Source: Tetrapisispora phaffii CBS 4417
Taxonomy: Eukaryota > Ascomycota > Saccharomycetes > Saccharomycetales > Saccharomycetaceae
NCBI RefSeq assembly: GCF_000236905.1
Contig: NC_016528.1
Location: 676,260 to 740,259 of the forward strand
DNA length: 64,000 bases
Direction: 5' to 3'
Each line of letters opens with the position of its first letter. Position 1 is the stretch's first letter. Shown piece by piece: positions 1-64,000 of the stretch. The notes beneath the pieces were generated by a model. It saw nothing but the letters and a program-made list of their open reading frames with translations. It did no database searches and was not told the origin of the DNA. A program made the translations under genes and the position numbers.

Positions 1-99
1 CAAATTGAAGAACAAAAAACCTCTAATGTCATTGACTCTAAATTTGACATTGATTTTGACAGAGGTCGGGTCGGGAGGAAAATAGTGAGTTTTGAATAG
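1..99 (+). CDS. C-terminal end of an unidentified protein (partial)
   Basis: The window opens inside a reading frame that runs 32 codons to a TAG at 97-99. The visible tail has a charged stretch (KFDIDFDRGRVGRKIVSFE) and ends in Glu. The composition looks like protein rather than chance AT-rich sequence, which would be expected to contain a stop. I do not recognise the family. The gene lies upstream of GCD11 in the same orientation, and its 5' part is outside the window. A chance open frame remains possible. Confidence 0.45.
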   Translation, partial: QIEEQKTSNVIDSKFDIDFDRGRVGRKIVSFE

Positions 100-812
100 A
101 AAGCATAAAAAACCAACTAATGCTGTGATTATACTTATTTATTTCAGTTTATCTTGAATAGTAAACCAAACAGAAATACCTTTTATAAACAATTCATTTT
201 GTTATTAAATAAAACTGTCAATTCCATCTAACAATTAAATACGATAATTACTGTCACACGGAACTAGGTCAATCAAACAACACTTTTTGGCTCAAAATAT
301 TACGTCCAACGTGATATTGAAAATATCGATTTTTCAAAAAAATAAAAAAAATTAAAGAATAAAAAAATTTTCGTTAGTTTGTCCAGAAAGGTTATATTTA
401 AATTTAAAATGAATAGATTAACTATAATTTGTTACTCAATATAATGCAGTAATGGATAAGAAATATTGAAAATAGTTTGAGTTTTAGATATAATTTCATT
501 ACAATATATAGTATTTTTATTTACTAGGTGATCTTATCCATATTCAATTTAAGTATACTACTAATCTCTTTGAAATATTGAATTATTAATAACACATTTT
601 GGTACTACTTTTGTTTTTAAATCTCATATTGAATAATTTATAATCATTATTTTAACTGTTGTAATAGTTTCAATTATTTGTTTTCGAGAATAGACCGTGT
701 AACTTACCAAGGCATAGCTATATAAGAAGAATACTTGTACTGTATCTCTCTTTTTCGTTTTTTTTGGGAATTATTTAAGTAATAGGAACTTTGATAGCAC
801 ACGTTATAGAAA
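100..812. other. Intergenic region upstream of GCD11
   Basis: About 0.7 kb of very AT-rich DNA with many short A and T tracts. No open frame, tRNA or splice-signal pair was seen on either strand. A T-rich tract at about 748-768 sits just upstream of the GCD11 start and probably belongs to its promoter. Confidence 0.6.
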
Positions 813-2381
813 ATGACTGATTTCCAAGACAGAGAACCTAGTATCATCATTAATGGTGATATGGATAATGAAGAAATCATTTATGGTGAAGAAGAGATCG
901 CTGAAGTTGAAGAAGCAGTTGTTGAAGAAGAAAAACCAAGAAAGAAAGTTGCCTTCAGTGGTTTAGATGAAGAATCTGATGAAGAAAAAAGAAAACGTGA
1001 ATTCGAAGAAGGAGGTGGTTTACCAGAACAACCAACGGACCCAGACTTTTCCAAGCTAAACCCATTATCTACAGAAATTATTAACAGACAAGCTACTATT
1101 AACATCGGTACCATTGGTCATGTCGCTCACGGTAAGTCTACTGTCGTTAGAGCAATTTCTGGTGTTCAAACTGTTCGTTTCAAGGATGAATTAGAACGTA
1201 ACATTACTATTAAATTAGGTTATGCTAATGCAAAGATATATAAATGTCAAGATCCTACTTGTCCAGAACCAGATTGTTACAGATCTTTCAAGTCCGATAA
1301 GGAAATCCATCCAAAATGTCAAAGACCAGGTTGCGAAGGTCGTTACGAACTAGTTCGTCATGTTTCATTTGTCGATTGTCCAGGTCACGATATTTTAATG
1401 AGTACTATGTTGTCCGGTGCTGCTGTAATGGACGCCGCTCTATTATTAATTGCCGGTAATGAATCCTGTCCTCAACCACAAACTTCTGAACATTTAGCTG
1501 CTATTGAAATTATGAAGTTAAAGCATGTTATCATTTTACAAAATAAAGTTGATTTAATGAAAGAAGAAAATGCTTTAGAACATGAAAAATCTATCTTGAA
1601 GTTTATTAGAGGTACTATTGCCGACGGTGCCCCAATTATCCCTATCTCTGCCCAATTGAAATATAATATTGACGCCGTTAATGAATTTATTGTAAAAACC
1701 ATCCCAGTTCCTCCAAGGGATTTCATGGTTTCTCCACGTTTGATTGTTATTCGTTCTTTCGATGTCAACAAACCAGGTACTGAAATTGAAGATTTGAATG
1801 GTGGTGTTGCTGGTGGTTCTATCCTAAATGGTGTCTTCAAATTAGGTGATGAAATCGAAATTAGACCAGGTATCGTCACTAAGGATGACAAAGGTAAAAT
1901 TCAATGTAAGCCAATTTTCTCCAACATTGTTTCCTTATTTGCTGAACAAAATGACCTAAAGTTTGCGGTTCCAGGTGGTTTGATCGGTGTTGGTACTAAG
2001 GTTGATCCAACATTATGTAGAGCAGATCGTTTAGTAGGTCAAGTTGTAGGTGCTAAGGGTCACTTACCAAATATTTATACAGATATTGAAATTAATTATT
2101 TCTTATTACGTCGTTTATTAGGTGTTAAGACTGATGGTCAAAAACAAGCTAAGGTTAGAAAATTAGAATCTAACGAAGTTTTAATGGTTAATATCGGTTC
2201 AACCGCTACAGGTGCCCGTGTAGTAGCTGTTAAAGCCGATATGGCCAGACTGCAATTAACTTCCCCAGTTTGTACAGAAGTTAATGAAAAGATTGCTTTA
2301 TCTAGACGTATTGATAAGCATTGGCGTCTAATCGGTTGGGCCACTATCAAGAAAGGTACAACTTTAGAACCAATTGCTTAA
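813..2381 (+). CDS. GCD11: Translation initiation factor eIF2 subunit gamma
   Basis: Encodes 522 aa, against 527 in S. cerevisiae Gcd11, and the two are nearly identical beyond a variable acidic N-terminus. The product is the GTPase subunit of eIF2, which binds initiator Met-tRNA and GTP and delivers them to the 40S subunit. Visible motifs are the P-loop GHVAHGKST (residues 102-110), DCPGH (188-192), NKVD (244-247) and a cysteine-rich zinc-ribbon insert with Cys at 145, 150, 155, 169 and 174. The EF-Tu-like domains 2 and 3 follow to the C-terminal LEPIA. The ATG at 813 gives the family N-terminus ([15 protein letters not shown]). Codon choice is strongly biased (GGT, CCA, GTT), as expected for an abundant translation factor. 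It is convergent with SST2. Confidence 0.98.
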
Positions 2382-2660
2382 ACAATTGTAAAATAAACAA
2401 CCATAAAAAACTATATAACATAAATAAACCTCTGTATATCCTTCATGTCTTTTGTTAATCAAACAGCATATTTAAGTATAACTAATACTAACTAATAAAG
2501 AAAACCTAATTTGAGTAATTTCTCAATCGATGATAAATTATCTTTCAAACGTGAATGATCTTATTTGTTTTATCTTCATAGGAATCCCATCTTAAATGAT
2601 TTATTCAATAGAAAAATTGTGTGCTTATGTATTATGCAATATGTATTCTCAAGTGAATAT

Positions 2661-4706
2661 TTAAGTAGATAGACATCTTTCACGAATGTTAGAAGTCTGA
2701 AGAAATTCAGAAAACAATTTAGAGTTCTTAAATTTAGGTAATGAATCATTTTTCATAAGAAGACGTAAGTTATCTTTTAACTTTATAAATAATGGCAAAA
2801 TAATTAGAAGTAGATTAACAGCCGGTGACAATGTATCGTTGTATGACTGTCCGTCACTATTATCACTTTCTATATTCGAAATGTTCTCTTCAATATTAGT
2901 TTTAGAGGAATTAGTTAGTATATCAGGGGACGATGTTAATTTCTCCTCAGGTAAATTAATTTGAAAATTTTTTATCTGTAAATCAGAATTATCGTTCGTG
3001 GTACCATTAGTAGTTTTGGTAGTTAATTCATCAGTATTATCTGTATGCAAGATTACCTTACTAATGGACTCTCGCAGATTGTGGTCGATATTCAATTGAT
3101 ATGGTGCACATTCAATAATAAAAGTTGAATATATCTGATAAGACATCTCTAGACACTCACTTGCGTGTTTGGACAAAGCAGTATCCATTGCATCCGTAAT
3201 ATTATTCTGAATGTTAGATAATTTTCTATTTGCACTAGTTGAAGCTTTAGATTTTAGCATTTTATTTAAATTTCTCATCTTCTTTAAGAATTTAAGAATT
3301 TCTAAATAAGCATCTAAATTTTCAACACATATATCTTCTTGTAAGAACTGCCTAAAAAGAAAGCGCATCCCTGGATCAGCAATAATATCGTTAAACTCGA
3401 TATTCTTAAGTTCCGATGAGCCATGGGTTTTAATAGAAGAACTGATACTATGGCTCAAGGATTCTGTATCAGTGTTGAAACTATAAGAACCGGACTCCAT
3501 ATTTTTACTAAAGTTCACATTGTTATTGTCTGAGTATGGAATGGAGTGACTTCTAGTTTTAGTGTTTGATAGATTCCATTTAACTACACTCCAACCCAAT
3601 GGAGTTAGTTTAAAATAGGTTGTTTTGTTTATCATGACTTTTTTTGAAGATAATTTCTGATCTGGTTTAATAATTGGTTCAATCAAACCTTTTTTGGCAA
3701 AAAGTACTACGATATAAGATGCCTCCTTTGGGTAAAGTATATCTGTACAATCCATTAACCATTGCCACAAAGCTTTAGTTGTGAATGTATAATCAATAGG
3801 CTCGATATCTTTATCAAATACCTTATCCTTAAATAATCGCACACCAACATCAGACACATAATATTGAATATGAGAATCGGAGTCAGGATTTGTAAAAAAT
3901 CTATGTGCTAATGGAGATTCTCTATCTTCATTAGTCAGGTCAATATCCTGAAGTTGGATGCTTTGATTAATTATGCTCGTTTGGCTATTTTGAGTTGATT
4001 GAAACCCTGAAATAGGATCGTAATCAATTGATTCAAAACTGAATGAATCAGTGCTGTATTCTAATAACTTAAAAAGAGATGGTAATCTATCACTAGGTTT
4101 TGATGGAGACCAAATATTTGGGCGAGATCCCATTATTCTCATGAACAAAAGATATATTAGATAGTCACTACGAATGATTGAATCGGTCACAGAATTTCTT
4201 TCAAAACAAAATAATTGATTAGAATTCAACTCGGAGAATATAATGGGTGGAATTTCTTTCAAACCAATGCTCCTCGTGTACTGATACAAAATTGCAACAC
4301 CCTTTGGAGTTGGTTGCAACGGGGTCTTCTCCTTTGGTTCATTTCGTGTTCTATCAACTGGAGCATGCAGTAATTTCGCTTCCATGAATATTTTCAATAG
4401 ATGGTGTGCTAACTCATTTTTAATTGCATATGAAATGCTGATCGATGTTTTGTTCATTTCAACTTTTAATTCCATATTTTTCATTGTTTTTATAGCATCA
4501 GCTACTGAAAACGAGAAATAACATGACTGCTTAGAGAAAGAATTTAAAAATGTGCCTGAACGTGATTCTTTACTTTTCAATTGCAGGCTAATTAAAAAAA
4601 TTGAGTAAACATTTTTAATGTTATTTGTGTATATCAACCCGCTAGGAGTTCGATTGAATCCTTTTGACGATCTCTCATGCAACGTATTATTGTCAGCAAC
4701 TTTCAT
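2661..4706 (-). CDS. SST2: RGS-family GTPase-activating protein for the pheromone G-alpha
   Basis: Encodes 681 aa, close to S. cerevisiae Sst2 (698). Sst2 accelerates GTP hydrolysis on Gpa1 and so desensitises cells to mating pheromone, and it is recruited to the receptor tail by its DEP region. In the sequence, the N-terminal half has the fungal DEP arrangement (second DEP about residues 275-375, including the segment around LWQWLMDCTDI). The RGS domain begins near residue 435 (DPGMRFLFRQFLQED) and runs to the end, with an internal Asn/Thr/Ser-rich insert typical of yeast Sst2. The ATG at 4706 starts MKVADNNTLHERS. Two pheromone-response-element matches lie about 420-450 bp upstream. In S. 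cerevisiae SST2 is next to RIF2 and FMP27; here it is next to SGV1, consistent with mixed duplicated segments. Confidence 0.93.
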   Translation of the reverse strand: MKVADNNTLHERSSKGFNRTPSGLIYTNNIKNVYSIFLISLQLKSKESRSGTFLNSFSKQSCYFSFSVADAIKTMKNMELKVEMNKTSISISYAIKNELAHHLLKIFMEAKLLHAPVDRTRNEPKEKTPLQPTPKGVAILYQYTRSIGLKEIPPIIFSELNSNQLFCFERNSVTDSIIRSDYLIYLLFMRIMGSRPNIWSPSKPSDRLPSLFKLLEYSTDSFSFESIDYDPISGFQSTQNSQTSIINQSIQLQDIDLTNEDRESPLAHRFFTNPDSDSHIQYYVSDVGVRLFKDKVFDKDIEPIDYTFTTKALWQWLMDCTDILYPKEASYIVVLFAKKGLIEPIIKPDQKLSSKKVMINKTTYFKLTPLGWSVVKWNLSNTKTRSHSIPYSDNNNVNFSKNMESGSYSFNTDTESLSHSISSSIKTHGSSELKNIEFNDIIADPGMRFLFRQFLQEDICVENLDAYLEILKFLKKMRNLNKMLKSKASTSANRKLSNIQNNITDAMDTALSKHASECLEMSYQIYSTFIIECAPYQLNIDHNLRESISKVILHTDNTDELTTKTTNGTTNDNSDLQIKNFQINLPEEKLTSSPDILTNSSKTNIEENISNIESDNSDGQSYNDTLSPAVNLLLIILPLFIKLKDNLRLLMKNDSLPKFKNSKLFSEFLQTSNIRERCLST

Positions 4707-5385
4707 ATTTATTACCTTTTACAGAATTATTCGTTTTGAACTAAGCAGCAGCCTTGCTATTAAGTATAATTAGATGATCCAAAATTCATTAGTTGAAATA
4801 ACAAAAATTCGAAAGGCAAAATAATATAACAACTAAAATCATTAGTATATATATATATTCATATTTATTTATTGACATTATTGCATTATTGAAAAGATTC
4901 TTCACAATTGTTTATAAGTAACCATGGTTTTAATAAGCTACCTACCTTTCTAGGTCCGAAACATAATCATCTTGATTCAAAACAGTTACAATTTAAAGTT
5001 TAGTCTCATAAATAGACTGAAAGATTTCATTAAACACACGTATGCTGTTGTGATACAATATACCATCGAATATATCGTATAGTAACCATAATATAGAGGT
5101 TCGTTGTAGAGATAGAATGAATGTGTTTCAGAAATCAAGGAACCTTCCAATTTTGAAACATTTTCAATTACGCTTTAGTCGCGTACTCGAACCATTGCAC
5201 AACATGACAATAAAAATACCGAAGAAATTGAAAACTCATTCATATCTGTTTTAGAAGAACTATATCTCCATGGTAAAATTCTGGTTACAGTTTCAGAAGT
5301 TATCTATATGTATGTGTGTTTAATAGTGTTAATATTTCATTAAAAATCTTTTTCAATAAAGAAAAATATATATGGTAAAGTACAT
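4707..5385. other. Intergenic region between SST2 and SGV1 (SST2 promoter side)
   Basis: About 0.68 kb of AT-rich DNA between the SST2 start and the SGV1 stop, both on the minus strand. It contains an (AT)-rich tract at 4844-4860 and the two pheromone-element matches listed separately. An ATG-led frame of 45 codons (5117-5254, plus) overlaps both elements and is regarded as chance. Confidence 0.6.
5124..5160. promoter_or_regulatory. Pair of pheromone response elements (Ste12-type) upstream of SST2
   Basis: TGTTTCA at 5124-5130 and TGAAACA at 5154-5160 are exact matches to the Ste12 pheromone response element in opposite orientations, 23 bp apart and 418-454 bp upstream of the SST2 ATG. In S. 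cerevisiae SST2 is pheromone-induced through Ste12 at such elements. The match is seen directly; function is inferred from the neighbouring gene. Confidence 0.6.
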
Positions 5386-7407
5386 CTAGTAAAAATCAGC
5401 AAAGTTCTTGTCTCTGGTATTATTGTCAGTATTTTTGGAAATTTTACTTTCATTTTTATTACTAGTGTCACTCTGAGTTTGTTTGTCAGATTCACGTAAA
5501 TGCTCTCTGACACTGCTGTTCTGATAAGTCTCGGAATCTATTCCTCTACTGAAGCGGCTCTCGTTGCTAGCAGTCGGACCTTTATTGTATGGTTTTGAAT
5601 TTTGATTGATCCTTGTGTGAGATTGTCTGTTCTCATGTTTACTATCGTCCCGACTAATCGTCGAGGAAATTTTATTTGTTCTGGATTCAATGTTGCTTTC
5701 TTCGTGGTCTCTTCTGTATGTGTTATTATATTGGTTGATTCTACCAGAAATGGCATTAGAATAATTTCCAGAACTAGCTTTTTGGGTGTGCCTATTATAA
5801 GTTGCAGGGTTTCTATCATTAGCATGTGGATCAGATTTTTGATATCTTGATCTACTATTAGGCAGGTTACTCATCTTGTTGTTGTTGCTATATTGACGCG
5901 AATCGGTATTGTACTGATTATAATGTTTATTGTTTTTATTCATATTATTGGGTCCGTTATTATTGTATCTGTTTTGGTTACCTTTATAAGTTTGAGATCT
6001 GTAATTAGGATTTGATTGGTTCGGATATGTAGATCTTGAATTAGAAAAGTTGTTGTTATTATTATTAAATGTGTTTTCAGCATAATATCGTTCAGGAGCA
6101 TTTATATCACTTGACTGTGATATCTGTTTTCCTTTTTCCATTCCTTTTTCATTTATATGACCCTTCGGAGCTGTTGGAACTCTCTGCGAAAGAGACTGAT
6201 GCATTTCTTCCTTATATCTTTTTATATCAGATTCGTGACTTTCTTCAGTTAAGCAAGTTAAATGTTTAGACGGCAAGGGCTCTTCTTTAAAAAATGGATG
6301 TTGTAAAGCTGACATTGCTGTCAATCTTTTATATGGATTCAATGATAGTAAACTCCTCAAAAAATCTAATCCGGTTGCAGTTAAAAACTTACCAAAACGT
6401 TCACTTAACGTTTCTGGATAACTTGTTCTCAGCAATTCTGCACCAGGCAAGTAAGCCGCCATATCCCAAGATTCTTTAGTTGGTGTGCCTAATAATTTGA
6501 ATATGACATGACCTTGGTCGATGTCAGAATTGCCCTGTAAGATAGGTTTCTTTTCAAAGAATTCCGCAAAAACACATCCAATACCCCATAAATCGACAGC
6601 AGTAGTGTATTGTTTATCACCTAAAACCAACTCTGGTGCTCTATACCATCTAGTTACAACAACCCCGGTATACTTAGCCCCTATACCAGCACCACCTGGA
6701 TATTTCAAATTTGGCGGCGTCCCATAATACATTCTGGCCAAACCAAAGTCAGCTAATTTCAATGTCCCAGTATGATCAATTAAAATGTTTGCAGTTTTTA
6801 TATCTCTATGCATATATTTTTCACAGTGAAGGTAATTTATACCTTCTAGTAATTGAAGCATCATATTCTTTACTTCATTAACGGGTAGAGTGATTCTAGG
6901 GTTATGCAAAAGACCAGATAAATCCGCTATCATATAAGGCAAAATCATATAAAAAGACTTATTTAGAAGTGATGGGTCTTTAGCATTATTAGAATAGTTT
7001 GCGTTGCTATTGCTTGGTTCTGGTGCAGTATCATAAACCATCTCTATTAATTTTACAATGTGCTTGTTATTTAGTTTCCTAAGAATAGTAATTTCACGCT
7101 GAGCTGTAATTGGAAATAAGTCACTTTCCTGAGGCATTATTATTCTCTTCATGGCGACCTGCCTCTGCGTTTCCAAATGTATTCCCTTATAAACGGCACC
7201 AAAGGTACCTTGGCCTAATTTTTTCTCTTCTTTATAATGATTTTTAAACATAGTACACCCATATATAGTTTCATTCTTCCTTGCATTCAGCTCAATGTAA
7301 CTTAAATTAGTATTAAGGTCCATCTGAACCGTTGGCATCTGTTTGATCTTCCCAATTTTATACTTGAATTCAGTCTTTTTCAAAGGACTGTTGGTAGCTG
7401 CAGACAT
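5386..7407 (-). CDS. SGV1: Cyclin-dependent kinase of the BUR complex
   Basis: Encodes 673 aa (S. cerevisiae Sgv1/Bur1 has 657). Bur1 with its cyclin Bur2 phosphorylates Spt5 and the Rpb1 tail or linker to promote RNA polymerase II elongation. The N-terminal kinase domain is complete: glycine loop [11 protein letters not shown] (65-75), ATP-site Lys87, the Bur1-type PITAQREI cyclin-contact helix (99-106, instead of PSTAIRE), HRDIK (200-204), DFGLA (220-224) and activation-loop Thr252 in [11 protein letters not shown]. After about residue 430 comes a roughly 240-residue Asn/Ser/Arg-rich low-complexity tail ending FADFY, similar to the IADLY end of the S. cerevisiae protein. The ATG at 7407 gives the family start. 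ORC4, its S. cerevisiae neighbour, is missing between it and TIF3. Confidence 0.96.
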
Positions 7408-7995
7408 AGTTCAAATGTATTTGTAATGTCTTATTTACCGGTTGATGGATATGATACCTTATAGGTTACTTCAGCTAGCCTTTTGATTTTGGTGTTACAA
7501 GGTTAATCTATTGATTGCCGGTTCGTTTTAAAGTAGCATTTGAATCATATCAATATTTAAGTACTGAATTATCTATGATCGGTAACAGCCACATTTTTGG
7601 AATTTCGTTTCCGGTGATTTTTCAAAATAATATTGGCCAAAGCTAATTACCGCCATTGTAAACGAATAGAGTTAATGCAAATGACAATCGGAACCAATTC
7701 AAATATAAAATCCTGGATTCTTGAAAGTAATCAAACTCAACTTAAAGTAATTAATTGCAAAGTGTCGAGATTTACAATGAAACTATTTCGTTGTAACTCT
7801 CATGAAGAAGATAGAACTCTAAAATATCACTAAAATTATACTACTTTACAAAGTTGTTATATAAAAGTATATATAAGAACATATATACAATGGTCTTTAT
7901 CTTAACTAACTTATTTCAATCAAGATGAAACAGAATTGGTTCATTATTAATGGCAACATATATGCTGAACAAACAAAATAGAACTAATAATTATT
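7408..7995. other. Intergenic region between SGV1 and TIF3 (slot of missing ORC4/RIF2)
   Basis: About 0.59 kb without a supported gene. In S. cerevisiae ORC4 lies between SGV1 and TIF3. I see no remnant of an AAA+ ATPase motif here on either strand. The only longer frame (7633-7833, plus) lacks an ATG start and recognisable features. Confidence 0.6.
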
Positions 7996-9183
7996 TTATT
8001 TTTTACCGGCAACTTCCCATTCACTATCATCACCATCGTTGACAGATAATTTGGCAGCTTCTCTTTCTAGTTGGGTGATTTCCTCTTCCTTTTTGGCAGG
8101 AGTTTTAACTTCTTCTTCATCTTCTTCATTATCAACATCGTTACTCAAAACAGCAAAAGCTGATTGTTGAATTTTTGGTTTTTCTTCAGTCTTTTCGGTA
8201 ACAGTTCTTTCGTATCTTTGGGTTTTTTGTTGGTATTTAGCACCTCTAGCACTACCCCAGTCTAATTCTGGTTCATCTTTTCTTGGCTTTCTCTCTCTTG
8301 GAGCTCTGTTAAAGTTTCCTTGTTCACCAAAGTTAGAACCTCTGGCACTACCCCAGTCTAAGTTTGGTTCTTCTCTTCTTGGTTTTCTTTCTTGGTAGTT
8401 AGAACCTCTGGCAGCACCCCAATCTAAGTTAACTTCTTCTCTTTCTGGTCTTCTCTCTTGGTAGTTGGAACCTCTGGCGACACCCCAATCTAAGTTTGGT
8501 TCTTCTCTTCTTGGCTTTCTTTCTTGGTAGTTAGAGCCTCTGGCAGCACCCCAATCTAGATTAGCTTCTTCCCTGTCTGGTCTACCACCTTGGAAGTTGG
8601 AACCTCTAGCGGCACCCCAGTCAAAATCTTCACCACCTCTAGAAAATTCTCTTCTTGGACCAGCTACAGAAACGTAAACGGTACGGTCATTTAATCTGGT
8701 AGCATTGAAGGTTAAAGCTTTGACTAAGTCATCACGTTGAGCAAATTCAACAAAAGCAATACCCTTTAAACGGGATGGATCTCTCATATCAGTTGGTAAA
8801 GCCAAGTCAACAACAGCACCTTCCTTTTCCAAACCATCTTCCACCCAAGCAGTGACACCTTCTGGAGTGATATCCCATGGAATGTTGTTAATGATAGCCT
8901 TGTATGGTGGAACATCTGGAACTGGGTATTCGGTACGTTGGAAATCTCTTCTTGCACCAGCACCTAAAGCAGGGTCTAATCTCGACCCTCTACCACCAGC
9001 ACCCATCTTAGCCATATTAGCAGCAGCTAATTCCTCTAAAGGAATGGTATTGGCTTGAGCACTTTCAATTGGAATATTAATCTTGTTCAAATCGACGTCT
9101 TCATCGGCCCAGGAAGAACCGAAAGTCTCGTCGTTCAAGAAGGAATTCAAATCCATCTTCACATTTTTCTTTGCAGGAGCCAT
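7996..9183 (-). CDS. TIF3: Translation initiation factor eIF4B
   Basis: Encodes 395 aa from the ATG at 9183 (MAPAKKNVKMDLNSFL...), matching the family start; the open frame extends three non-ATG codons further and these are not included. Tif3 is an RNA-binding, RNA-annealing cofactor that stimulates eIF4A and 40S recruitment. Visible parts are an N-terminal segment, one RRM (about residues 95-175, with AIINNIPWDITPEGV and the RNP1-like GIAFVEFA), six copies of a repeat with core DWG(A/S/V)ARG(S/A)(N/K) (about 185-320) and an acidic C-terminus ending EWEVAGKK. S. cerevisiae has seven repeats. The gene is divergent from FMP27 across an unusually long 1.6-kb gap. Confidence 0.96.
   Translation of the reverse strand: MAPAKKNVKMDLNSFLNDETFGSSWADEDVDLNKINIPIESAQANTIPLEELAAANMAKMGAGGRGSRLDPALGAGARRDFQRTEYPVPDVPPYKAIINNIPWDITPEGVTAWVEDGLEKEGAVVDLALPTDMRDPSRLKGIAFVEFAQRDDLVKALTFNATRLNDRTVYVSVAGPRREFSRGGEDFDWGAARGSNFQGGRPDREEANLDWGAARGSNYQERKPRREEPNLDWGVARGSNYQERRPEREEVNLDWGAARGSNYQERKPRREEPNLDWGSARGSNFGEQGNFNRAPRERKPRKDEPELDWGSARGAKYQQKTQRYERTVTEKTEEKPKIQQSAFAVLSNDVDNEEDEEEVKTPAKKEEEITQLEREAAKLSVNDGDDSEWEVAGKK
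8226..8637 (-). repeat. Six tandem coding repeats of eIF4B (DWGxARG)
   Basis: Six head-to-tail repeats in TIF3, mostly 22 codons each, with one longer linker before the last. Neighbouring copies are alike at DNA as well as protein level: the phrase encoding ARGSNYQER recurs almost unchanged at about 8393, 8459 and 8525. This suggests recent unequal exchange. Copy number varies between species, and S. cerevisiae Tif3 has seven. Confidence 0.8.
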
Positions 9184-10825
9184 CTTGCACACACACTCTT
9201 AATCTAGGTTATATTACTCTATAGTAATGAAAGGCTGAAACAAACAGAAATAAACCCTGTTCCCTCTTAACAGAACTTCAAGCTACAAATACCTAAAATG
9301 TTAATCTATCTTTTATAAGTTAAGTATAGAATTACATTTTCATCACCCATTAATTAGTGAAATCTTCCAACCTCATCGTTACTTTTTCACGAAGTAGTAA
9401 AAATTTTCCGTTTGGCTGCGAAATGCTGTTTAATTATTAGTTTTCTGTGTTCGCGATGAAGTTTAACCAGTGCAAAAGCCAGGGACGGGTAACTTACCTT
9501 ATAGCTAGTGCTCGTACTTATGAAGCTGGGTTGGCTCATTTGGTTAATTAGTTATCCTAGCATTAAAATGGCTTCTGCAATATATCACATAAATATAAGT
9601 TACTCCATGACGTTCTATAGGGGTCGTATATCTATCTTTATTTTGTGTTTTTAGGCTGGAAAGTCTCATAATGACGGCTATCTGAAGTCCGTCACGCCCA
9701 ATTCAGTCACTTTTTTATTACCGTGTTTGGTTTTTCAGTGCCGTGTCTTTTATCATTTGTAACGAACTTCATTGTTCTTTGAATGGATAGTGATATAAAT
9801 GGAGCTGGGCGGCAAATATTTTACTACTTTATAAACTACATTACGTTGATATGTTTTCAGTAAAAGCGTTTGAAACAAAGGTATAAGAAGCAGAAATATA
9901 TAGGTAAATGAATAGGTATGTGTTAGAAGGGCGGAAGTTAGTTTCAGATGACTCTGCATTCAGGTAATCGAGAGACAAATTCATTCATTTAGTACGCCGC
10001 ATTCCTGCGTGATTGAAGCAGGGTTGAAGGGAAACTATACGTATTCTTTTGTATTACAAGTAACATTATTCTCATGTTTTTTTGTATTTTGGTGGCTAGA
10101 CATCGTTATAGTTATTCTATGTGAATTATGAAAACAAAAGGAGTGATACTTCTTTTGCCCATTGGACACTAGATATCGTCTAAAGGATTGGTTATGAGGA
10201 GCATTGTAAATAAGTCACAATGGTGGGATATTTTTAATTGTTAGCAAAAAATACCAAATACCACAAGTCACGATCGAATATAAAGAATAGCATTTTGTTT
10301 GTCTTAATAAAATGAGGTTTTACAACGATAGTGTTTAGCTCTCTCTCTTTCTCTTTACGGTGATGACTACACTTTAGTTTTCTTTCCCTCTTTTAACTTT
10401 TCCATGCTTTAGTTTGGAATCAGACGCATAACATGTCATGCACCTTTTCTCAGTACTTTTTTTAAGGAAGTTCCGAAAAATCAGAAATGTCATTGAATAT
10501 TTCGGCATGTCGGTAACGTGGGTAGCACTGATGATTTATAGTACAAAGAAACTGCCCTATTTTTTAAAAATTTGAAGAGTTGGAAACTTTAATTTAATAT
10601 TACAAAAGGTTAAAATCATTAATTATGAAAATATTAATAATCTCTATCTTATGTAAAATAGTTATTGTCTGGCACTAAATGAAGATGTGATACCATACTA
10701 ACACATTTATTAAGACAAGTAATATAATATTTTGAAGCACTACAACCTAAACTATTTGTAAGAGGCCCTTCAAATAAACATTCACATACCAATAGGCACT
10801 CATCAGCATTTGACTGTAATTAAAA
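9184..10825. other. Long divergent intergenic region between TIF3 and FMP27
   Basis: 1.6 kb without a supported gene, long for this genome. It holds a Reb1-core match (CGGGTAA at 9486-9492) and a GTATGT at 9916-9921 followed on the same strand by a perfect TACTAAC at 10696-10702 (possible intron, see findings). Small ATG-led frames of 28-68 codons occur on both strands, including a minus frame at 9753-9959 with a hydrophobic segment. None resembles a known family. No tRNA or convincing C/D snoRNA was found. Confidence 0.5.
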
Positions 10826-13800
10826 ATGTGGTTTGATTTGATAATAAAATTGCCATTATTAGTTATAGCAACATGGCTTCTAATAAGACAGGTAATAAAG
10901 ACACTCTTTGGTATTTCGGCAGCCTACATTAATCCATTTACATTTAGAATCATTGGGTTTGAATATAAGGATATACTTAAGATAGAATTGCTTGAATTTA
11001 ATCCCTTTAGAAAAAGAATTAGAATATCAAAATTAACGTTTAACAATAAACAAATAGAAAACAAAAATCAAACTAATGCATCCAACCATAAAAAAACTAG
11101 CCATGGTCACAATTTGAAAGCTGTTTTACCCAAATGGCTATTTAAATATCTACCGCATCTTTTATCTTTTTTAAATGAAGTACATATTGTTGCTGACCAT
11201 GTGTTTTTGACGGATTACGATTTATATATCAGCACGATTGGGTCTGTTTTTAACTATAAAGAAATAACGTCATCATTATCCCTTGAACTTTTCATGAGGC
11301 AAGTGAAAAATAAGAACTCGACAATATTGACTGATACTCTTCAACAACTTGAAATAAACTTTGAAAAGATTGAAGTAGATCATTCAATTGTTTTTAACGA
11401 TATTAAGATAGATTCAAAGTTTGGTGTTTTACGTTTACCATACGCTTATTTAAAACAGCAGAGTGCTAGTACAAAGATAATCGAACCTGATAATATAGAA
11501 TCTAAACACTCTGATATACTATGTGATTTAGCGATTCAAGACACAATAAAAGCATTCCGTAAGAAATTAGAAAGAATACAAGGCTATTTAAAGCCGATTT
11601 GCGAAATTAACTTATATATGGATAAAATTTTACTGGACGATCTTGAATTAACTAATTTACCAGAATTGAATGAGATAAGCCAATATTTTACATATAACAT
11701 AGAAGCATCCAATGTTACATTAAATTTAATAAGATTTTCTAAAGACTACCCTGGTTATAATTTAAACTTTGGTGAAGATGACACTCCGTATAAGATCAAT
11801 AGTAATTTTTCAAGAGTAAATATCGGAGTAAAAATAAACAAAATAAATGAAAAAGAAATATATTTAGCAAAAATTATTGAAGTTCCTAGTATTAATTTAT
11901 ATGGCCACACGAATATTTTTTCGCAACAATTTCAATTTTCTGAGGGCCGGTTCGAAAATGCTTTAAGTACATTAAATTTCCAAATATCATCTTTGATCGT
12001 TGATTTAGATATAACAACACTTTCCTTTATAAAATCTTTTTCCCGTAATATAAAAGTTTTCAAAGGAGCCTTTGGATACTCTAAAGAAATTGATGCAATT
12101 GACCAACTCAAGGAATTTGAAGATCTTCGTTCACTAAAGTGGAGAAAGGTGCTAAAAACCTATTTAACATCATTGTTTCCATTATTAAACCTTAAATTTA
12201 CATTAGATGATTCAAAGATAATTTTAAATGATGAAACGGATACAATTATTTTCTACCTATCTGCTCTTCTAGGAACATACAAATCGAATAGATCTTTGTC
12301 ATTTTCTCAGAATGATAAGCTAGATTCTATTATAAATTATGATACTGCATTTGACTTAGAATTATCTGATTTACACTGTCAACATTTGATTACGGATGGA
12401 AGCAATTATAATCATAAAATTTTAGAAATTGAAAGTGTGTCTCTTAAGCAAAAGGTCAAGTGGTCACCAGAAATACAATTTTCATTTGACGGTGAAGTCG
12501 ATAACGTTAATATTGATTTATCAGAGTTACGGTCGATGATAGCCTTAAATAAAATTGTAAAGAAAACTGATTGTCAATTACTTCAAGTTGAAACTATTTA
12601 TTTCAAGGAACTTTACGATAAATTTGCAAAACAGTTGTATAATGCTGAATTCAACTGTTCAAGACTAAAAGAAATGCAATCAATAAAAAAGGTTTCTCCT
12701 GAAAGTTTCGTATTTAATACACTGCCAGATTATTTTGATTACATTAAGGTCGATTTAAGGAGAATACAAATGACACTAGGTATCAGATCTGTTTTTATGC
12801 CTCCTGATATTTTTTCGTTACTTGAAGCCCAAAGTCCAAAAGATCTTGTTGAGGGAAAATTAAGAAAATTTACAAATAAGGTGGATAAGGTACAGTTAGC
12901 TTTGTTCAGTAATAAAACTCAATGGCATAATAAAATAGAAATGGGACAAGTGTATATGTCTAAATCGGGACTAGATTCACTGAACAGGAACGATTCAAAT
13001 GATCTGGAGGATATTGGTACTTCACAGTCAACACAAATTGATCGTCTATGGAACTTTAATATATTGGTTAATAATGTAACATCATCTGTCATTTATGAAA
13101 CTTGTAAATTTAGTACAGAATTTTCGTCAAGAACAGTGTCAAGTTTGAAAGTAGTATCCATAAAAGTATTTCCAGAAACAGAGTCATATACAGTTCCAAG
13201 TGAGAACAAAGTAGTAATCGTCATTGATAATAAAAAAGCTAGTTCTATGGTTGATTTAATAAATGTTTTTATGGGAATATCCGGTTTCCATACACTAAAT
13301 CAGATATTTAGAAAAAACACATATTGTTCTGTTAAGGAGACGTGTGCAAAAAAAATTTTAGTATCATTGAATAAGGCTAAAAAGAAATCCTTCTGGTATT
13401 TTATTGACTGGGTAAAGTTTAAACAATTAATTCAAATAAGGTTATCTTCAGAGCTCTCTCGTCAAGTTTTGATCCTTCCTAATGCATTAAAAATCAAATT
13501 TGAATCTAGTAATATGTTTATATCAATTGATAAACTAAATGACATATGTATTAATGGTGAGCTAGCGAGGATGTGTGTTGAATCACCAACTCAAAAGGAT
13601 ACTTGGATAAGAATGATGTTAATCAATAAATTCAAGATGAATATTAACTTATCGGAGATGCTTCGCCAAATTAAGAATAATGAAACTGGAAATTCAGAGG
13701 TGCTCCCAGGAGTTACCTTGGCTTATGAATCTTCACATTTTTCTATTCCAAACAAATTTGCGATGTACCGAATTTTTGACAATATTTCAACTATTGTAAA

Positions 13801-16800
13801 ATCCTTGAAACAAATGATATACAGCATGAAAACATCACAATCAGACATAGTAATATTCCCAGTAACTGTTAATCCAGTAAGATTGCCAAACGTTAATTTA
13901 TCTTCCAAAAGGTCTATTATAACTATTGAAGATGATCCCCTCGAATCGGAATTAAACATGATATTTCAAATAGGTTTAGAGGAGCAGCGAATTAGATTAG
14001 AAAAAGTCAAACAATTTAAAAATAGTTTAGAACGTAAATATCAGGATACTAATAGCTCTGCTAATCAAAGTGAAAAAAATAATGATAAGTTCTCTTCTGA
14101 TGACACATACACTAAGTTGGTATTTCTTTCTAGTGCAAGAGGTTGCAAAAAATCCAAAAACATTTTAAAAAAACTGCTTTCTGCTAAGAAATCGGATAGA
14201 GAAACTTCAGAAAAAGAAGATGAACTCTTAGAAGATAAAAATCCAATTTTGATAAATGAACACGAGTCCTACATTAGATTACAGGAAAATATTTCAACAT
14301 CATGGATTAGAAGAATAAAGGATTATAAGAAGGTTGAAAAAGAAAAGTACGAAGAGAACTTTGAATATTTATGGGGGTTAACAAATTTACATAATATTTC
14401 AAAAGATTTCAATACTAATGTTCGTGATTTTATATATTCTCCTCCTTTGACCACAATAATAGTAGAAGGTATTGATATAAATATCAGTCAACCTTCATGT
14501 GGTCTTGAGTGCATTGCAGAATTTATCCACGATGTAGGTAAAGGAGTTCCTTTAGATACCCAATACTCTATTATGTTTCCCATGTACTTGGATGTAAATA
14601 TTAGGGAATTCAGATGGCATCTGAGAGATTATCCTTTACCATTTATTAATATCCCTCCCCCAACAGAAAACCAAAAAATTTCAAATAACTTCAAAATTTC
14701 AGGTGATTTATGCTTAACTGAAGCAATGATACAATCCAGCAATGAAATAAGAACAATATTCGTGCCACTTGTTCCTTCAGTTGAATTAGTTAATAAAGAC
14801 CATTATTACTCACTTTTTGTTCCAAGGACTTTGACAAGTGTTAAAGTGTATAGTAAATTAGAAATTGGTATTCATACAGAAAGAAGCACTCAGGTAGTCT
14901 GGGGTTCATCCTATTCGCCAGCTATTCAACAAGTAATGCAGTGTTTTGAAGATTTATCGAAACCACCCACAGATTTATCCCCTAAGTTAGGTGTGTGGGA
15001 TAAGATTAGATATATGTTTCATTCACGTATAAAGATCAATTGGGCCAAAAAGAACAGATTTGAAATATCTCTTCTAGGCGCTAAGAGCCCTTATAAAATT
15101 GGTCGAGAAGACGCAGGATTTATAATTGGTTTTAATGGTAACACTGTTTTGGACTGTAATCCAAATAACTCTCCAAAGCAATTATTAGCCTGCTCAGCTG
15201 ATCAGATCTATTTTTCAATACCAAATTATTTTGCAAAGCCGTTATTGGTATGGTCGATGCCTTCACACAAAAACATTTTTGTTCCTAATCAAGATAATAC
15301 AAATTTACAGACATATGCTTCTTACTATTACCTCCTTCAACAAGATTATAATAATGAAAGGAAAGAAGCAGTTAAATTGATGCAGAAACATTATATAGAA
15401 AAAAATGGTATTAAATTATCCGGGGGTATGACACTAAAACTTGGTTTTGTTTTTGAAGGGTTAGGTAAAGGAGGAATCCGTTCTAGCGATTTTGCACCAC
15501 ATTATGAAACCTTTCTATGTAATCCGATTTATGTTAAAGATTTATCGAAGTATGACGCTTATAAAAACTTTAAAAGTCATTTCATACACATGTCTTTTGC
15601 TCTATTATCAAATTCAAGTAATGCATATAATGCAATGCAATTAGACTCATCAGGAATGGACACATTCTTGAAATGGTGGAAATCGTTTTCAAATAACCCA
15701 CCCGTTCGAAGAGGTACATTATATGATGCTAAAAATTTGAGTCCAAAGTTTGGAGGTGCATTGAGAACTATTTCATATTATGCTAATGTATCTCCATTAT
15801 TTATCACTCATATCCAACGTAACATAGATATCAACAACACACAGTCATCCAGTTTCTATGAGAATATAGAATATGTAGGAATTAAAGCTAAGGTATCTAG
15901 GTTTGTCATGGATTTGCACCAAAGAAAAGAAGTTATATCAGAGTTCAGAGAGAAATTAAATGAACATAAAAGAGTTTCAAGAATGAAATTTTTAGAAGGT
16001 GATTTTTCTTCAGGAACAATTGATATCCGTACGATTCACGCAAAGTTTCACAAAGTCACTTTTATTGAGGATAAGCAAAATTATGAGTTTGATTTATATG
16101 AGGATGATGATAACTGGGTCGATATTTCCGATTTCAAGGAACCTTTTTCAATATCTATAGATGATTACACGCCTCATGTTACTATAAGACCATTGTTGTT
16201 GGCTCCTCAATTTGTTTATCAGAAAAGAGCTAAATATGGAGATAAATATCAACTAGATCCTGTCACATCAGAACCAATTCAGGCTTTTAAAAATGATATC
16301 TCTCATTGTTGCTGTGTTAATGGTCAAATTGACCTTCCAACAACTTATCAGGAAAAAAGAATTAGCACATTATTAACTAAGGAAAAAGAATTAAATGAGA
16401 AGCTGAAAATTGCCAATACTTCAGAAGAGAAGAGCTATTTACTGAAACATATAAATATGACTAAGCAAATTATTCAGCAATTGGAATATTTTATTGAAGA
16501 TACAAAAATGGTAGTGAACTCTAAAGGAAATGTTAAGCCAGAAGATCTACATTTCCAGGTTATAGATAAAGAAACAGAAGCATCAAAAAAGTTGTACGAA
16601 AATCGATACTTAATTTTTGGTATGTTTTTAAGATGGGATGAGGGTGCTAGAGATGTAATCACAACTTATTTGATGTATTTAAATCTTAATAGCTATTTTT
16701 CTAAAATAGACCGATATAAGTCAATAAGGACATTTGAAGACATTGTGAATCAAAAAAGTGGCACAGTTGGGAGTCCTTCTAATTACAACTCCGAACAGAA

Positions 16801-18643
16801 TTTTAAAACCTCAATCTTAGAAAGTTCTACACAATCTGCTAAGAATCATGGTACAAAGCAAGAAAAGGAAGAAGACATATTGAAATATTTTGAGATTGGT
16901 TTAAGAAAGTTAATTACATCAATAAATTATACTACTAGCGAAGATCATTTTGTTCAATTTCTAGCTCCGCAAATACAGCTTTCTTCAAAATTTGAACCAA
17001 ATTCGTGTATAGTAATTGCTGCACCGTTAATAAAATTAAGAGTACTATCATTTGCTAGCGCTAATAATAATGATGTATTTATTCAAGATACATTTTTGAA
17101 ACGGTATGGTATACTTATATCGAAAGCTAATGTGTTTTTATTTCATAAAGACAAATTTAAAGATTCGATGGACATATTTTTCCAGTGTTTAGCTTACGGC
17201 CAGACAAAAGAAGTTCCTTGGTCACCTTGGTTAGGAGCAGAGTCGTGTTTTGATCCATCTGCCTTAAGTGATTCAACAATAATCAAAAATTTAAACACAA
17301 CTATTTATCTTGATTCGATATATGAGTTCTCATCCGTTTATGAATTTGTTAGACATCAATTACAAGATTGTATGAATATTTACATTCCGAAAGTACAGGT
17401 AACATGTGATTCTAGAAGTTACCTAACATTATTTAAAATATCCACGAACCTATTCATGTCAATGAAGCTAACAGATCCAGTCTTGAAGAAGAAAATAGAT
17501 AAAGTATCTATAAGCTTTGATTTTACCGAATTAAGGAAAATATATGACACTACAGTGTTGTTATCAAATGTTATCCATAAATCCCAGTTGGCTGAAAACG
17601 AATCGATTTTTAGACAAAAGCTATTGGACGATGCAGGTTTAGTTGATTTATTCAATATACACAATGAACGTATAACGAATCTTTCAAAGTTGTACATTTT
17701 ACTACACGTTTTATGTTCTAGGCGTAAAGAAAGGCATGAGTTTACTAAGAGCATGGAGTGGAACATCGATGTCGAGAGCATAGAATTGCTAATGCTACAA
17801 AAAGATTCAACGCCATTTTTGACTGTAGTATCAAAAGATATTAAATTTAATAGGGTTGCTTCATCATCGGGTTATAATTCTAATACAATAACGGTAAAAG
17901 CCGCTGATATATTTAATCTTGAAGATACTGCGGCTTACAAAAACTTGCTAGGCCCATACGTTACTCAAAAGAAACTTCTACGAAAAAGTATAACAGAGGA
18001 AAATAAACCGATGTTCCATATTAATTGGGTTATGGATAAACCTATTGGTGGAATAAAAGTTGTCAAGAGTGTAGAGACTTTTGTTCAGGGTCTCTCTGTG
18101 AGCATTGAAGAGGAAACAGTACTTAAATTAGTACATTGGTTATTACCGCATGAGGTTGCATCTGCATTGCATACTAATGATGAATCAGATGAAGAAAGTG
18201 ATGTAGAATCACTAAATAGTGAATTTTATTTCAATGGAGAAGATAATAGTGAATTGAATGAAATGATTCAAAGATCTACTGACTTTGTGATCATGGAAAA
18301 TATTGTGATTAATGGGTTCAAGCTCTGTATCAGCTTCAAAGGTAAGGGATCCAAAAGATTGATCAACGTCACAGACTTTGTATTCAACTTCCCTAAACTA
18401 AGTTTTGTGAATCAAACCATGAGATCGATTGATATCATCATAATATTGAAAAAAGTGCTAATAAAAGCATTACTGAAACAGAGTGGTAAGTTCCTGTTGT
18501 CAAAATTGAAGAGAAGACCTGCGTTAGAATCGAGTTCATTGTTATTGCCACATTCTGTACCATTGAGTAAAACACTTAGTGCAAATAGCAAAGTAAGTGA
18601 AGGGGAGCAATTAAAACAATCAGAAATCCAAATCCCCATCTAG
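10826..18643 (+). CDS. FMP27: Bridge-like lipid transfer protein of the Hobbit/FMP27 family
   Basis: A single uninterrupted 2605-codon frame, matching the length of S. cerevisiae Fmp27 (2628 aa) better than its relative YPR117W (2489 aa). Family members are rod-shaped hydrophobic-groove proteins anchored in the ER by an N-terminal membrane helix and acting at ER-plasma membrane contacts. Residues 1-27 (WFDLIIKLPLLVIATWLLI...) form that helix. The named family motifs are present: GVWDK near residue 1389 (the GFWDK domain), HQR near 1697, and a PWSPW variant of the WPPW motif near 2128. The ATG at 10826 is preceded in frame by a TAA at 10817. Position between TIF3 and RHO1, and SST2 nearby, support the YLR454W orthologue. 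An acidic, Ser-rich segment near residue 2450 and a basic C-terminal tail are less conserved. Confidence 0.93.
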   Translation: MWFDLIIKLPLLVIATWLLIRQVIKTLFGISAAYINPFTFRIIGFEYKDILKIELLEFNPFRKRIRISKLTFNNKQIENKNQTNASNHKKTSHGHNLKAVLPKWLFKYLPHLLSFLNEVHIVADHVFLTDYDLYISTIGSVFNYKEITSSLSLELFMRQVKNKNSTILTDTLQQLEINFEKIEVDHSIVFNDIKIDSKFGVLRLPYAYLKQQSASTKIIEPDNIESKHSDILCDLAIQDTIKAFRKKLERIQGYLKPICEINLYMDKILLDDLELTNLPELNEISQYFTYNIEASNVTLNLIRFSKDYPGYNLNFGEDDTPYKINSNFSRVNIGVKINKINEKEIYLAKIIEVPSINLYGHTNIFSQQFQFSEGRFENALSTLNFQISSLIVDLDITTLSFIKSFSRNIKVFKGAFGYSKEIDAIDQLKEFEDLRSLKWRKVLKTYLTSLFPLLNLKFTLDDSKIILNDETDTIIFYLSALLGTYKSNRSLSFSQNDKLDSIINYDTAFDLELSDLHCQHLITDGSNYNHKILEIESVSLKQKVKWSPEIQFSFDGEVDNVNIDLSELRSMIALNKIVKKTDCQLLQVETIYFKELYDKFAKQLYNAEFNCSRLKEMQSIKKVSPESFVFNTLPDYFDYIKVDLRRIQMTLGIRSVFMPPDIFSLLEAQSPKDLVEGKLRKFTNKVDKVQLALFSNKTQWHNKIEMGQVYMSKSGLDSLNRNDSNDLEDIGTSQSTQIDRLWNFNILVNNVTSSVIYETCKFSTEFSSRTVSSLKVVSIKVFPETESYTVPSENKVVIVIDNKKASSMVDLINVFMGISGFHTLNQIFRKNTYCSVKETCAKKILVSLNKAKKKSFWYFIDWVKFKQLIQIRLSSELSRQVLILPNALKIKFESSNMFISIDKLNDICINGELARMCVESPTQKDTWIRMMLINKFKMNINLSEMLRQIKNNETGNSEVLPGVTLAYESSHFSIPNKFAMYRIFDNISTIVKSLKQMIYSMKTSQSDIVIFPVTVNPVRLPNVNLSSKRSIITIEDDPLESELNMIFQIGLEEQRIRLEKVKQFKNSLERKYQDTNSSANQSEKNNDKFSSDDTYTKLVFLSSARGCKKSKNILKKLLSAKKSDRETSEKEDELLEDKNPILINEHESYIRLQENISTSWIRRIKDYKKVEKEKYEENFEYLWGLTNLHNISKDFNTNVRDFIYSPPLTTIIVEGIDINISQPSCGLECIAEFIHDVGKGVPLDTQYSIMFPMYLDVNIREFRWHLRDYPLPFINIPPPTENQKISNNFKISGDLCLTEAMIQSSNEIRTIFVPLVPSVELVNKDHYYSLFVPRTLTSVKVYSKLEIGIHTERSTQVVWGSSYSPAIQQVMQCFEDLSKPPTDLSPKLGVWDKIRYMFHSRIKINWAKKNRFEISLLGAKSPYKIGREDAGFIIGFNGNTVLDCNPNNSPKQLLACSADQIYFSIPNYFAKPLLVWSMPSHKNIFVPNQDNTNLQTYASYYYLLQQDYNNERKEAVKLMQKHYIEKNGIKLSGGMTLKLGFVFEGLGKGGIRSSDFAPHYETFLCNPIYVKDLSKYDAYKNFKSHFIHMSFALLSNSSNAYNAMQLDSSGMDTFLKWWKSFSNNPPVRRGTLYDAKNLSPKFGGALRTISYYANVSPLFITHIQRNIDINNTQSSSFYENIEYVGIKAKVSRFVMDLHQRKEVISEFREKLNEHKRVSRMKFLEGDFSSGTIDIRTIHAKFHKVTFIEDKQNYEFDLYEDDDNWVDISDFKEPFSISIDDYTPHVTIRPLLLAPQFVYQKRAKYGDKYQLDPVTSEPIQAFKNDISHCCCVNGQIDLPTTYQEKRISTLLTKEKELNEKLKIANTSEEKSYLLKHINMTKQIIQQLEYFIEDTKMVVNSKGNVKPEDLHFQVIDKETEASKKLYENRYLIFGMFLRWDEGARDVITTYLMYLNLNSYFSKIDRYKSIRTFEDIVNQKSGTVGSPSNYNSEQNFKTSILESSTQSAKNHGTKQEKEEDILKYFEIGLRKLITSINYTTSEDHFVQFLAPQIQLSSKFEPNSCIVIAAPLIKLRVLSFASANNNDVFIQDTFLKRYGILISKANVFLFHKDKFKDSMDIFFQCLAYGQTKEVPWSPWLGAESCFDPSALSDSTIIKNLNTTIYLDSIYEFSSVYEFVRHQLQDCMNIYIPKVQVTCDSRSYLTLFKISTNLFMSMKLTDPVLKKKIDKVSISFDFTELRKIYDTTVLLSNVIHKSQLAENESIFRQKLLDDAGLVDLFNIHNERITNLSKLYILLHVLCSRRKERHEFTKSMEWNIDVESIELLMLQKDSTPFLTVVSKDIKFNRVASSSGYNSNTITVKAADIFNLEDTAAYKNLLGPYVTQKKLLRKSITEENKPMFHINWVMDKPIGGIKVVKSVETFVQGLSVSIEEETVLKLVHWLLPHEVASALHTNDESDEESDVESLNSEFYFNGEDNSELNEMIQRSTDFVIMENIVINGFKLCISFKGKGSKRLINVTDFVFNFPKLSFVNQTMRSIDIIIILKKVLIKALLKQSGKFLLSKLKRRPALESSSLLLPHSVPLSKTLSANSKVSEGEQLKQSEIQIPI

Positions 18644-18985
18644 CCAGGGGAATAAAGGGAACACCCGACCTTTTATGAATGCCACAGATATGGGCATGGA
18701 ATAATTTTGGGTTGGCCGTTAGTCTGTAAACGTATATATTTATTTACAAAGGTATAGCCATAATTCACAACGACAAGTTCTTTATATGACTGCGATCCTG
18801 TTTATCTTATTAGATGACAGCGTTTTCCATTCTGCTGCATGGCCATTGTTGCAATGAACGCAGTGTTCTTTAGCAATTTTAGAAGAACTAACAGTTCGAA
18901 ATGTCCTTTTATATGGGAGATATGTCTGGAAATGGTGAGAGCCACCCGAACATCAGACCGGATTTAGCATTGCATTACTGTGACA

Positions 18986-19013
18986 TGTCACTTGTCACTT
19001 GTCACCTGTCACT
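18986..19013 (+). repeat. Four-copy 7-bp tandem repeat (TGTCACT)
   Basis: TGTCACT, TGTCACT, TGTCACC, TGTCACT in direct tandem, about 760-790 bp upstream of RHO1. It may be a short microsatellite or a cluster of binding sites. The function is unknown. Confidence 0.85.
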
Positions 19014-19044
19014 CGTGGCTTGGTAATGGGCCAATGCGCCCTGC

Positions 19045-19175
19045 TTACCCGCCCCTGTTGTGCCGTATTTTTTTCGTTTCTTTTTCTTTCCTCCGGCTCC
19101 CTTCACAAAGTTTCCGAATGCGTTGTAGGGGTAACTCACTGAACAAAAAAATTTTCCCGTTGGTTCCGTACGCGT
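19045..19175. promoter_or_regulatory. Cluster of candidate RHO1 promoter sites
   Basis: In a GC-rich patch about 600-730 bp upstream of RHO1 I see a Reb1 core TTACCCG (19045-19051), two stress-response-element cores (CCCCT at 19052-19056 and AGGGG at 19127-19131) and one MCB core ACGCGT (19170-19175). These are exact core matches only. Distance from the ATG is long, so either the RHO1 5' leader is long or the sites act at a distance. Confidence 0.4.
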
Positions 19176-19374
19176 GCTGGCATAGGCGTGGGGGCCAGAA
19201 GGGACATCACATCACCAACATTAATTAATTATCATCCATCATCACCACCACCACTATTGATTTTATTTATTTGATAAACAAAAAAATTACTAGACATCAA
19301 AATACAATACTAAAAATAAAATCGACAACAACAAAATACTGCAACGTTAACTCTCAGTTTCCAATTTAGCATTT

Positions 19375-19422
19375 TCATTGTCTCAATGTTTCATTGTTCC
19401 AATGTTTCGATGTTTCAATGTT
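19375..19422 (+). repeat. Six-copy degenerate 8-bp repeat upstream of RHO1
   Basis: Successive octamers read TCATTGTC, TCAATGTT, TCATTGTT, CCAATGTT, TCGATGTT and TCAATGTT, then the pattern stops. The array lies 350-400 bp upstream of the RHO1 ATG. The period is exact although the units differ at one to three positions, which points to a decaying tandem repeat or a run of similar protein-binding sites. Confidence 0.8.
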
Positions 19423-19773
19423 GAATCTTATTCTTAAAGGAGAACTTCTGTTATATTCGTATATTAGATTCCTTGTTCTGATCGCAACTCATTTTTTATA
19501 CTCTTGTACTGAGCTACTGATTGAGAAGATCACACGCATACTCGACTGCTTGGAAAAACTGATATAGTGTCGTATTCGTTATATACTAAAGTTGTGTCTA
19601 AAACAATTCAGAAGTTATCATTGTTCGCAATATACAAATACTTTTAGATTTTAACCAGATTCACAAATCATTCCATCTCATTGAGGAAGTACCATTTGGA
19701 AAATTAGAATTTCATATATACATACACACACATTCACATTAAAGACAAGTAACTTAACAGTACAGAAATTACA

Positions 19774-20403
19774 ATGTCTCAGCAAGTAGGTAGTAACATT
19801 AGAAGAAAGCTGGTTATCGTTGGTGATGGTGCTTGTGGTAAGACATGTTTGTTGATTGTCTTTTCCAAGGGTCAGTTCCCAGAAGTTTACGTTCCAACCG
19901 TTTTTGAAAACTATGTCGCAGATGTCGAAGTCGATGGTCGTCGTGTCGAATTGGCACTATGGGATACTGCTGGTCAAGAAGATTACGATAGGTTGAGACC
20001 TCTTTCTTATCCAGATTCAAATGTCGTGTTGATTTGTTTCTCCATTGATCTACCAGATTCTTTAGAAAATGTGCAAGAAAAATGGATCGCTGAAGTTCTA
20101 CATTTTTGTCAAGGCGTTCCAATCATCCTAGTCGGTTGTAAAGTCGATCTAAGAAACGACCCACAAGCCATCGAATATCTAAGAGAAGCAGGTCAACAAC
20201 CAGTCTCTACTGCAGAAGGCCAAGCTGTCGCCGATCAAATAGGTGCCACTGGCTATTTTGAATGCTCTGCTAAAACCGGTTACGGTGTAAGAGAAGTATT
20301 CGAGGCTGCTACCAGAGCTTCTTTAATGGGGAAATCAAAGAACAATGGTAAACAAAAGAAGAAGACTTCAGAAAAGAAGAAGAGAAAGTGTGTTGTCTTG
20401 TAA
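19774..20403 (+). CDS. RHO1: Rho-type small GTPase Rho1
   Basis: Encodes 209 aa, identical in length to S. cerevisiae Rho1 and very similar. Rho1 is the membrane switch that activates beta-1,3-glucan synthase, Pkc1, formins and the exocyst for wall growth and polarity. All G motifs are canonical: GDGACGKT (17-24), effector loop [18 protein letters not shown] (Gln68), GCKVDL and ECSAK. The C-terminus is polybasic and ends in CVVL, a geranylgeranylation-type CAAX box. The ATG at 19774 gives [13 protein letters not shown] divergent paralogue follows 0.67 kb downstream in the same orientation. MRP2 and JIP5 beyond it match S. cerevisiae chromosome XVI order. Confidence 0.98.
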
Positions 20404-21071
20404 GAAAATTTTAGATCACCCTAACCACGATTACTCATGTCTGAACAAATTAAATAATAATAAAAAATAATAATAGTAAAAAAAATCAAACAAAAATATT
20501 CAGGTTTAATTTTAACATTCAGATTATATATAATTCTCATTTGATTATTTATGAGTGTATAAAATCATACAATCAACTTATCCATTCAATGATATCATTA
20601 ATGTTACATTGGTTTTAGTAACTTATCATTATATAATTAATTATTATTAAATAACTTATAATTTAAATATATCCGCTCATTTTACATTTTAATTAAAGGT
20701 TAGAATAAGAATAATATTGTAGATAATTGCATAAACAATACACGATGCTGAACCTTGACTCCCATGTATCTCATCTTTGTAATGAGATATCTTACCAATA
20801 TAATTGCTTAATCAAGAGCACACGCAGCTGCCATTATCAGCACTTTTTTCGGTCTCGAGGGTTTTTTAGTGTCACATATTATTAAATTATTTATTTATCG
20901 TTATAAATAAAACATACCATTCTGGTGGTCAAATAGTGTTAGTAGTTTTGTTAAATGGCAATAGAATATCTATAGTAGTAGTACTACTAAGCTAAAAATT
21001 GCAAGAACCTGTTTTATTTCTATTTTACTTTACCCTAAATAACTATATTTTTGTCCAGTGACACTGAGGAA
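20404..21071. other. Intergenic region between RHO1 and its tandem paralogue
   Basis: 0.67 kb, very AT-rich, with no supported gene. A short inverted palindromic run (TAGTAGTACTACTA) lies at 20974-20987. No LTR, tRNA or other duplication junction is evident, so the mechanism of the RHO1 duplication is not visible. Confidence 0.5.
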
Positions 21072-21731
21072 ATGGAAGAAATAAAATTAACTGATACCTC
21101 ATTTTCCTCAAATACATCAACCCATAATGACTTTCGTTATAATAAAAAGTTAGTTATAGTGGGGGATGCCTACACTGGGAAGACTGCACTTCTGGTAGCT
21201 TGTCGAAGTAACCAGTTCTCACCAGTGTACGTGCCAACTGTCTTTGATTGTGGCTCAAAGCTATTCAATTTTGAAGATAAGAAAGTGGATATGAGATTTT
21301 GGGATACATCAGGTAAAGATGACTATATAAGATTAAGACCTCTCTCGTACCCGAACTCACATGTTGTGTTATTGTGTTATTCAATTGATTCAAGAGAATC
21401 ACTAAATAATGTTATAGAAAAATGGTCATCGGAAGTATTCCATTACTGTAAAAAGAATGCCAGTATTCTCTTAGTCGGATGCAAAGTTGATCTGAGGAAT
21501 GACCCAGATACAATAGCAAAGCTCAAACTACAAAACACAGTGTCTATATCGAAAGAAGAAGGTATCCGAGCAGCAGAGGAAATTGGGGCAATTCAACATA
21601 TCGAGACATCTGCTCTTACAGGATATGGCATAAAAGAATTGTTTGAAGAAGCTGTCAAAGTGACAATGACAGACTCCAATGTCGTCAGAAAAAGAAAAAA
21701 ACTTAGAATATGCAGATGTACAATAATGTGA
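21072..21731 (+). CDS. Divergent tandem Rho1 paralogue, predicted GTPase-deficient
   Basis: Encodes 219 aa from the ATG at 21072; the open frame extends only seven codons further upstream, to a TTG. It is clearly Rho1-derived ([19 protein letters not shown]) but altered at catalytic positions. The P-loop reads GDAYTGKT (31-38), so the residue equal to Rho1 Gly19 is Ala33. Switch II reads WDTSGKDDY, so Gln68 is replaced by Lys82 and the preceding Ala by Ser. The effector loop is YVPTVFDCGSKL instead of ...[13 protein letters not shown] and the C-terminal CRCTIM box are kept; its last residue Met favours farnesylation, whereas Rho1 ends in Leu. Known biochemistry of these positions predicts slow or absent GTP hydrolysis. 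The intact frame and prenylation box argue against a pseudogene. No equivalent exists here in S. cerevisiae. Confidence 0.85.
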   Translation: MEEIKLTDTSFSSNTSTHNDFRYNKKLVIVGDAYTGKTALLVACRSNQFSPVYVPTVFDCGSKLFNFEDKKVDMRFWDTSGKDDYIRLRPLSYPNSHVVLLCYSIDSRESLNNVIEKWSSEVFHYCKKNASILLVGCKVDLRNDPDTIAKLKLQNTVSISKEEGIRAAEEIGAIQHIETSALTGYGIKELFEEAVKVTMTDSNVVRKRKKLRICRCTIM

Positions 21732-21971
21732 GCTTTTTATATAATTACAATCTACAGAAATAACTACAAGATATATAACAATAATTTTATTTTTCTTTTC
21801 GTTTACTTATTTAGTGAGGATATAGTTGTATATATCGATATTTACTTTATTTACATGTTGAATATTTTCAAATATACTATATTTATCCACAACTTTGGAT
21901 ACTGATGCTATTTCCCTACTAAATATGCCCCTAGTGATAATTTAAATTTGGTGAGTTCGTAGTGAAATAGT

Positions 21972-22319
21972 TTACCATATACCTTTTTTAACACCTGGTA
22001 GATCACCTGCCAGAGCCTTTTCTCTAAATTGAGTCCTACATAGTCTGAAATCACTCAAAACAGCCCTTGAATGACCTGTCTCTACGCATCTGTTATGCAC
22101 TTGAGTTGAACGTGTGTAGTTAGGCATCACACTCAGTTGCAATTGGGCCTCCAGTCTAGCCCTTGGAGGTAACGCCGTATTCCTGCTGATGTATTTCAAT
22201 GCCTTGATCGTTATTTCATTCTCAGCTACCTGTTGCCTCTTAAAATTATCTTTCAAGATCCTGGCATTCACAAACCCAGGAGGTAATTTAGTCTTGAATG
22301 GAAATCTGAAATTGCCCAT
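21972..22319 (-). CDS. MRP2: Mitochondrial small-subunit ribosomal protein uS14m
   Basis: Encodes 115 aa, the length of S. cerevisiae Mrp2. It is the uS14 protein of the mitochondrial ribosome small subunit. The C-terminal half carries the family signature [20 protein letters not shown] followed by [17 protein letters not shown] at the C-terminus. There is no zinc CXXC pair, as in other mitochondrial and C-minus forms. The start ATG at 22319 gives [15 protein letters not shown]. No obvious cleavable presequence is seen, also as in S. cerevisiae. Its position between RHO1 and JIP5 matches chromosome XVI, although MET16 and NUT2 are missing. Confidence 0.96.
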
Positions 22320-22986
22320 ACTTTGCGGTATTCTTTTCGATATTTGTTTTTTTCAATAGCTAAACAACCCAGAGTAGAGTTTAAACCACTGCAAACAAGT
22401 TACAGTTCTATGATGCCCTTCAAGAACAACAATTATTATGAAAAGGTTCAAGCATCCTTTATAGTTATGAAAGTATCCAAATTACTCGATCTCGATATTC
22501 TTAGGTTACATATTGTAAGAACCCAAATCACATGTTACGACTGCATAAAACGGTAAGTTGACTATCAAGAGTCCTCCTAACACCGACTGTAATGTGACAT
22601 CGTCCATTATTTGCAAGCTTATTCAAATTCCAATGGCATACACTCCATATCATTATTTTATAGACAGTGTTTATTATGAACCTTGTCTTGTAGTGACCAC
22701 TCTACCTTAAAAACTAGGCCAATTGACTGTTCACAGGTATTACAATGCTATCGCGTGTCTCCTGTGTTTTCTTACCTTCAAATTTTTTTCAGTGCATTTC
22801 GAGATGAGATGGGATGACATTGAGTGTTATGAACTTTATCTGTTGTTTTCTCTAAGATCAGCTTAAGAAGATGGACACTTGACAACCCATGATTAACTTT
22901 GAGATCGTTTTGTATCTTCTATCGTTAAATTTGTAGTTTTTTGTGCGTTCCAGTGAAACCCAGCCAAGGATAATTCAGTTGGAAAG
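22320..22986. other. Intergenic region between MRP2 and JIP5 (slot of missing MET16 and NUT2)
   Basis: 0.67 kb divergent promoter region. S. cerevisiae has MET16 and NUT2 in this slot, and neither is detectable. The 22323-22556 plus frame starts at a TTG and lacks family features. Confidence 0.6.
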
Positions 22987-24546
22987 ATGGCTAAGAAGAA
23001 AAATTCTACAAAGACTAATTTAGAAAGTTTGGTCTCGTCAGCTTTACCTATTGTCGAGTTTAAGCATAAGGATCCTCTGTTTCAAGTTGCATGCCATCCT
23101 GAAAAGCCGATCGTCGTTAGTGGGACTGCCACTGGCTATATCTTCTGCCATCAATATGATGCTACTGTGTTGCAAGAGGCAGTCGACAGAAGGCGCAAAT
23201 CTGCTACAGATGATTCGACAAAGAAAGATAAAAATGAGAAGTTTTGGGCAGTGGTCGAGGTTCCAAGTGAAGACACGGAAGATATTGCTGGTATCAAGTT
23301 GCTTTGGAAGACAAAAAGACATAAAGAGAGTGTAAGAGGCATTGCTTTGGACTCAGATGGGAAGTATATGTATTCTGTTAGCAGTGATAATGTATTAAAG
23401 AAGTCAGAGACTGAAACAGGTAAAGTTCTGAAGAAGATTACTCTTTCTGAACAACCAAAAGATGCCAAGTTTACAAAAATCGTCAAATCTAGCACCCATC
23501 CATTTTTAGTTTTGGGTGATGAAGTTGGTAATGTATTAGTGCTGGATAGCGAGACTTTGCAAGAAAAAAATAAATTGATCGATATTCACGATGGTAAAGA
23601 TGCTATAAATGACATCTTCCATTTTTCTAGAAGATCAGCATATAAATTTATATCACTAGGCCAAACTACCTTGGGTTACTGGGACGCGAGAGAATCCAAC
23701 CAGTCTGATAAGAAAATATTACCAGATGATACTGACTCGAAAAGAATGGTGCTACTAAGTGATGACCAAGAAGATGAGATTTTATGTGGTACTTTTGTAG
23801 ACCCTGAAGTTGGTGATACTATAGTATGTGGTATGGGAGAAGGCCTGCTAACAGTTTGGAAACCTGAAAAGAATGGTTTGGAAGATCAACTTACAAGAAT
23901 TAAAATTGCAGCCGATGAGAGTATTGACTGTATTATACCTACTTTGCAAGATGATAATTGTATCTGGTGTGGTTGTTCAAATGGTAAAATATACAAGGCA
24001 AATGCTAAAAGTGGTAAGGTCATTGAAATAAGAAAACATAGCAATTTAGATGAGGTTGCATTTCTTGATTTAGACTGCGAGTACAGAGTCATCAGTGGTG
24101 GCATGGATAGCGTCAAGATATGGGAATTGAATGACGTCAATGTAGAAGTCAAAGACAATAGTAACAAAGACGAGAGTGATTTTAGTATGAGCGACAGTGA
24201 TATTTCAATCAGTGATTCTGATGAAGAAAATGAAGATAATTCTGTGAATGAAGATGAAGAAGTCGAAGTTCCTGCAACTGAAGAATGGGCAGGTTTTGAA
24301 AGTGAAACTTCGGATACAGAGAGTGTAGAAAATGATGATGAAAAAGGACTAATTGGTCTATCAAAAGAGCAACTAATGAAAGAGCTTGATAAGGATATAT
24401 TGGGTCTATCTGACTCTGATAATGAAACAAATTCTAAGAGGAAGACTCGAGGTTCAAAGTTTCAAAAGAAACAGAAGAAACAGAAAATTCAAAAAGAGGT
24501 TGCCCATAATGACAACCATGGTATTACTAAATTTGAAGGTTTATAA
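22987..24546 (+). CDS. JIP5: WD-repeat ribosome biogenesis protein Jip5
   Basis: Encodes 519 aa (S. cerevisiae Jip5 has 492). Jip5 is a nucleolar WD40 protein of the WDR55 family needed for large-subunit production. A beta-propeller covers about residues 20-385, starting at EFKHKDPLFQVACHP. It is followed by a long acidic Ser/Asp/Glu-rich stretch (about 390-465) and a basic nucleolar-type tail rich in Lys and Gln that ends HGITKFEGL, as in the S. cerevisiae protein. The ATG at 22987 gives MAKKKNSTKTNLESLV. Synteny with MRP2 on one side and the V-ATPase f gene and BSP1 on the other agrees. Confidence 0.94.
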   Translation: MAKKKNSTKTNLESLVSSALPIVEFKHKDPLFQVACHPEKPIVVSGTATGYIFCHQYDATVLQEAVDRRRKSATDDSTKKDKNEKFWAVVEVPSEDTEDIAGIKLLWKTKRHKESVRGIALDSDGKYMYSVSSDNVLKKSETETGKVLKKITLSEQPKDAKFTKIVKSSTHPFLVLGDEVGNVLVLDSETLQEKNKLIDIHDGKDAINDIFHFSRRSAYKFISLGQTTLGYWDARESNQSDKKILPDDTDSKRMVLLSDDQEDEILCGTFVDPEVGDTIVCGMGEGLLTVWKPEKNGLEDQLTRIKIAADESIDCIIPTLQDDNCIWCGCSNGKIYKANAKSGKVIEIRKHSNLDEVAFLDLDCEYRVISGGMDSVKIWELNDVNVEVKDNSNKDESDFSMSDSDISISDSDEENEDNSVNEDEEVEVPATEEWAGFESETSDTESVENDDEKGLIGLSKEQLMKELDKDILGLSDSDNETNSKRKTRGSKFQKKQKKQKIQKEVAHNDNHGITKFEGL

Positions 24547-24677
24547 TTATTATGTTCCATTTAGAAATAAATAACCATACCCTTAATAGATGAAGTCTAC
24601 TAACAGTATACAGATAATAGAAGGTATCACAGTTGCGATAACAAAAGATAATATCAATAAACTTAAAAACATAGTTG

Positions 24678-24684
24678 AAAAAAA
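24678..24684 (-). terminator. RNA polymerase III terminator of tRNA-Ile
   Basis: A run of seven A on the plus strand, i.e. T7 in the sense of the tRNA, begins one base past the discriminator base. This is a standard Pol III terminator. Confidence 0.85.
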
Positions 24685-24685
24685 T

Positions 24686-24759
24686 TGGTCCCTAGCGGGA
24701 TCGAACCGCTGATCCCCGCGTTATTAGCACGATGCCTTAACCAACTGGGCCAAGGGACC
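24686..24759 (-). tRNA. tRNA-Ile (anticodon AAT)
   Basis: On the minus strand a 74-nt cloverleaf is complete. The acceptor stem pairs GGTCCCT with AGGGACC, followed by discriminator A. The D-arm contains the A box around GGCCCAGTTGG, the anticodon loop reads CTAATAA (anticodon AAT, read as IAU after editing), and the T-arm contains the B box GGTTCGATCC. There is no intron. It differs from the S. cerevisiae tRNA-Ile(AAT) gene at very few positions. Confidence 0.97.
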
Positions 24760-25668
24760 ATATATTATGTGATTGGTGTAAAACTATTGGGATTACTATT
24801 GCTTAATATAAAGTGTATCTTGAGACGGGTGCTTGTATAATTTGTTGATATTACTATAACTGTGGAGAAACAAGCTTATGTTGGTTAGAACCAACGTCTA
24901 AGTTAGTGTCATTAGCCACTTTAGTTGCTTCCGAGTAGTCCATCTTCGTAATAGTTAACTAATCGATTGGTCTTTTATTAGTATATTTAAACAATTATAT
25001 ATAGAGTTAGATGTCCTCTTAATATATAAGTTATTGTTTGAAATGACACTGGACGTATAAGTGAATATACGATACCAGATATTACCTGTTTAGGAGATTA
25101 TTGTTGTAAACCTGAAAGAATAGTGCCTACGAGAATGTAATAGCAGAATTTCTAATTCATAAACAGTACTGAAGAACCATCAGACTTCCTTACTTGCACA
25201 ATGCTACGACGATGTCTTGTTGAATAGAACAGTAGATTGAAATATTATGTATATATAAACCCCTGTAATCAGTAGTTAACAATTCATGGATCCAGGTCCA
25301 AGAGACCAGAGAGATTAATCTGAATATATAGTATATAATTTAACTACATTTTAATATATTAAAGCAATGAATACAACTATTGAGCACGTAAATGCTGCCT
25401 TATAGCACTTAACCAATCGACATAAAAGAATGTTTCATCCGTTTTATTACTGTCACTTTTATCTGACACTTGTCACGTGATATGGTTGCTGAGAGTGGTT
25501 GCGAAATTCGAAACATACCAAACTCAAGATTCAAAGAACATTATAAGAACAACTGATACAAAATAAATTATAGATATATTGATTAATGTTATTACATGTA
25601 CTCCATACTTCAATCCATTTTCTAATACAGTAAGAATAGACCATAATTATACAAGTTTTAATAATAAG
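24760..25668. other. Intergenic region upstream of tRNA-Ile and of the V-ATPase f gene
   Basis: 0.9 kb without a supported gene. It contains a perfect 7+2+7 hairpin (GTTGGTTAGAACCAAC at 24880-24895), a TATATATAAA box at 25249-25258 and a TCACGTGA Cbf1-type site at 25473-25480. The position 5' of a tRNA gene is one where Ty elements insert. I looked for LTR remnants and found only a weak candidate (see findings). Confidence 0.5.
25473..25480. promoter_or_regulatory. Cbf1-type E-box TCACGTGA upstream of the V-ATPase f gene
   Basis: A perfect 8-bp palindrome within GTCACGTGAT matches the Cbf1 consensus (RTCACRTG), 189 bp upstream of the predicted ATG at 25669. TGTCAC motifs flank it on the left. 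Function is inferred. Confidence 0.4.
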
Positions 25669-26157
25669 ATGCAACCTATTGTTTCAGTATGTTTGAGTCA
25701 AGCTTTTTGATAATAAGGTTTTTTACAATTTATGGATTGCAAAATATACTAACATATAATGAATTACTTATTGGGAGTGATTATCGTATTTTTATATTAG
25801 GGTGGTAGTGCTTGGTTTTGTACCGTTCTTTCTGCATTTGGTGTTGTTATACTATCCGTTATAGCGCATCTGTTTAAGACAAATCATGAATCTTTTGTTG
25901 GTTCAATTAATGACCCAGAAGATGGTCCTGCGTATGTATCGATGGCATTTCTAAATCAGTTTCGATTATGCTCTTTTTACTAACATATTTATACTATTCA
26001 TGGTTTACTGTTCACATTGAATTATGAATTATCAATTTTAACTTACAGCGTTGCTCATACCGTTTATCTAGCTGCATTAGTATATTTAGGGTTTTTCGTA
26101 TTTTGTGGTTTCCAAATATACTTAATAAAGAGAAAACCATCAATTGAATTACGTTAG
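25669..26157 (+). CDS. V-ATPase Vo subunit f (YPR170W-B orthologue), three exons
   Basis: A spliced gene reconstructed from canonical signals. Exon 1 is 25669-25686 (MQPIVS), then GTATGT, branch TACTAAC at 25747-25753 and a TAG acceptor ending at 25800. Exon 2 is 25801-25931, then GTATGT, branch TACTAAC at 25978-25984 and a CAG acceptor ending at 26048. Exon 3 is 26049-26157. The joined frame is 85 aa, the same length as S. cerevisiae YPR170W-B, with two membrane helices (TVLSAFGVVILSVIAHLF and TVYLAALVYLGFFVFCGFQI), the loop SFVGSINDPEDGPA and the end RKPSIELR. The S. cerevisiae protein is subunit f of the vacuolar ATPase membrane sector, homologous to human RNASEK. It lies between JIP5 and BSP1, as in S. 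cerevisiae. Confidence 0.93.
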
Positions 26158-26633
26158 TGTTATAACAGTAATACCCATTTCCGAATATTAAACCATCATG
26201 TATAAGGCCATGATTGCCGTATACATTTCAAGAGGCTGTCAAAAGGACATCCTGTTTGGACGTGTGCCTACATTTTTATAAGCAATAATATATCTAAATG
26301 AAGAGCAAAAACTAACCACAGTTTTCTTGTCTTCTTAAATCATTATAATAAAATTTATCTCATACGATTTTATTTGATTATTTATGTAAAACAAATCACA
26401 TCTAATTGTTGAATGATATCCGCTCGTTATTGTTCGATATAATACTTTCATAACATATTGCAATGAATTTTTCACTCGCTTGTTTTTAATGAAAACCGTG
26501 AATGTTTAGTTTAACATTAAATATTATAATATATTATATAAACTATTATTACAAGAAGGAAGTTGGATATTTGGTTATATATCTACCAAAGAAACAGTTA
26601 GCTTATTCGAGGGTCAGTGACTCAAAGTATACC
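26158..26633. other. Intergenic region upstream of BSP1
   Basis: 0.48 kb, AT-rich. The BSP1 frame stays open upstream to an ATG at 26502, but the 44 extra codons encode a Tyr/Ile-rich segment typical of translated AT-rich DNA, so it is treated as non-coding. Nothing else is seen. Confidence 0.55.
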
Positions 26634-28925
26634 ATGGTTAGAGAAGATAAGGATTTAGATAGTTTTTTAAAAAACGTAGAGGATATAGACCAGAGGAGAC
26701 AAAATGGCCAAGGGAGAAAAACAACTACTGCAAAAAAGCCACCAATTGTCGGTAAGAAACCATTTCATTTGAGCACTTCTGATAAGGAGGAAAGCTTACG
26801 GGTTGCTAAAGGGATACTGGATGGTTCTTACAAAGAAACAGATTCTTACAAGGCGATTATTGATGGACCTGATGATCAAGATTCTACGCTTGAGGTCGAT
26901 TATATATCTGAATACAGCGTGAACTTATCGCCGTCAAATCCGTCCTCACCAAAGAAGCCTAATAATCAGAAAGATGAAACTATTACTAACCAGAATAAGA
27001 AATTCCTTATTTCCGAAGAGGAGTATGCACTTCTTCAACAATTAAAGGACCAGAAAAATAACGAAAGTACCAATAAAAAAGAAAAGGTCAAAGAGGATTT
27101 TACTATTCCAAGCAGAGGTAAACCGAGACATCTTCGTGATGATCCAAATGAGATCAAAGAGTCTCATAGAGATCGTAGAGGTTATGAACATCCTCATAGA
27201 AGTAAGGAACACACTCACAGAAATCATGATCATTCTCATAGAAGCCATGACTATTCTCGGAGAATTCATGACTATACTCATAGAACTCACAAAAGTAATG
27301 AAAGTAGTCACAGATATAGATCCATGAGAAATGAACTGGAAGCTGATGATAATGTAGAGGTAGAAGCGCCGCCATCGCTACCAAGGAGAAGATATAAATT
27401 GAGTCAAGATGGGAGTAAAGTTGAAGATGAGGAAAGACCACCACCATTGCCTATTAAACCTCAAAGAAAAATAATAAATAACAGAAGCGATATCAAAAAT
27501 GTGTCTGGGGAGGTTGAATCAAATCAAATAAGGGATCACGCCCAAAAACGAGATGATGTAGAGGAAAGACGTAGGGATAGAATTGAAAATATTAATTCTC
27601 AAGATTCATATATACCCGTTATAGATAGAAGCTCTAAACCTAAATATGATGCTAAGCCTGTTGTGAATCGCGAAACTAAGCCATTTAGCAGCTCCAAAAA
27701 TACTTCAAAAGAATCTGTAGAAAAGGTCGAATTCGACAAAACTGAAAAAACAAAGGCTATTGCTAATAAACCAAAACCTCCACCACCCAGTTCCAGATCA
27801 ATGGCCCAGCCAAAATCTTATATGGAATCGTTAGAAACTAACAAACTGACTAAAGCAAGTTCGTCTACCTCTGACAAGAGCTTAATTTCAACTTCTAAGG
27901 CATCCTCACTAGATTATTTGGATTCAGCACAAAATAGAGGACCACCTGTTCCGGAAAAGAAAAAAATATCAGCTTCATATAAGGTACCCTCAGATAAAGA
28001 AAAATCAAATGGTTTTATTGGATCAGCTTTAAAATCTAACAAAACTCCTACTGATGAGATCAAGCGTTTGAAACCGGAAGTTCCTCCTAAGTGTAACGGT
28101 ATTATTTCAACCAAAAGTGACAAAAGCTCGAATCCTGAAAATGATCTAAATAACAATGCAGAGACTAAAGATAAGCCTGATCTTCCGCCCAAGAAAAAAG
28201 CGTTAGATACCTCATTAGATGGGTTGAAAAAACTTCAGCAACAAAAGCCTGATGTTCCCAACAAGAGTCCTGATATTGCATTTCCGAAAGTAAAACTGAA
28301 AGCAATTTCAAAACAAGCACCAGATGTGCCAAAAAAGAAACAACCATTTGCAGATTTAAAATTGAAACCAGTACAAAAACCAAAGCCTGTTATTCCACCA
28401 AAAAAGCTTGATATTGAATTACCTGAATTAAAAGCGACCAAGCAGGAAAAGATACAAATAGAAGAAAACGTTGAAATAAACAAGGTCAGCTTAAAGAAAA
28501 CATCAGTAAATATAGTAAAGACTAATAATGATAACAATAATCAAATCCCAGAAGCATTACTAAAACATAAATCACTGGCAAAAGCTAAGACTGCTCCTTT
28601 AGTTCCTCAAAGAAAGATTTCAATGCCAGAAGCCCTCGCTAAATCTAAAACTATTAGGGAAGCTTCTAGCAAGGATAAAATCGTTGGTGGTGAAATAGGC
28701 AAGAAGAGACCACCACTAACACCCCCTGTTAGAAAGGAATTGACGCCAGCTGAAAAGTTGGAGGCAATTCTACAGACACCGAATCCATATGTAAAAAATC
28801 CTGTGTCTAGATCATCGACCAATTCTGACATTTCAACAAACTCATTTACCCTTCTTGATAAAAGAAAACAGACAGCATATTATCTGACAAATCCAAAAGT
28901 AGTAATAGCAGCTCAACATCATTGA
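26634..28925 (+). CDS. BSP1: Actin-patch adaptor protein Bsp1
   Basis: Encodes 763 aa from the ATG at 26634 (MVREDKDLDSFLKNVEDI), which matches the family start better than the in-frame ATG at 26502. Bsp1 links the synaptojanins Inp52/Inp53 and capping protein to cortical actin patches and the bud neck. The protein is largely disordered and rich in Lys, Pro and Ser. It shows many PxxPxK-type motifs (PDLPPKKK, PDVPKKKQ, PVIPPKK, PLVPQRK, PPLTPPVRK) of the kind bound by SH3 domains, and a conserved C-terminal block (TPAEKLEAILQTPNPY). A His-rich repeat at about residues 176-231 is a local peculiarity. It is about 190 residues longer than I recall for the S. cerevisiae protein. Synteny with YPR172W and VPS4 supports the call. 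Confidence 0.88.
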   Translation: MVREDKDLDSFLKNVEDIDQRRQNGQGRKTTTAKKPPIVGKKPFHLSTSDKEESLRVAKGILDGSYKETDSYKAIIDGPDDQDSTLEVDYISEYSVNLSPSNPSSPKKPNNQKDETITNQNKKFLISEEEYALLQQLKDQKNNESTNKKEKVKEDFTIPSRGKPRHLRDDPNEIKESHRDRRGYEHPHRSKEHTHRNHDHSHRSHDYSRRIHDYTHRTHKSNESSHRYRSMRNELEADDNVEVEAPPSLPRRRYKLSQDGSKVEDEERPPPLPIKPQRKIINNRSDIKNVSGEVESNQIRDHAQKRDDVEERRRDRIENINSQDSYIPVIDRSSKPKYDAKPVVNRETKPFSSSKNTSKESVEKVEFDKTEKTKAIANKPKPPPPSSRSMAQPKSYMESLETNKLTKASSSTSDKSLISTSKASSLDYLDSAQNRGPPVPEKKKISASYKVPSDKEKSNGFIGSALKSNKTPTDEIKRLKPEVPPKCNGIISTKSDKSSNPENDLNNNAETKDKPDLPPKKKALDTSLDGLKKLQQQKPDVPNKSPDIAFPKVKLKAISKQAPDVPKKKQPFADLKLKPVQKPKPVIPPKKLDIELPELKATKQEKIQIEENVEINKVSLKKTSVNIVKTNNDNNNQIPEALLKHKSLAKAKTAPLVPQRKISMPEALAKSKTIREASSKDKIVGGEIGKKRPPLTPPVRKELTPAEKLEAILQTPNPYVKNPVSRSSTNSDISTNSFTLLDKRKQTAYYLTNPKVVIAAQHH
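27159..27324 (+). repeat. His/Arg-rich coding repeat in BSP1
   Basis: About 55 codons with an approximately 18-nt period encode a chain of HR-x-H-D-Y-like units containing roughly 17 histidines. The DNA repeats the phrase CATAGAA/AGAAxxCATGA. It is an in-frame expansion inside a disordered region. Confidence 0.75.
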
Positions 28926-29808
28926 ATCACATAAACAAGTCAAGAGCCAAAGGTCCTAAAAGAAAATTACCAAAATCTCTAAGTTGAGCTTGCTGATAAA
29001 CAGGTCTTTATCTTTATAAGTTTGTAAAACAATATTATAGTAGACTTAAAATAGTCATTTTCTAGTTGCATCTTATCTCTGTCTTGGGTTAGTAAAGTTT
29101 AGAAAATAACCTGAACTGTAAATCTGGGATGATGTTTTCGTTAGAGAGAACTATTTTGTGTTTATTTTATCAGATAGTTTGGTTTTTGGATGGCCAGCAG
29201 CTTTAGAAAAAACGGTTGTATTATCAACACCTTTTTCAGTTGTCACATCAAATGGATTAAAATGAACCAAGTGTTTCATAAGTGAAAAGGTTACAACTTC
29301 TAAATATAAATTCTGTGTCATCAGCAATGTTACTGGAACTAATCAGGATATGTTTTTCTATAACAGAGGAATAAGTATGGATCAAACTGTATCGATTTGA
29401 GATAAATAACCTCAAGTCATCTTAAACTAACTTGATGTCAATTAATTCTGATATAAAACTCAGTTCTGAAAGGGGAATGTTTTTTTTTCATCAACACACC
29501 AGTACATATTTATGGTAGGCCACTGTGCATCGTCAACTTATATATGTTACGAACTAACTTGCGCTTCCCAATTCGTCGATGTTTTAAGGTTTGTGAGGTT
29601 ACAGAATTTATCCGTGATATTTTTTTAAGGTTTATTGTAATGAATATGACAAATTCTATTTAGTGTGTATATAATAATATATATAGTCCAGGGACAAGAT
29701 AGTAGTTCTTTCTACTAGTAGTTTCAATCCATACATCTATCTGAAACCTTTAATTTACTTTTTCTTTTTAATAAAGAGTTTTCAGGAACAAAACTTAAAG
29801 TTTCTAAA
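28926..29808. other. Intergenic region between BSP1 and the YPR172W-like gene
   Basis: 0.88 kb. It contains the small minus-strand ORF at 29151-29321 described separately. The remainder is AT-rich, with a T9 tract at about 29480 and a TATATATA stretch near 29680. No tRNA or LTR is seen. Confidence 0.55.
29151..29321 (-). CDS. Hypothetical small protein (56 aa)
   Basis: An ATG-led frame of 56 codons on the minus strand (ATG at 29321, TAG at 29151-29153) inside the BSP1-YPR172W gap. It begins MTQNLYLEVVTFSLMKHLV, a moderately hydrophobic stretch, continues HFNPFDVTTEKGVDN and ends in a basic SKAAGHPKTKLSDKINTK. The composition is balanced (Gly, Pro, His, Asp, Val present, few Ile/Asn/Tyr runs) and codons are those favoured in this genome (TTA, GAA, GGT, CCA), unlike translated AT-rich spacer. 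The frame is also open for seven codons before the ATG, so a 5' exon is possible, although no canonical splice pair was found. I do not recognise a family. It could be a short membrane-associated or mitochondrial protein; that is a guess from composition. Confidence 0.5.
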   Translation of the reverse strand: MTQNLYLEVVTFSLMKHLVHFNPFDVTTEKGVDNTTVFSKAAGHPKTKLSDKINTK

Positions 29809-30405
29809 ATGTCATGTACTGCTAATTTTCCAGATCATTTGCTTAATTTGATCAAAAAGTCGAAATATCTTCATCTAGCTACCTCATCAACAGAATGTGT
29901 ACCATCAATTTCTTTAATGAATTACATATATGTCCCACAAGATAAGTTATTTCGACCTGCTGACATATATGATTATATTATTTTTGCAACCCCTCAAAAT
30001 ACAGAAAAATATCACAACATGGAAGCAAACCCTGTGGTCGCTCTGTTATTTCATGATTGGGTGACAGCTAACAACCTATCCATTAAAAAGAAAAGTCTCT
30101 CCCAAACTAACACACCAGAACCAGGGGCTAGTGGTATTGTGGAGTCTGCACCTCCTAGCAAATTGTTAAATCTTCTACAAGAACTTAACCAAGCTGAACT
30201 AAATGAGATGAGTGCAACCATCATTGGCCATGCATATATCGTATCTCAAGATTCTGAAGAAGAATCTCATTACAAAAAGTTATTGTTGAAGGTAAACCCT
30301 GATGCATCTGCATTTATATTGGGTGAGGAAACTGTGGTAGTGAAAGTGAAAATCGAAAGCTGCAAAGTAACTGATACTTCAAATAATACCAAAATATACA
30401 CTTGA
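29809..30405 (+). CDS. Pyridoxamine 5'-phosphate oxidase-like FMN-binding split-barrel protein
   Basis: Encodes 198 aa, orthologous to S. cerevisiae YPR172W (200 aa) and its duplicate YLR456W. The family has the split-barrel fold of pyridoxamine phosphate oxidases, but its substrate is not known. The start CTANFPDHLLNLIKKSKYLHLAT and the motif VPSISLMNYIYVP, followed by IIFATPQNTEKYHNMEANPVVALLFHDW, match the FMN-site strands of this fold. The ATG at 29809 is preceded by a pyrimidine-rich leader. The gene is convergent with VPS4, as in S. cerevisiae. The call rests on family pattern and synteny. Confidence 0.88.
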   Translation: MSCTANFPDHLLNLIKKSKYLHLATSSTECVPSISLMNYIYVPQDKLFRPADIYDYIIFATPQNTEKYHNMEANPVVALLFHDWVTANNLSIKKKSLSQTNTPEPGASGIVESAPPSKLLNLLQELNQAELNEMSATIIGHAYIVSQDSEEESHYKKLLLKVNPDASAFILGEETVVVKVKIESCKVTDTSNNTKIYT

Positions 30406-30494
30406 TATGAATACCTAACTGTGATGTGAACAATTGAAGGTAAAATATAACTTACTTTATTTTTATTCTGCAAATCTACATAGAATTAATTATC

Positions 30495-30496
30495 TA

Positions 30497-30523
<27 letters not shown>
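30495..30523 (+). repeat. (TAT)n microsatellite
   Basis: About nine tandem TAT/ATT units in the short convergent spacer between the YPR172W-like gene and VPS4. Confidence 0.9.
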
Positions 30524-30530
<7 letters not shown>

Positions 30531-30678
30531 ATGAAAATAAAAATATCGATACATGTCAGAGTTCAAAGAGTGTTTATATCTCTTTCAACACTTCTATCTA
30601 TAAGTTATGGTATATTCAAGAATTATCAATGCATAATAATTAGGTAACAATTTTTATAGAAATGTTATGATTCTCCAC

Positions 30679-31977
30679 CTAATTACCTTCTTGACCAAAG
30701 TCACTTGTGAATTCTTCTTGCCTTTTAAGATCTTCTTCATTAACTGTTGGTCTATTTGTTTTTATAGCCTTTAGGAAATCTGTTATGGTTAATACAGGTT
30801 CTTTTAATTCTTTAGCCTCAATATCTACCCAACTCATTTCAGTGGCATTTGGAGCCCCTGGGGAACAAGGCGTCCACAGTTTTTTTTGATCATCTTCTGA
30901 TACATCTTTAAAATGAGTAGCACTTTGTATCTTTCTAATTGGTTCCATCAAGGCATCTTTTACAGCCACTGCAATATCACTACCTGAATAACCTTCAGTC
31001 ATCTGGCCTAAACTTCTATAATCCTCCTTTGATAAAACACAAGGTGTATCAGCGACATTAATTTCAAACATTTTTGTTCTAGCTGCTAGATCGGGAAGTG
31101 GTATGTAAATTCTTTTTTCAAATCTTCTTCTAATGGCACTATCAAGTTGCCATGGAATATTAGTTGCACCTAATACGAGAACACCTTGCGAGTCATTACC
31201 AACACCATTCATCTGTACCAACAATTCAGTTTTGATTCTTCTACTGGCCTCACTCTCACCATCGCCTCTTTGGCCTGTCAATGCGTCCACTTCATCTATA
31301 AATATAATAGATGGCTTGTTTTCTCTGGCCATGTTAAATAACTGTTTGACTAATCTTTCAGATTCACCCATCCATTTAGAAACCAAGTCACTAGAACTAA
31401 TACTGAAAAATGTAGAGTTTGCCTCTGTTGCTACAGCTTTGGCCAAATATGACTTACCTGTACCTGGAGGACCATATAATAGTATACCCGAAGTTGGTTT
31501 ACGATTGCCAGTAAATAAATGTGGGAATTTGACAGGTAGAATAACTGCTTCTTTCAAAGCTTCTTTTGCACCTTCTAAACCAGCAATGTCTTCCCATTTC
31601 ACATTTGGCTTTTCTGTCAAAATAGCTCCGGACAACGCACCTTTCAGCTTCTTATCTTCAGCATCTTCATCATTTGAATCTTTATTATTAGCTGATTTCT
31701 GAGCACCACTTGTTGAATTTGAAGTGCCATTTTTTTTATTCTCTTCTTCTTTTTCTAAATGTTCTTTCAGTTGTTCTGCTCTATTTAAGTATTCTGTAAA
31801 TTTTGCCCTTATCAATTCTTTTGATTTTGGATTCTTTTCATACTTCAATGCCAGCATCAAATAATCCAAACCATTATAATACGCGGTGTATGCTTCTGCA
31901 TACTGCGTAGCGGTATCATAATTCACAGCAGTTTGTATTAGATCTATACCTTTAGATAAAAAATCACCAGTACTCAT
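30679..31977 (-). CDS. VPS4: AAA ATPase Vps4
   Basis: Encodes 432 aa (S. cerevisiae has 437). Vps4 disassembles ESCRT-III on endosomes and at other membrane-scission sites. An N-terminal MIT domain (about 1-77) is followed by a Ser/Asn/Asp-rich linker. The AAA cassette has Walker A GPPGTGKS (169-176), Walker B IIFIDE (224-229), pore-loop segment around KWMGES (201-206) and the arginine-finger region with [10 protein letters not shown]. The Vps4-specific beta domain and C-terminal helix follow, ending DFGQEGN. The ATG at 31977 gives [15 protein letters not shown], the conserved start. Gene order with YPR172W and NBP1/CSA1 is conserved. Confidence 0.97.
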
Positions 31978-32658
31978 AATGAATCAATATAATCAAAAAA
32001 TTAAACCAACAAACCAAATTCAGTATATAATAGACTAGTATTTTAATATTGAGATTCCTTTATCCTAATCCTTAACGCTCTTTTATTGGAAACAGATCAC
32101 AATAGATATAGTAGTTTATTCCAACTAAAAAACAATGTATATTTATTTTGGAACAACCAAAAGTACGTAAAATAAACTCAAATCTAGTACTGCTGTGACA
32201 CCCTCGACTTATATAAGTATCTAATCAATCCTTTAATCGCAAAGAATCAAGTAATATATATATTATTTCATAAGATTATTACTATCATTTTAAGAACATC
32301 CTCTGACTTCTTAACGAAAAATTTCATTTGATTGAAAAAGGGATTGAAGGTTAAAGCGGGCAGGATTCGGGCGTGACGATAACCCGGCCGGCGCGCAACA
32401 GTTTCTATCTTAAACAACGTTGGTAGATACGATATAACTTCATATTAGAACCACATTTACACCAGTAGTGATTCAATTTAGATTATAAGTCACCATTGAA
32501 TGGTTCATTATTTATGTCAATACGTTATTCGTATCCAATTCACCTCTTTTGCAGTACTAAAAGAGTGTTCGAGGCTTTGATTCCGCTCAGAGATGTTCCA
32601 TTATCTTTGTCTTTGAGTAAGATCTCCTTTAAGAGTCTCTTGATTCATGTGATGGTGG
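31978..32658. other. Intergenic region upstream of VPS4
   Basis: 0.68 kb of mostly AT-rich DNA with one conspicuous GC-rich island at about 32356-32400 that includes CCGGCCGGCGCGC. This probably lies in the VPS4 promoter. The plus-strand frame 32496-32720 mostly overlaps the 3' end of the NBP1-type gene and is not supported. Confidence 0.55.
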
Positions 32659-33852
32659 TTACCGAGGTGATGAATATTTTGAATAATCGATATTTATTGG
32701 AGACAAAGATCTTTCTCTAATGTCTTGTTTGAGTTTTTCTGTCTCCGGTATTTTAGGATATTTGTTGTAAAATTCTGAGGTTGTCGGTTTACCTACTTCT
32801 TCTTCGTTCTTTTTTGTACTCCCACTGACTTTTCTCATGGGACTCGACGTAAACAACGGGTTTACTGTTCTCCTTGGAGATGGAGGCAAGTCAGCCTCTG
32901 GAATTAAATTTTCTTTTTGCAGGTTTTTGATATCTCTTCTAGATTTGACGTACTCACTATCGATATTTGCATCATCTAACAATGATTCTAATAGACTATT
33001 TTTCTCCTTAGCAAATTTAAGTTTCTTCTTGGACAAGTACAGTTCTTTCTCCACTATATTCAATTTGCTCTCTAAACTATCAACTTTTTTTTGCAGCAGA
33101 AAGACTTGATCATCAACAATATTTAAATTTCTAGATTTAACTTTCCTATTATAGTCTCTTCTTGATATATCATTCTTTGCATCACTACTAAATTCCGCGT
33201 CTATAGTTTCATTCTCTCTATCAATATCATCATTTTGTCTATACGATGGTCTACCTCTCTTTAATTGATCAAGTAACGCTTCATCATTCCTTTTCTCCAA
33301 TAATTTTCTTTTAAAAGCTTCACTCCTACCGATTCTTTCTCTCATTCTTCTTCTCTCTTCCATTTGCGAACATCTTGCAGAATCCGAAATTCTATTACTC
33401 TCTGGTAATAGTTGATCCAAACTTTCTGATACTCTTTTCATTCTGCCCATATTCTCTGCTTCTGGTGAAAAAATGGTCTTAATTGCACTTAAAATTTTCG
33501 TTAAAGTCCCAGGATTTCTTTGGTTGCGAGCAATTCTCCCTGCAAGCATCTCCCTTTCAACTTTCTCTTGATACATTCTCCCTTTTCTCCTTTCGCCATT
33601 AACAGATTTTTTCACTCCTCCCCTATTACGATTTCTCACTGTGTTCAATAACACCTCACCACTTTCATTGCCGTTCACTTCTCTCATCAAATGTGCCCTC
33701 GCTGAACTTGATCTATCAGCCATTCTTTTACGTCTTTGTGCCTTCATATATTCCAAATCACCGTATTCATGCTTGCGACCATCTACCGGTGTTCTATCTT
33801 CTGAATCTTGCCCAAAAAACCCACGAGCCATCCCCTGTACTGATTCTAACAT
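32659..33852 (-). CDS. NBP1: Spindle-pole-body duplication protein of the Nbp1/Csa1 family
   Basis: Encodes 397 aa. The slot between VPS4 and DPB2 is that of S. cerevisiae YPR174C (CSA1), whose whole-genome duplicate is NBP1 (YLR457C, 319 aa). Nbp1 inserts the duplicating spindle pole body into the nuclear envelope through an amphipathic helix. Visible here are a start MLESVQGMARGFFG, a strongly basic N-terminal half, a candidate amphipathic helix LTKILSAIKTIF (117-128), a coiled coil at about 246-295 (VFLLQKKVDSLESKLNIVEK) and a Ser/Pro-rich end. The essential function probably resides here if no second copy exists; that cannot be judged from this window. Divergent from DPB2, it shares a promoter carrying MCB sites. 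Confidence 0.75.
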   Translation of the reverse strand: MLESVQGMARGFFGQDSEDRTPVDGRKHEYGDLEYMKAQRRKRMADRSSSARAHLMREVNGNESGEVLLNTVRNRNRGGVKKSVNGERRKGRMYQEKVEREMLAGRIARNQRNPGTLTKILSAIKTIFSPEAENMGRMKRVSESLDQLLPESNRISDSARCSQMEERRRMRERIGRSEAFKRKLLEKRNDEALLDQLKRGRPSYRQNDDIDRENETIDAEFSSDAKNDISRRDYNRKVKSRNLNIVDDQVFLLQKKVDSLESKLNIVEKELYLSKKKLKFAKEKNSLLESLLDDANIDSEYVKSRRDIKNLQKENLIPEADLPPSPRRTVNPLFTSSPMRKVSGSTKKNEEEVGKPTTSEFYNKYPKIPETEKLKQDIRERSLSPINIDYSKYSSPR

Positions 33853-34492
33853 CCCTATAGGTTCCTTACTGTTGTTATGTTCTTGCCTCAGGTAAATAAC
33901 CTTAAAATAGTGTTACAGTCAAAAAAAATATAATTTCTATTATATTATTTTTTGGTTTCTCAACAGTTCACTAAAAAATCCCAATCGATATAAAGTTTGT
34001 ATGCCAAGATGCAATCACAACCAACCTCTAATAAACCAATTGGACCTTGCTACCATATAGCAACTATCATTAAAATAGTTACTTTTGTATACTTTACTCA
34101 TTGGTAGCTTTTCTCCAACTTTTAAAATTCGTGATTTCGTGATTTTTTGAGGACATTTTTTAAATTTTTGATGTAAAAAATTACACGATTAAGTACGGTG
34201 ATACAGGCGTTTCTAACCACAAACGCCAGTTCTCAAATTCTGTAAAGTGGGGTTACCCGACTATTGAATTATAACGGTCACGTGCAGTAACGCGTTAGTC
34301 ACGTGCACTGCACGTGAGTGCTGTAACCTTTATAGTACATGCAATGGTTTACGCGTTTCGATGCCATCCCCCCATCTGTACAAGATTCGAGAACTCGATA
34401 TAGATAAAAGTATAAAAGTATAAGTGTATGAATGTGCATGACGGTTCTGTATTGTGCCAATTGCAATAGCCAACAAATCGCCAAGAGTCATC
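33853..34492. other. Divergent promoter between NBP1-type gene and DPB2
   Basis: 0.64 kb. The half nearer DPB2 holds a dense regulatory cluster (Reb1 core, three CACGTG boxes, two MCBs), listed separately. The half nearer NBP1 is AT-rich with A/T tracts and no recognised sites. Confidence 0.65.
34253..34356. promoter_or_regulatory. MCB and Cbf1/E-box cluster in the DPB2 promoter
   Basis: Within 104 bp: Reb1 core TTACCCG (34253-34259), CACGTG at 34279-34284, ACGCGT at 34290-34295, CACGTG at 34300-34305 (as GTCACGTG), CACGTG at 34311-34316 and ACGCGT at 34351-34356. ACGCGT is the MluI cell-cycle box bound by MBF (Mbp1/Swi6) and drives G1/S expression of DNA replication genes, including DNA polymerase subunits, in S. 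cerevisiae. CACGTG is the core site of Cbf1 and other bHLH factors. The cluster is 137-240 bp upstream of DPB2. Confidence 0.75.
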
Positions 34493-36778
34493 ATGTTTAG
34501 TTCTGGGAATGTGTTACCAGTGAAGATCCAGCCTCCGTTGTTGAGACCGTTGGCATACCGTGTGCTATCCAAGAAGTTTGGACTGAATATCAAATCTGAT
34601 GGGTTGGCAGAGTTAGCAGAGTTTATTGGAAACGCTTTTGGAATGGAGTGGAAGAAAAGTTCGGAAACTGTCCTTTTTTTAGAGCAATTCGCTACCGTCT
34701 GGAAGCAACAAGAACGAGGTTTGTTCATTGACTCTACTGGTACAAAAAGTGTAATCTCTGAGATTAAAGAAAGAAGTAAAAGTAGGATAAAAGTTAGAGA
34801 TGAGCCTGATCTGGGGCCTGCACAAGAACCGAAGAAGGCAAAAACTTTGGATAATTTTTTGTTGAAAAATGTTCTTCAACAAAAGAATGTGGAAGTAACA
34901 AAGCAAGAAACAGATTCGGAAGATATCCCAATGGATGATGGGATTGAAATAATTAGTGAGCACACTTCTCTGTCTAACAATGGTACGGGAATTGAAATGT
35001 CAGATGGAATCGAAACGTCAGATGGAATTGTAATAAAAGAAGAAGAAGTTCAAGATATCACTGATGTGGACCCTATTTCAAATTATTCAATCCCTCAAAT
35101 TGAACCCATTGAACAAATCGAAGCGGAAGAGGTGACTGAGGATGAAATGGAGCAACTAAACTGGAGAGATTATTTTAAAATTATTAATGTAGATGAACAA
35201 CAAAACTTCTCATATAACCCAAGAAAGTTGCAATTCATATTCAAACCGAGTTTTAAAAAACCACATTCAAATCACAACTCAGAGATAATAAATAATTCAA
35301 ATTTAAAACTACAATTACCGGATATTCAATCAAAATTAGCAATCTTTTCAACAAGATACTACCTACTTAGAGATAGAATAATGAGAAATGAAGCTTTCCA
35401 AAATAATGATTCTTTCAATCCTTTATCCTCAATGGTAAATATGAAAAATGCCTTACAAAATAATGATAAATCGGAACTAATATCTAACATGTCCCTAACT
35501 CCAATCAAAACATTACTTGGTAGAAACGGCCAAAATTTCTTGATTTTAGGTATGCTTCGAGTAAACGCCAAGGGGAATTGGTGTTTAGAAGACCCCTCTG
35601 GTGATATTGAAGTTGATCTATCGCAAACACTTCCTACAGCCGGTTTATACTATGTGCCGGGTGCAATCGTATTAACTGAAGGTATATATTATTCAGCAAC
35701 AAATACATTTCACGTTACATCTATGACACACCCTCCTTGTGAAAGAAGAGATGTTACATTGGAAGCAATTGGTAACATCGATTTATTAGGTATTCATGGA
35801 ATTTCTACTCCGAATTATATTGCAAAACTGGATGACGATTTAAAAATCAGACTACATTATTTGGAAAAAGATTTTACAGATCATAGGTTCGCTATCATGG
35901 GGGGTGATATGTTCTTAAATGAATTACAGACACTATCTGCATTGAGAAAAGTTTTTTCAAAACTTAACGAAGATCCACCTATTATGATTATTTTACAAGG
36001 TTCTTTCTCAAGCACACCGGTGCATGCATCCACAAATAGTAAAAGCATGAGCATCAGCACTCAATACAAAAATAATTTTGATAGTCTAGCATCATTATTA
36101 TCTGAATTCGAAGATTTGATTAATTATTCAACTTTCCTTTTTATCCCTGGTGTTAATGATCCCTGGAGTTCCATGGTAACTTTAGGTTCAACAGGTTTAT
36201 GGCCTCAAAAGCCAATTCCAAATCACTTTACTACAAGAATAAACAGAATATGTAGACATGTAATTTGGGGATCAAATCCAACAAGAATTGCATACCTGTC
36301 TCAAGAAATCGTTATAATGAGAGATAATATTTGTGGAAGATTTAAAAGAAATAGCGTTCAATTTCGAACAGTAGAGGAAAAAGAAGGTATTAATAAGCAA
36401 TTAAAAAAAGACAATGAAAAATCACAATTACTGGATGATGATGATATTCCGATGAAGTCCTTGTCCATAGACCCAAACAAGCTACCAGCCAGGGTACATG
36501 AATCTAGGAAAATTGTAAAAACTATTTTAGATCAAGGTCATTTATCACCGTTCACACCTGATATTAGACCAATAGCATGGGGTTTAGACCACTCTTTAAC
36601 ATTATACCCGATTCCATCAACACTAATACTATGTGATCAAACTGCACCACAATTTGAACTTACATATAACGGTTGTAAAGCTTTCAATCCAGGAAAGTTT
36701 ATAAGTAACAATCGTGCAAGATTCCTAGCTTATACACCATCATTGAAGAAGGTTCAAGAGGAAGAATTGTATTTCTAG
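34493..36778 (+). CDS. DPB2: DNA polymerase epsilon subunit B
   Basis: Encodes 761 aa from the ATG at 34493. The open frame extends 13 codons upstream to a GTG, but MFSSGNVLPVKIQPPLLRPLAYR is the family start. Dpb2 (689 aa in S. cerevisiae) is the essential second subunit of leading-strand polymerase epsilon and contacts GINS in the CMG helicase. The N-terminal GINS-binding domain (about 1-95, through QQERGLFID) is conserved. An expanded acidic linker (about 100-230) follows, then the OB fold (from LLGRNGQNFLILGML) and the inactive calcineurin-like phosphodiesterase domain (FAIMGGDMFLNE, FIPGVNDPW, LSQEIVIMRDN). The extra length is mostly in the linker. Placement between CSA1/NBP1 and BET2 matches S. 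cerevisiae. Confidence 0.97.
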   Translation: MFSSGNVLPVKIQPPLLRPLAYRVLSKKFGLNIKSDGLAELAEFIGNAFGMEWKKSSETVLFLEQFATVWKQQERGLFIDSTGTKSVISEIKERSKSRIKVRDEPDLGPAQEPKKAKTLDNFLLKNVLQQKNVEVTKQETDSEDIPMDDGIEIISEHTSLSNNGTGIEMSDGIETSDGIVIKEEEVQDITDVDPISNYSIPQIEPIEQIEAEEVTEDEMEQLNWRDYFKIINVDEQQNFSYNPRKLQFIFKPSFKKPHSNHNSEIINNSNLKLQLPDIQSKLAIFSTRYYLLRDRIMRNEAFQNNDSFNPLSSMVNMKNALQNNDKSELISNMSLTPIKTLLGRNGQNFLILGMLRVNAKGNWCLEDPSGDIEVDLSQTLPTAGLYYVPGAIVLTEGIYYSATNTFHVTSMTHPPCERRDVTLEAIGNIDLLGIHGISTPNYIAKLDDDLKIRLHYLEKDFTDHRFAIMGGDMFLNELQTLSALRKVFSKLNEDPPIMIILQGSFSSTPVHASTNSKSMSISTQYKNNFDSLASLLSEFEDLINYSTFLFIPGVNDPWSSMVTLGSTGLWPQKPIPNHFTTRINRICRHVIWGSNPTRIAYLSQEIVIMRDNICGRFKRNSVQFRTVEEKEGINKQLKKDNEKSQLLDDDDIPMKSLSIDPNKLPARVHESRKIVKTILDQGHLSPFTPDIRPIAWGLDHSLTLYPIPSTLILCDQTAPQFELTYNGCKAFNPGKFISNNRARFLAYTPSLKKVQEEELYF

Positions 36779-36849
36779 ATAGATTACGATATAAATTGGT
36801 AAAAAAAATTGAATTAATGCATGTTTTTATGAATTATAATATGTTATAC

Positions 36850-36866
36850 TATATATATATATATAT
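36850..36866 (+). repeat. (TA)8 microsatellite
   Basis: Perfect alternating TA tract in the 123-bp spacer where DPB2 and BET2 converge. Confidence 0.9.
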
Positions 36867-36901
36867 CATTAGTTGTTCGTAAGAATTTGATTCAAGAACA
36901 G

Positions 36902-37876
36902 CTAATATGGGTACACTTTAAACTCTTTCGTGACACTGCAAGGCATGCAATATGCTGGATCTATTGGGACAAGATCATCGAAGCCCATCAAACTTAAACC
37001 AGCTAACCCAAATACAGTATGAAAGACATCTACTTCATTGTCGGGTCTATCACTAATTCCACCTTTAACTTCATCTTGCGATTGCAGAATAAAATTTCTT
37101 AATTTCTCATAATTTATCCAATCCAATTTTTTGATCACTGCAAGAGAAGACAAAACCCACCAACTGTAACAAACATCTGGTAATTTACTTGGTCTCCCAT
37201 TTAATCCACCTTCCGGTAGTTGTCTTTCACATAACCACCACCCAATTTCCTCTATTTGATGGTCGCTTAGACGATCTAATTTATTGACAATTGCCAGGGC
37301 CCCAAGGCAGGTAAAAACTTGAGCTGAATGACTTTCAGCACCTGGGCACGATCCAAACCCACCATCAAAATTATAACATTTTAAAATGAAATCAACAGCA
37401 GGATCTACTACATCAGAGCTTAGCTCCCCTAGTATAGATAATGAACTCAATGCATTGTATGAAAACCTTGTATCGACTTCTCCAAATCTATCACCTTGGA
37501 AAGAACCATCAGGAAGTTGATTGCCTTTGATGAATTTAATACATTTTTCTCGTCTTATTACTGTCAACGCATCTAACGAATTGTATGTAGCAAGAATTTG
37601 AAGACCTGATAAAGTTGAAAGTAAATGTCCATCATGTTTTGGGAATGGAGCAAAACCACCGTACTGGTCATCAAAACAGCTTAAAACAAATTTAATAACA
37701 TCTTCCCTTTTAAATGTATCCTTGGCATTTAAAAGAGATAGAGCAGTCAACCCCCAATAAACACCGTTCAATCTTAGGTGCTCACTTAACCAATATTCAA
37801 AATCGGACTGTTTCTTATCTAGGGAGTCAATATATTGGATATGTTTTTCTTTATGTAATTTTAATTCTGATGGCAT
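36902..37876 (-). CDS. BET2: Rab geranylgeranyltransferase (type II) beta subunit
   Basis: Encodes 324 aa (S. cerevisiae Bet2 has 325). With Bet4 and the escort protein Mrs6 it geranylgeranylates Ypt1, Sec4 and other Rab proteins. The protein is made of prenyltransferase beta repeats (for example DGSFQGDRFGEVDTRFSYNAL and DGGFGSCPGAESHSAQVFTCLGAL). The zinc ligands expected from the family are present: Asp234 and Cys236 in KLPDVCYSWW and His286 in DVFHTVFGL. The ATG at 37876 is the only suitable start. It is convergent with DPB2 and divergent from PRP4. Confidence 0.97.
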   Translation of the reverse strand: MPSELKLHKEKHIQYIDSLDKKQSDFEYWLSEHLRLNGVYWGLTALSLLNAKDTFKREDVIKFVLSCFDDQYGGFAPFPKHDGHLLSTLSGLQILATYNSLDALTVIRREKCIKFIKGNQLPDGSFQGDRFGEVDTRFSYNALSSLSILGELSSDVVDPAVDFILKCYNFDGGFGSCPGAESHSAQVFTCLGALAIVNKLDRLSDHQIEEIGWWLCERQLPEGGLNGRPSKLPDVCYSWWVLSSLAVIKKLDWINYEKLRNFILQSQDEVKGGISDRPDNEVDVFHTVFGLAGLSLMGFDDLVPIDPAYCMPCSVTKEFKVYPY

Positions 37877-38186
37877 TGCTTATGGATATCTATCTTAGCC
37901 AAGTTGATGGTACCTTTACTAAGACAATTATTTATAATTGGTAGAATAATATTTACTTTTATGATTAACTGAACCATTTTATCAGTATTTTTAAGTTGTG
38001 GAACTTCAAAAAGCGTAAATTTGAAAAGCATCGAAACTTTTGATGGATACCTATTTAATTAATATACATAAAAAGTGTTGACAGATTCTATAGAATTAAC
38101 TGATAATGATACATTCTGAATTAACAACGGTGTTAAAATAAGTGATGAACCAATAAGTTATAGAAATAACCCTGTGCAAAGAAAAT
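37877..38186. other. Divergent promoter between BET2 and PRP4
   Basis: 310 bp, AT-rich. No specific sites recognised. The plus frame that ends at 37944 is an antisense shadow of BET2. Confidence 0.6.
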
Positions 38187-39620
38187 ATGGAAGAGAAGAA
38201 AGGTATTCTATTGGAAGATTTAGAAATTGATTTGGACCACATCCCAATATCAAATCAAGATAAAACAAGCATAAATGACAAGCTAAGTAAAATAAAAATT
38301 CAAAGACATGGTAGAATTTTTGACATACCAACTGATGATATACAAATTATGGAAATATTAAAAAGATTAGGTGTTGAGGGAACATTACCAAATGAAAATG
38401 CTAGACTTAGAAGAGAGAGATTAATTGGAATTATATCCGATGATTTGACATTGTTCAAGAAGTTTGAGGGGCATATGAAGGAATTAGATACAACTAACGC
38501 AAATAATACTTTGAGTGATGATGATGGCGATGAAGAAGAAGAAGAAGAATTTTATACTGTTGCTGATGATGATCTGATAAAAGCGAGGAAATTGATTCTT
38601 CAATATTCGATAACAAATTCCATGAAGAGAATTAAACTAGAGAAAGAATTAGCAAATAACTTTAATTGGAAAAATGTTTTAGCTTCAAAAAGAAACTTAA
38701 AAACAGGATTGAAACGATATGAATTAACAGGATCTCAAGTTATAGCAGAAAGGCCTGTATCAGTGGTCAAACTTGCTCCTCAAAGTAAATTGCTTGCGTC
38801 AGGTAGTTGGGATGGTGCAATTTCAATAGTAGATAATATGAATTTGGAAAGAAAAACACATTTTCAAGCTGCGCATGTGGGTAAGATTGGTGGAATTGAA
38901 TGGTCTAATGATGAAGCTTATCTTTTTACTGGTGGAGAAGATTGTTTGGTGAAAGTGTTTGGTTACGAAAAGAATGACTTGACCTCAATTGACACATTAA
39001 AAGGACACCAAGGAAGAGTGTCAGATGTTAAATTACATCCACTGGGGAAGTATCTCGGCAGTTCATCTTTCGATAATACTTGGAGGCTTTGGGACATCGA
39101 AAAGAAAAAAGAAATATTGTTACAAGAAGGTCATAGTAAAGAGATTTTTAGTCTAGCATTTCATACAGATGGTTCTCTAACAGCTACTGCAGGATTTGAT
39201 TCAATAGGAATGATTTGGGATTTAAGGTCAGGTAAAAATATAATGAATTTAATTGGACATGCAAAACCTATATATTCATTGGATTGGGCACCAAACGGTT
39301 ACCAACTTGCTACGGGAAGTGGAGATGGTACCATAAAGATCTGGGATCTAAGGAATAAAGAGTCAAACTGTGCCTCAATATTTGCTCATAAGAATCTAGT
39401 CACAAGTGTTCAATATGAAAAAAACAACGGTGGTTTCGTATTTTCTGCTGGATATGACAAACTTATAAAAATACATGATTCTAAGACATATGAATCTGTA
39501 GCGACTTTGGAAGGACATACTGAGAAAATATTAACACTTGACACTTCACCAATATCAAACTTGATCGTATCCAGTGGATGGGACAGAACTGTAAAAATTT
39601 GGGATAATGATAACATATAA
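38187..39620 (+). CDS. PRP4: U4/U6 snRNP WD40 protein Prp4
   Basis: Encodes 477 aa (S. cerevisiae has 465). Prp4 is a component of the U4/U6.U5 tri-snRNP that binds Prp3 and is required for spliceosome assembly. The N-terminus carries the PRP4 motif (IPTDDIQIMEILKRLGVEGTL followed by NENARLRRERL, about residues 47-80) and an acidic GAA-encoded Glu run. A seven-blade WD40 propeller (about 180-477) follows with clear GH...WD units such as LKGHQGRVSDVKLHP and SFDNTWRLWD. The ATG at 38187 gives MEEKKGILLEDLEIDLD. The flanking order BET2-PRP4-HDA3 matches S. cerevisiae. Confidence 0.96.
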   Translation: MEEKKGILLEDLEIDLDHIPISNQDKTSINDKLSKIKIQRHGRIFDIPTDDIQIMEILKRLGVEGTLPNENARLRRERLIGIISDDLTLFKKFEGHMKELDTTNANNTLSDDDGDEEEEEEFYTVADDDLIKARKLILQYSITNSMKRIKLEKELANNFNWKNVLASKRNLKTGLKRYELTGSQVIAERPVSVVKLAPQSKLLASGSWDGAISIVDNMNLERKTHFQAAHVGKIGGIEWSNDEAYLFTGGEDCLVKVFGYEKNDLTSIDTLKGHQGRVSDVKLHPLGKYLGSSSFDNTWRLWDIEKKKEILLQEGHSKEIFSLAFHTDGSLTATAGFDSIGMIWDLRSGKNIMNLIGHAKPIYSLDWAPNGYQLATGSGDGTIKIWDLRNKESNCASIFAHKNLVTSVQYEKNNGGFVFSAGYDKLIKIHDSKTYESVATLEGHTEKILTLDTSPISNLIVSSGWDRTVKIWDNDNI

Positions 39621-39716
39621 TTGCATCTATTTTTTATTATATATTTTATAGAATTTTCAAACATAACTTTTTAGATACATATTCTTTAAATGAGGTTAGA
39701 TATTAATTAATTCCAT

Positions 39717-41663
39717 CTATTTCTTACGACTTTTATATTTTCTTCCAGCAGATGTAGATGAACTATTCGTTGCCCGTACTCTAGGTGTAGGTAAATTGTT
39801 TAACTTCTCAACGGATCGAATTAGCTTTGCTTGAAGTTCTTCCTTCAAGTCTTCTGATTTTTTTAATGAAACTTTTAAATCAGCAATTCGTTCATCAACT
39901 GCAACTTTCTTCTCTTTAAATTTCTCCATATTATTCTTTAAATTATTTCTTAGAACATCAGAATCAGAGATTATCTTTGTTATTTCTTCTTCATTTTCTT
40001 TAATAGAGACTTCGGCTCTCGATATCTCGTTATGCATATATTTATTTTCAGCTTCTTTTGAGTCTTGCATTCTTTTTGCATCAATAAGGTCCTCCTGTAG
40101 CTTGTGATATTTTATAAATGAATCTTTCATTGACCTTAAAGTTTCTGACTTAGATGAGATTATCTCTAAACTGCTTTCTATACTATTTTCTAGCCTTTCT
40201 ATATCTTCATATAGTTTTTTATTTTCATTTTCGAATTTGGCAGCCTTCTCAAGATCACTGCTATTTTTCTCATTCAATTCCCTCAGTTTAGCACCAACAT
40301 CATTGCTGTCTTTATCAAGATATTCTTTATGTTTTTCCTGTATTGGTTTGGTTTCTTCAAAATCTTTTAATTCTGCATTTAGTAGAGTTATATCCACATA
40401 ATATTCATTGATATATTGAATCAATTTATACGTCAAAATACCACTAGATAAATGGTAATCAATACCATGAACATTATTACTTGTTGTGATACCTGTCAAT
40501 TGAGACATATCTTGTTTTAACGGATTAGTGGAGTAATCATTTTGTACCCTCTTTTTATTATAAAATGTCTTTATATCAAAATCTTTTTGTGAATCTCTAT
40601 CAACTGAGGAAAACCCTCTTTTTTTATTATTAGTGAATGCAGATTCTAAGGAATCATCGTATTGGTTATAATGAACTTCTAACAATAAAGATCTTTCAAC
40701 ATCCATAGGGGTATATTTTTTAATCGGATATATATCAGGTAATGGCCATGGCAAAGAAGAGTCCTCTAACCAATCTATTAGATATTTTAATTTGTGAGAA
40801 TAGACGGGTCTTAAATCTGGTGGAAGAACACCCACTCTATCTCTCAAGACCACAACTGCTGCTGTGACGTAAGTTAAAAATTCTCTACTTCCTTTCTTCA
40901 TTATCTGGCTAAAATACAAATTACAGTGGTCAAATGTGTTGACTGATATTAATCTTATAACTGGGGCTTTTTCAGGGATGCTGGTGCTATTCCTGCCATG
41001 TCTAATAATATAGTCAATTCCTGAAGAGTTTGTATCGACACTTGAATCTAAAGCAATGACCATATTAAATTGTTCTTTAATCAAAATTGGATATTTCTTG
41101 AAATTTAAATCAGTGGACGGAAATAAATGAAAAGTTCTAGAGAAGTTTCTGGATTTCTGTTTTGTCTTTAATGAATTACCATCATATCTCTTAATGTTCA
41201 CCTTATTGCCCAACAATAGTGCTTCAATCAAATTCATAGTCCTGCCGGATCTGCAAATTAGAGCGATGTCAGTCTCATATTCATGCAATATATTTACAAG
41301 ATCTTTCAATACATTGAATTTACCACTAGTTTCAGCTAAATGTGCAGAAACCTCCTTGGTTATTAGTGATTTCGGCATATTATGATCAATAAGTAAAAAT
41401 GGATGAGTAGCAACAAGCTGACTATTGAAACACATTGTCTCTAATGATTTCATCACTACATCTTCTTCAAAGTCGTCAGTTTCGAAATATCTCAATATAT
41501 CTGAATAATGCAACGAGACAATTTGGTCTGTCAGCTCTTTTTGATAGAGAGTCATTGGGGTTGGGAGCCAGTAGTCTCCAGAGGTGTTTCCTGAAATTGA
41601 CAAGAAATTTTTATTCACAATTTCAGGAACTGGTTTGGTATCTAAAATTTTTAACAAATCCAT
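39717..41663 (-). CDS. HDA3: HDA histone deacetylase complex subunit Hda3
   Basis: Encodes 648 aa (S. cerevisiae Hda3 has 655). Hda2 and Hda3 form the scaffold that targets the Hda1 deacetylase to chromatin. The N-terminal part (about 1-330) has the DNA-binding, helicase-like fold of the family: it starts MDLLKILDTKPVPEIV and includes LPTPMTLYQKELTDQIVSLHYSDILRY, HPFLLIDHNMPKSL and ALICRSGRTMNLIEALLLG. The C-terminal region (about 430-625) is a long heptad-rich coiled coil, and the protein ends in a basic RKYKSRKK tail. The ATG at 41663 is the family start. AOS1, which lies next in S. cerevisiae, is missing. Confidence 0.94.
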   Translation of the reverse strand: MDLLKILDTKPVPEIVNKNFLSISGNTSGDYWLPTPMTLYQKELTDQIVSLHYSDILRYFETDDFEEDVVMKSLETMCFNSQLVATHPFLLIDHNMPKSLITKEVSAHLAETSGKFNVLKDLVNILHEYETDIALICRSGRTMNLIEALLLGNKVNIKRYDGNSLKTKQKSRNFSRTFHLFPSTDLNFKKYPILIKEQFNMVIALDSSVDTNSSGIDYIIRHGRNSTSIPEKAPVIRLISVNTFDHCNLYFSQIMKKGSREFLTYVTAAVVVLRDRVGVLPPDLRPVYSHKLKYLIDWLEDSSLPWPLPDIYPIKKYTPMDVERSLLLEVHYNQYDDSLESAFTNNKKRGFSSVDRDSQKDFDIKTFYNKKRVQNDYSTNPLKQDMSQLTGITTSNNVHGIDYHLSSGILTYKLIQYINEYYVDITLLNAELKDFEETKPIQEKHKEYLDKDSNDVGAKLRELNEKNSSDLEKAAKFENENKKLYEDIERLENSIESSLEIISSKSETLRSMKDSFIKYHKLQEDLIDAKRMQDSKEAENKYMHNEISRAEVSIKENEEEITKIISDSDVLRNNLKNNMEKFKEKKVAVDERIADLKVSLKKSEDLKEELQAKLIRSVEKLNNLPTPRVRATNSSSTSAGRKYKSRKK

Positions 41664-42404
41664 TAGTAAATGATTGAGATACTTTAGTCAAAAAAAGCTA
41701 TAGGATCTATTGTAATAACCTTGATTTATCAATCCAGTATTATCTTAATGTATGTTAGCAACCTTTACTGTACTTTAACAATCGATGACGGCTTGCTATA
41801 ATTCAAAACTCCGGTAAAGTTCAAAACTATTTAATGGTAATTTATTAGCTTCTGCAAATTATCAATCAATTAAACACTTAAAAGAAACAATTGATTAAAT
41901 GTATTTTAATCTAATGCTGACTTTTAATAAAACCTATTTGACAATACATTATTTTCCAGTTATATACAAATGAAATATTCATATATTATATGTTAATATT
42001 ATTATATGTTTCAATTTTTCAGTATAGTGCATTTTTCAAAAAAACGTACTTATAAGAAGTTTTAAAGTTTCCAATATGTTAAGACATTTCAAATATATAA
42101 ATTGAAATACTTCGCGCAAAGGTTAGCTTAATATTCCACAAATCTCACCAAAACAAATCGATTCCATACACCAATTTTGAAATTGGGCTTATAATTTTAA
42201 AATGATTAAAATTAATAGCCTTTTTCAACTTTATTTTATCGAGAATTCTAGTTGAAATTCAGGTTTCGTGAATTTTGGTATAGGAAAGTATTGTTTATTG
42301 TACATTTTGTATATTCATGCCAGACTTTAGATGACAAGATGATATTTAAATAGTTGATATATAAAAAAGTTGAATTTCTATTTTCGATAATGTCTTTCAA
42401 TGAT
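41664..42404. other. Intergenic region between HDA3 and SEC23 (slot of missing AOS1)
   Basis: 0.74 kb, extremely AT-rich, with no ORF above about 15 codons. AOS1 occupies this place in S. cerevisiae, and no Rossmann-fold or ubiquitin-activating motif remains. The stretch probably supplies the HDA3 promoter and SEC23 3' end. Confidence 0.6.
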
Positions 42405-44789
42405 TTATTTTTTGCTTGTTACAGCAACTGATTGCAAATGGCTCATGAAGTTTTGTAAGGATACATCATCTGTTAAGACAACAGTGGCACCACCGTGTGT
42501 CACATCTTGATAGCTATCAGAAGGATTCAATTTGGATAACAAGAATCTGGCTTGGGATCCGCCAGCTTCTGTATCGATAAATCTTGGCAACGGGAATCTG
42601 TCTACTAATAATTCAGCAGCTTCCAATTTTGGTTCTTCCAAAAGACCTTTGAAATCAGCATACTGTGGATCATCTTGATAGCCTGCTTTTCTCCATTGTG
42701 CAATTTGTTCACCATGATACACCAGAATGTAAAAGAAAGTGTCCAGCAACAATATGGTATTTGGTTTTACAGAAACAGAATCTAATAAAACAGGTCGAGG
42801 CTCTTCTTCCATTGAGAATGATGTTAAAGTTGGTTGAATCATAATCAAAGAGTTTGTAGTGTCTTCTCTAATGAATATGTGTCTATAAAATGCAGTTTCA
42901 TCCGGAGAATTGTTAAATACACTTAAAAATTGAGATCTTCTTAAGTAGTACATAAATTGTGGATACAATGAAAAATTTGGTGATAATCTGAAAGACATTG
43001 GATCATCTTTATTGTAGTTTGCATATCTTTGGGCCAATTTAATTAATGAATTATCAATCCATCTAATGATATCAGTCTTAGAATCATTTTCTGCCTTATC
43101 GACAGCCATTCTAGCAATCAATACAGCTGCAGCTTCTTGATCGAAAGAGGCAATAATGCCAGGAGAACCTAATGGAAGTAATTGGTTAGCAACAGTAGTG
43201 ACTCTGATACGGTTTGTACCTGAAGAATGTTGATAAGTAGTGATGAACTGAGTGTAAGCTAACGTTGGTTGTTGTTGATTCATTTGGTTCATTTGATTAG
43301 CAGTAGCATCTCCGCTTTTCTTCTTGTTAGATTGAGCAATCTCAAAATAGATCGCATACGAATGTTTTGGAGATAAGGTAGACATTTTCCAAGTATTAGT
43401 TCCAGATAGACCGATCTTTGAATCACTAATATTAGCTGATTCATTTTTCTTAGCAGTTGAAGCGTGACCAATTAAACCTTGAATTTTCAAATCTTTTGAG
43501 GTCTTAACAGTTAATTTACCGTTAAAAGCCATTCTTAAATAACCTTCATCATCCTTAGCAAACATTCTTAAGTAAGATTGCTTAAAGATTGATGTCATGA
43601 AAGCATCAGTTAATAACAAAATACCACCAGTTTTGTCTGTTAATTTTTTCATTTCTGACATACCGATTTGATCGTACGAACCGGCAAAAATATCAACAGT
43701 GTGATCATTATCTGCTACTCTGTCTGCAATTTGATTATAAAAGTTTGTTGCTTTCTTATAATGAGAAGCACGGTCGGAATCGATATCATGATGAGATCTC
43801 AAAGGATCCTTCAATTCAGATGAAACAATTAAACCTGGACCAAGTGTACATGGACCAGAAGAAAACAAAATAATCCTAGCGGCAGAATGTCTGTAACAAC
43901 CTTGTAATACCAAGGAAGCTATGTTCAAAGCTTGTCCGGTGGCTCTTAATGGTCTATGGCCAGTTGGGACTGCCCATTGATCATGAGTCAAGTTTTCAAA
44001 AAATTGTGTCAATTTGAATTCAATTTGTTCCAATGGCAAGAAGAATCTATTCAGTGAGAAAGGAGATATTTGAACCGGATTTGCTTGATTTTGAGAGTTG
44101 ACATTACTGCTGTTGTTCGCAGTGTTCAAATTTGTTGGTTTTTGACCAGTTAACATTTCAATTAAGTTTTCTAACTTATATTCTCTGTCACCTTTGAAGA
44201 CGTTACATCTGTCAATGGTAGTACACGATAAGTCATGCAATCTGATGACGGTACCGTAAGTGATCAATCCAATCAATGCATTAGGAGGCATCAATGACAA
44301 CGACGAGATCAAGTATTCCTTCAATGCATCAAGATTCTCATCTTCAGTAGTGATGTCAACCACTAAGAAAAAAATCGGCGGAATTTGAATTGGTTTATTA
44401 GTGATGTATTCGACGCTGGTGTATTGCAACTCAATGGGCATGTTTTCTTGGCTCATGTTCGAGTATTGCGATGGCAAATGGTTTCTCGAGCTACAAATAG
44501 GACAGATCCACGAGTTGTTTCTCGGATCTATGATACAGTATGGATTCAAGATGGCCTTACACTGTGGCTGCGTACAGTAAACCGGATTATAGTTCAAAAT
44601 CTTCTTGTTCATGACGGTGCCGTCCGCATCAATGACCACCGCGTCCTCGTTGTCATTGTCGAACTCTTTCAAAGGAGTGTACATGCACCCCAAAGGAACC
44701 ACGTTCTTGGCAGAATCGATCTTGTCGTTCGGAAACACGTTCCAAGAAAACCTAATCCCGTTTATATCCTCGTTAGTCTCGAAGTCCAT
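42405..44789 (-). CDS. SEC23: COPII inner-coat subunit and Sar1 GAP Sec23
   Basis: Encodes 794 aa from the ATG at 44789 ([20 protein letters not shown]), the invariant family start; S. cerevisiae Sec23 has 768. Sec23 pairs with Sec24, stimulates Sar1 GTP hydrolysis and forms the inner COPII coat at ER exit sites. The zinc finger is visible (Cys72, Cys77, Cys96, Cys99), followed by the trunk domain ([21 protein letters not shown]), beta-sandwich, helical region and gelsolin domain ([33 protein letters not shown]). Extra residues include an Asn-rich insert (about 240) and a Gln/Asn-rich insert (about 540). The frame continues upstream to an ATG at 44903, discussed in findings. It is divergent from SMX3. 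Confidence 0.97.
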
Positions 44790-45421
44790 GCTAGTATGTG
44801 CTGCTGTTTCAGATCTTCGTACACAGTGCGTGTGTAGATGTCGCTGCCAACCCAGAACAACCACTCCATTCATAGCCAAACATATCCAATTACATACACT
44901 CATATATCATATATATATATATATATAAACATAGAATTTGCATTTTCCAGTTTCTCGACCTTGTCTCCTGCTCAATATTTTTTTCAGTCGCTCAACATTT
45001 TCGAACAGCGAAAGCAGTTCGGATCTGGCAGGGACTAGCGATTACCCGGCGGTGGCTGGTTTCATTGCGGTGGGATGGCCACTGTAGCAGCTGGCATTGT
45101 TCCACTACCGTTGACCATGCCCAGTACAAGATGACACCCTACACCCCAGACCCCGGAGTCTCGTAGATACACACAGGCATACATGTGTGCATGCACACAC
45201 TCTTACAGCAAACATACCCCATCGCAACCGTCTAACGCTGATTACGAGCAACGCAAATCGAAAAGCGAGAAGAAGAGTTGTCCACTTTAAAGATCTTTTG
45301 GAACCGTTTGGACTGTTGTCTAATACGTCGTGGTATTTCTAAACAGATGCGTTCAAGTAGTAGTAGAGATCTCGGTCTCCATGCAGTTGTAGTCTCGCTC
45401 TGGAACGTCCACGTCGAAATC
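44790..45421. other. Divergent promoter between SEC23 and SMX3
   Basis: 0.63 kb and GC-richer than most spacers here. It holds an (AT)9 tract at 44909-44926 that can serve as the SEC23 TATA element and a perfect Reb1-type site TTACCCGG (45042-45049). No gene is seen. Confidence 0.6.
45042..45049. promoter_or_regulatory. Reb1-type site TTACCCGG
   Basis: Exact match to the Reb1 consensus, located centrally in the SEC23/SMX3 divergent promoter, where Reb1 commonly positions a nucleosome-free region. Confidence 0.5.
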
Positions 45422-45813
45422 ATGTCTGAGGTATGTACCACGCACGTCCGGTGCTCCCCGGCCTTTGCTGGTGAAGGAGCCGTTTATTGTGTCTTTCTAT
45501 ATCGTCGAATTACTAACATGTCTTTACCAGCCCCTTCCCCGTGTGCTACTTTACGAGAGGTCAGCTAGTGAATGCATCTCTGCAGCCTGTGAATCCTAAA
45601 CCGTTTTTAAGAGACCTGATTGGCAAGAAGATCGTCGTCAAGTTGAAGTTCAACAAGACCGAGTATATCGGGACGTTGAAGTCTCTTGATAACTACTTCA
45701 ATCTGCAATTGGATGCAGCAGAGGAGGTCATCGATGGCGTCTCAAAGGGAACCATCGGTGATATATTCATAAGATGTAACAACGTCTTGTACGTTGGCGA
45801 GCATCTGGAATAA
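45422..45813 (+). CDS. SMX3: Sm-class spliceosomal protein SmF, two exons
   Basis: SmF is part of the heptameric Sm ring of the U1, U2, U4 and U5 snRNPs. The Sm fold is complete from [20 protein letters not shown] to [16 protein letters not shown]. No ATG precedes it in frame. A canonical 5' splice site follows ATGTCTGAG at 45422-45430 (GTATGT at 45431-45436), and TACTAAC lies at 45511-45517. Joining the three-codon exon MSE to the CAG acceptor ending at 45564 gives exon 2 at 45565-45813 and an 85-aa protein starting [17 protein letters not shown], close to S. cerevisiae [18 protein letters not shown] (86 aa). The nearer CAG (45528-45530) is out of frame. The acceptor at 45585 is in frame but yields a shorter N-terminus. 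Synteny with SEC23 and DPM1 agrees. Confidence 0.9.
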
Positions 45814-46317
45814 TGGCAGGAAACGGTCCGACTGGGCTGGTGCCAACGAACGTTTGGTGAGACAACTCGCTCCAGTAAACGGAAATCCAGAAAACGGCAT
45901 TGTGTCGAGTTACGATCTTGCTGCTCTGTTCTAAGTGGTCGTAAGTTGCCCCAGCACACCTCCCTCCCCAAACCAACCTGGATACTGTGTACTCTATACG
46001 TTAAATACCCTTTAGGTAGAAGCACTCGGCTGGGTAACCAGCCGAGTGCTCAATAGAAATATTTTTCATTTTAATTGTAATACGTGTTAAACGTTCAGTA
46101 CCATTCATTAACAACGATAGATGGAATAAATTTATTGTGCAAAAGTTTGATTCTTGCAATTGCAGTTGACACATTAGCATCTATTTAAACAATTCCATCA
46201 AGGTTATCCGTCACTGCTTTTTTTGTTTGATTTGTTCTTGTCTTGTTAGGCAGAAGCTAGAAATAACCATCTGATATCATTGAAAAATAAAATACACCAG
46301 ATACTACTCGAAAGATA
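45814..46317. other. Intergenic region between SMX3 and DPM1 with a perfect hairpin
   Basis: 0.5 kb. The first 200 bp are unusually GC-rich and contain an ATG-less frame (45773-45934) with protein-like sequence. A perfect 13-bp hairpin follows at 46021-46050. The DPM1-proximal part is AT-rich. Confidence 0.6.
46021..46050. repeat. Perfect 13-bp inverted repeat with GTAA loop
   Basis: AGCACTCGGCTGG and its exact reverse complement CCAGCCGAGTGCT flank the 4-base loop GTAA. The stem has nine G-C pairs in 13, inside AT-rich surroundings, 208 bp after the SMX3 stop and 268 bp before DPM1. In RNA of the plus strand the loop would be a GNRA tetraloop. Confidence 0.97.
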
Positions 46318-47124
46318 ATGTCTATCAGCCAATCTGTTATTGTTCCAGCATACCATGAAAAGCTAAACATCAAGCCATTGACCACTAGGTTATTTGCCGC
46401 TCTAGGGAACGAAGGTTCCAAGACTACTGAACTTATATTTGTCGATGACAATTCGAATGATGGATCAGTTGAAGAAGTTGAGAAATTGAACAACAATGGT
46501 TACCCAAACGTCAGAATCATTGTCAGAACCGACGAAAGAGGTCTTTCTAGTGCTGTCTTGAAAGGTTTCATGGAAGCCAAAGGTGAGTACTTGATCTGTA
46601 TGGACGCAGACTTGCAACATCCTCCAGAATCAGTCCCACAATTGTTCCAAAGTTTAAAGTCCCATGCTTTCGTGCTTGGTACTAGATACGCTCCAGGTGT
46701 TGGTATCGACAAGGACTGGCCTCTATACAGAAGAGTCATTTCTTCCACCGCTAGAGCCATGGCAAAGCCTTTGACTGTCGCAAGTGACCCAATGAGTGGT
46801 TTCTTCGGTTTACAAAAGAAATACTTGACGATGGCAAAGATGGATGACATCAACAAGCAAGGTTTCAAGATTGCTTTGGAACTATTAGCTAAACTGCCAC
46901 TACCCGAAGACCCAAGATTGGCTATCGGTGAAGTCCCATTCCAATTCGGTGTTAGAACTGAAGGTGAATCCAAGCTAAGCGGTAAGGTCATCATCCAGTA
47001 TTTGGAACAATTGAAAGAATTATATATCTTCAAGTTTGGTGCCAACAATTTGATCATTTTCATCGCTGTTTGGACCATCCTTTGTCTATACGTCCTTAAG
47101 AAGTTCTCATCTCTAGTTCTCTAA
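46318..47124 (+). CDS. DPM1: Dolichol-phosphate mannose synthase
   Basis: Encodes 268 aa (S. cerevisiae Dpm1 has 267). It transfers mannose from GDP-mannose to dolichyl phosphate on the ER membrane, supplying N-glycosylation, O-mannosylation and GPI-anchor synthesis. This is the GT2-family single-subunit yeast type. VPAYHEKLNI, FVDDNSNDGS and the metal-binding CMDADLQHPPE (DXD-like) are present, as are DPMSGFFG and RTEGESKLSGKV. A C-terminal membrane anchor, ANNLIIFIAVWTILCLYVL, provides the tail that vertebrate enzymes replace with DPM2/DPM3. The ATG at 46318 is the family start. Biased codon use indicates high expression. Confidence 0.98.
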   Translation: MSISQSVIVPAYHEKLNIKPLTTRLFAALGNEGSKTTELIFVDDNSNDGSVEEVEKLNNNGYPNVRIIVRTDERGLSSAVLKGFMEAKGEYLICMDADLQHPPESVPQLFQSLKSHAFVLGTRYAPGVGIDKDWPLYRRVISSTARAMAKPLTVASDPMSGFFGLQKKYLTMAKMDDINKQGFKIALELLAKLPLPEDPRLAIGEVPFQFGVRTEGESKLSGKVIIQYLEQLKELYIFKFGANNLIIFIAVWTILCLYVLKKFSSLVL

Positions 47125-48053
47125 ATTTGATTAGACCAAACAATAATAAACAAATATAAAGATATAGTCGATATAAAATGTCCAATATATAACAAATGTA
47201 TTCAAGATAATCCATTCGAAAAACACACATGTATATGTTGTACATGGGTGCATCTATGCATGTTAACCTGGCCACCATCGTTGCATCGACCGCCCCACCC
47301 ACACGAACTTGTTCCGCTGTGTTGTCTGATCACTGACGTAAACACATCACAAAACACATACAGGCAGAGATATACATATACATACACACACATATATACA
47401 AGTGCATATTATATATCTCAAATATCAAAAGGATTTCTATGGTTCAACCATCTTTATACCCTCAGAAATCAACAAACCCCCTCAGCATTCAAATTGCTGT
47501 CCAGGGAATTAACCCCTCCGGAGACACGCGACTACAAGAAACATAAGGAGTCATCAGCGGATGGTAGAGTAGAGTACGGTACAATTAAGAAAGGTCTTTT
47601 AATAAATATTATCATTAATGTTTTTAATTATCCCTTCTATCCAATTGGATTATCAACATTACTGCTAACCTGGATATTTAAGTTGTGTAAGAGTTGACGA
47701 TAGTTGGGATTTAGATCCGAGACTCTCAGGAACCTTATATTGATACTGTGGATTTTAGTATTTAAGGATATTTCTCAAAAGATATATCATCTGAGTTGAT
47801 TTTAATAACTGCTAGTGATTTATATATATAGCTGAGGGCATTTTATTGAAATACTGCAGTATTGAAAAGTTTTTTTATCTTTGGTAAAAGGTTTAAGGTA
47901 TATTGTTCCATTGGGATTGGTATATATATAACTTGTATAAAGGAGGTAAAATTCATTGCCAGTTTAATAAAACTATTAAACAAGAATAAGAAGCACTATT
48001 AGCTATATAAAGAAAAAAAAAGAAGTCCACAAAACAAACAAAAACAAGAAGAA
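47125..48053. other. Intergenic region between DPM1 and GDB1
   Basis: 0.93 kb. A 145-codon ATG-led frame (47260-47697) and its antisense shadows occur in a CA/TG-rich patch; its composition argues against a gene. Two CCCCT stress-element cores are listed separately. A CRE-like TGACGTAA is at 47334-47341, and a long purine-rich leader precedes GDB1. Confidence 0.5.
47478..47517. promoter_or_regulatory. Two stress-response-element cores upstream of GDB1
   Basis: CCCCT at 47478-47482 and 47513-47517, 537-576 bp upstream of the GDB1 ATG. Msn2/4-type STREs are common in glycogen-metabolism promoters of yeast. The match is only five bases each, so this is suggestive. Confidence 0.3.
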
Positions 48054-51000
48054 ATGAAAGGAAGATCACAGTTAGAAAACACATTGCTGTTGAGATTAGA
48101 CAGTGATGGTGTACCAATTGCCAATAATACACTTTATGGGAGTGGTGTATTGACATTACCATCTTTACCTTATAAATTGGAATATATTAATGATGATAAT
48201 CCAATAGTCACTTTGAAAATTATGATTGCTGCTGGTTCAACAATTTCTAGAGATGGATTGATTTGGACAAACGTTCCTGAATCTTCTAATGTCGAATTTA
48301 ATAGAGATCACTTTAGAAAAATTATTATTAAATCGTCTATTCATAGCGATTGCTACATTGATTTAAAATTATTTAGACCAGGTTCTTTCTGTTTTTACGT
48401 ATCTTATAGAAATAAAAAAAATCTATTGAAGACTACAAAGAAACATTATTTTATTTTAGGACCCTCATTATTCATTAACGATACTTATTTACCTTTGAAT
48501 TCGATAAATTGTCAAACTATCATTTCCAAATGGTTACCAAAAAGTACAAGTCCTGAGGATAATTGGCAAAAAATCTTTAAGCTTATCGCAAATAAAAAAT
48601 ATAACATGATCCATTTCACACCTTTGCAACAAAGAGGTGAATCAAATTCCCCATATTCAATTTATGATCAATTAATGTTTGATCCTGATTTTTTTAAAGA
48701 AAACCAAAAATCTGTTAAGCTTTTAATTGATGATTTAGAAAAAACTCACAATATGTTATCATTGACAGACATTGTTTTTAATCATACTGCTAATAATTCT
48801 TTTTGGTTAAGAAAACATCCAGAATCTGGTTATAATCAATTCACAGCGCCTCATTTGAATGCAGCTATTGAATTGGATAAAGCATTGCTGGATTTTAGCT
48901 CAAGGTTAAAATCATTAAATTACCCAGTAGATTTGAAAAATGATAACGATCTTTTAGAGATTCTAGACGGTATTAAAGTTCATGTTCTTGGTCAACTGAA
49001 ATTGTGGGAATATTATGTTATTAATATTAAGGAAACAGTTAATGAAGTCGAAGCTAAGTTTGATGAAATAAGTATTACTAATGGAGATGAAGAGGATGAA
49101 TCATTGAATGACGAAATATTAAATAATTTAGAGAACTTAGCCGCTTATGTTCGTGAAAATTATAATGTTGGTAATTTTGATAATCTAGCCGAAAGATATT
49201 CACATAAATTAAATATTGAGAAATTAATTATTCTATTAAAGAAATCCAAAAAGTTCGAAAAATTTGATGAAGAAACTAACACTTTTATCATAAATCTATT
49301 AGACGAAATAAATTTACCCCTTTATAGGATTTATGATGATGATGTCAATGAAATATTAGAACAATTATTCAACAGAATTAAATATTTAAGAATCAGTGAT
49401 GATGGGCCAAAATTAGGTGTTATAACAAATAAATCACCATTAACCGAACCCTATTTCACTAGATTTGTTGGTGAAAATGATGGAATAGAATACGCGTTGG
49501 CTAATAATGGTTGGATATGGAATGGAAATCCCCTTATAGACTTTGCTTCTAAGAACTCTAAAGCTTATTTAAGAAGAGAGGTGATTGTTTGGGGTGATTG
49601 TGTAAAGTTAAGGTATGGTAAAGAACCAGCAGACTCTCCATATTTATGGAAGAGAATGTCAGATTATATTACAATGAACGCAAAGATATTCCACGGTTTT
49701 CGTATCGATAATTGCCATTCTACACCTTTACATGTAGGCGAATATTTCTTAGATTTAGCAAGATCACACAATCCAAATCTTTATGTTGTTGCTGAATTAT
49801 TCTCTGGCTCAGAGACTACAGATTGTTTATTTGTTGAGCGATTAGGTATCTCGTCTTTAATTAGAGAAGCCATGCAAGCTTCATCAGAAGATGAATTATC
49901 AAATCTGATTCATAGATATGGTGGTAGACCAATTGGTTCTTATAAGTTTGTTCCTATGGATACATTTGCATTTTCACCTGACCTTGAATTAGACGAAGAT
50001 TACTGCACATACAGTATAAAGGATAAGAGCATACATTGCGTTTCAGAAATCATGATACCAAGAGTTCTAACTTGCCAACCTCCACATGCCTTATTTATGG
50101 ACTGTACTCATGACAATAAAATGCCATATGAAAAGAGAACAATTGAGGATACGTTACCAAATGCGGCATTAGTTGCGTTTTGTTCAAGTGCAATTGGGTC
50201 AGTATATGGTTACGATGAAATTTATCCAGAGCTACTTGACCTAGTAAATGAAAAAAGGAAATATGATTTATCTGGATCTATTAATAAAAATTTAAATGAC
50301 GAGGTAGGAATCTGTAAAATAAAAAGGAAATTAAACGCTATCAGAAAAGAAATTGCTATTAGTAGCATCGATATTGAAGATTCTGAAATGCATGTGCATC
50401 ATGAAGGCCAGTATATAACTTTTCACAGAACTAATTCAAAAACAGGAAAAGGTTATTATCTAATTGTAAGAACAAAATTCAGTGATTTCAATGAAGACCA
50501 AATGTTCCCATCTGTTACGTTGAGAGCAACCAAGTGTAAATTTAATTGTGCCTATTCTTTAGAAAAAGTAGATACTTCATTTTCTCCAGATAATGATCTA
50601 CTAACAGGAGTTAAATCAAAAATTGTAGAATTAAAAGATTTTACAATTCATGTGGATGCTGACAGTAATTCTGTTATAGAGTTACCTGAAAACTTTCCGC
50701 CAGGTTCAATCGCAATTTTTGAAACAGGCTACGTGGGGATTGATGATACGTTAGATCATTTGATTAGATCAGGAGCTCTTAAAGCTACTTCAAACCTAAA
50801 TTTTGAGTCTCTAAATGCAGTACTTTTTAGATCAGAAAGTGAAGAACTAGATGTTAGTGGCAACACTTTTGGTGCTTATAATATTCCAAATCATGGTAAG
50901 TTGGTTTATTGTGGTTTACAAGGCTGGGTTTCAGTACTAAGAGATATAATGATAAACAATGACTTAGCACATCCTCTAAGTGTAAACTTACGCGAAGGCC

Positions 51001-52745
51001 ATTGGGCCTTAGATTATATTTTAGAACGCTTAAATCTTTACAACGATAAGCCAGGAATTAGAGATGTCCAAGCTTGGTTAGCTGAGCGTTTTGATAAAAT
51101 TAAACAATTACCAAACTTTTTAGTTCCAAGCTTTTTTGCTTTGACTATTGGTATTCTTTACGGTTGTTGCAGATTTAAAGCGATGCTATTATTTCCTAAA
51201 TATATTGGTAACGCAAATGTATTTGTACAAAGTTTGGCTCTAACTTCGATCCAAATGGTTTCAGAAGTAAAGTCTACATCGATTTTTCCAAATATTAATG
51301 TCCCTTGTATGTGTGCCGGATTACCACACTTTAGCACTAATTATATGAGATGTTGGGGCAGAGATGTATTTATTTCTTTCAGAGGGCTCTTGCTAGTAAC
51401 CGGAAGATATGAAACTGCTAAACAACATATTCTAGGTTTTGCTAAAACTACTAAACATGGATTGATTCCAAATTTATTAGATGCTGGGAGAAACCCAAGA
51501 TACAATGCTAGAGATGCGGCATGGTTCTTTTTACAAGCAATCCAAGATTACATTACTATAGTTCCTGAAGGACATTCGATTTTAAGCGAAAAAGTAAGTA
51601 GAAGATTTCCATTAAATGACAAATACATTACCTACGAGGACCCTGAGGCGTTTAGCTACTCGTCTTCAATTGAAGAAATAATTTATGAAATCCTAAGTAG
51701 ACATGCTAAGGGAATAAAATTTAGAGAAGCAAATGCTGGACCTAATTTGGATAGGGTGATGAAGGATGAAGGTTTTAATATAGAGATCGCAGTTGACTGG
51801 AGTACTGGTTTAATCCATGGTGGCAATCAATTTAACTGTGGTACTTGGATGGATAAAAACGGTGAAAGTGAAAAGGCCAAATCCAAAGGTGTCCCGGGAA
51901 CCCCAAGAGATGGCGCTGCTGTTGAAATCAATGGTTTATTGAAAAGTACATTAAGGTTTGTTTTGAAATTAATAAGTGAAGGGAAATTTAAGAAAACAGA
52001 TGTCACCAGACAAGATGGATCTAAAATCTCCTTTGCAGATTGGAATGATTTGCTTCAAGAAAATTTTGAAAAAAATTACTATATCCCATTAGATCCTAAA
52101 GATGATAATGAATACAATACTGATTCGAATATTGTAAACAGAAGAGGCATTTATAAAGACCTTTGTGGTTCTGGTAAGCCATTTGAGGACTATCAACTGA
52201 GACCAAATCAATTTATTGCTATGGCAGTGGCTCCAGAACTATTCTCACCAGAACATGCTATGTCTGCTATAAAAGTAGCCGATGAAAATATTAGAGGCAA
52301 ACTAGGAATGCGTACTTTGGATCCAAGTGATTATAATTACAGACCATATTACAACAATAGTGAAGATTCTGATGATTTTGCAACTTCTAAAGGTAGAAAT
52401 TATCACCAGGGTCCAGAATGGGTATGGTGTTACGGTTATTTCATGAGATCTTTCCATACTTTTAACTTTTTAGCTAATCCATTGTCTAGAAATGAAACTG
52501 AAAACCGGCCATCTTCATATTTAATGCAACAGATTTACTTAAGACTAGATGATCATAGAAAGGCAATAATAGAAAGTCCATGGGCAGGTTTACCAGAATT
52601 AACAAATAAAGATGGGGAATTTTGTCAAGATTCAAGCCCCACCCAAGCTTGGAGTTCAGGATGTATTTTAGATGTCCTATACGATGTTTGGGTAGCTTTT
52701 GATTCTAAATGGTACGCAAAACAAATTAAACAAAACAATCCATAA
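48054..52745 (+). CDS. GDB1: Glycogen debranching enzyme
   Basis: Encodes 1563 aa (S. cerevisiae Gdb1 has 1536). This is a bifunctional enzyme: 4-alpha-glucanotransferase moves maltotriose units and amylo-1,6-glucosidase cleaves the branch glucose. The GH13-type transferase half shows the catalytic Asp552 in GFRIDNCHST, Glu581 in VVAELFSG and Asp683 in ALFMDCTHDN. The GH133 glucosidase half has Asp1248 in VDWSTGLIHGG and Glu1522 in DGEFCQDSSPTQAWSSG. These correspond to residues assigned as catalytic in the yeast enzyme family. The six or so scattered short insertions account for the extra length. The ATG at 48054 gives MKGRSQLENTLLLRLD. It is followed by ATG13, as in S. cerevisiae. Confidence 0.98.
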   Translation: MKGRSQLENTLLLRLDSDGVPIANNTLYGSGVLTLPSLPYKLEYINDDNPIVTLKIMIAAGSTISRDGLIWTNVPESSNVEFNRDHFRKIIIKSSIHSDCYIDLKLFRPGSFCFYVSYRNKKNLLKTTKKHYFILGPSLFINDTYLPLNSINCQTIISKWLPKSTSPEDNWQKIFKLIANKKYNMIHFTPLQQRGESNSPYSIYDQLMFDPDFFKENQKSVKLLIDDLEKTHNMLSLTDIVFNHTANNSFWLRKHPESGYNQFTAPHLNAAIELDKALLDFSSRLKSLNYPVDLKNDNDLLEILDGIKVHVLGQLKLWEYYVINIKETVNEVEAKFDEISITNGDEEDESLNDEILNNLENLAAYVRENYNVGNFDNLAERYSHKLNIEKLIILLKKSKKFEKFDEETNTFIINLLDEINLPLYRIYDDDVNEILEQLFNRIKYLRISDDGPKLGVITNKSPLTEPYFTRFVGENDGIEYALANNGWIWNGNPLIDFASKNSKAYLRREVIVWGDCVKLRYGKEPADSPYLWKRMSDYITMNAKIFHGFRIDNCHSTPLHVGEYFLDLARSHNPNLYVVAELFSGSETTDCLFVERLGISSLIREAMQASSEDELSNLIHRYGGRPIGSYKFVPMDTFAFSPDLELDEDYCTYSIKDKSIHCVSEIMIPRVLTCQPPHALFMDCTHDNKMPYEKRTIEDTLPNAALVAFCSSAIGSVYGYDEIYPELLDLVNEKRKYDLSGSINKNLNDEVGICKIKRKLNAIRKEIAISSIDIEDSEMHVHHEGQYITFHRTNSKTGKGYYLIVRTKFSDFNEDQMFPSVTLRATKCKFNCAYSLEKVDTSFSPDNDLLTGVKSKIVELKDFTIHVDADSNSVIELPENFPPGSIAIFETGYVGIDDTLDHLIRSGALKATSNLNFESLNAVLFRSESEELDVSGNTFGAYNIPNHGKLVYCGLQGWVSVLRDIMINNDLAHPLSVNLREGHWALDYILERLNLYNDKPGIRDVQAWLAERFDKIKQLPNFLVPSFFALTIGILYGCCRFKAMLLFPKYIGNANVFVQSLALTSIQMVSEVKSTSIFPNINVPCMCAGLPHFSTNYMRCWGRDVFISFRGLLLVTGRYETAKQHILGFAKTTKHGLIPNLLDAGRNPRYNARDAAWFFLQAIQDYITIVPEGHSILSEKVSRRFPLNDKYITYEDPEAFSYSSSIEEIIYEILSRHAKGIKFREANAGPNLDRVMKDEGFNIEIAVDWSTGLIHGGNQFNCGTWMDKNGESEKAKSKGVPGTPRDGAAVEINGLLKSTLRFVLKLISEGKFKKTDVTRQDGSKISFADWNDLLQENFEKNYYIPLDPKDDNEYNTDSNIVNRRGIYKDLCGSGKPFEDYQLRPNQFIAMAVAPELFSPEHAMSAIKVADENIRGKLGMRTLDPSDYNYRPYYNNSEDSDDFATSKGRNYHQGPEWVWCYGYFMRSFHTFNFLANPLSRNETENRPSSYLMQQIYLRLDDHRKAIIESPWAGLPELTNKDGEFCQDSSPTQAWSSGCILDVLYDVWVAFDSKWYAKQIKQNNP

Positions 52746-53513
52746 TTGATATAAGTGAGCTCACTATTATTAATTACGATGATGGTTGTTTTTGCGTCCA
52801 TAAAACATCTCTGAGTTGGAGATATCTTCATATATTGTGTACTCATTATATCTTGTCTAATTTATACCAATAATTATTTTAAAAATCATAAGACAAATTT
52901 ATATAAATCATATTTCAAAAGACCAGCGTATTATTTAAAAAAGTGCTACTACACCACCAATAGACAGACTTATCAACTTTCTTTTATCTCTATTCTTAAA
53001 ACAAGTAAACCCATTCAGTTTCTTTGTTTTTAATTAATTGGATGTTTCACTTCGTGATCTGCTGCGTAAACGCGTATTACAAATATTGATAAAGTCTCAA
53101 AAATGGAACAATAAGAGGGGACGAAAATAGAATTAGAAGCATAACAGACTAATAATAGACAAAAACATATCTTTGCTAGAGTTCTTGTCTACTATTAATT
53201 AATATAACACTAAAAGTATACTCAGTACTAGTCATATACCGATACATTATAATTTGATTCCATTAATCTATGTTAAGCAATCTATAAAATTGAATTAATG
53301 TAAATTCAGCTATAGAACCTATTGTTGTGACAAATTAAGATTCGAATAATACTGTTTTAACCAAACATTATAAAAACCCAAAACATTACTAATAACTTAA
53401 ATATCAATTTTAACTTTCAACAGTCATTTTAAATCCAAACAGTGGTAACCATAATATATTTCAACTCATATTTTTGTTATTTGGAAATATTAAGCTTTAA
53501 ATAGGATAATGAT
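52746..53513. other. Intergenic region between GDB1 and ATG13
   Basis: 0.77 kb, AT-rich. No supported gene, tRNA or repeat is seen. Only short ATG-led frames (up to about 15 codons) occur on the plus strand. Confidence 0.55.
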
Positions 53514-55772
53514 ATGAGTACAATGAATATACCTAATTCAAGACGAAAAGAACTTATAGAATTGATACAAGCTTTCTTTTTGGAATCAACTTTTTTGATT
53601 TGCGAATCAAATAATTTATCTGAATATGAGATATTGAATGAAATAAAACATTTTGAAGAAAACTTGCAAGCATCTTCTACTGTAGAGATACCTGAATCAA
53701 TTGAAAAATGGTTTGAGAAGAAAAAAACTGATATTTTGACTAGTAATTCAGCAGATAATTTTTTAACACTAGTAATTGAAACAGTTCTGGATTTAAGTCA
53801 ATTACCTCCTACTGACTTTCTAACTTTAAAGGATCGGGAAGGTAATTCATGGAATGTTTGCAAAGGTGGAAAAAAATCAGGTATTGTTTTAGAGAGATGG
53901 CTAATAGAATTAGATAATAAATCAAGTACATTCGAAAATTATAAAATACAGCATGAAGAAGAATATGGAGATCTAAACAATAAAGAGAACGAAAGAAAAT
54001 ACATTAATGAGACGAAAAAGCAAATAATACTTTTGGCCAGATACTTATACACTTTAATACAATTGCTACCGACCAGTAATCTAATAGAATATATTTCAAA
54101 AGGTGATATTAAATCAAAATTAAGTTTACAGATCAAAGTTATGGATGGTTCTCAAACTATTCTTTCGAAAGGGAGAATTGGATTAAGTAAACCAATAATC
54201 AACACATATGCAAATGTTTTAAACGAGACTAATATACCAGCGCATTTAGAGCAACGGAAATTAACACCAATATGGACTGAACTTGGATTATTGAGAATTT
54301 CTTCTTCCCTAAGAATTGATACTAAATTTGAAATTAATAAAATAGTTCCGGTAAAGTCCAAGTCGACAGATAATGGCTATAAAAATATAGAGTATGGTGC
54401 TAAAATTAATAGTCAAGATTACGCTACTGATGTCAGTGAACATAACGCACTTCAAGATACAGCAAGTAGGAATATGGACACGCTGGTTTCACAACCTGCC
54501 TTACAGTCCTCTCGATCTCAAGGTAATAATGCATTTATTTCGGTTTCGCCACATACTAATATGTTAACAGGCGTATACTCATACCCTTATTCCACACAAA
54601 ATCACAGTTTAGGTAGTAGAAAAAGTTCTTTGTCAAAGAGTTTGAATCCATTCAAACAGGCTGTTGTTTTGAATAGTGGTAATAGTCCCCAAATGTTACT
54701 GAATAATACATCTAATGCATCTGTTGCAGCTGTGACGAAAAATCAAAGATCAAGGAACAGCTCCATGTCAGCTGCAAATACACACTCTCATGACATTCCA
54801 ACGGATAGTTTTAGTGTCGGTAGTGGGTCCAAATATTCCTCATCATTTAGTAGGCTGCATCGTCATTCGAGCATTAAATCAACTGAGATTAATGAAAACC
54901 AACTAAAAGTTATTCCTAAACGTACCACTTCATCAGATGATTTACTTGATTTTATGAAATTGTTAGAAGATAAACAAGATTTAAATGTTGGGAAAGCAGC
55001 TTCTAAACTAAATACCAGCATGATTATATCAAATTCGCTTCTGCATTACCAGAAACTGAAACCTTCAAATACCATTTTAAGTGACGATCTGTCATTAAGT
55101 GTAATTGGTGAACCTGGATCAACTAGAAATAGACGTGTTTCGGTATCAAATTCCTCAATACCTTCAGTTTCTTCTCCTATACAATATACATCAATTTACT
55201 CTAGATTATCAAAAGCAAATGTTAATGGGAGTGATATCCATAAAGGGGGTGTGCAAGGTAAAGAAAGTTCATACGAAAAAGAGAAAGCTTTAGATGGAAA
55301 CTCAGAAAGAAACCTAGGTACTTTTGGTATCAGACCTCGAAGTTTATCTAATGATAGTTTAACTTCTGTACAACGTATTTTACCGATTCAAAAATTGTAT
55401 TCTGGAGACAATTTTTCATTTGATGAGGATGAAGAAATGTTAGTATCTGTACGGGGATCACCAAATAATAAATTGAAAAAATCTGTATCGCCACATTCCA
55501 TTGATAGCATCAATAGTTATATCTCTAAAAACAGATTACCATTTCAACAGCCATCATATTACTCTAATCCGACAACAGCGGCAGTACCTGCATACGCAAA
55601 ACTTCATAAACCAAATATATTATCAACTGAAATGTTAGAAGAGGAGAGCAAAAAGAAAGGAGAAGCTAATAATAGTGACAATACTATTGATGAGAATCAT
55701 AGTCGGCATATCAAAGAGGATGAGGATGAATTGCTGTTTTTTATGAGCGATATGAATATATCAAAAGATTAG
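53514..55772 (+). CDS. ATG13: Autophagy initiation protein Atg13
   Basis: Encodes 752 aa (S. cerevisiae Atg13 has 738). Atg13 is the TORC1-regulated scaffold that bridges Atg1 kinase and Atg17 at the phagophore assembly site. The N-terminal HORMA domain (about 1-275) starts MSTMNIPNSRRKELIELIQAFF and includes the characteristic WNVCKGGKKSGIVLERWLIEL. The remainder is Ser/Asn-rich and disordered, carrying the Atg1- and Atg17-binding segments (for example around SSDDLLDFMKLLEDKQDL). It ends DELLFFMSDMNISKD, almost the S. cerevisiae end. The ATG at 53514 is close to a second ATG three codons on. It is the last gene following S. cerevisiae chromosome XVI order. Confidence 0.95.
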   Translation: MSTMNIPNSRRKELIELIQAFFLESTFLICESNNLSEYEILNEIKHFEENLQASSTVEIPESIEKWFEKKKTDILTSNSADNFLTLVIETVLDLSQLPPTDFLTLKDREGNSWNVCKGGKKSGIVLERWLIELDNKSSTFENYKIQHEEEYGDLNNKENERKYINETKKQIILLARYLYTLIQLLPTSNLIEYISKGDIKSKLSLQIKVMDGSQTILSKGRIGLSKPIINTYANVLNETNIPAHLEQRKLTPIWTELGLLRISSSLRIDTKFEINKIVPVKSKSTDNGYKNIEYGAKINSQDYATDVSEHNALQDTASRNMDTLVSQPALQSSRSQGNNAFISVSPHTNMLTGVYSYPYSTQNHSLGSRKSSLSKSLNPFKQAVVLNSGNSPQMLLNNTSNASVAAVTKNQRSRNSSMSAANTHSHDIPTDSFSVGSGSKYSSSFSRLHRHSSIKSTEINENQLKVIPKRTTSSDDLLDFMKLLEDKQDLNVGKAASKLNTSMIISNSLLHYQKLKPSNTILSDDLSLSVIGEPGSTRNRRVSVSNSSIPSVSSPIQYTSIYSRLSKANVNGSDIHKGGVQGKESSYEKEKALDGNSERNLGTFGIRPRSLSNDSLTSVQRILPIQKLYSGDNFSFDEDEEMLVSVRGSPNNKLKKSVSPHSIDSINSYISKNRLPFQQPSYYSNPTTAAVPAYAKLHKPNILSTEMLEEESKKKGEANNSDNTIDENHSRHIKEDEDELLFFMSDMNISKD

Positions 55773-56570
55773 GCATTTGCAACCAAAGTTCCTGCTGTAG
55801 TCTCTTTTCTAGATAATTGCATTAATAAATAATTTAAAACATCTTTATCATATAGGAAAAAAGTACTAGTTAGATCAAATGATTAGAATATAAGTAGCAA
55901 TGACAACATTGTCGTGTATCTTTTTTTAACTTTTTGCATCATGAATATGTGTATATTGAAACGCATAGAGACAGTTCTACTTTGTTGATGTCAATTTGAT
56001 GATCCCTTGCCCGTATATAAGTGAAACAGAATCAACTTACCTAACAACTTTGTTTCGACAGGTCCAACACGTTGCTGTTATAGAATCTATTGTCAATGTA
56101 ATATTAATATATTATCGTTATATGATAATCTTCGAAAAACGTTTCATTGTGGATTCTTCTGATTAGTTTTACATCATTGAGCAATGTCAGCGATTCTATA
56201 ATTGGTCACACTATTCCATATGTTAATTTATCTCATTAAAAATTATCATTACTTTCAAGTTTGCGCCCTTTTTGAGTACCTGAATTACAATATATAATAT
56301 ATATAGCTCATGCTTTATGTCAAATTATCCTACAATTTTTTTATAGAATACATAAATTAACATGGTAAATTAGGTAAGGGCTTCTAATCAAATTTGATCT
56401 TTCAACAAATTGCATTCTTCAATAATGAAACATCATTGAGTTGAAGCCTGAAAGCAGCTGTAACATTTCTGACAGATGATTTTGACTGTAAATCTCGAGC
56501 ATCACTTCTCTGTGCCATAACTCAAGTTACAACAATAAGGCAATGTGTTTTTGCTAATTTAAAAGTACAA
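55773..56570. other. Spacer between ATG13 and the retroelement remnant
   Basis: 0.8 kb with no supported gene. A 5' LTR or tRNA primer-binding site of the downstream element would be expected here, and I could not recognise one. The break in S. cerevisiae-like gene order falls in or near this stretch. Confidence 0.5.
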
Positions 56571-56604
56571 AAATGGATAACCATTCTCAAGATGCAATAT
56601 TCCA

Positions 56605-57235
56605 TCGAAATTATTCCCTGTCTACAATACTAATGTATTTTATAAGTGGATTGCAGCTTTACTTGACCACTTAGCCAAATGCAAATATTAACATATCATT
56701 CCACCATCACACGGGCAAATTAAACAACCTCTCTTCCGAGCATGGCATTTCAGGGCTCAACTTGCTGTTTCAACACTTTGTTCCTGTACAATTCTATCCC
56801 CAGGAATTACAAGATGCTTATAAGAAAGGTTTAGATTCTTATCATATACTTCGTGAAACTATGGCTTTAGCTAATACCGCTCACAGCTCCACTAATATTA
56901 TGAATAAACTCAAAAACCTAAATTATATTGGCAGTGAGCCTGCATTCATTTTCATTTCCATGATTCGTGAATTAATCAATCCAATTCGTCCTGAGGAATA
57001 TTTTCACTTAGAACCAATTATTATTAATTACATACTAAACTCCTTAAACGGTGATTATGCTTCCATTAGAGATCACTTCTCACAGCCACCCCAATATACT
57101 ATCGAAGATATCTTCGCATCCATCCGCAGCAAGTATGAATACATGAAAATGAACAAGAGTATCAATACCACCTCCACTTCTCAAACTGATACTTATCACA
57201 CCTGCTCCAGACCACTACATAAGAGAATAATTTGA
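56605..57235 (+). pseudogene. gag fragment of the Ty1-like element
   Basis: A first piece reads ...VYNTNVFYKWIAALLDHLAK (up to about 56690), then the frame shifts and a second piece runs to the stop at 57233-57235. The second piece contains SLNGDYASIRDHF and YTIEDIFASIRSKYEYM, which align with the capsid C-terminal part of Ty1 Gag (GLSGEYKFLR, MTVAELFLDIHAIYEEQ). The frame from 56762 has no ATG. Gag forms the virus-like particle in intact elements. Confidence 0.7.
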
Positions 57236-57379
57236 CCAATTATGTAACAAATCCGGGCATAGTGCAAAAACTGTTTCCACTATAATATTCAACCAATAAT
57301 GTGTCACCTGTCAAAAACTAACGTTTAACTGAAGTTGCGTGGTGAAGTTAGTTATGCTCTCGTAACATCATCTACATCC

Positions 57380-57499
57380 TTTGGTTATCACATTTATATA
57401 CCATCCAATCATCGTATTGTTGACACCACAAATTATTTTATACTCACACAACAAGAATACATTAACGCCAAAAAACTTGTCAAACCACTCCAAAATTGA
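57380..57499 (+). pseudogene. Integrase C-terminal fragment of the Ty1-like element
   Basis: Reads FGYHIYIPSNHRIVDTTNYF before a TGA at 57497-57499. This matches the Ty1 integrase segment [20 protein letters not shown]. Catalytic domain and zinc finger are absent, so a deletion joined gag to the far end of integrase. Ser/Thr/Asp-rich frame 57540-57896, shifted relative to this one, corresponds to the variable integrase tail. Confidence 0.85.
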
Positions 57500-57932
57500 T
57501 GAACTCATTAACGAGATGTTTCCTGTTGTCGATTAATCTGTGAATAACGAAGATAACTATAATAAAAATGTGGATTCACATTCCCAGTCTTCGATGTACA
57601 ATGTTCCCGTTGATAGTTTATTGACTACGAATACCGAATTCGATAATAATAACATTAATACCGATACAGCCATTGAACCACTGACAGTTCATGACACTGA
57701 CACTTTACTGGACACGATTAATGACACAGAAGTAGCCGCTACGTTACCTAAGGCATCTGATACACTGATTAATCAGTCAAAGTCTACTACTACGGCCGAC
57801 TCAGTCTCTTCTTCACCATCATCATCATCACCACCACCAATACTACTAGTCGCGACAGGCACAACTATCGTTTTCCAACACCCTCTACTAGTTTAGTGGG
57901 GCAGACAATGTCTCTCGCTAACACAAATAAAA

Positions 57933-58709
57933 GTGAGAGAGACAACTCTAACAATCCAGAAACTAATGAGAAGGATGACAAAAACGAAAATACACACTAA
58001 ACTTTATCAAAGCAATAGAAAACGGACTACAAAATGTTCAACCAATGCTATGGAAAAGTCTATAATGTACCACCCAGCCATAACCCATAACAAAAACCAC
58101 TTACCAAGATCAAAGTTCATCCAAGCGTACAAAAAGTAACTACAATCACTACAAAATATGGGAACTTGGGATGGTGTACCTATCGATGAAAACACAATAA
58201 ATAAATCCAACAAAATTAATACTATGTTTATATTTACAGTTAAACGAGACGGTACGCACAAGGCAAGACTGATAGCAAGAGGTGACCAACAACATTACAA
58301 TACCTATAATAAGGACGAAAAATCTAACACTGTACACCATTATGCTCTTATGACGTGCTTATCACTGGCATTAGACAACAACCATGATGTTATCCAATTA
58401 GATGTATCGTCGGCATATCTGTATGTGGATTCAGATGAAGAACTATTCATTAGACCTCCTCCACATCTAACTATGCAAGGAAAGGTATTAGCGTTACGGA
58501 AATCACTTTGTGGTCTGAAACAATCAGGTGCTAATTGGTAGAAGTTAATTAAAAAATCCTTAATAGAAGACTGTGAAATGAAAGAAACAAGTGGTTGGCC
58601 ATGTGTCTTTACAAAAAGAGTAAAGAAAAGTATTGTAATATTTTACTTGTTTGTAGATTATACGGTTATCACCACAAATGTCAGGAAGACCGAATATGTA
58701 ATAATATAA
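57933..58709 (+). pseudogene. Reverse transcriptase fragment of the Ty1-like element
   Basis: One frame interrupted by TAA (58137-58139) and TAG (58539-58541) and ending in TAA (58707-58709). It contains [45 protein letters not shown] and [12 protein letters not shown], all diagnostic of Ty1-type reverse transcriptase. The catalytic FVDD box reads FVDY (58650-58661), losing the second aspartate. Confidence 0.92.
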
Positions 58710-58894
58710 TTAATTCAATCCAGCTTCAAGACAAAGATTATAAACGATGGAGCAGACCCATTAGTTAAATCATATGATATTCCAGATCTCGATATCGAAT
58801 ATATACAAAAAATATATATATGTCACTCGGTATGGAAAACGACATAGATTAGAAAATTAAGAACTTTAACATAGACCTGTCACCTATCCGAAGG

Positions 58895-59398
58895 GTGCCA
58901 GGGAATCCCAAGGAAATAATAATCAGAGAAGATCTAGAGGTAAATAAACTTGAATACAAGAAAAAGATTTTATGGATGCAACAAACCATTACATTGGCGT
59001 CATATATTGGTTACAAATTCTGGTTCGATATTTTGTATTGTGTAAATTGTCTAGCAAGACACACATTATATCCGTCTAAACAAGTAATTAGGTTCTTTAA
59101 GGAATTGTTACAATTTCTTTGGCAAACAAGGTCTAAAAGATTGGTCTGGAATAAGCGAGATAAAACAGATGATGATGCAAACTATATCACTGGAATCGTT
59201 GACGCATCATTCGCTAAACAAGAAGAATACAAATCCCAATATAGAGCATTCATACAGTTGAACTCAAACATGATCGGTGCGGTATCTTCGAAGCTTAAAC
59301 TAACATGCGCTTCATCCATTAAAACTGAACTATATGGTATTTCAGAATCAACGCATAGATTTGCCAACCTATGTTTGAGGAACGGAGCTATCCACTAA
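58895..59398 (+). pseudogene. RNase H fragment of the Ty1-like element
   Basis: A frame shifted relative to the reverse transcriptase. It includes the connection segment (TITLASYIGYKFWFDILY, LYPSKQVIRF) and the start of RNase H with the Asp in GIVDASFAK and the Glu in SSIKTELYGISES. The C-terminal third, normally ending in the TKPLPIKTFKLL region, is missing, and the frame ends at 59396-59398. Confidence 0.88.
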
Positions 59399-59465
59399 CT
59401 GACTCGATGGAAACTCAAGTGTCTCTGAAATTTGCTACTTCCACTCCGGAAGTGTGTGTATGTGT

Positions 59466-59482
59466 GGGAGGGGGGGGAGGGT
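59466..59482 (+). other. Polypurine tract of the Ty1-like element
   Basis: A G-rich run (GGGAGGGGGGGGAGGG-type) directly precedes TGTTTTTC. In Ty elements the plus-strand primer tract sits immediately upstream of the 3' LTR. A TGTGTGTATGTGTG stretch precedes it. Confidence 0.6.
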
Positions 59483-59698
59483 TGTTTTTCTAACACTGAA
59501 AGGGAATAATTAAATGACATAAATTGGATATGATTTAATTTATCCAATATATATACTTTCCTTTACACTACTATTTATAAAAATTATATACGCATAAAGG
59601 AAGAAACAATTGCAACCAGACTAATTTTATATATAACTATTAAAGCTTATTACCAATAGTAGTAAGTGTTCCCAATATTTTCAATTACAATCTCAACA
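59483..59698 (+). repeat. Probable 3' LTR (partial or short)
   Basis: Starts TG right after the polypurine tract, contains an AATATATATAC box, and ends in CCCAATATTTTCAATTACAATCTCAACA-like sequence, which resembles the CCAACAATTATCTCAACA end of Ty1 LTRs. At about 216 bp it is shorter than the usual 330 bp, so it may carry deletions. No partner LTR was found for comparison. Confidence 0.5.
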
Positions 59699-60876
59699 AA
59701 ATGAAATAATTAAAATCCTCGAAAATGATTATTGTGCTTCGTTGAGAAATTTAAAAGCTTAAAAGCTTAACACAGTAAGTTTAGATGAGAGTTTGTCAGA
59801 ATACCGTTTATTTACAATTCATGAATTATCTTTCACTTTATCCTGATTCAGAGAAGTTTAATAATACATTTATAGATAGAAAATCTACATTAAAATTGGA
59901 TGTAAGAAAAGACAAAATACAGCTTTATTTTAAGGTCACATATTGTTATTAGAATAATCTAGATATCTGTCAACATAACTGAAACATAGAATTTCTAAAC
60001 CAGAAATTATAAGTATGAGCGCTATTTAAAATATGTACTCTCACGTTGCGCCAGGTAGTGTGACAGTTTTTATATCACAGCTTCATCTCTTGTTGCACAA
60101 ACCTCGTTTAAAAGCGATATTCAATAATTAGTAATCACATCTCAAGCGTTATAAGTATCAAGTTAAAAACCATTGCATGTCATAGCGAGGAGGCGCCCAA
60201 AACAGTTATATCTTGTCTTTGCTTCAATTCTTGAATTGTAATGAAACAGAGTTTCTATGACACTACTTGTAGTAATTCTGTGCTCTAACTAATTTTCCCG
60301 TTTTTTTAATGCGCGTGAAAAACAAAATAATTAGTAATCATTTCTTTTACCTCTTAGAAAAGTTTAAGGTTACCTTGAGATAAGTGTAGCATGAAAAGCA
60401 AATATACAATTGGGACCCTTTTTGTTCCTTTTAGATGAGCGTGGAGGACTAACCCGGAGTATAAAGATTCTAGTAGCTTAAAGGTTTCCTTGTCTTGTAA
60501 ATTGGGCATAAAATTTACCACAGTTAACATAGTTAACATAGTTATTATTATTAATTAATAATTAATAATCAGTTCTCGGCAGCATTTGTTGGAAGTTGTT
60601 GCAAAATAGTGTATCATCGTTACTGAACATCAATTGATTTGATTTTTGAGTAACATACATGTTTAAGTTCAATATTTTTCTTCTGGTTTAGCCAAAGGAA
60701 ACAAATGTCGGTTTTGAATTACGTCGTCATCAATCTTTAATGAGTTTCTAAACGTATATAAACTAAGTAAATTGAGAGTATCTTGTCAACTGGTCATGGA
60801 TTTATTTTTTATTTCATGCGCAAAGTAAAGTACATGACAATAGTATCAACACATACAACACATTTAAAGATTAAAA
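59699..60876. other. Region upstream of FLR1
   Basis: 1.2 kb without a supported gene. Two TTAGTAA Yap1-type sites are present (listed separately), and ATTAATTAATAATTAATAAT palindromic AT repeats lie at about 60550-60570. Small ATG-led frames (59785-59952 plus, 60354-60539 minus) have no recognisable features. Confidence 0.5.
60128..60337. promoter_or_regulatory. Two Yap1-type response elements upstream of FLR1
   Basis: TTAGTAA (the complement of TTACTAA, a preferred Yap1 site) occurs exactly at 60128-60134 and 60331-60337, 540-750 bp upstream of the FLR1 ATG. FLR1 is a known Yap1 target in S. cerevisiae. Because TTAGTAA is AT-rich it can occur by chance in this DNA; the gene context raises its weight. 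Confidence 0.45.
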
Positions 60877-62565
60877 ATGTACGTAGAATCTTTCAAAAAT
60901 ACATTTGCGGTTGATATCTTGGAATATTTCAATTTGGCCAAGATTGAAGAAGCAATTCCAGATATCAGCTCTATTAAACCAATGCTTAATTCATCTGATA
61001 ATTCAATAGAAACTGAAAAGGAAAATGATGTACAGGAATCTTTCCAGGTCAGCTCAGATTTTGATTCATTAGATAATAAAGAGAAAGCAGTAAATGACAT
61101 TGAAGCTTGTCCAATTGAAGAAAAGCCTAAAAATCAGAAAAAGGTAGAGGAAAGAGACCCATATATGTTAGAGTGGGATGATCCAAATGATCCTGATTTT
61201 CCAGTTAATTGGTCCAAAAAGAAAAGAGCAGTTATTCTTCTTCAAATTATGTTATTAACAAGTGTGACATATATGGGTTCGTCAATTTACACACCAGGCC
61301 AATTGCAAATCCAAAGTGAGTTTGGTGTAGGGCATGTTGTAGCTACATTAAATTTATCATTATACGTTCTAGGATATGGTTTAGGTCCATTAATATTCTC
61401 ACCTCAGTCTGAATTTTCATTACTAGGTCGTCAGCACTTGTACACAGTCACTTTATTCATTTTCGCCATGCTCCAAATCGGATGTGCTACTGTACATAAT
61501 TTCGGTGGTCTAGCAGTTTTGCGTTTTTTCAGCGGGGTGTTCTGTTCGCCATCCCTGAGTACCGGTGGTGCTTCTATTGCTGATATATTGGCCCCAGAGG
61601 TTGTCCCTGTATTTTTAGGATTATGGGCAGTTGCCGCATTTTCTTCACCGGTATTGGCTCCATTATTAGGTGCTGTCATGGTCGTTGCTGAGGACTGGAG
61701 ATGGATCTTTTGGCTTCAATTATGGCTATCTACATTCACACTAATTGTGTTATTGTTGTTCATGCCAGAAACACACCATGGCAATATATTATATCGTCGT
61801 GCTAGAAGATTAAGGAAACAAACAGGAGATGACAGATGGTCGACTGCAAGCGCAGAGAAGGAGAAAAAATTAGAATTAGGTGCCTTCCTTTTAACTGCTG
61901 TTTACAAGCCAATCAAGATAATTATGAGAGAACCTATTATCGCCGCTATTGATATGTATACAGCACTACTTTATGGTATTTTCTATCTGTTTTTCGAAGC
62001 TTTCCCATTAGTGTTTGGTGGTATCTACAATTTTACTTTAGTCGAAAGTGGGTTAGCTTTCCTAGGGTTCCAGGTTGGTTGTGCGATTATCTATCCAATT
62101 TACATTGTATTTTTAGTCAAATATATTTTACCAAGAATGCAAAATCAAACTTTTGTTCCCGAGGATTTCTTGGTTATAAATATGATTGTTGCCATCTTTT
62201 TACCTGCAGCATTATTTGTTTTCGGCTGGACTGCTGGAGTCCATTGGATTTTACCAATATTTGCTGAAGTTTTATTTGTAATCAGTGCGTTTACTATATT
62301 CCAAAGTAATTTTGCTTATATAGCAATCAGTTTTTCAGACCATGTTGCATCCGTCTTTGCTGGTAATGGTTTAGCGCGTGCAGGTTTTGCATGTGCATTC
62401 CCATTATTCGGACAAGCCATGTATAATAACTTGGGAAGCGAGAAATATCCAGTTGCTTGGGGTTCGTCATTATTAGGTTTTATTTCAATTGGTATGAGTA
62501 CAATCCCATTTTTGCTTTACAAATATGGTGCAGTTTTACGTAGTAAATCTAAGTTTACTGCTTAG
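60877..62565 (+). CDS. FLR1: MFS multidrug transporter, Flr1-type (DHA1)
   Basis: Encodes 562 aa (S. cerevisiae Flr1 has 548). Flr1 is a plasma-membrane drug:proton antiporter giving resistance to fluconazole, benomyl, diazaborine and other compounds. A hydrophilic N-terminus (about 1-112) precedes 12 membrane helices. Diagnostic stretches shared with Flr1 are LTSVTYMGSSIYTPGQ, VGHVVATLNLSLYVLGYGLGP, SSPVLAPLLGAVM (motif C of antiporters), ETHHGNILYRRARRLRKQTGDDR and VASVFAGNG. The motif A region reads SPQSEFSLLGR. S. cerevisiae FLR1 is on chromosome II, so the gene is out of S. cerevisiae context here, next to a retroelement. One of several paralogues is possible. Confidence 0.9.
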   Translation: MYVESFKNTFAVDILEYFNLAKIEEAIPDISSIKPMLNSSDNSIETEKENDVQESFQVSSDFDSLDNKEKAVNDIEACPIEEKPKNQKKVEERDPYMLEWDDPNDPDFPVNWSKKKRAVILLQIMLLTSVTYMGSSIYTPGQLQIQSEFGVGHVVATLNLSLYVLGYGLGPLIFSPQSEFSLLGRQHLYTVTLFIFAMLQIGCATVHNFGGLAVLRFFSGVFCSPSLSTGGASIADILAPEVVPVFLGLWAVAAFSSPVLAPLLGAVMVVAEDWRWIFWLQLWLSTFTLIVLLLFMPETHHGNILYRRARRLRKQTGDDRWSTASAEKEKKLELGAFLLTAVYKPIKIIMREPIIAAIDMYTALLYGIFYLFFEAFPLVFGGIYNFTLVESGLAFLGFQVGCAIIYPIYIVFLVKYILPRMQNQTFVPEDFLVINMIVAIFLPAALFVFGWTAGVHWILPIFAEVLFVISAFTIFQSNFAYIAISFSDHVASVFAGNGLARAGFACAFPLFGQAMYNNLGSEKYPVAWGSSLLGFISIGMSTIPFLLYKYGAVLRSKSKFTA

Positions 62566-64000
62566 ATGCTCTACATTCTGCATGCATGCATGATAAGCTT
62601 AGCACGAGATAAAAAATAGTACCAATATACTTCAAAAATTTTATCGTCATTCAATTTTTATCATGTAAATATTATTTAAAAAAAGTCACAATTTATAACT
62701 CTCTTTTACCTTTAGATCAATTGCAGTATCTGGTTGGTAATTAATATTAGAAAACTATTTTTGATCATACGTGATGGATATGTTTTTTGATATAATGTAA
62801 GTAATGGATAATATGTAAAAATACCCCATTGGTTATTAGTGTACTCCTAAGATTGACGATCTAATAATAGACGATGAAATAGTCGCTAATATCTATCTAC
62901 TACTGTCGATCTGTTTCTGAAGATTAGTCGGGTTTGTCCTCGTTATCATTAGCGAAGCATTTATGAATAAAAAATGACGAAAGTTACTTTATAAAGAATA
63001 TTATGTTATCAGAAATCATTAGTTAACTACCATACAATCCGCTTAAATCCATTCATTACTTTGGAATTAAATAAGGCTAGAGGGAGACAATACAATTAAT
63101 ATAACAATGTTTTCTCTTCTGGACAGAAAATTCTAATAGGTTGAATACAATAAATAATTTCTTTTATTAACTTTTATAATATTAATTAGTATTTTTACAT
63201 TGTAACTGACTAAGATGAAGACCTAGAAAATGGTGTGAAATTTTGATCATATTTTTAGTAACTAGGAAATAGCTATTGAAAACACTTTATATATATACCT
63301 TACACATTCAATTGGAAATGATTATTAAAAGCCGTTGCCAGCTGGGCGGGAAATGGATTAGATTAGTTAATTCATATGAATCAATTAAATTGATTTCATT
63401 ATAAAAATGAATTCCGAGCCATATCCAAGTAATACATATGCACGGGCAGTGCCAGTAATAAAAACAGTGCGGAATTACTTTGACGGGCCCACAAATTGGC
63501 GACCGAAACTGAGATTTATGCGACAAAGAAAATGGTAACTGAACAATCTTGGATATAAAAATTGTCGAAAATATTATATCTTGCCTAATTTGACTTAGTG
63601 TTTGACAACTACGATAACACATACTTGAATTATGAAAGAGTAAATATCACATATGTGATGATTTGATAATCGTATAACTGAAATAGGCGAACGTCACCAT
63701 CAACTTGTATAATTAGTATATTTTTTACAAGAACGTGCGAGAGCATGAAGAGCAACAAGACAGATGATCATGAGATAAAAGTTAAAATATTGTTATAATA
63801 GTAGATTTCTATTAAAATATTACCGAATTAGTTGACAGGATCGACAATTAGTGGTTTAAACTATGTATATTGTTGAAATATGAGTAATACTTGAATTTAG
63901 ATTTCAACATGAAGCATGAGTCATAAGCGGATATAGTCCGATATAAATATGGTTCTTCATGGTTAGCTAGTTGAAGACAGGTATTGTACTCACAGAAATG
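62566..64000. other. Gene-poor region to the end of the window
   Basis: 1.4 kb downstream of FLR1. A TGCATGCATGCATG tract at 62580-62593 follows the FLR1 stop. The only supported candidate is the small ORF 63407-63538. A TATATATATA box at 63287-63297 precedes it by about 110 bp. No telomeric repeat, tRNA or LTR is seen. Confidence 0.5.
63407..63538 (+). CDS. Hypothetical small protein (43 aa)
   Basis: An ATG-led frame of 43 codons. The product starts MNSEPYPSNTYARAVPVI and ends DGPTNWRPKLRFMRQRKW. It is basic and rich in Arg, Pro and Trp, a composition that is hard to get by chance in such AT-rich DNA. The antisense frame (63308-63622) is Cys/Ile/Trp-rich and looks like its shadow. A TATA box lies about 110 bp upstream. 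I do not recognise a family. It might be a short mitochondrial or ribosome-related protein, or one exon of a larger gene; both are guesses. Confidence 0.4.
   Translation: MNSEPYPSNTYARAVPVIKTVRNYFDGPTNWRPKLRFMRQRKW

Follow-up and report, generated by a model that had tools for sequence, protein, structure and literature searches.

Within the window analyzed, i.e., the whole stretch of 64,000 nucleotides of Tetrapisispora phaffii DNA, we observe a canonical RHO1 gene adjoined on the same strand by a second, strongly diverged Rho gene, in the gene order FMP27/Hobbit, RHO1, the diverged gene, a ribosomal protein S14 family gene on the opposite strand, and a WD40-like gene (Table 1). A tRNA-Ile gene (anticodon aat) is located just past the WD40-like gene, at 24685-24760 on the minus strand. 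The protein encoded by the adjacent RHO1 shows approximately 90% identity with a number of RHO1 proteins from yeasts (among the best 120 of 3446 matches). The frame of the diverged gene runs for 219 codons from an ATG at 21072 to a stop ending at 21731, contains no internal stops, and extends upstream as an open frame to a TTG at 21051 in the ORF listing. A scan of the intergenic region for ten yeast regulatory patterns gave TATA-like matches and a single match of SFF type, at 20731, with the other eight patterns giving no match in this region; promoter motif scans upstream of the diverged gene returned nothing useful, and a bacterial-type scan carries little meaning in yeast. Our search of open-licence PMC papers found no literature on this gene.

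Table 1. Coordinates of the genes and features discussed (window positions, except for the RHO4-like gene, which lies elsewhere in the genome)
Feature	Coordinates	Strand	Remarks
FMP27/Hobbit gene, upstream neighbour	10826..18643	+	PF10344
Canonical RHO1 (class a), 209 aa, CVVL	19774..20403	+	canonical residues
Intergenic region, 668 bp, upstream of the diverged gene	20404..21071	.	pattern scan only
Diverged Rho gene (probable RHO1b)	21072..21731	+	219 aa; GDAYTGKT / WDTSGK / CTIM
P-loop codons GDAYTGKT, G31-T38	21162..21185	+	Ala at Ras-G12 position; coordinates counted from ATG
Rewritten beta2-beta3 effector hairpin, D59-F76	21246..21299	+	near-invariant columns changed 10/10
WDTSGKDDY, W77-Y85	21300..21326	+	Ser, Lys at Ras A59, Q61 positions
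C-terminal RCTIM (R215-M219) and stop	21714..21731	+	RKRKK and second Cys (C214) precede
Ribosomal protein S14 family gene (MRP2-like), downstream neighbour	21972..22319	-	PF00253
WD40-like gene	22987-24546		best Pfam match under its curated cut-off
RHO4-like gene, 345 aa	G000:C2:695000-696700 (L026; L032:422-1459)	-	best match RHO1, 5.9e-29

The diverged protein is a Rho homologue (Pfam profile match to PF00071, E 1.1e-40), and its Ras-fold G domain with nucleotide-binding boxes is evident from this match, from the binding columns described below, and from the fold of its structure model. Alignment showed the Rho insert region to be free of gaps, C216 of the CTIM motif to be in register, and one additional residue to be present just ahead of G4. 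Membership of another Rho subfamily was rejected, with RHO1 the nearest relative in the genome (48%), followed by the Cdc42-like protein (44%) and the remaining Rho loci (37-39%). Examination of the tail (21687-21728) showed that it reads ICRCTIM after the basic run RKRKK, with a second Cys (C214) two residues before the CAAX Cys that is a possible extra lipidation site.

Using an alignment of 57 rows, comprising the diverged protein and 56 others hand-picked from 166 proteins, we classed as near-invariant the 94 columns conserved in at least 55 of the 56 other rows. The diverged protein keeps 60 of these 94 columns and changes 34. Rho1 residues G19, A66, and Q68 are replaced by A33, S80, and K82, in columns that each hold a single letter in all 56 other rows; all three hydrolysis columns are changed (hypergeometric p 0.045), a value that is weak by itself given the overall divergence. 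None of the 13 near-invariant columns that we selected, on general grounds, as binding the nucleotide or Mg2+ (G17, D18, G22, K23, T24, T42, D64, G67, K123, D125, L126, S165, and A166) is changed (hypergeometric p 0.0017; Fisher p 0.0034), with Lys167 of the SAK box, a less conserved column that is not among the 94, replaced by Leu. In addition, P-loop residues A20 and C21 are replaced by Tyr and Thr. Every one of the 10 near-invariant positions in the beta2-beta3 hairpin (columns 45-62) is changed, with a p of 1.5e-5 that is optimistic because this segment was picked after the data were seen, and 11 of 13 near-invariant positions are kept in the switch II helix. The effector loop reads VFDCGSK, as against VFENYVA in RHO1, and the CAAX motif is the Met-ended CTIM, as against CVVL. 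A compensated frameshift behind the odd effector loop was rejected by eye, with no simple one-base shift giving the Rho1 reading. These findings uphold what an earlier, sequence-only reading of this DNA had claimed, namely that an intact Rho gene lies directly downstream of a canonical RHO1 (here a frame of 219 codons, 668 bp away), that it carries G19A, A66S, and Q68K (GDAYTGKT and WDTSGKDDY, now mapped in the 57-row alignment), and that its effector loop is rewritten and its CAAX box changed from CVVL to CTIM.

To place these substitutions we surveyed 174 fetched proteins, of which 161 contain G, A, and Q at the three hydrolysis positions. Only three have all three positions changed, i.e., the diverged protein (A, S, K), P0078 (A, S, S), and P0079 (T, S, S), the last two being fish proteins named RhoN-like (Rnd2-type); in ten further rows one or two positions differ or are gapped. 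The likeness does not extend to descent from the Rnd clade, since the nearest relatives are yeast Rho1 proteins (48% identity to the adjacent Rho1, with bit scores of approximately 190-200 against yeast class b Rho1, as against 137 for P0078 and 136 for P0079), and because of this we regard the resemblance as convergent. The same reading had held that Rnd proteins are constitutively GTP-bound through substitutions at equivalent sites, and the literature agrees: PMC8305018 calls RND and RHOH GTPase-deficient for want of Gly12 and Gln61 and ties the GTP-bound state of RND to these Ras positions. Its proposal of a neofunctionalised, Rnd-like Rho stood in part, in that hydrolysis residues are lost, nucleotide-binding residues kept, the hairpin rewritten, and the CAAX box Met-ended, and failed in part, in that the gene is probably not a new duplicate. 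The "locked on" state of the protein is a prediction from these residues.

Yeast Rho1 proteins fall into two residue classes, a and b, with some rows mixed, and class b is recognized by the signature FAKGKFP, DNYVA, and KWISE. Among the matches listed, Lachancea mirantina, L. nothofagi, L. dasiensis, and L. meyersii each contain a class a and a class b protein on neighbouring locus tags, and adjacent locus-tag numbers presumably denote adjacent genes. Portions of two published studies describe the same arrangement, with a tandem RHO1 pair (ABR182W/ABR183W) in Ashbya gossypii and A. aceri and a tandem duplication in E. cymbalariae (PMC3737163), and with the duplication retained by several Saccharomycetaceae and also present in the putative ancestor that S. 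cerevisiae shares with A. gossypii (PMC4149541). We are fairly confident that the diverged gene descends from RHO1b, the downstream member of this ancestral RHO1a-RHO1b pair; the sequence favours this identity, short of proof, and the position adds support. The two genes are most likely the old pair of the Saccharomycetaceae and not the outcome of a new duplication. In trees of the 57 rows, the diverged protein falls in the class b set with support of 100/98 (C20 by PMSF, on a branch of length 10) and 100/99 (LG+G4), this set consisting of 17 class b rows together with three rows labelled as outgroup (two of Hanseniaspora type and P0149). Placement on each of 109 branches gave class b and its stem a relative-likelihood weight of 0.77 (LG+G4) and 0.81 (LG+R4), with the best position next to the class b proteins of Zygosaccharomyces.

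The other account of its origin, in which RHO1b was lost first and the adjacent RHO1 was then copied in tandem in this lineage alone, with fast divergence of the copy, we consider unlikely. It draws on AU tests in which none of the alternatives was rejected (p 0.337 for the diverged protein as sister to the adjacent RHO1, 0.421 to class a, and 0.422 to the outgroup), on class a weights of 0.18 (LG+G4) and 0.13 (LG+R4) with the best class a placement only 0.76 and 1.33 log units behind, and on Gln48, which agrees with class a; the six a/b diagnostic sites divide into two b, one a, and three neither. Against it, direct placement as sister to RHO1 trails the best by 3.15 (LG+G4) and 4.09 (LG+R4) log units, a loss of RHO1b plus a fresh duplication at the same spot would be required, and PMC4149541 assigns the duplication itself to an ancestor shared by S. 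cerevisiae and A. gossypii. A recent duplication was rejected, with only short, weak direct repeats present (29 nt at 72-76% and 20 nt at 80%) and with 44% protein identity over 204 aligned codons and saturated dS. Among 94 matches, the best 120 of 3446, and the best 120 of 7629, we recognized no further post-duplication yeast with a class b protein, although many of these rows bear no species name. Two observations on relatives are recorded here. P0003, a Zygosaccharomyces bailii ISA1307 RHO1 gene model (226 aa) in which the switch region is repeated internally, to all appearance through an error of assembly or annotation, ranked first among relatives of the diverged protein in one listing (94 matches), with class b rows next. 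Rho1 of Hanseniaspora type (P0033 and P0053) looks class b and that of Saccharomycodes ludwigii (P0145) groups weakly with class a, and therefore RHO1a and RHO1b may have separated before Saccharomycodaceae and Saccharomycetaceae did.

Decay, i.e., a RHO1b under relaxed selection that retains an open frame with little or no function and is heading for loss, is the main and strong rival to a working Rnd-like Rho; we see it as a real possibility, though a minority one. Among 19 frames (itself and 18 others hand-picked from the window), the gene ranks last in coding score and last but one in synonymous score, as would be expected under low expression or relaxed selection. No protein with more than 51% identity over half its length was present among 94 matches and the best 120 of 7629, so recent constraint is unproven; P0075, among the matches listed, reaches 60% identity over 26% of the length only. 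The 34 altered near-invariant columns point the same way, as does a second degraded Rho gene in this genome. We searched 12,115,070 bases on 17 contigs for Rho-type genes, obtaining 32 matches and reading the sequences of part of them, and identified a RHO4-like frame with GDSSVGKT (Ser at the Ras-G12 position), DVSADK in place of DTAGQE, and Lys for the Thr of switch I; it lacks a CAAX box. By eye its neighbours resemble YSR3/LCB3, MRS4, TIF1, UTP30, KTR2, and TFA2, an order that we take to be that around RHO4 in S. cerevisiae. Among the loci whose sequences were read there was no further RHO4 candidate, and the Cdc42-like gene and the presumed Rho2, Rho3, and Rho5 have canonical motifs, giving two of seven recognized Rho-type genes with hydrolysis residues lost. 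The RHO4-like gene appears to be a second degraded or re-purposed Rho. Two such genes may mean that constraint on Rho proteins has loosened in this lineage, a finding that speaks as much against a special role of the diverged gene as for one, and together with the weak codon signals they leave room for relaxed selection.

Other evidence weighs against decay. When the RHO1 frame was randomly point-mutated to a protein identity of 0.44 (substitutions only, kappa 2.5, G+C 0.35), 0 of 400 simulated frames stayed open, with a mean of 7.7 stops, as compared with 146 of 400 at an identity of 0.95 and 77 of 400 at 0.9; the gene was therefore long under constraint, although a recent release would not be visible in this way. 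Comparison with RHO1 (dN 0.52-0.54, dS 1.9 or 3.8 and saturated, NG86 not computable) informs on past constraint alone. The retention of every binding column, of the basic tail, and of the CAAX motif, and the concentration of changes in the hairpin, also speak for maintenance. An AlphaFold2 model (pLDDT 85.3, pTM 0.82) has an ordinary Rho fold and is matched by structures of Rho1, RhoA, and Rac, including that of Rac1 P29S among the matches listed; this match is expected from a Rho1-rich alignment and is silent on hydrolysis. A further account holds that the protein is mostly GTP-bound through quick exchange, or by another catalytic route, and is not dead for hydrolysis. It gains from the replacement of Pro36 by Ser, at what we take to be the site of Rac1 P29S, a change presumably with fast exchange, and from the Tyr at the Ras-G13 position. 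We regard it as very improbable, the equivalent of Ras F28 (F35) being retained and Gln68, which portions of PMC8072805 and PMC8305018 describe as required for hydrolysis, being Lys.

Our preferred reading, which we would put at about an even chance, is that an old RHO1b has become a working, Rnd-like protein predicted to be GTP-locked. RHO1b would have changed fast with its open frame and GTP/Mg2+ site maintained, the neighbouring class a RHO1 presumably covering the essential work. The product would most likely be a membrane-anchored Rho that binds GTP, hydrolyses it poorly, and is blind to RhoGAPs, and its control would therefore lie, as with Rnd, in expression, prenylation, and partners, and not in a GTP/GDP cycle. 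Because the core of switch I and the helix of switch II are retained and the beta2-beta3 hairpin is rewritten, it should contact only some of the Rho1 partners or vie with Rho1 for them, and its partners and any effect on the cell wall are likewise to be read as predicted. A bolder form, which we advance tentatively, is that of an independent yeast Rnd-class Rho, in which RHO1b would be GTP-locked, GAP-blind, and farnesylated and would modulate or counteract Rho1 through a new effector surface, such that, with RHO4, two of seven recognized Rho proteins would lie outside the GTPase cycle. If the prediction is true, this would be an independent natural shift from a cycling to a constitutively GTP-bound Rho, in a host close to baker's yeast, whose Rho1 partners are well mapped, and the fate of RHO1b in one post-duplication yeast would be revealed; if the gene is a relic, a RHO gene has been caught at a late stage of loss.

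Among the known systems is a RhoH of Ashbya, reportedly described by Walther and Wendland in 2005. Mammalian RhoH is classed as GTPase-deficient through changes at the sites altered here (excerpts of PMC8072805 and PMC8305018), and differs in its residues (GDSAV and AGNDA) and its CKIF box (PMC8072805, in part). As for the vertebrate Rnd proteins, according to the same excerpt of PMC8072805, Rnd1-3 carry substitutions at each of the Ras positions 12, 59, and 61 and have Met-ended CAAX boxes, as does the diverged protein, and Rnd2/RhoN (GDAEC and SGSSY) shares G12A and A59S with it exactly, differing at position 61, where Rnd2 has Ser and the diverged protein Lys. The tandem RHO1a/RHO1b pair, already known from Ashbya and other Saccharomycetaceae, provides a parallel for the locus, since in A. 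gossypii the two copies (ABR182W/ABR183W) form a tandem pair, are functionally diverged, and are described as ancestral (PMC3737163 and PMC4149541, in the parts consulted). There, the odd copy is Rho1a, with one Tyr-to-His change in switch I (PMC3737163, in part), whereas here it is the probable b copy that is rewritten. ABR182W (P0034) and the class b protein of E. cymbalariae (P0020) retain the hydrolysis residues that the diverged protein lacks. Agrho1b mutants are similar to Scrho1 mutants in the sections available from PMC4149541, i.e., Rho1b and not Rho1a acts like ScRho1 in Ashbya, so that a relic RHO1b beside a working RHO1a would be the reverse case.
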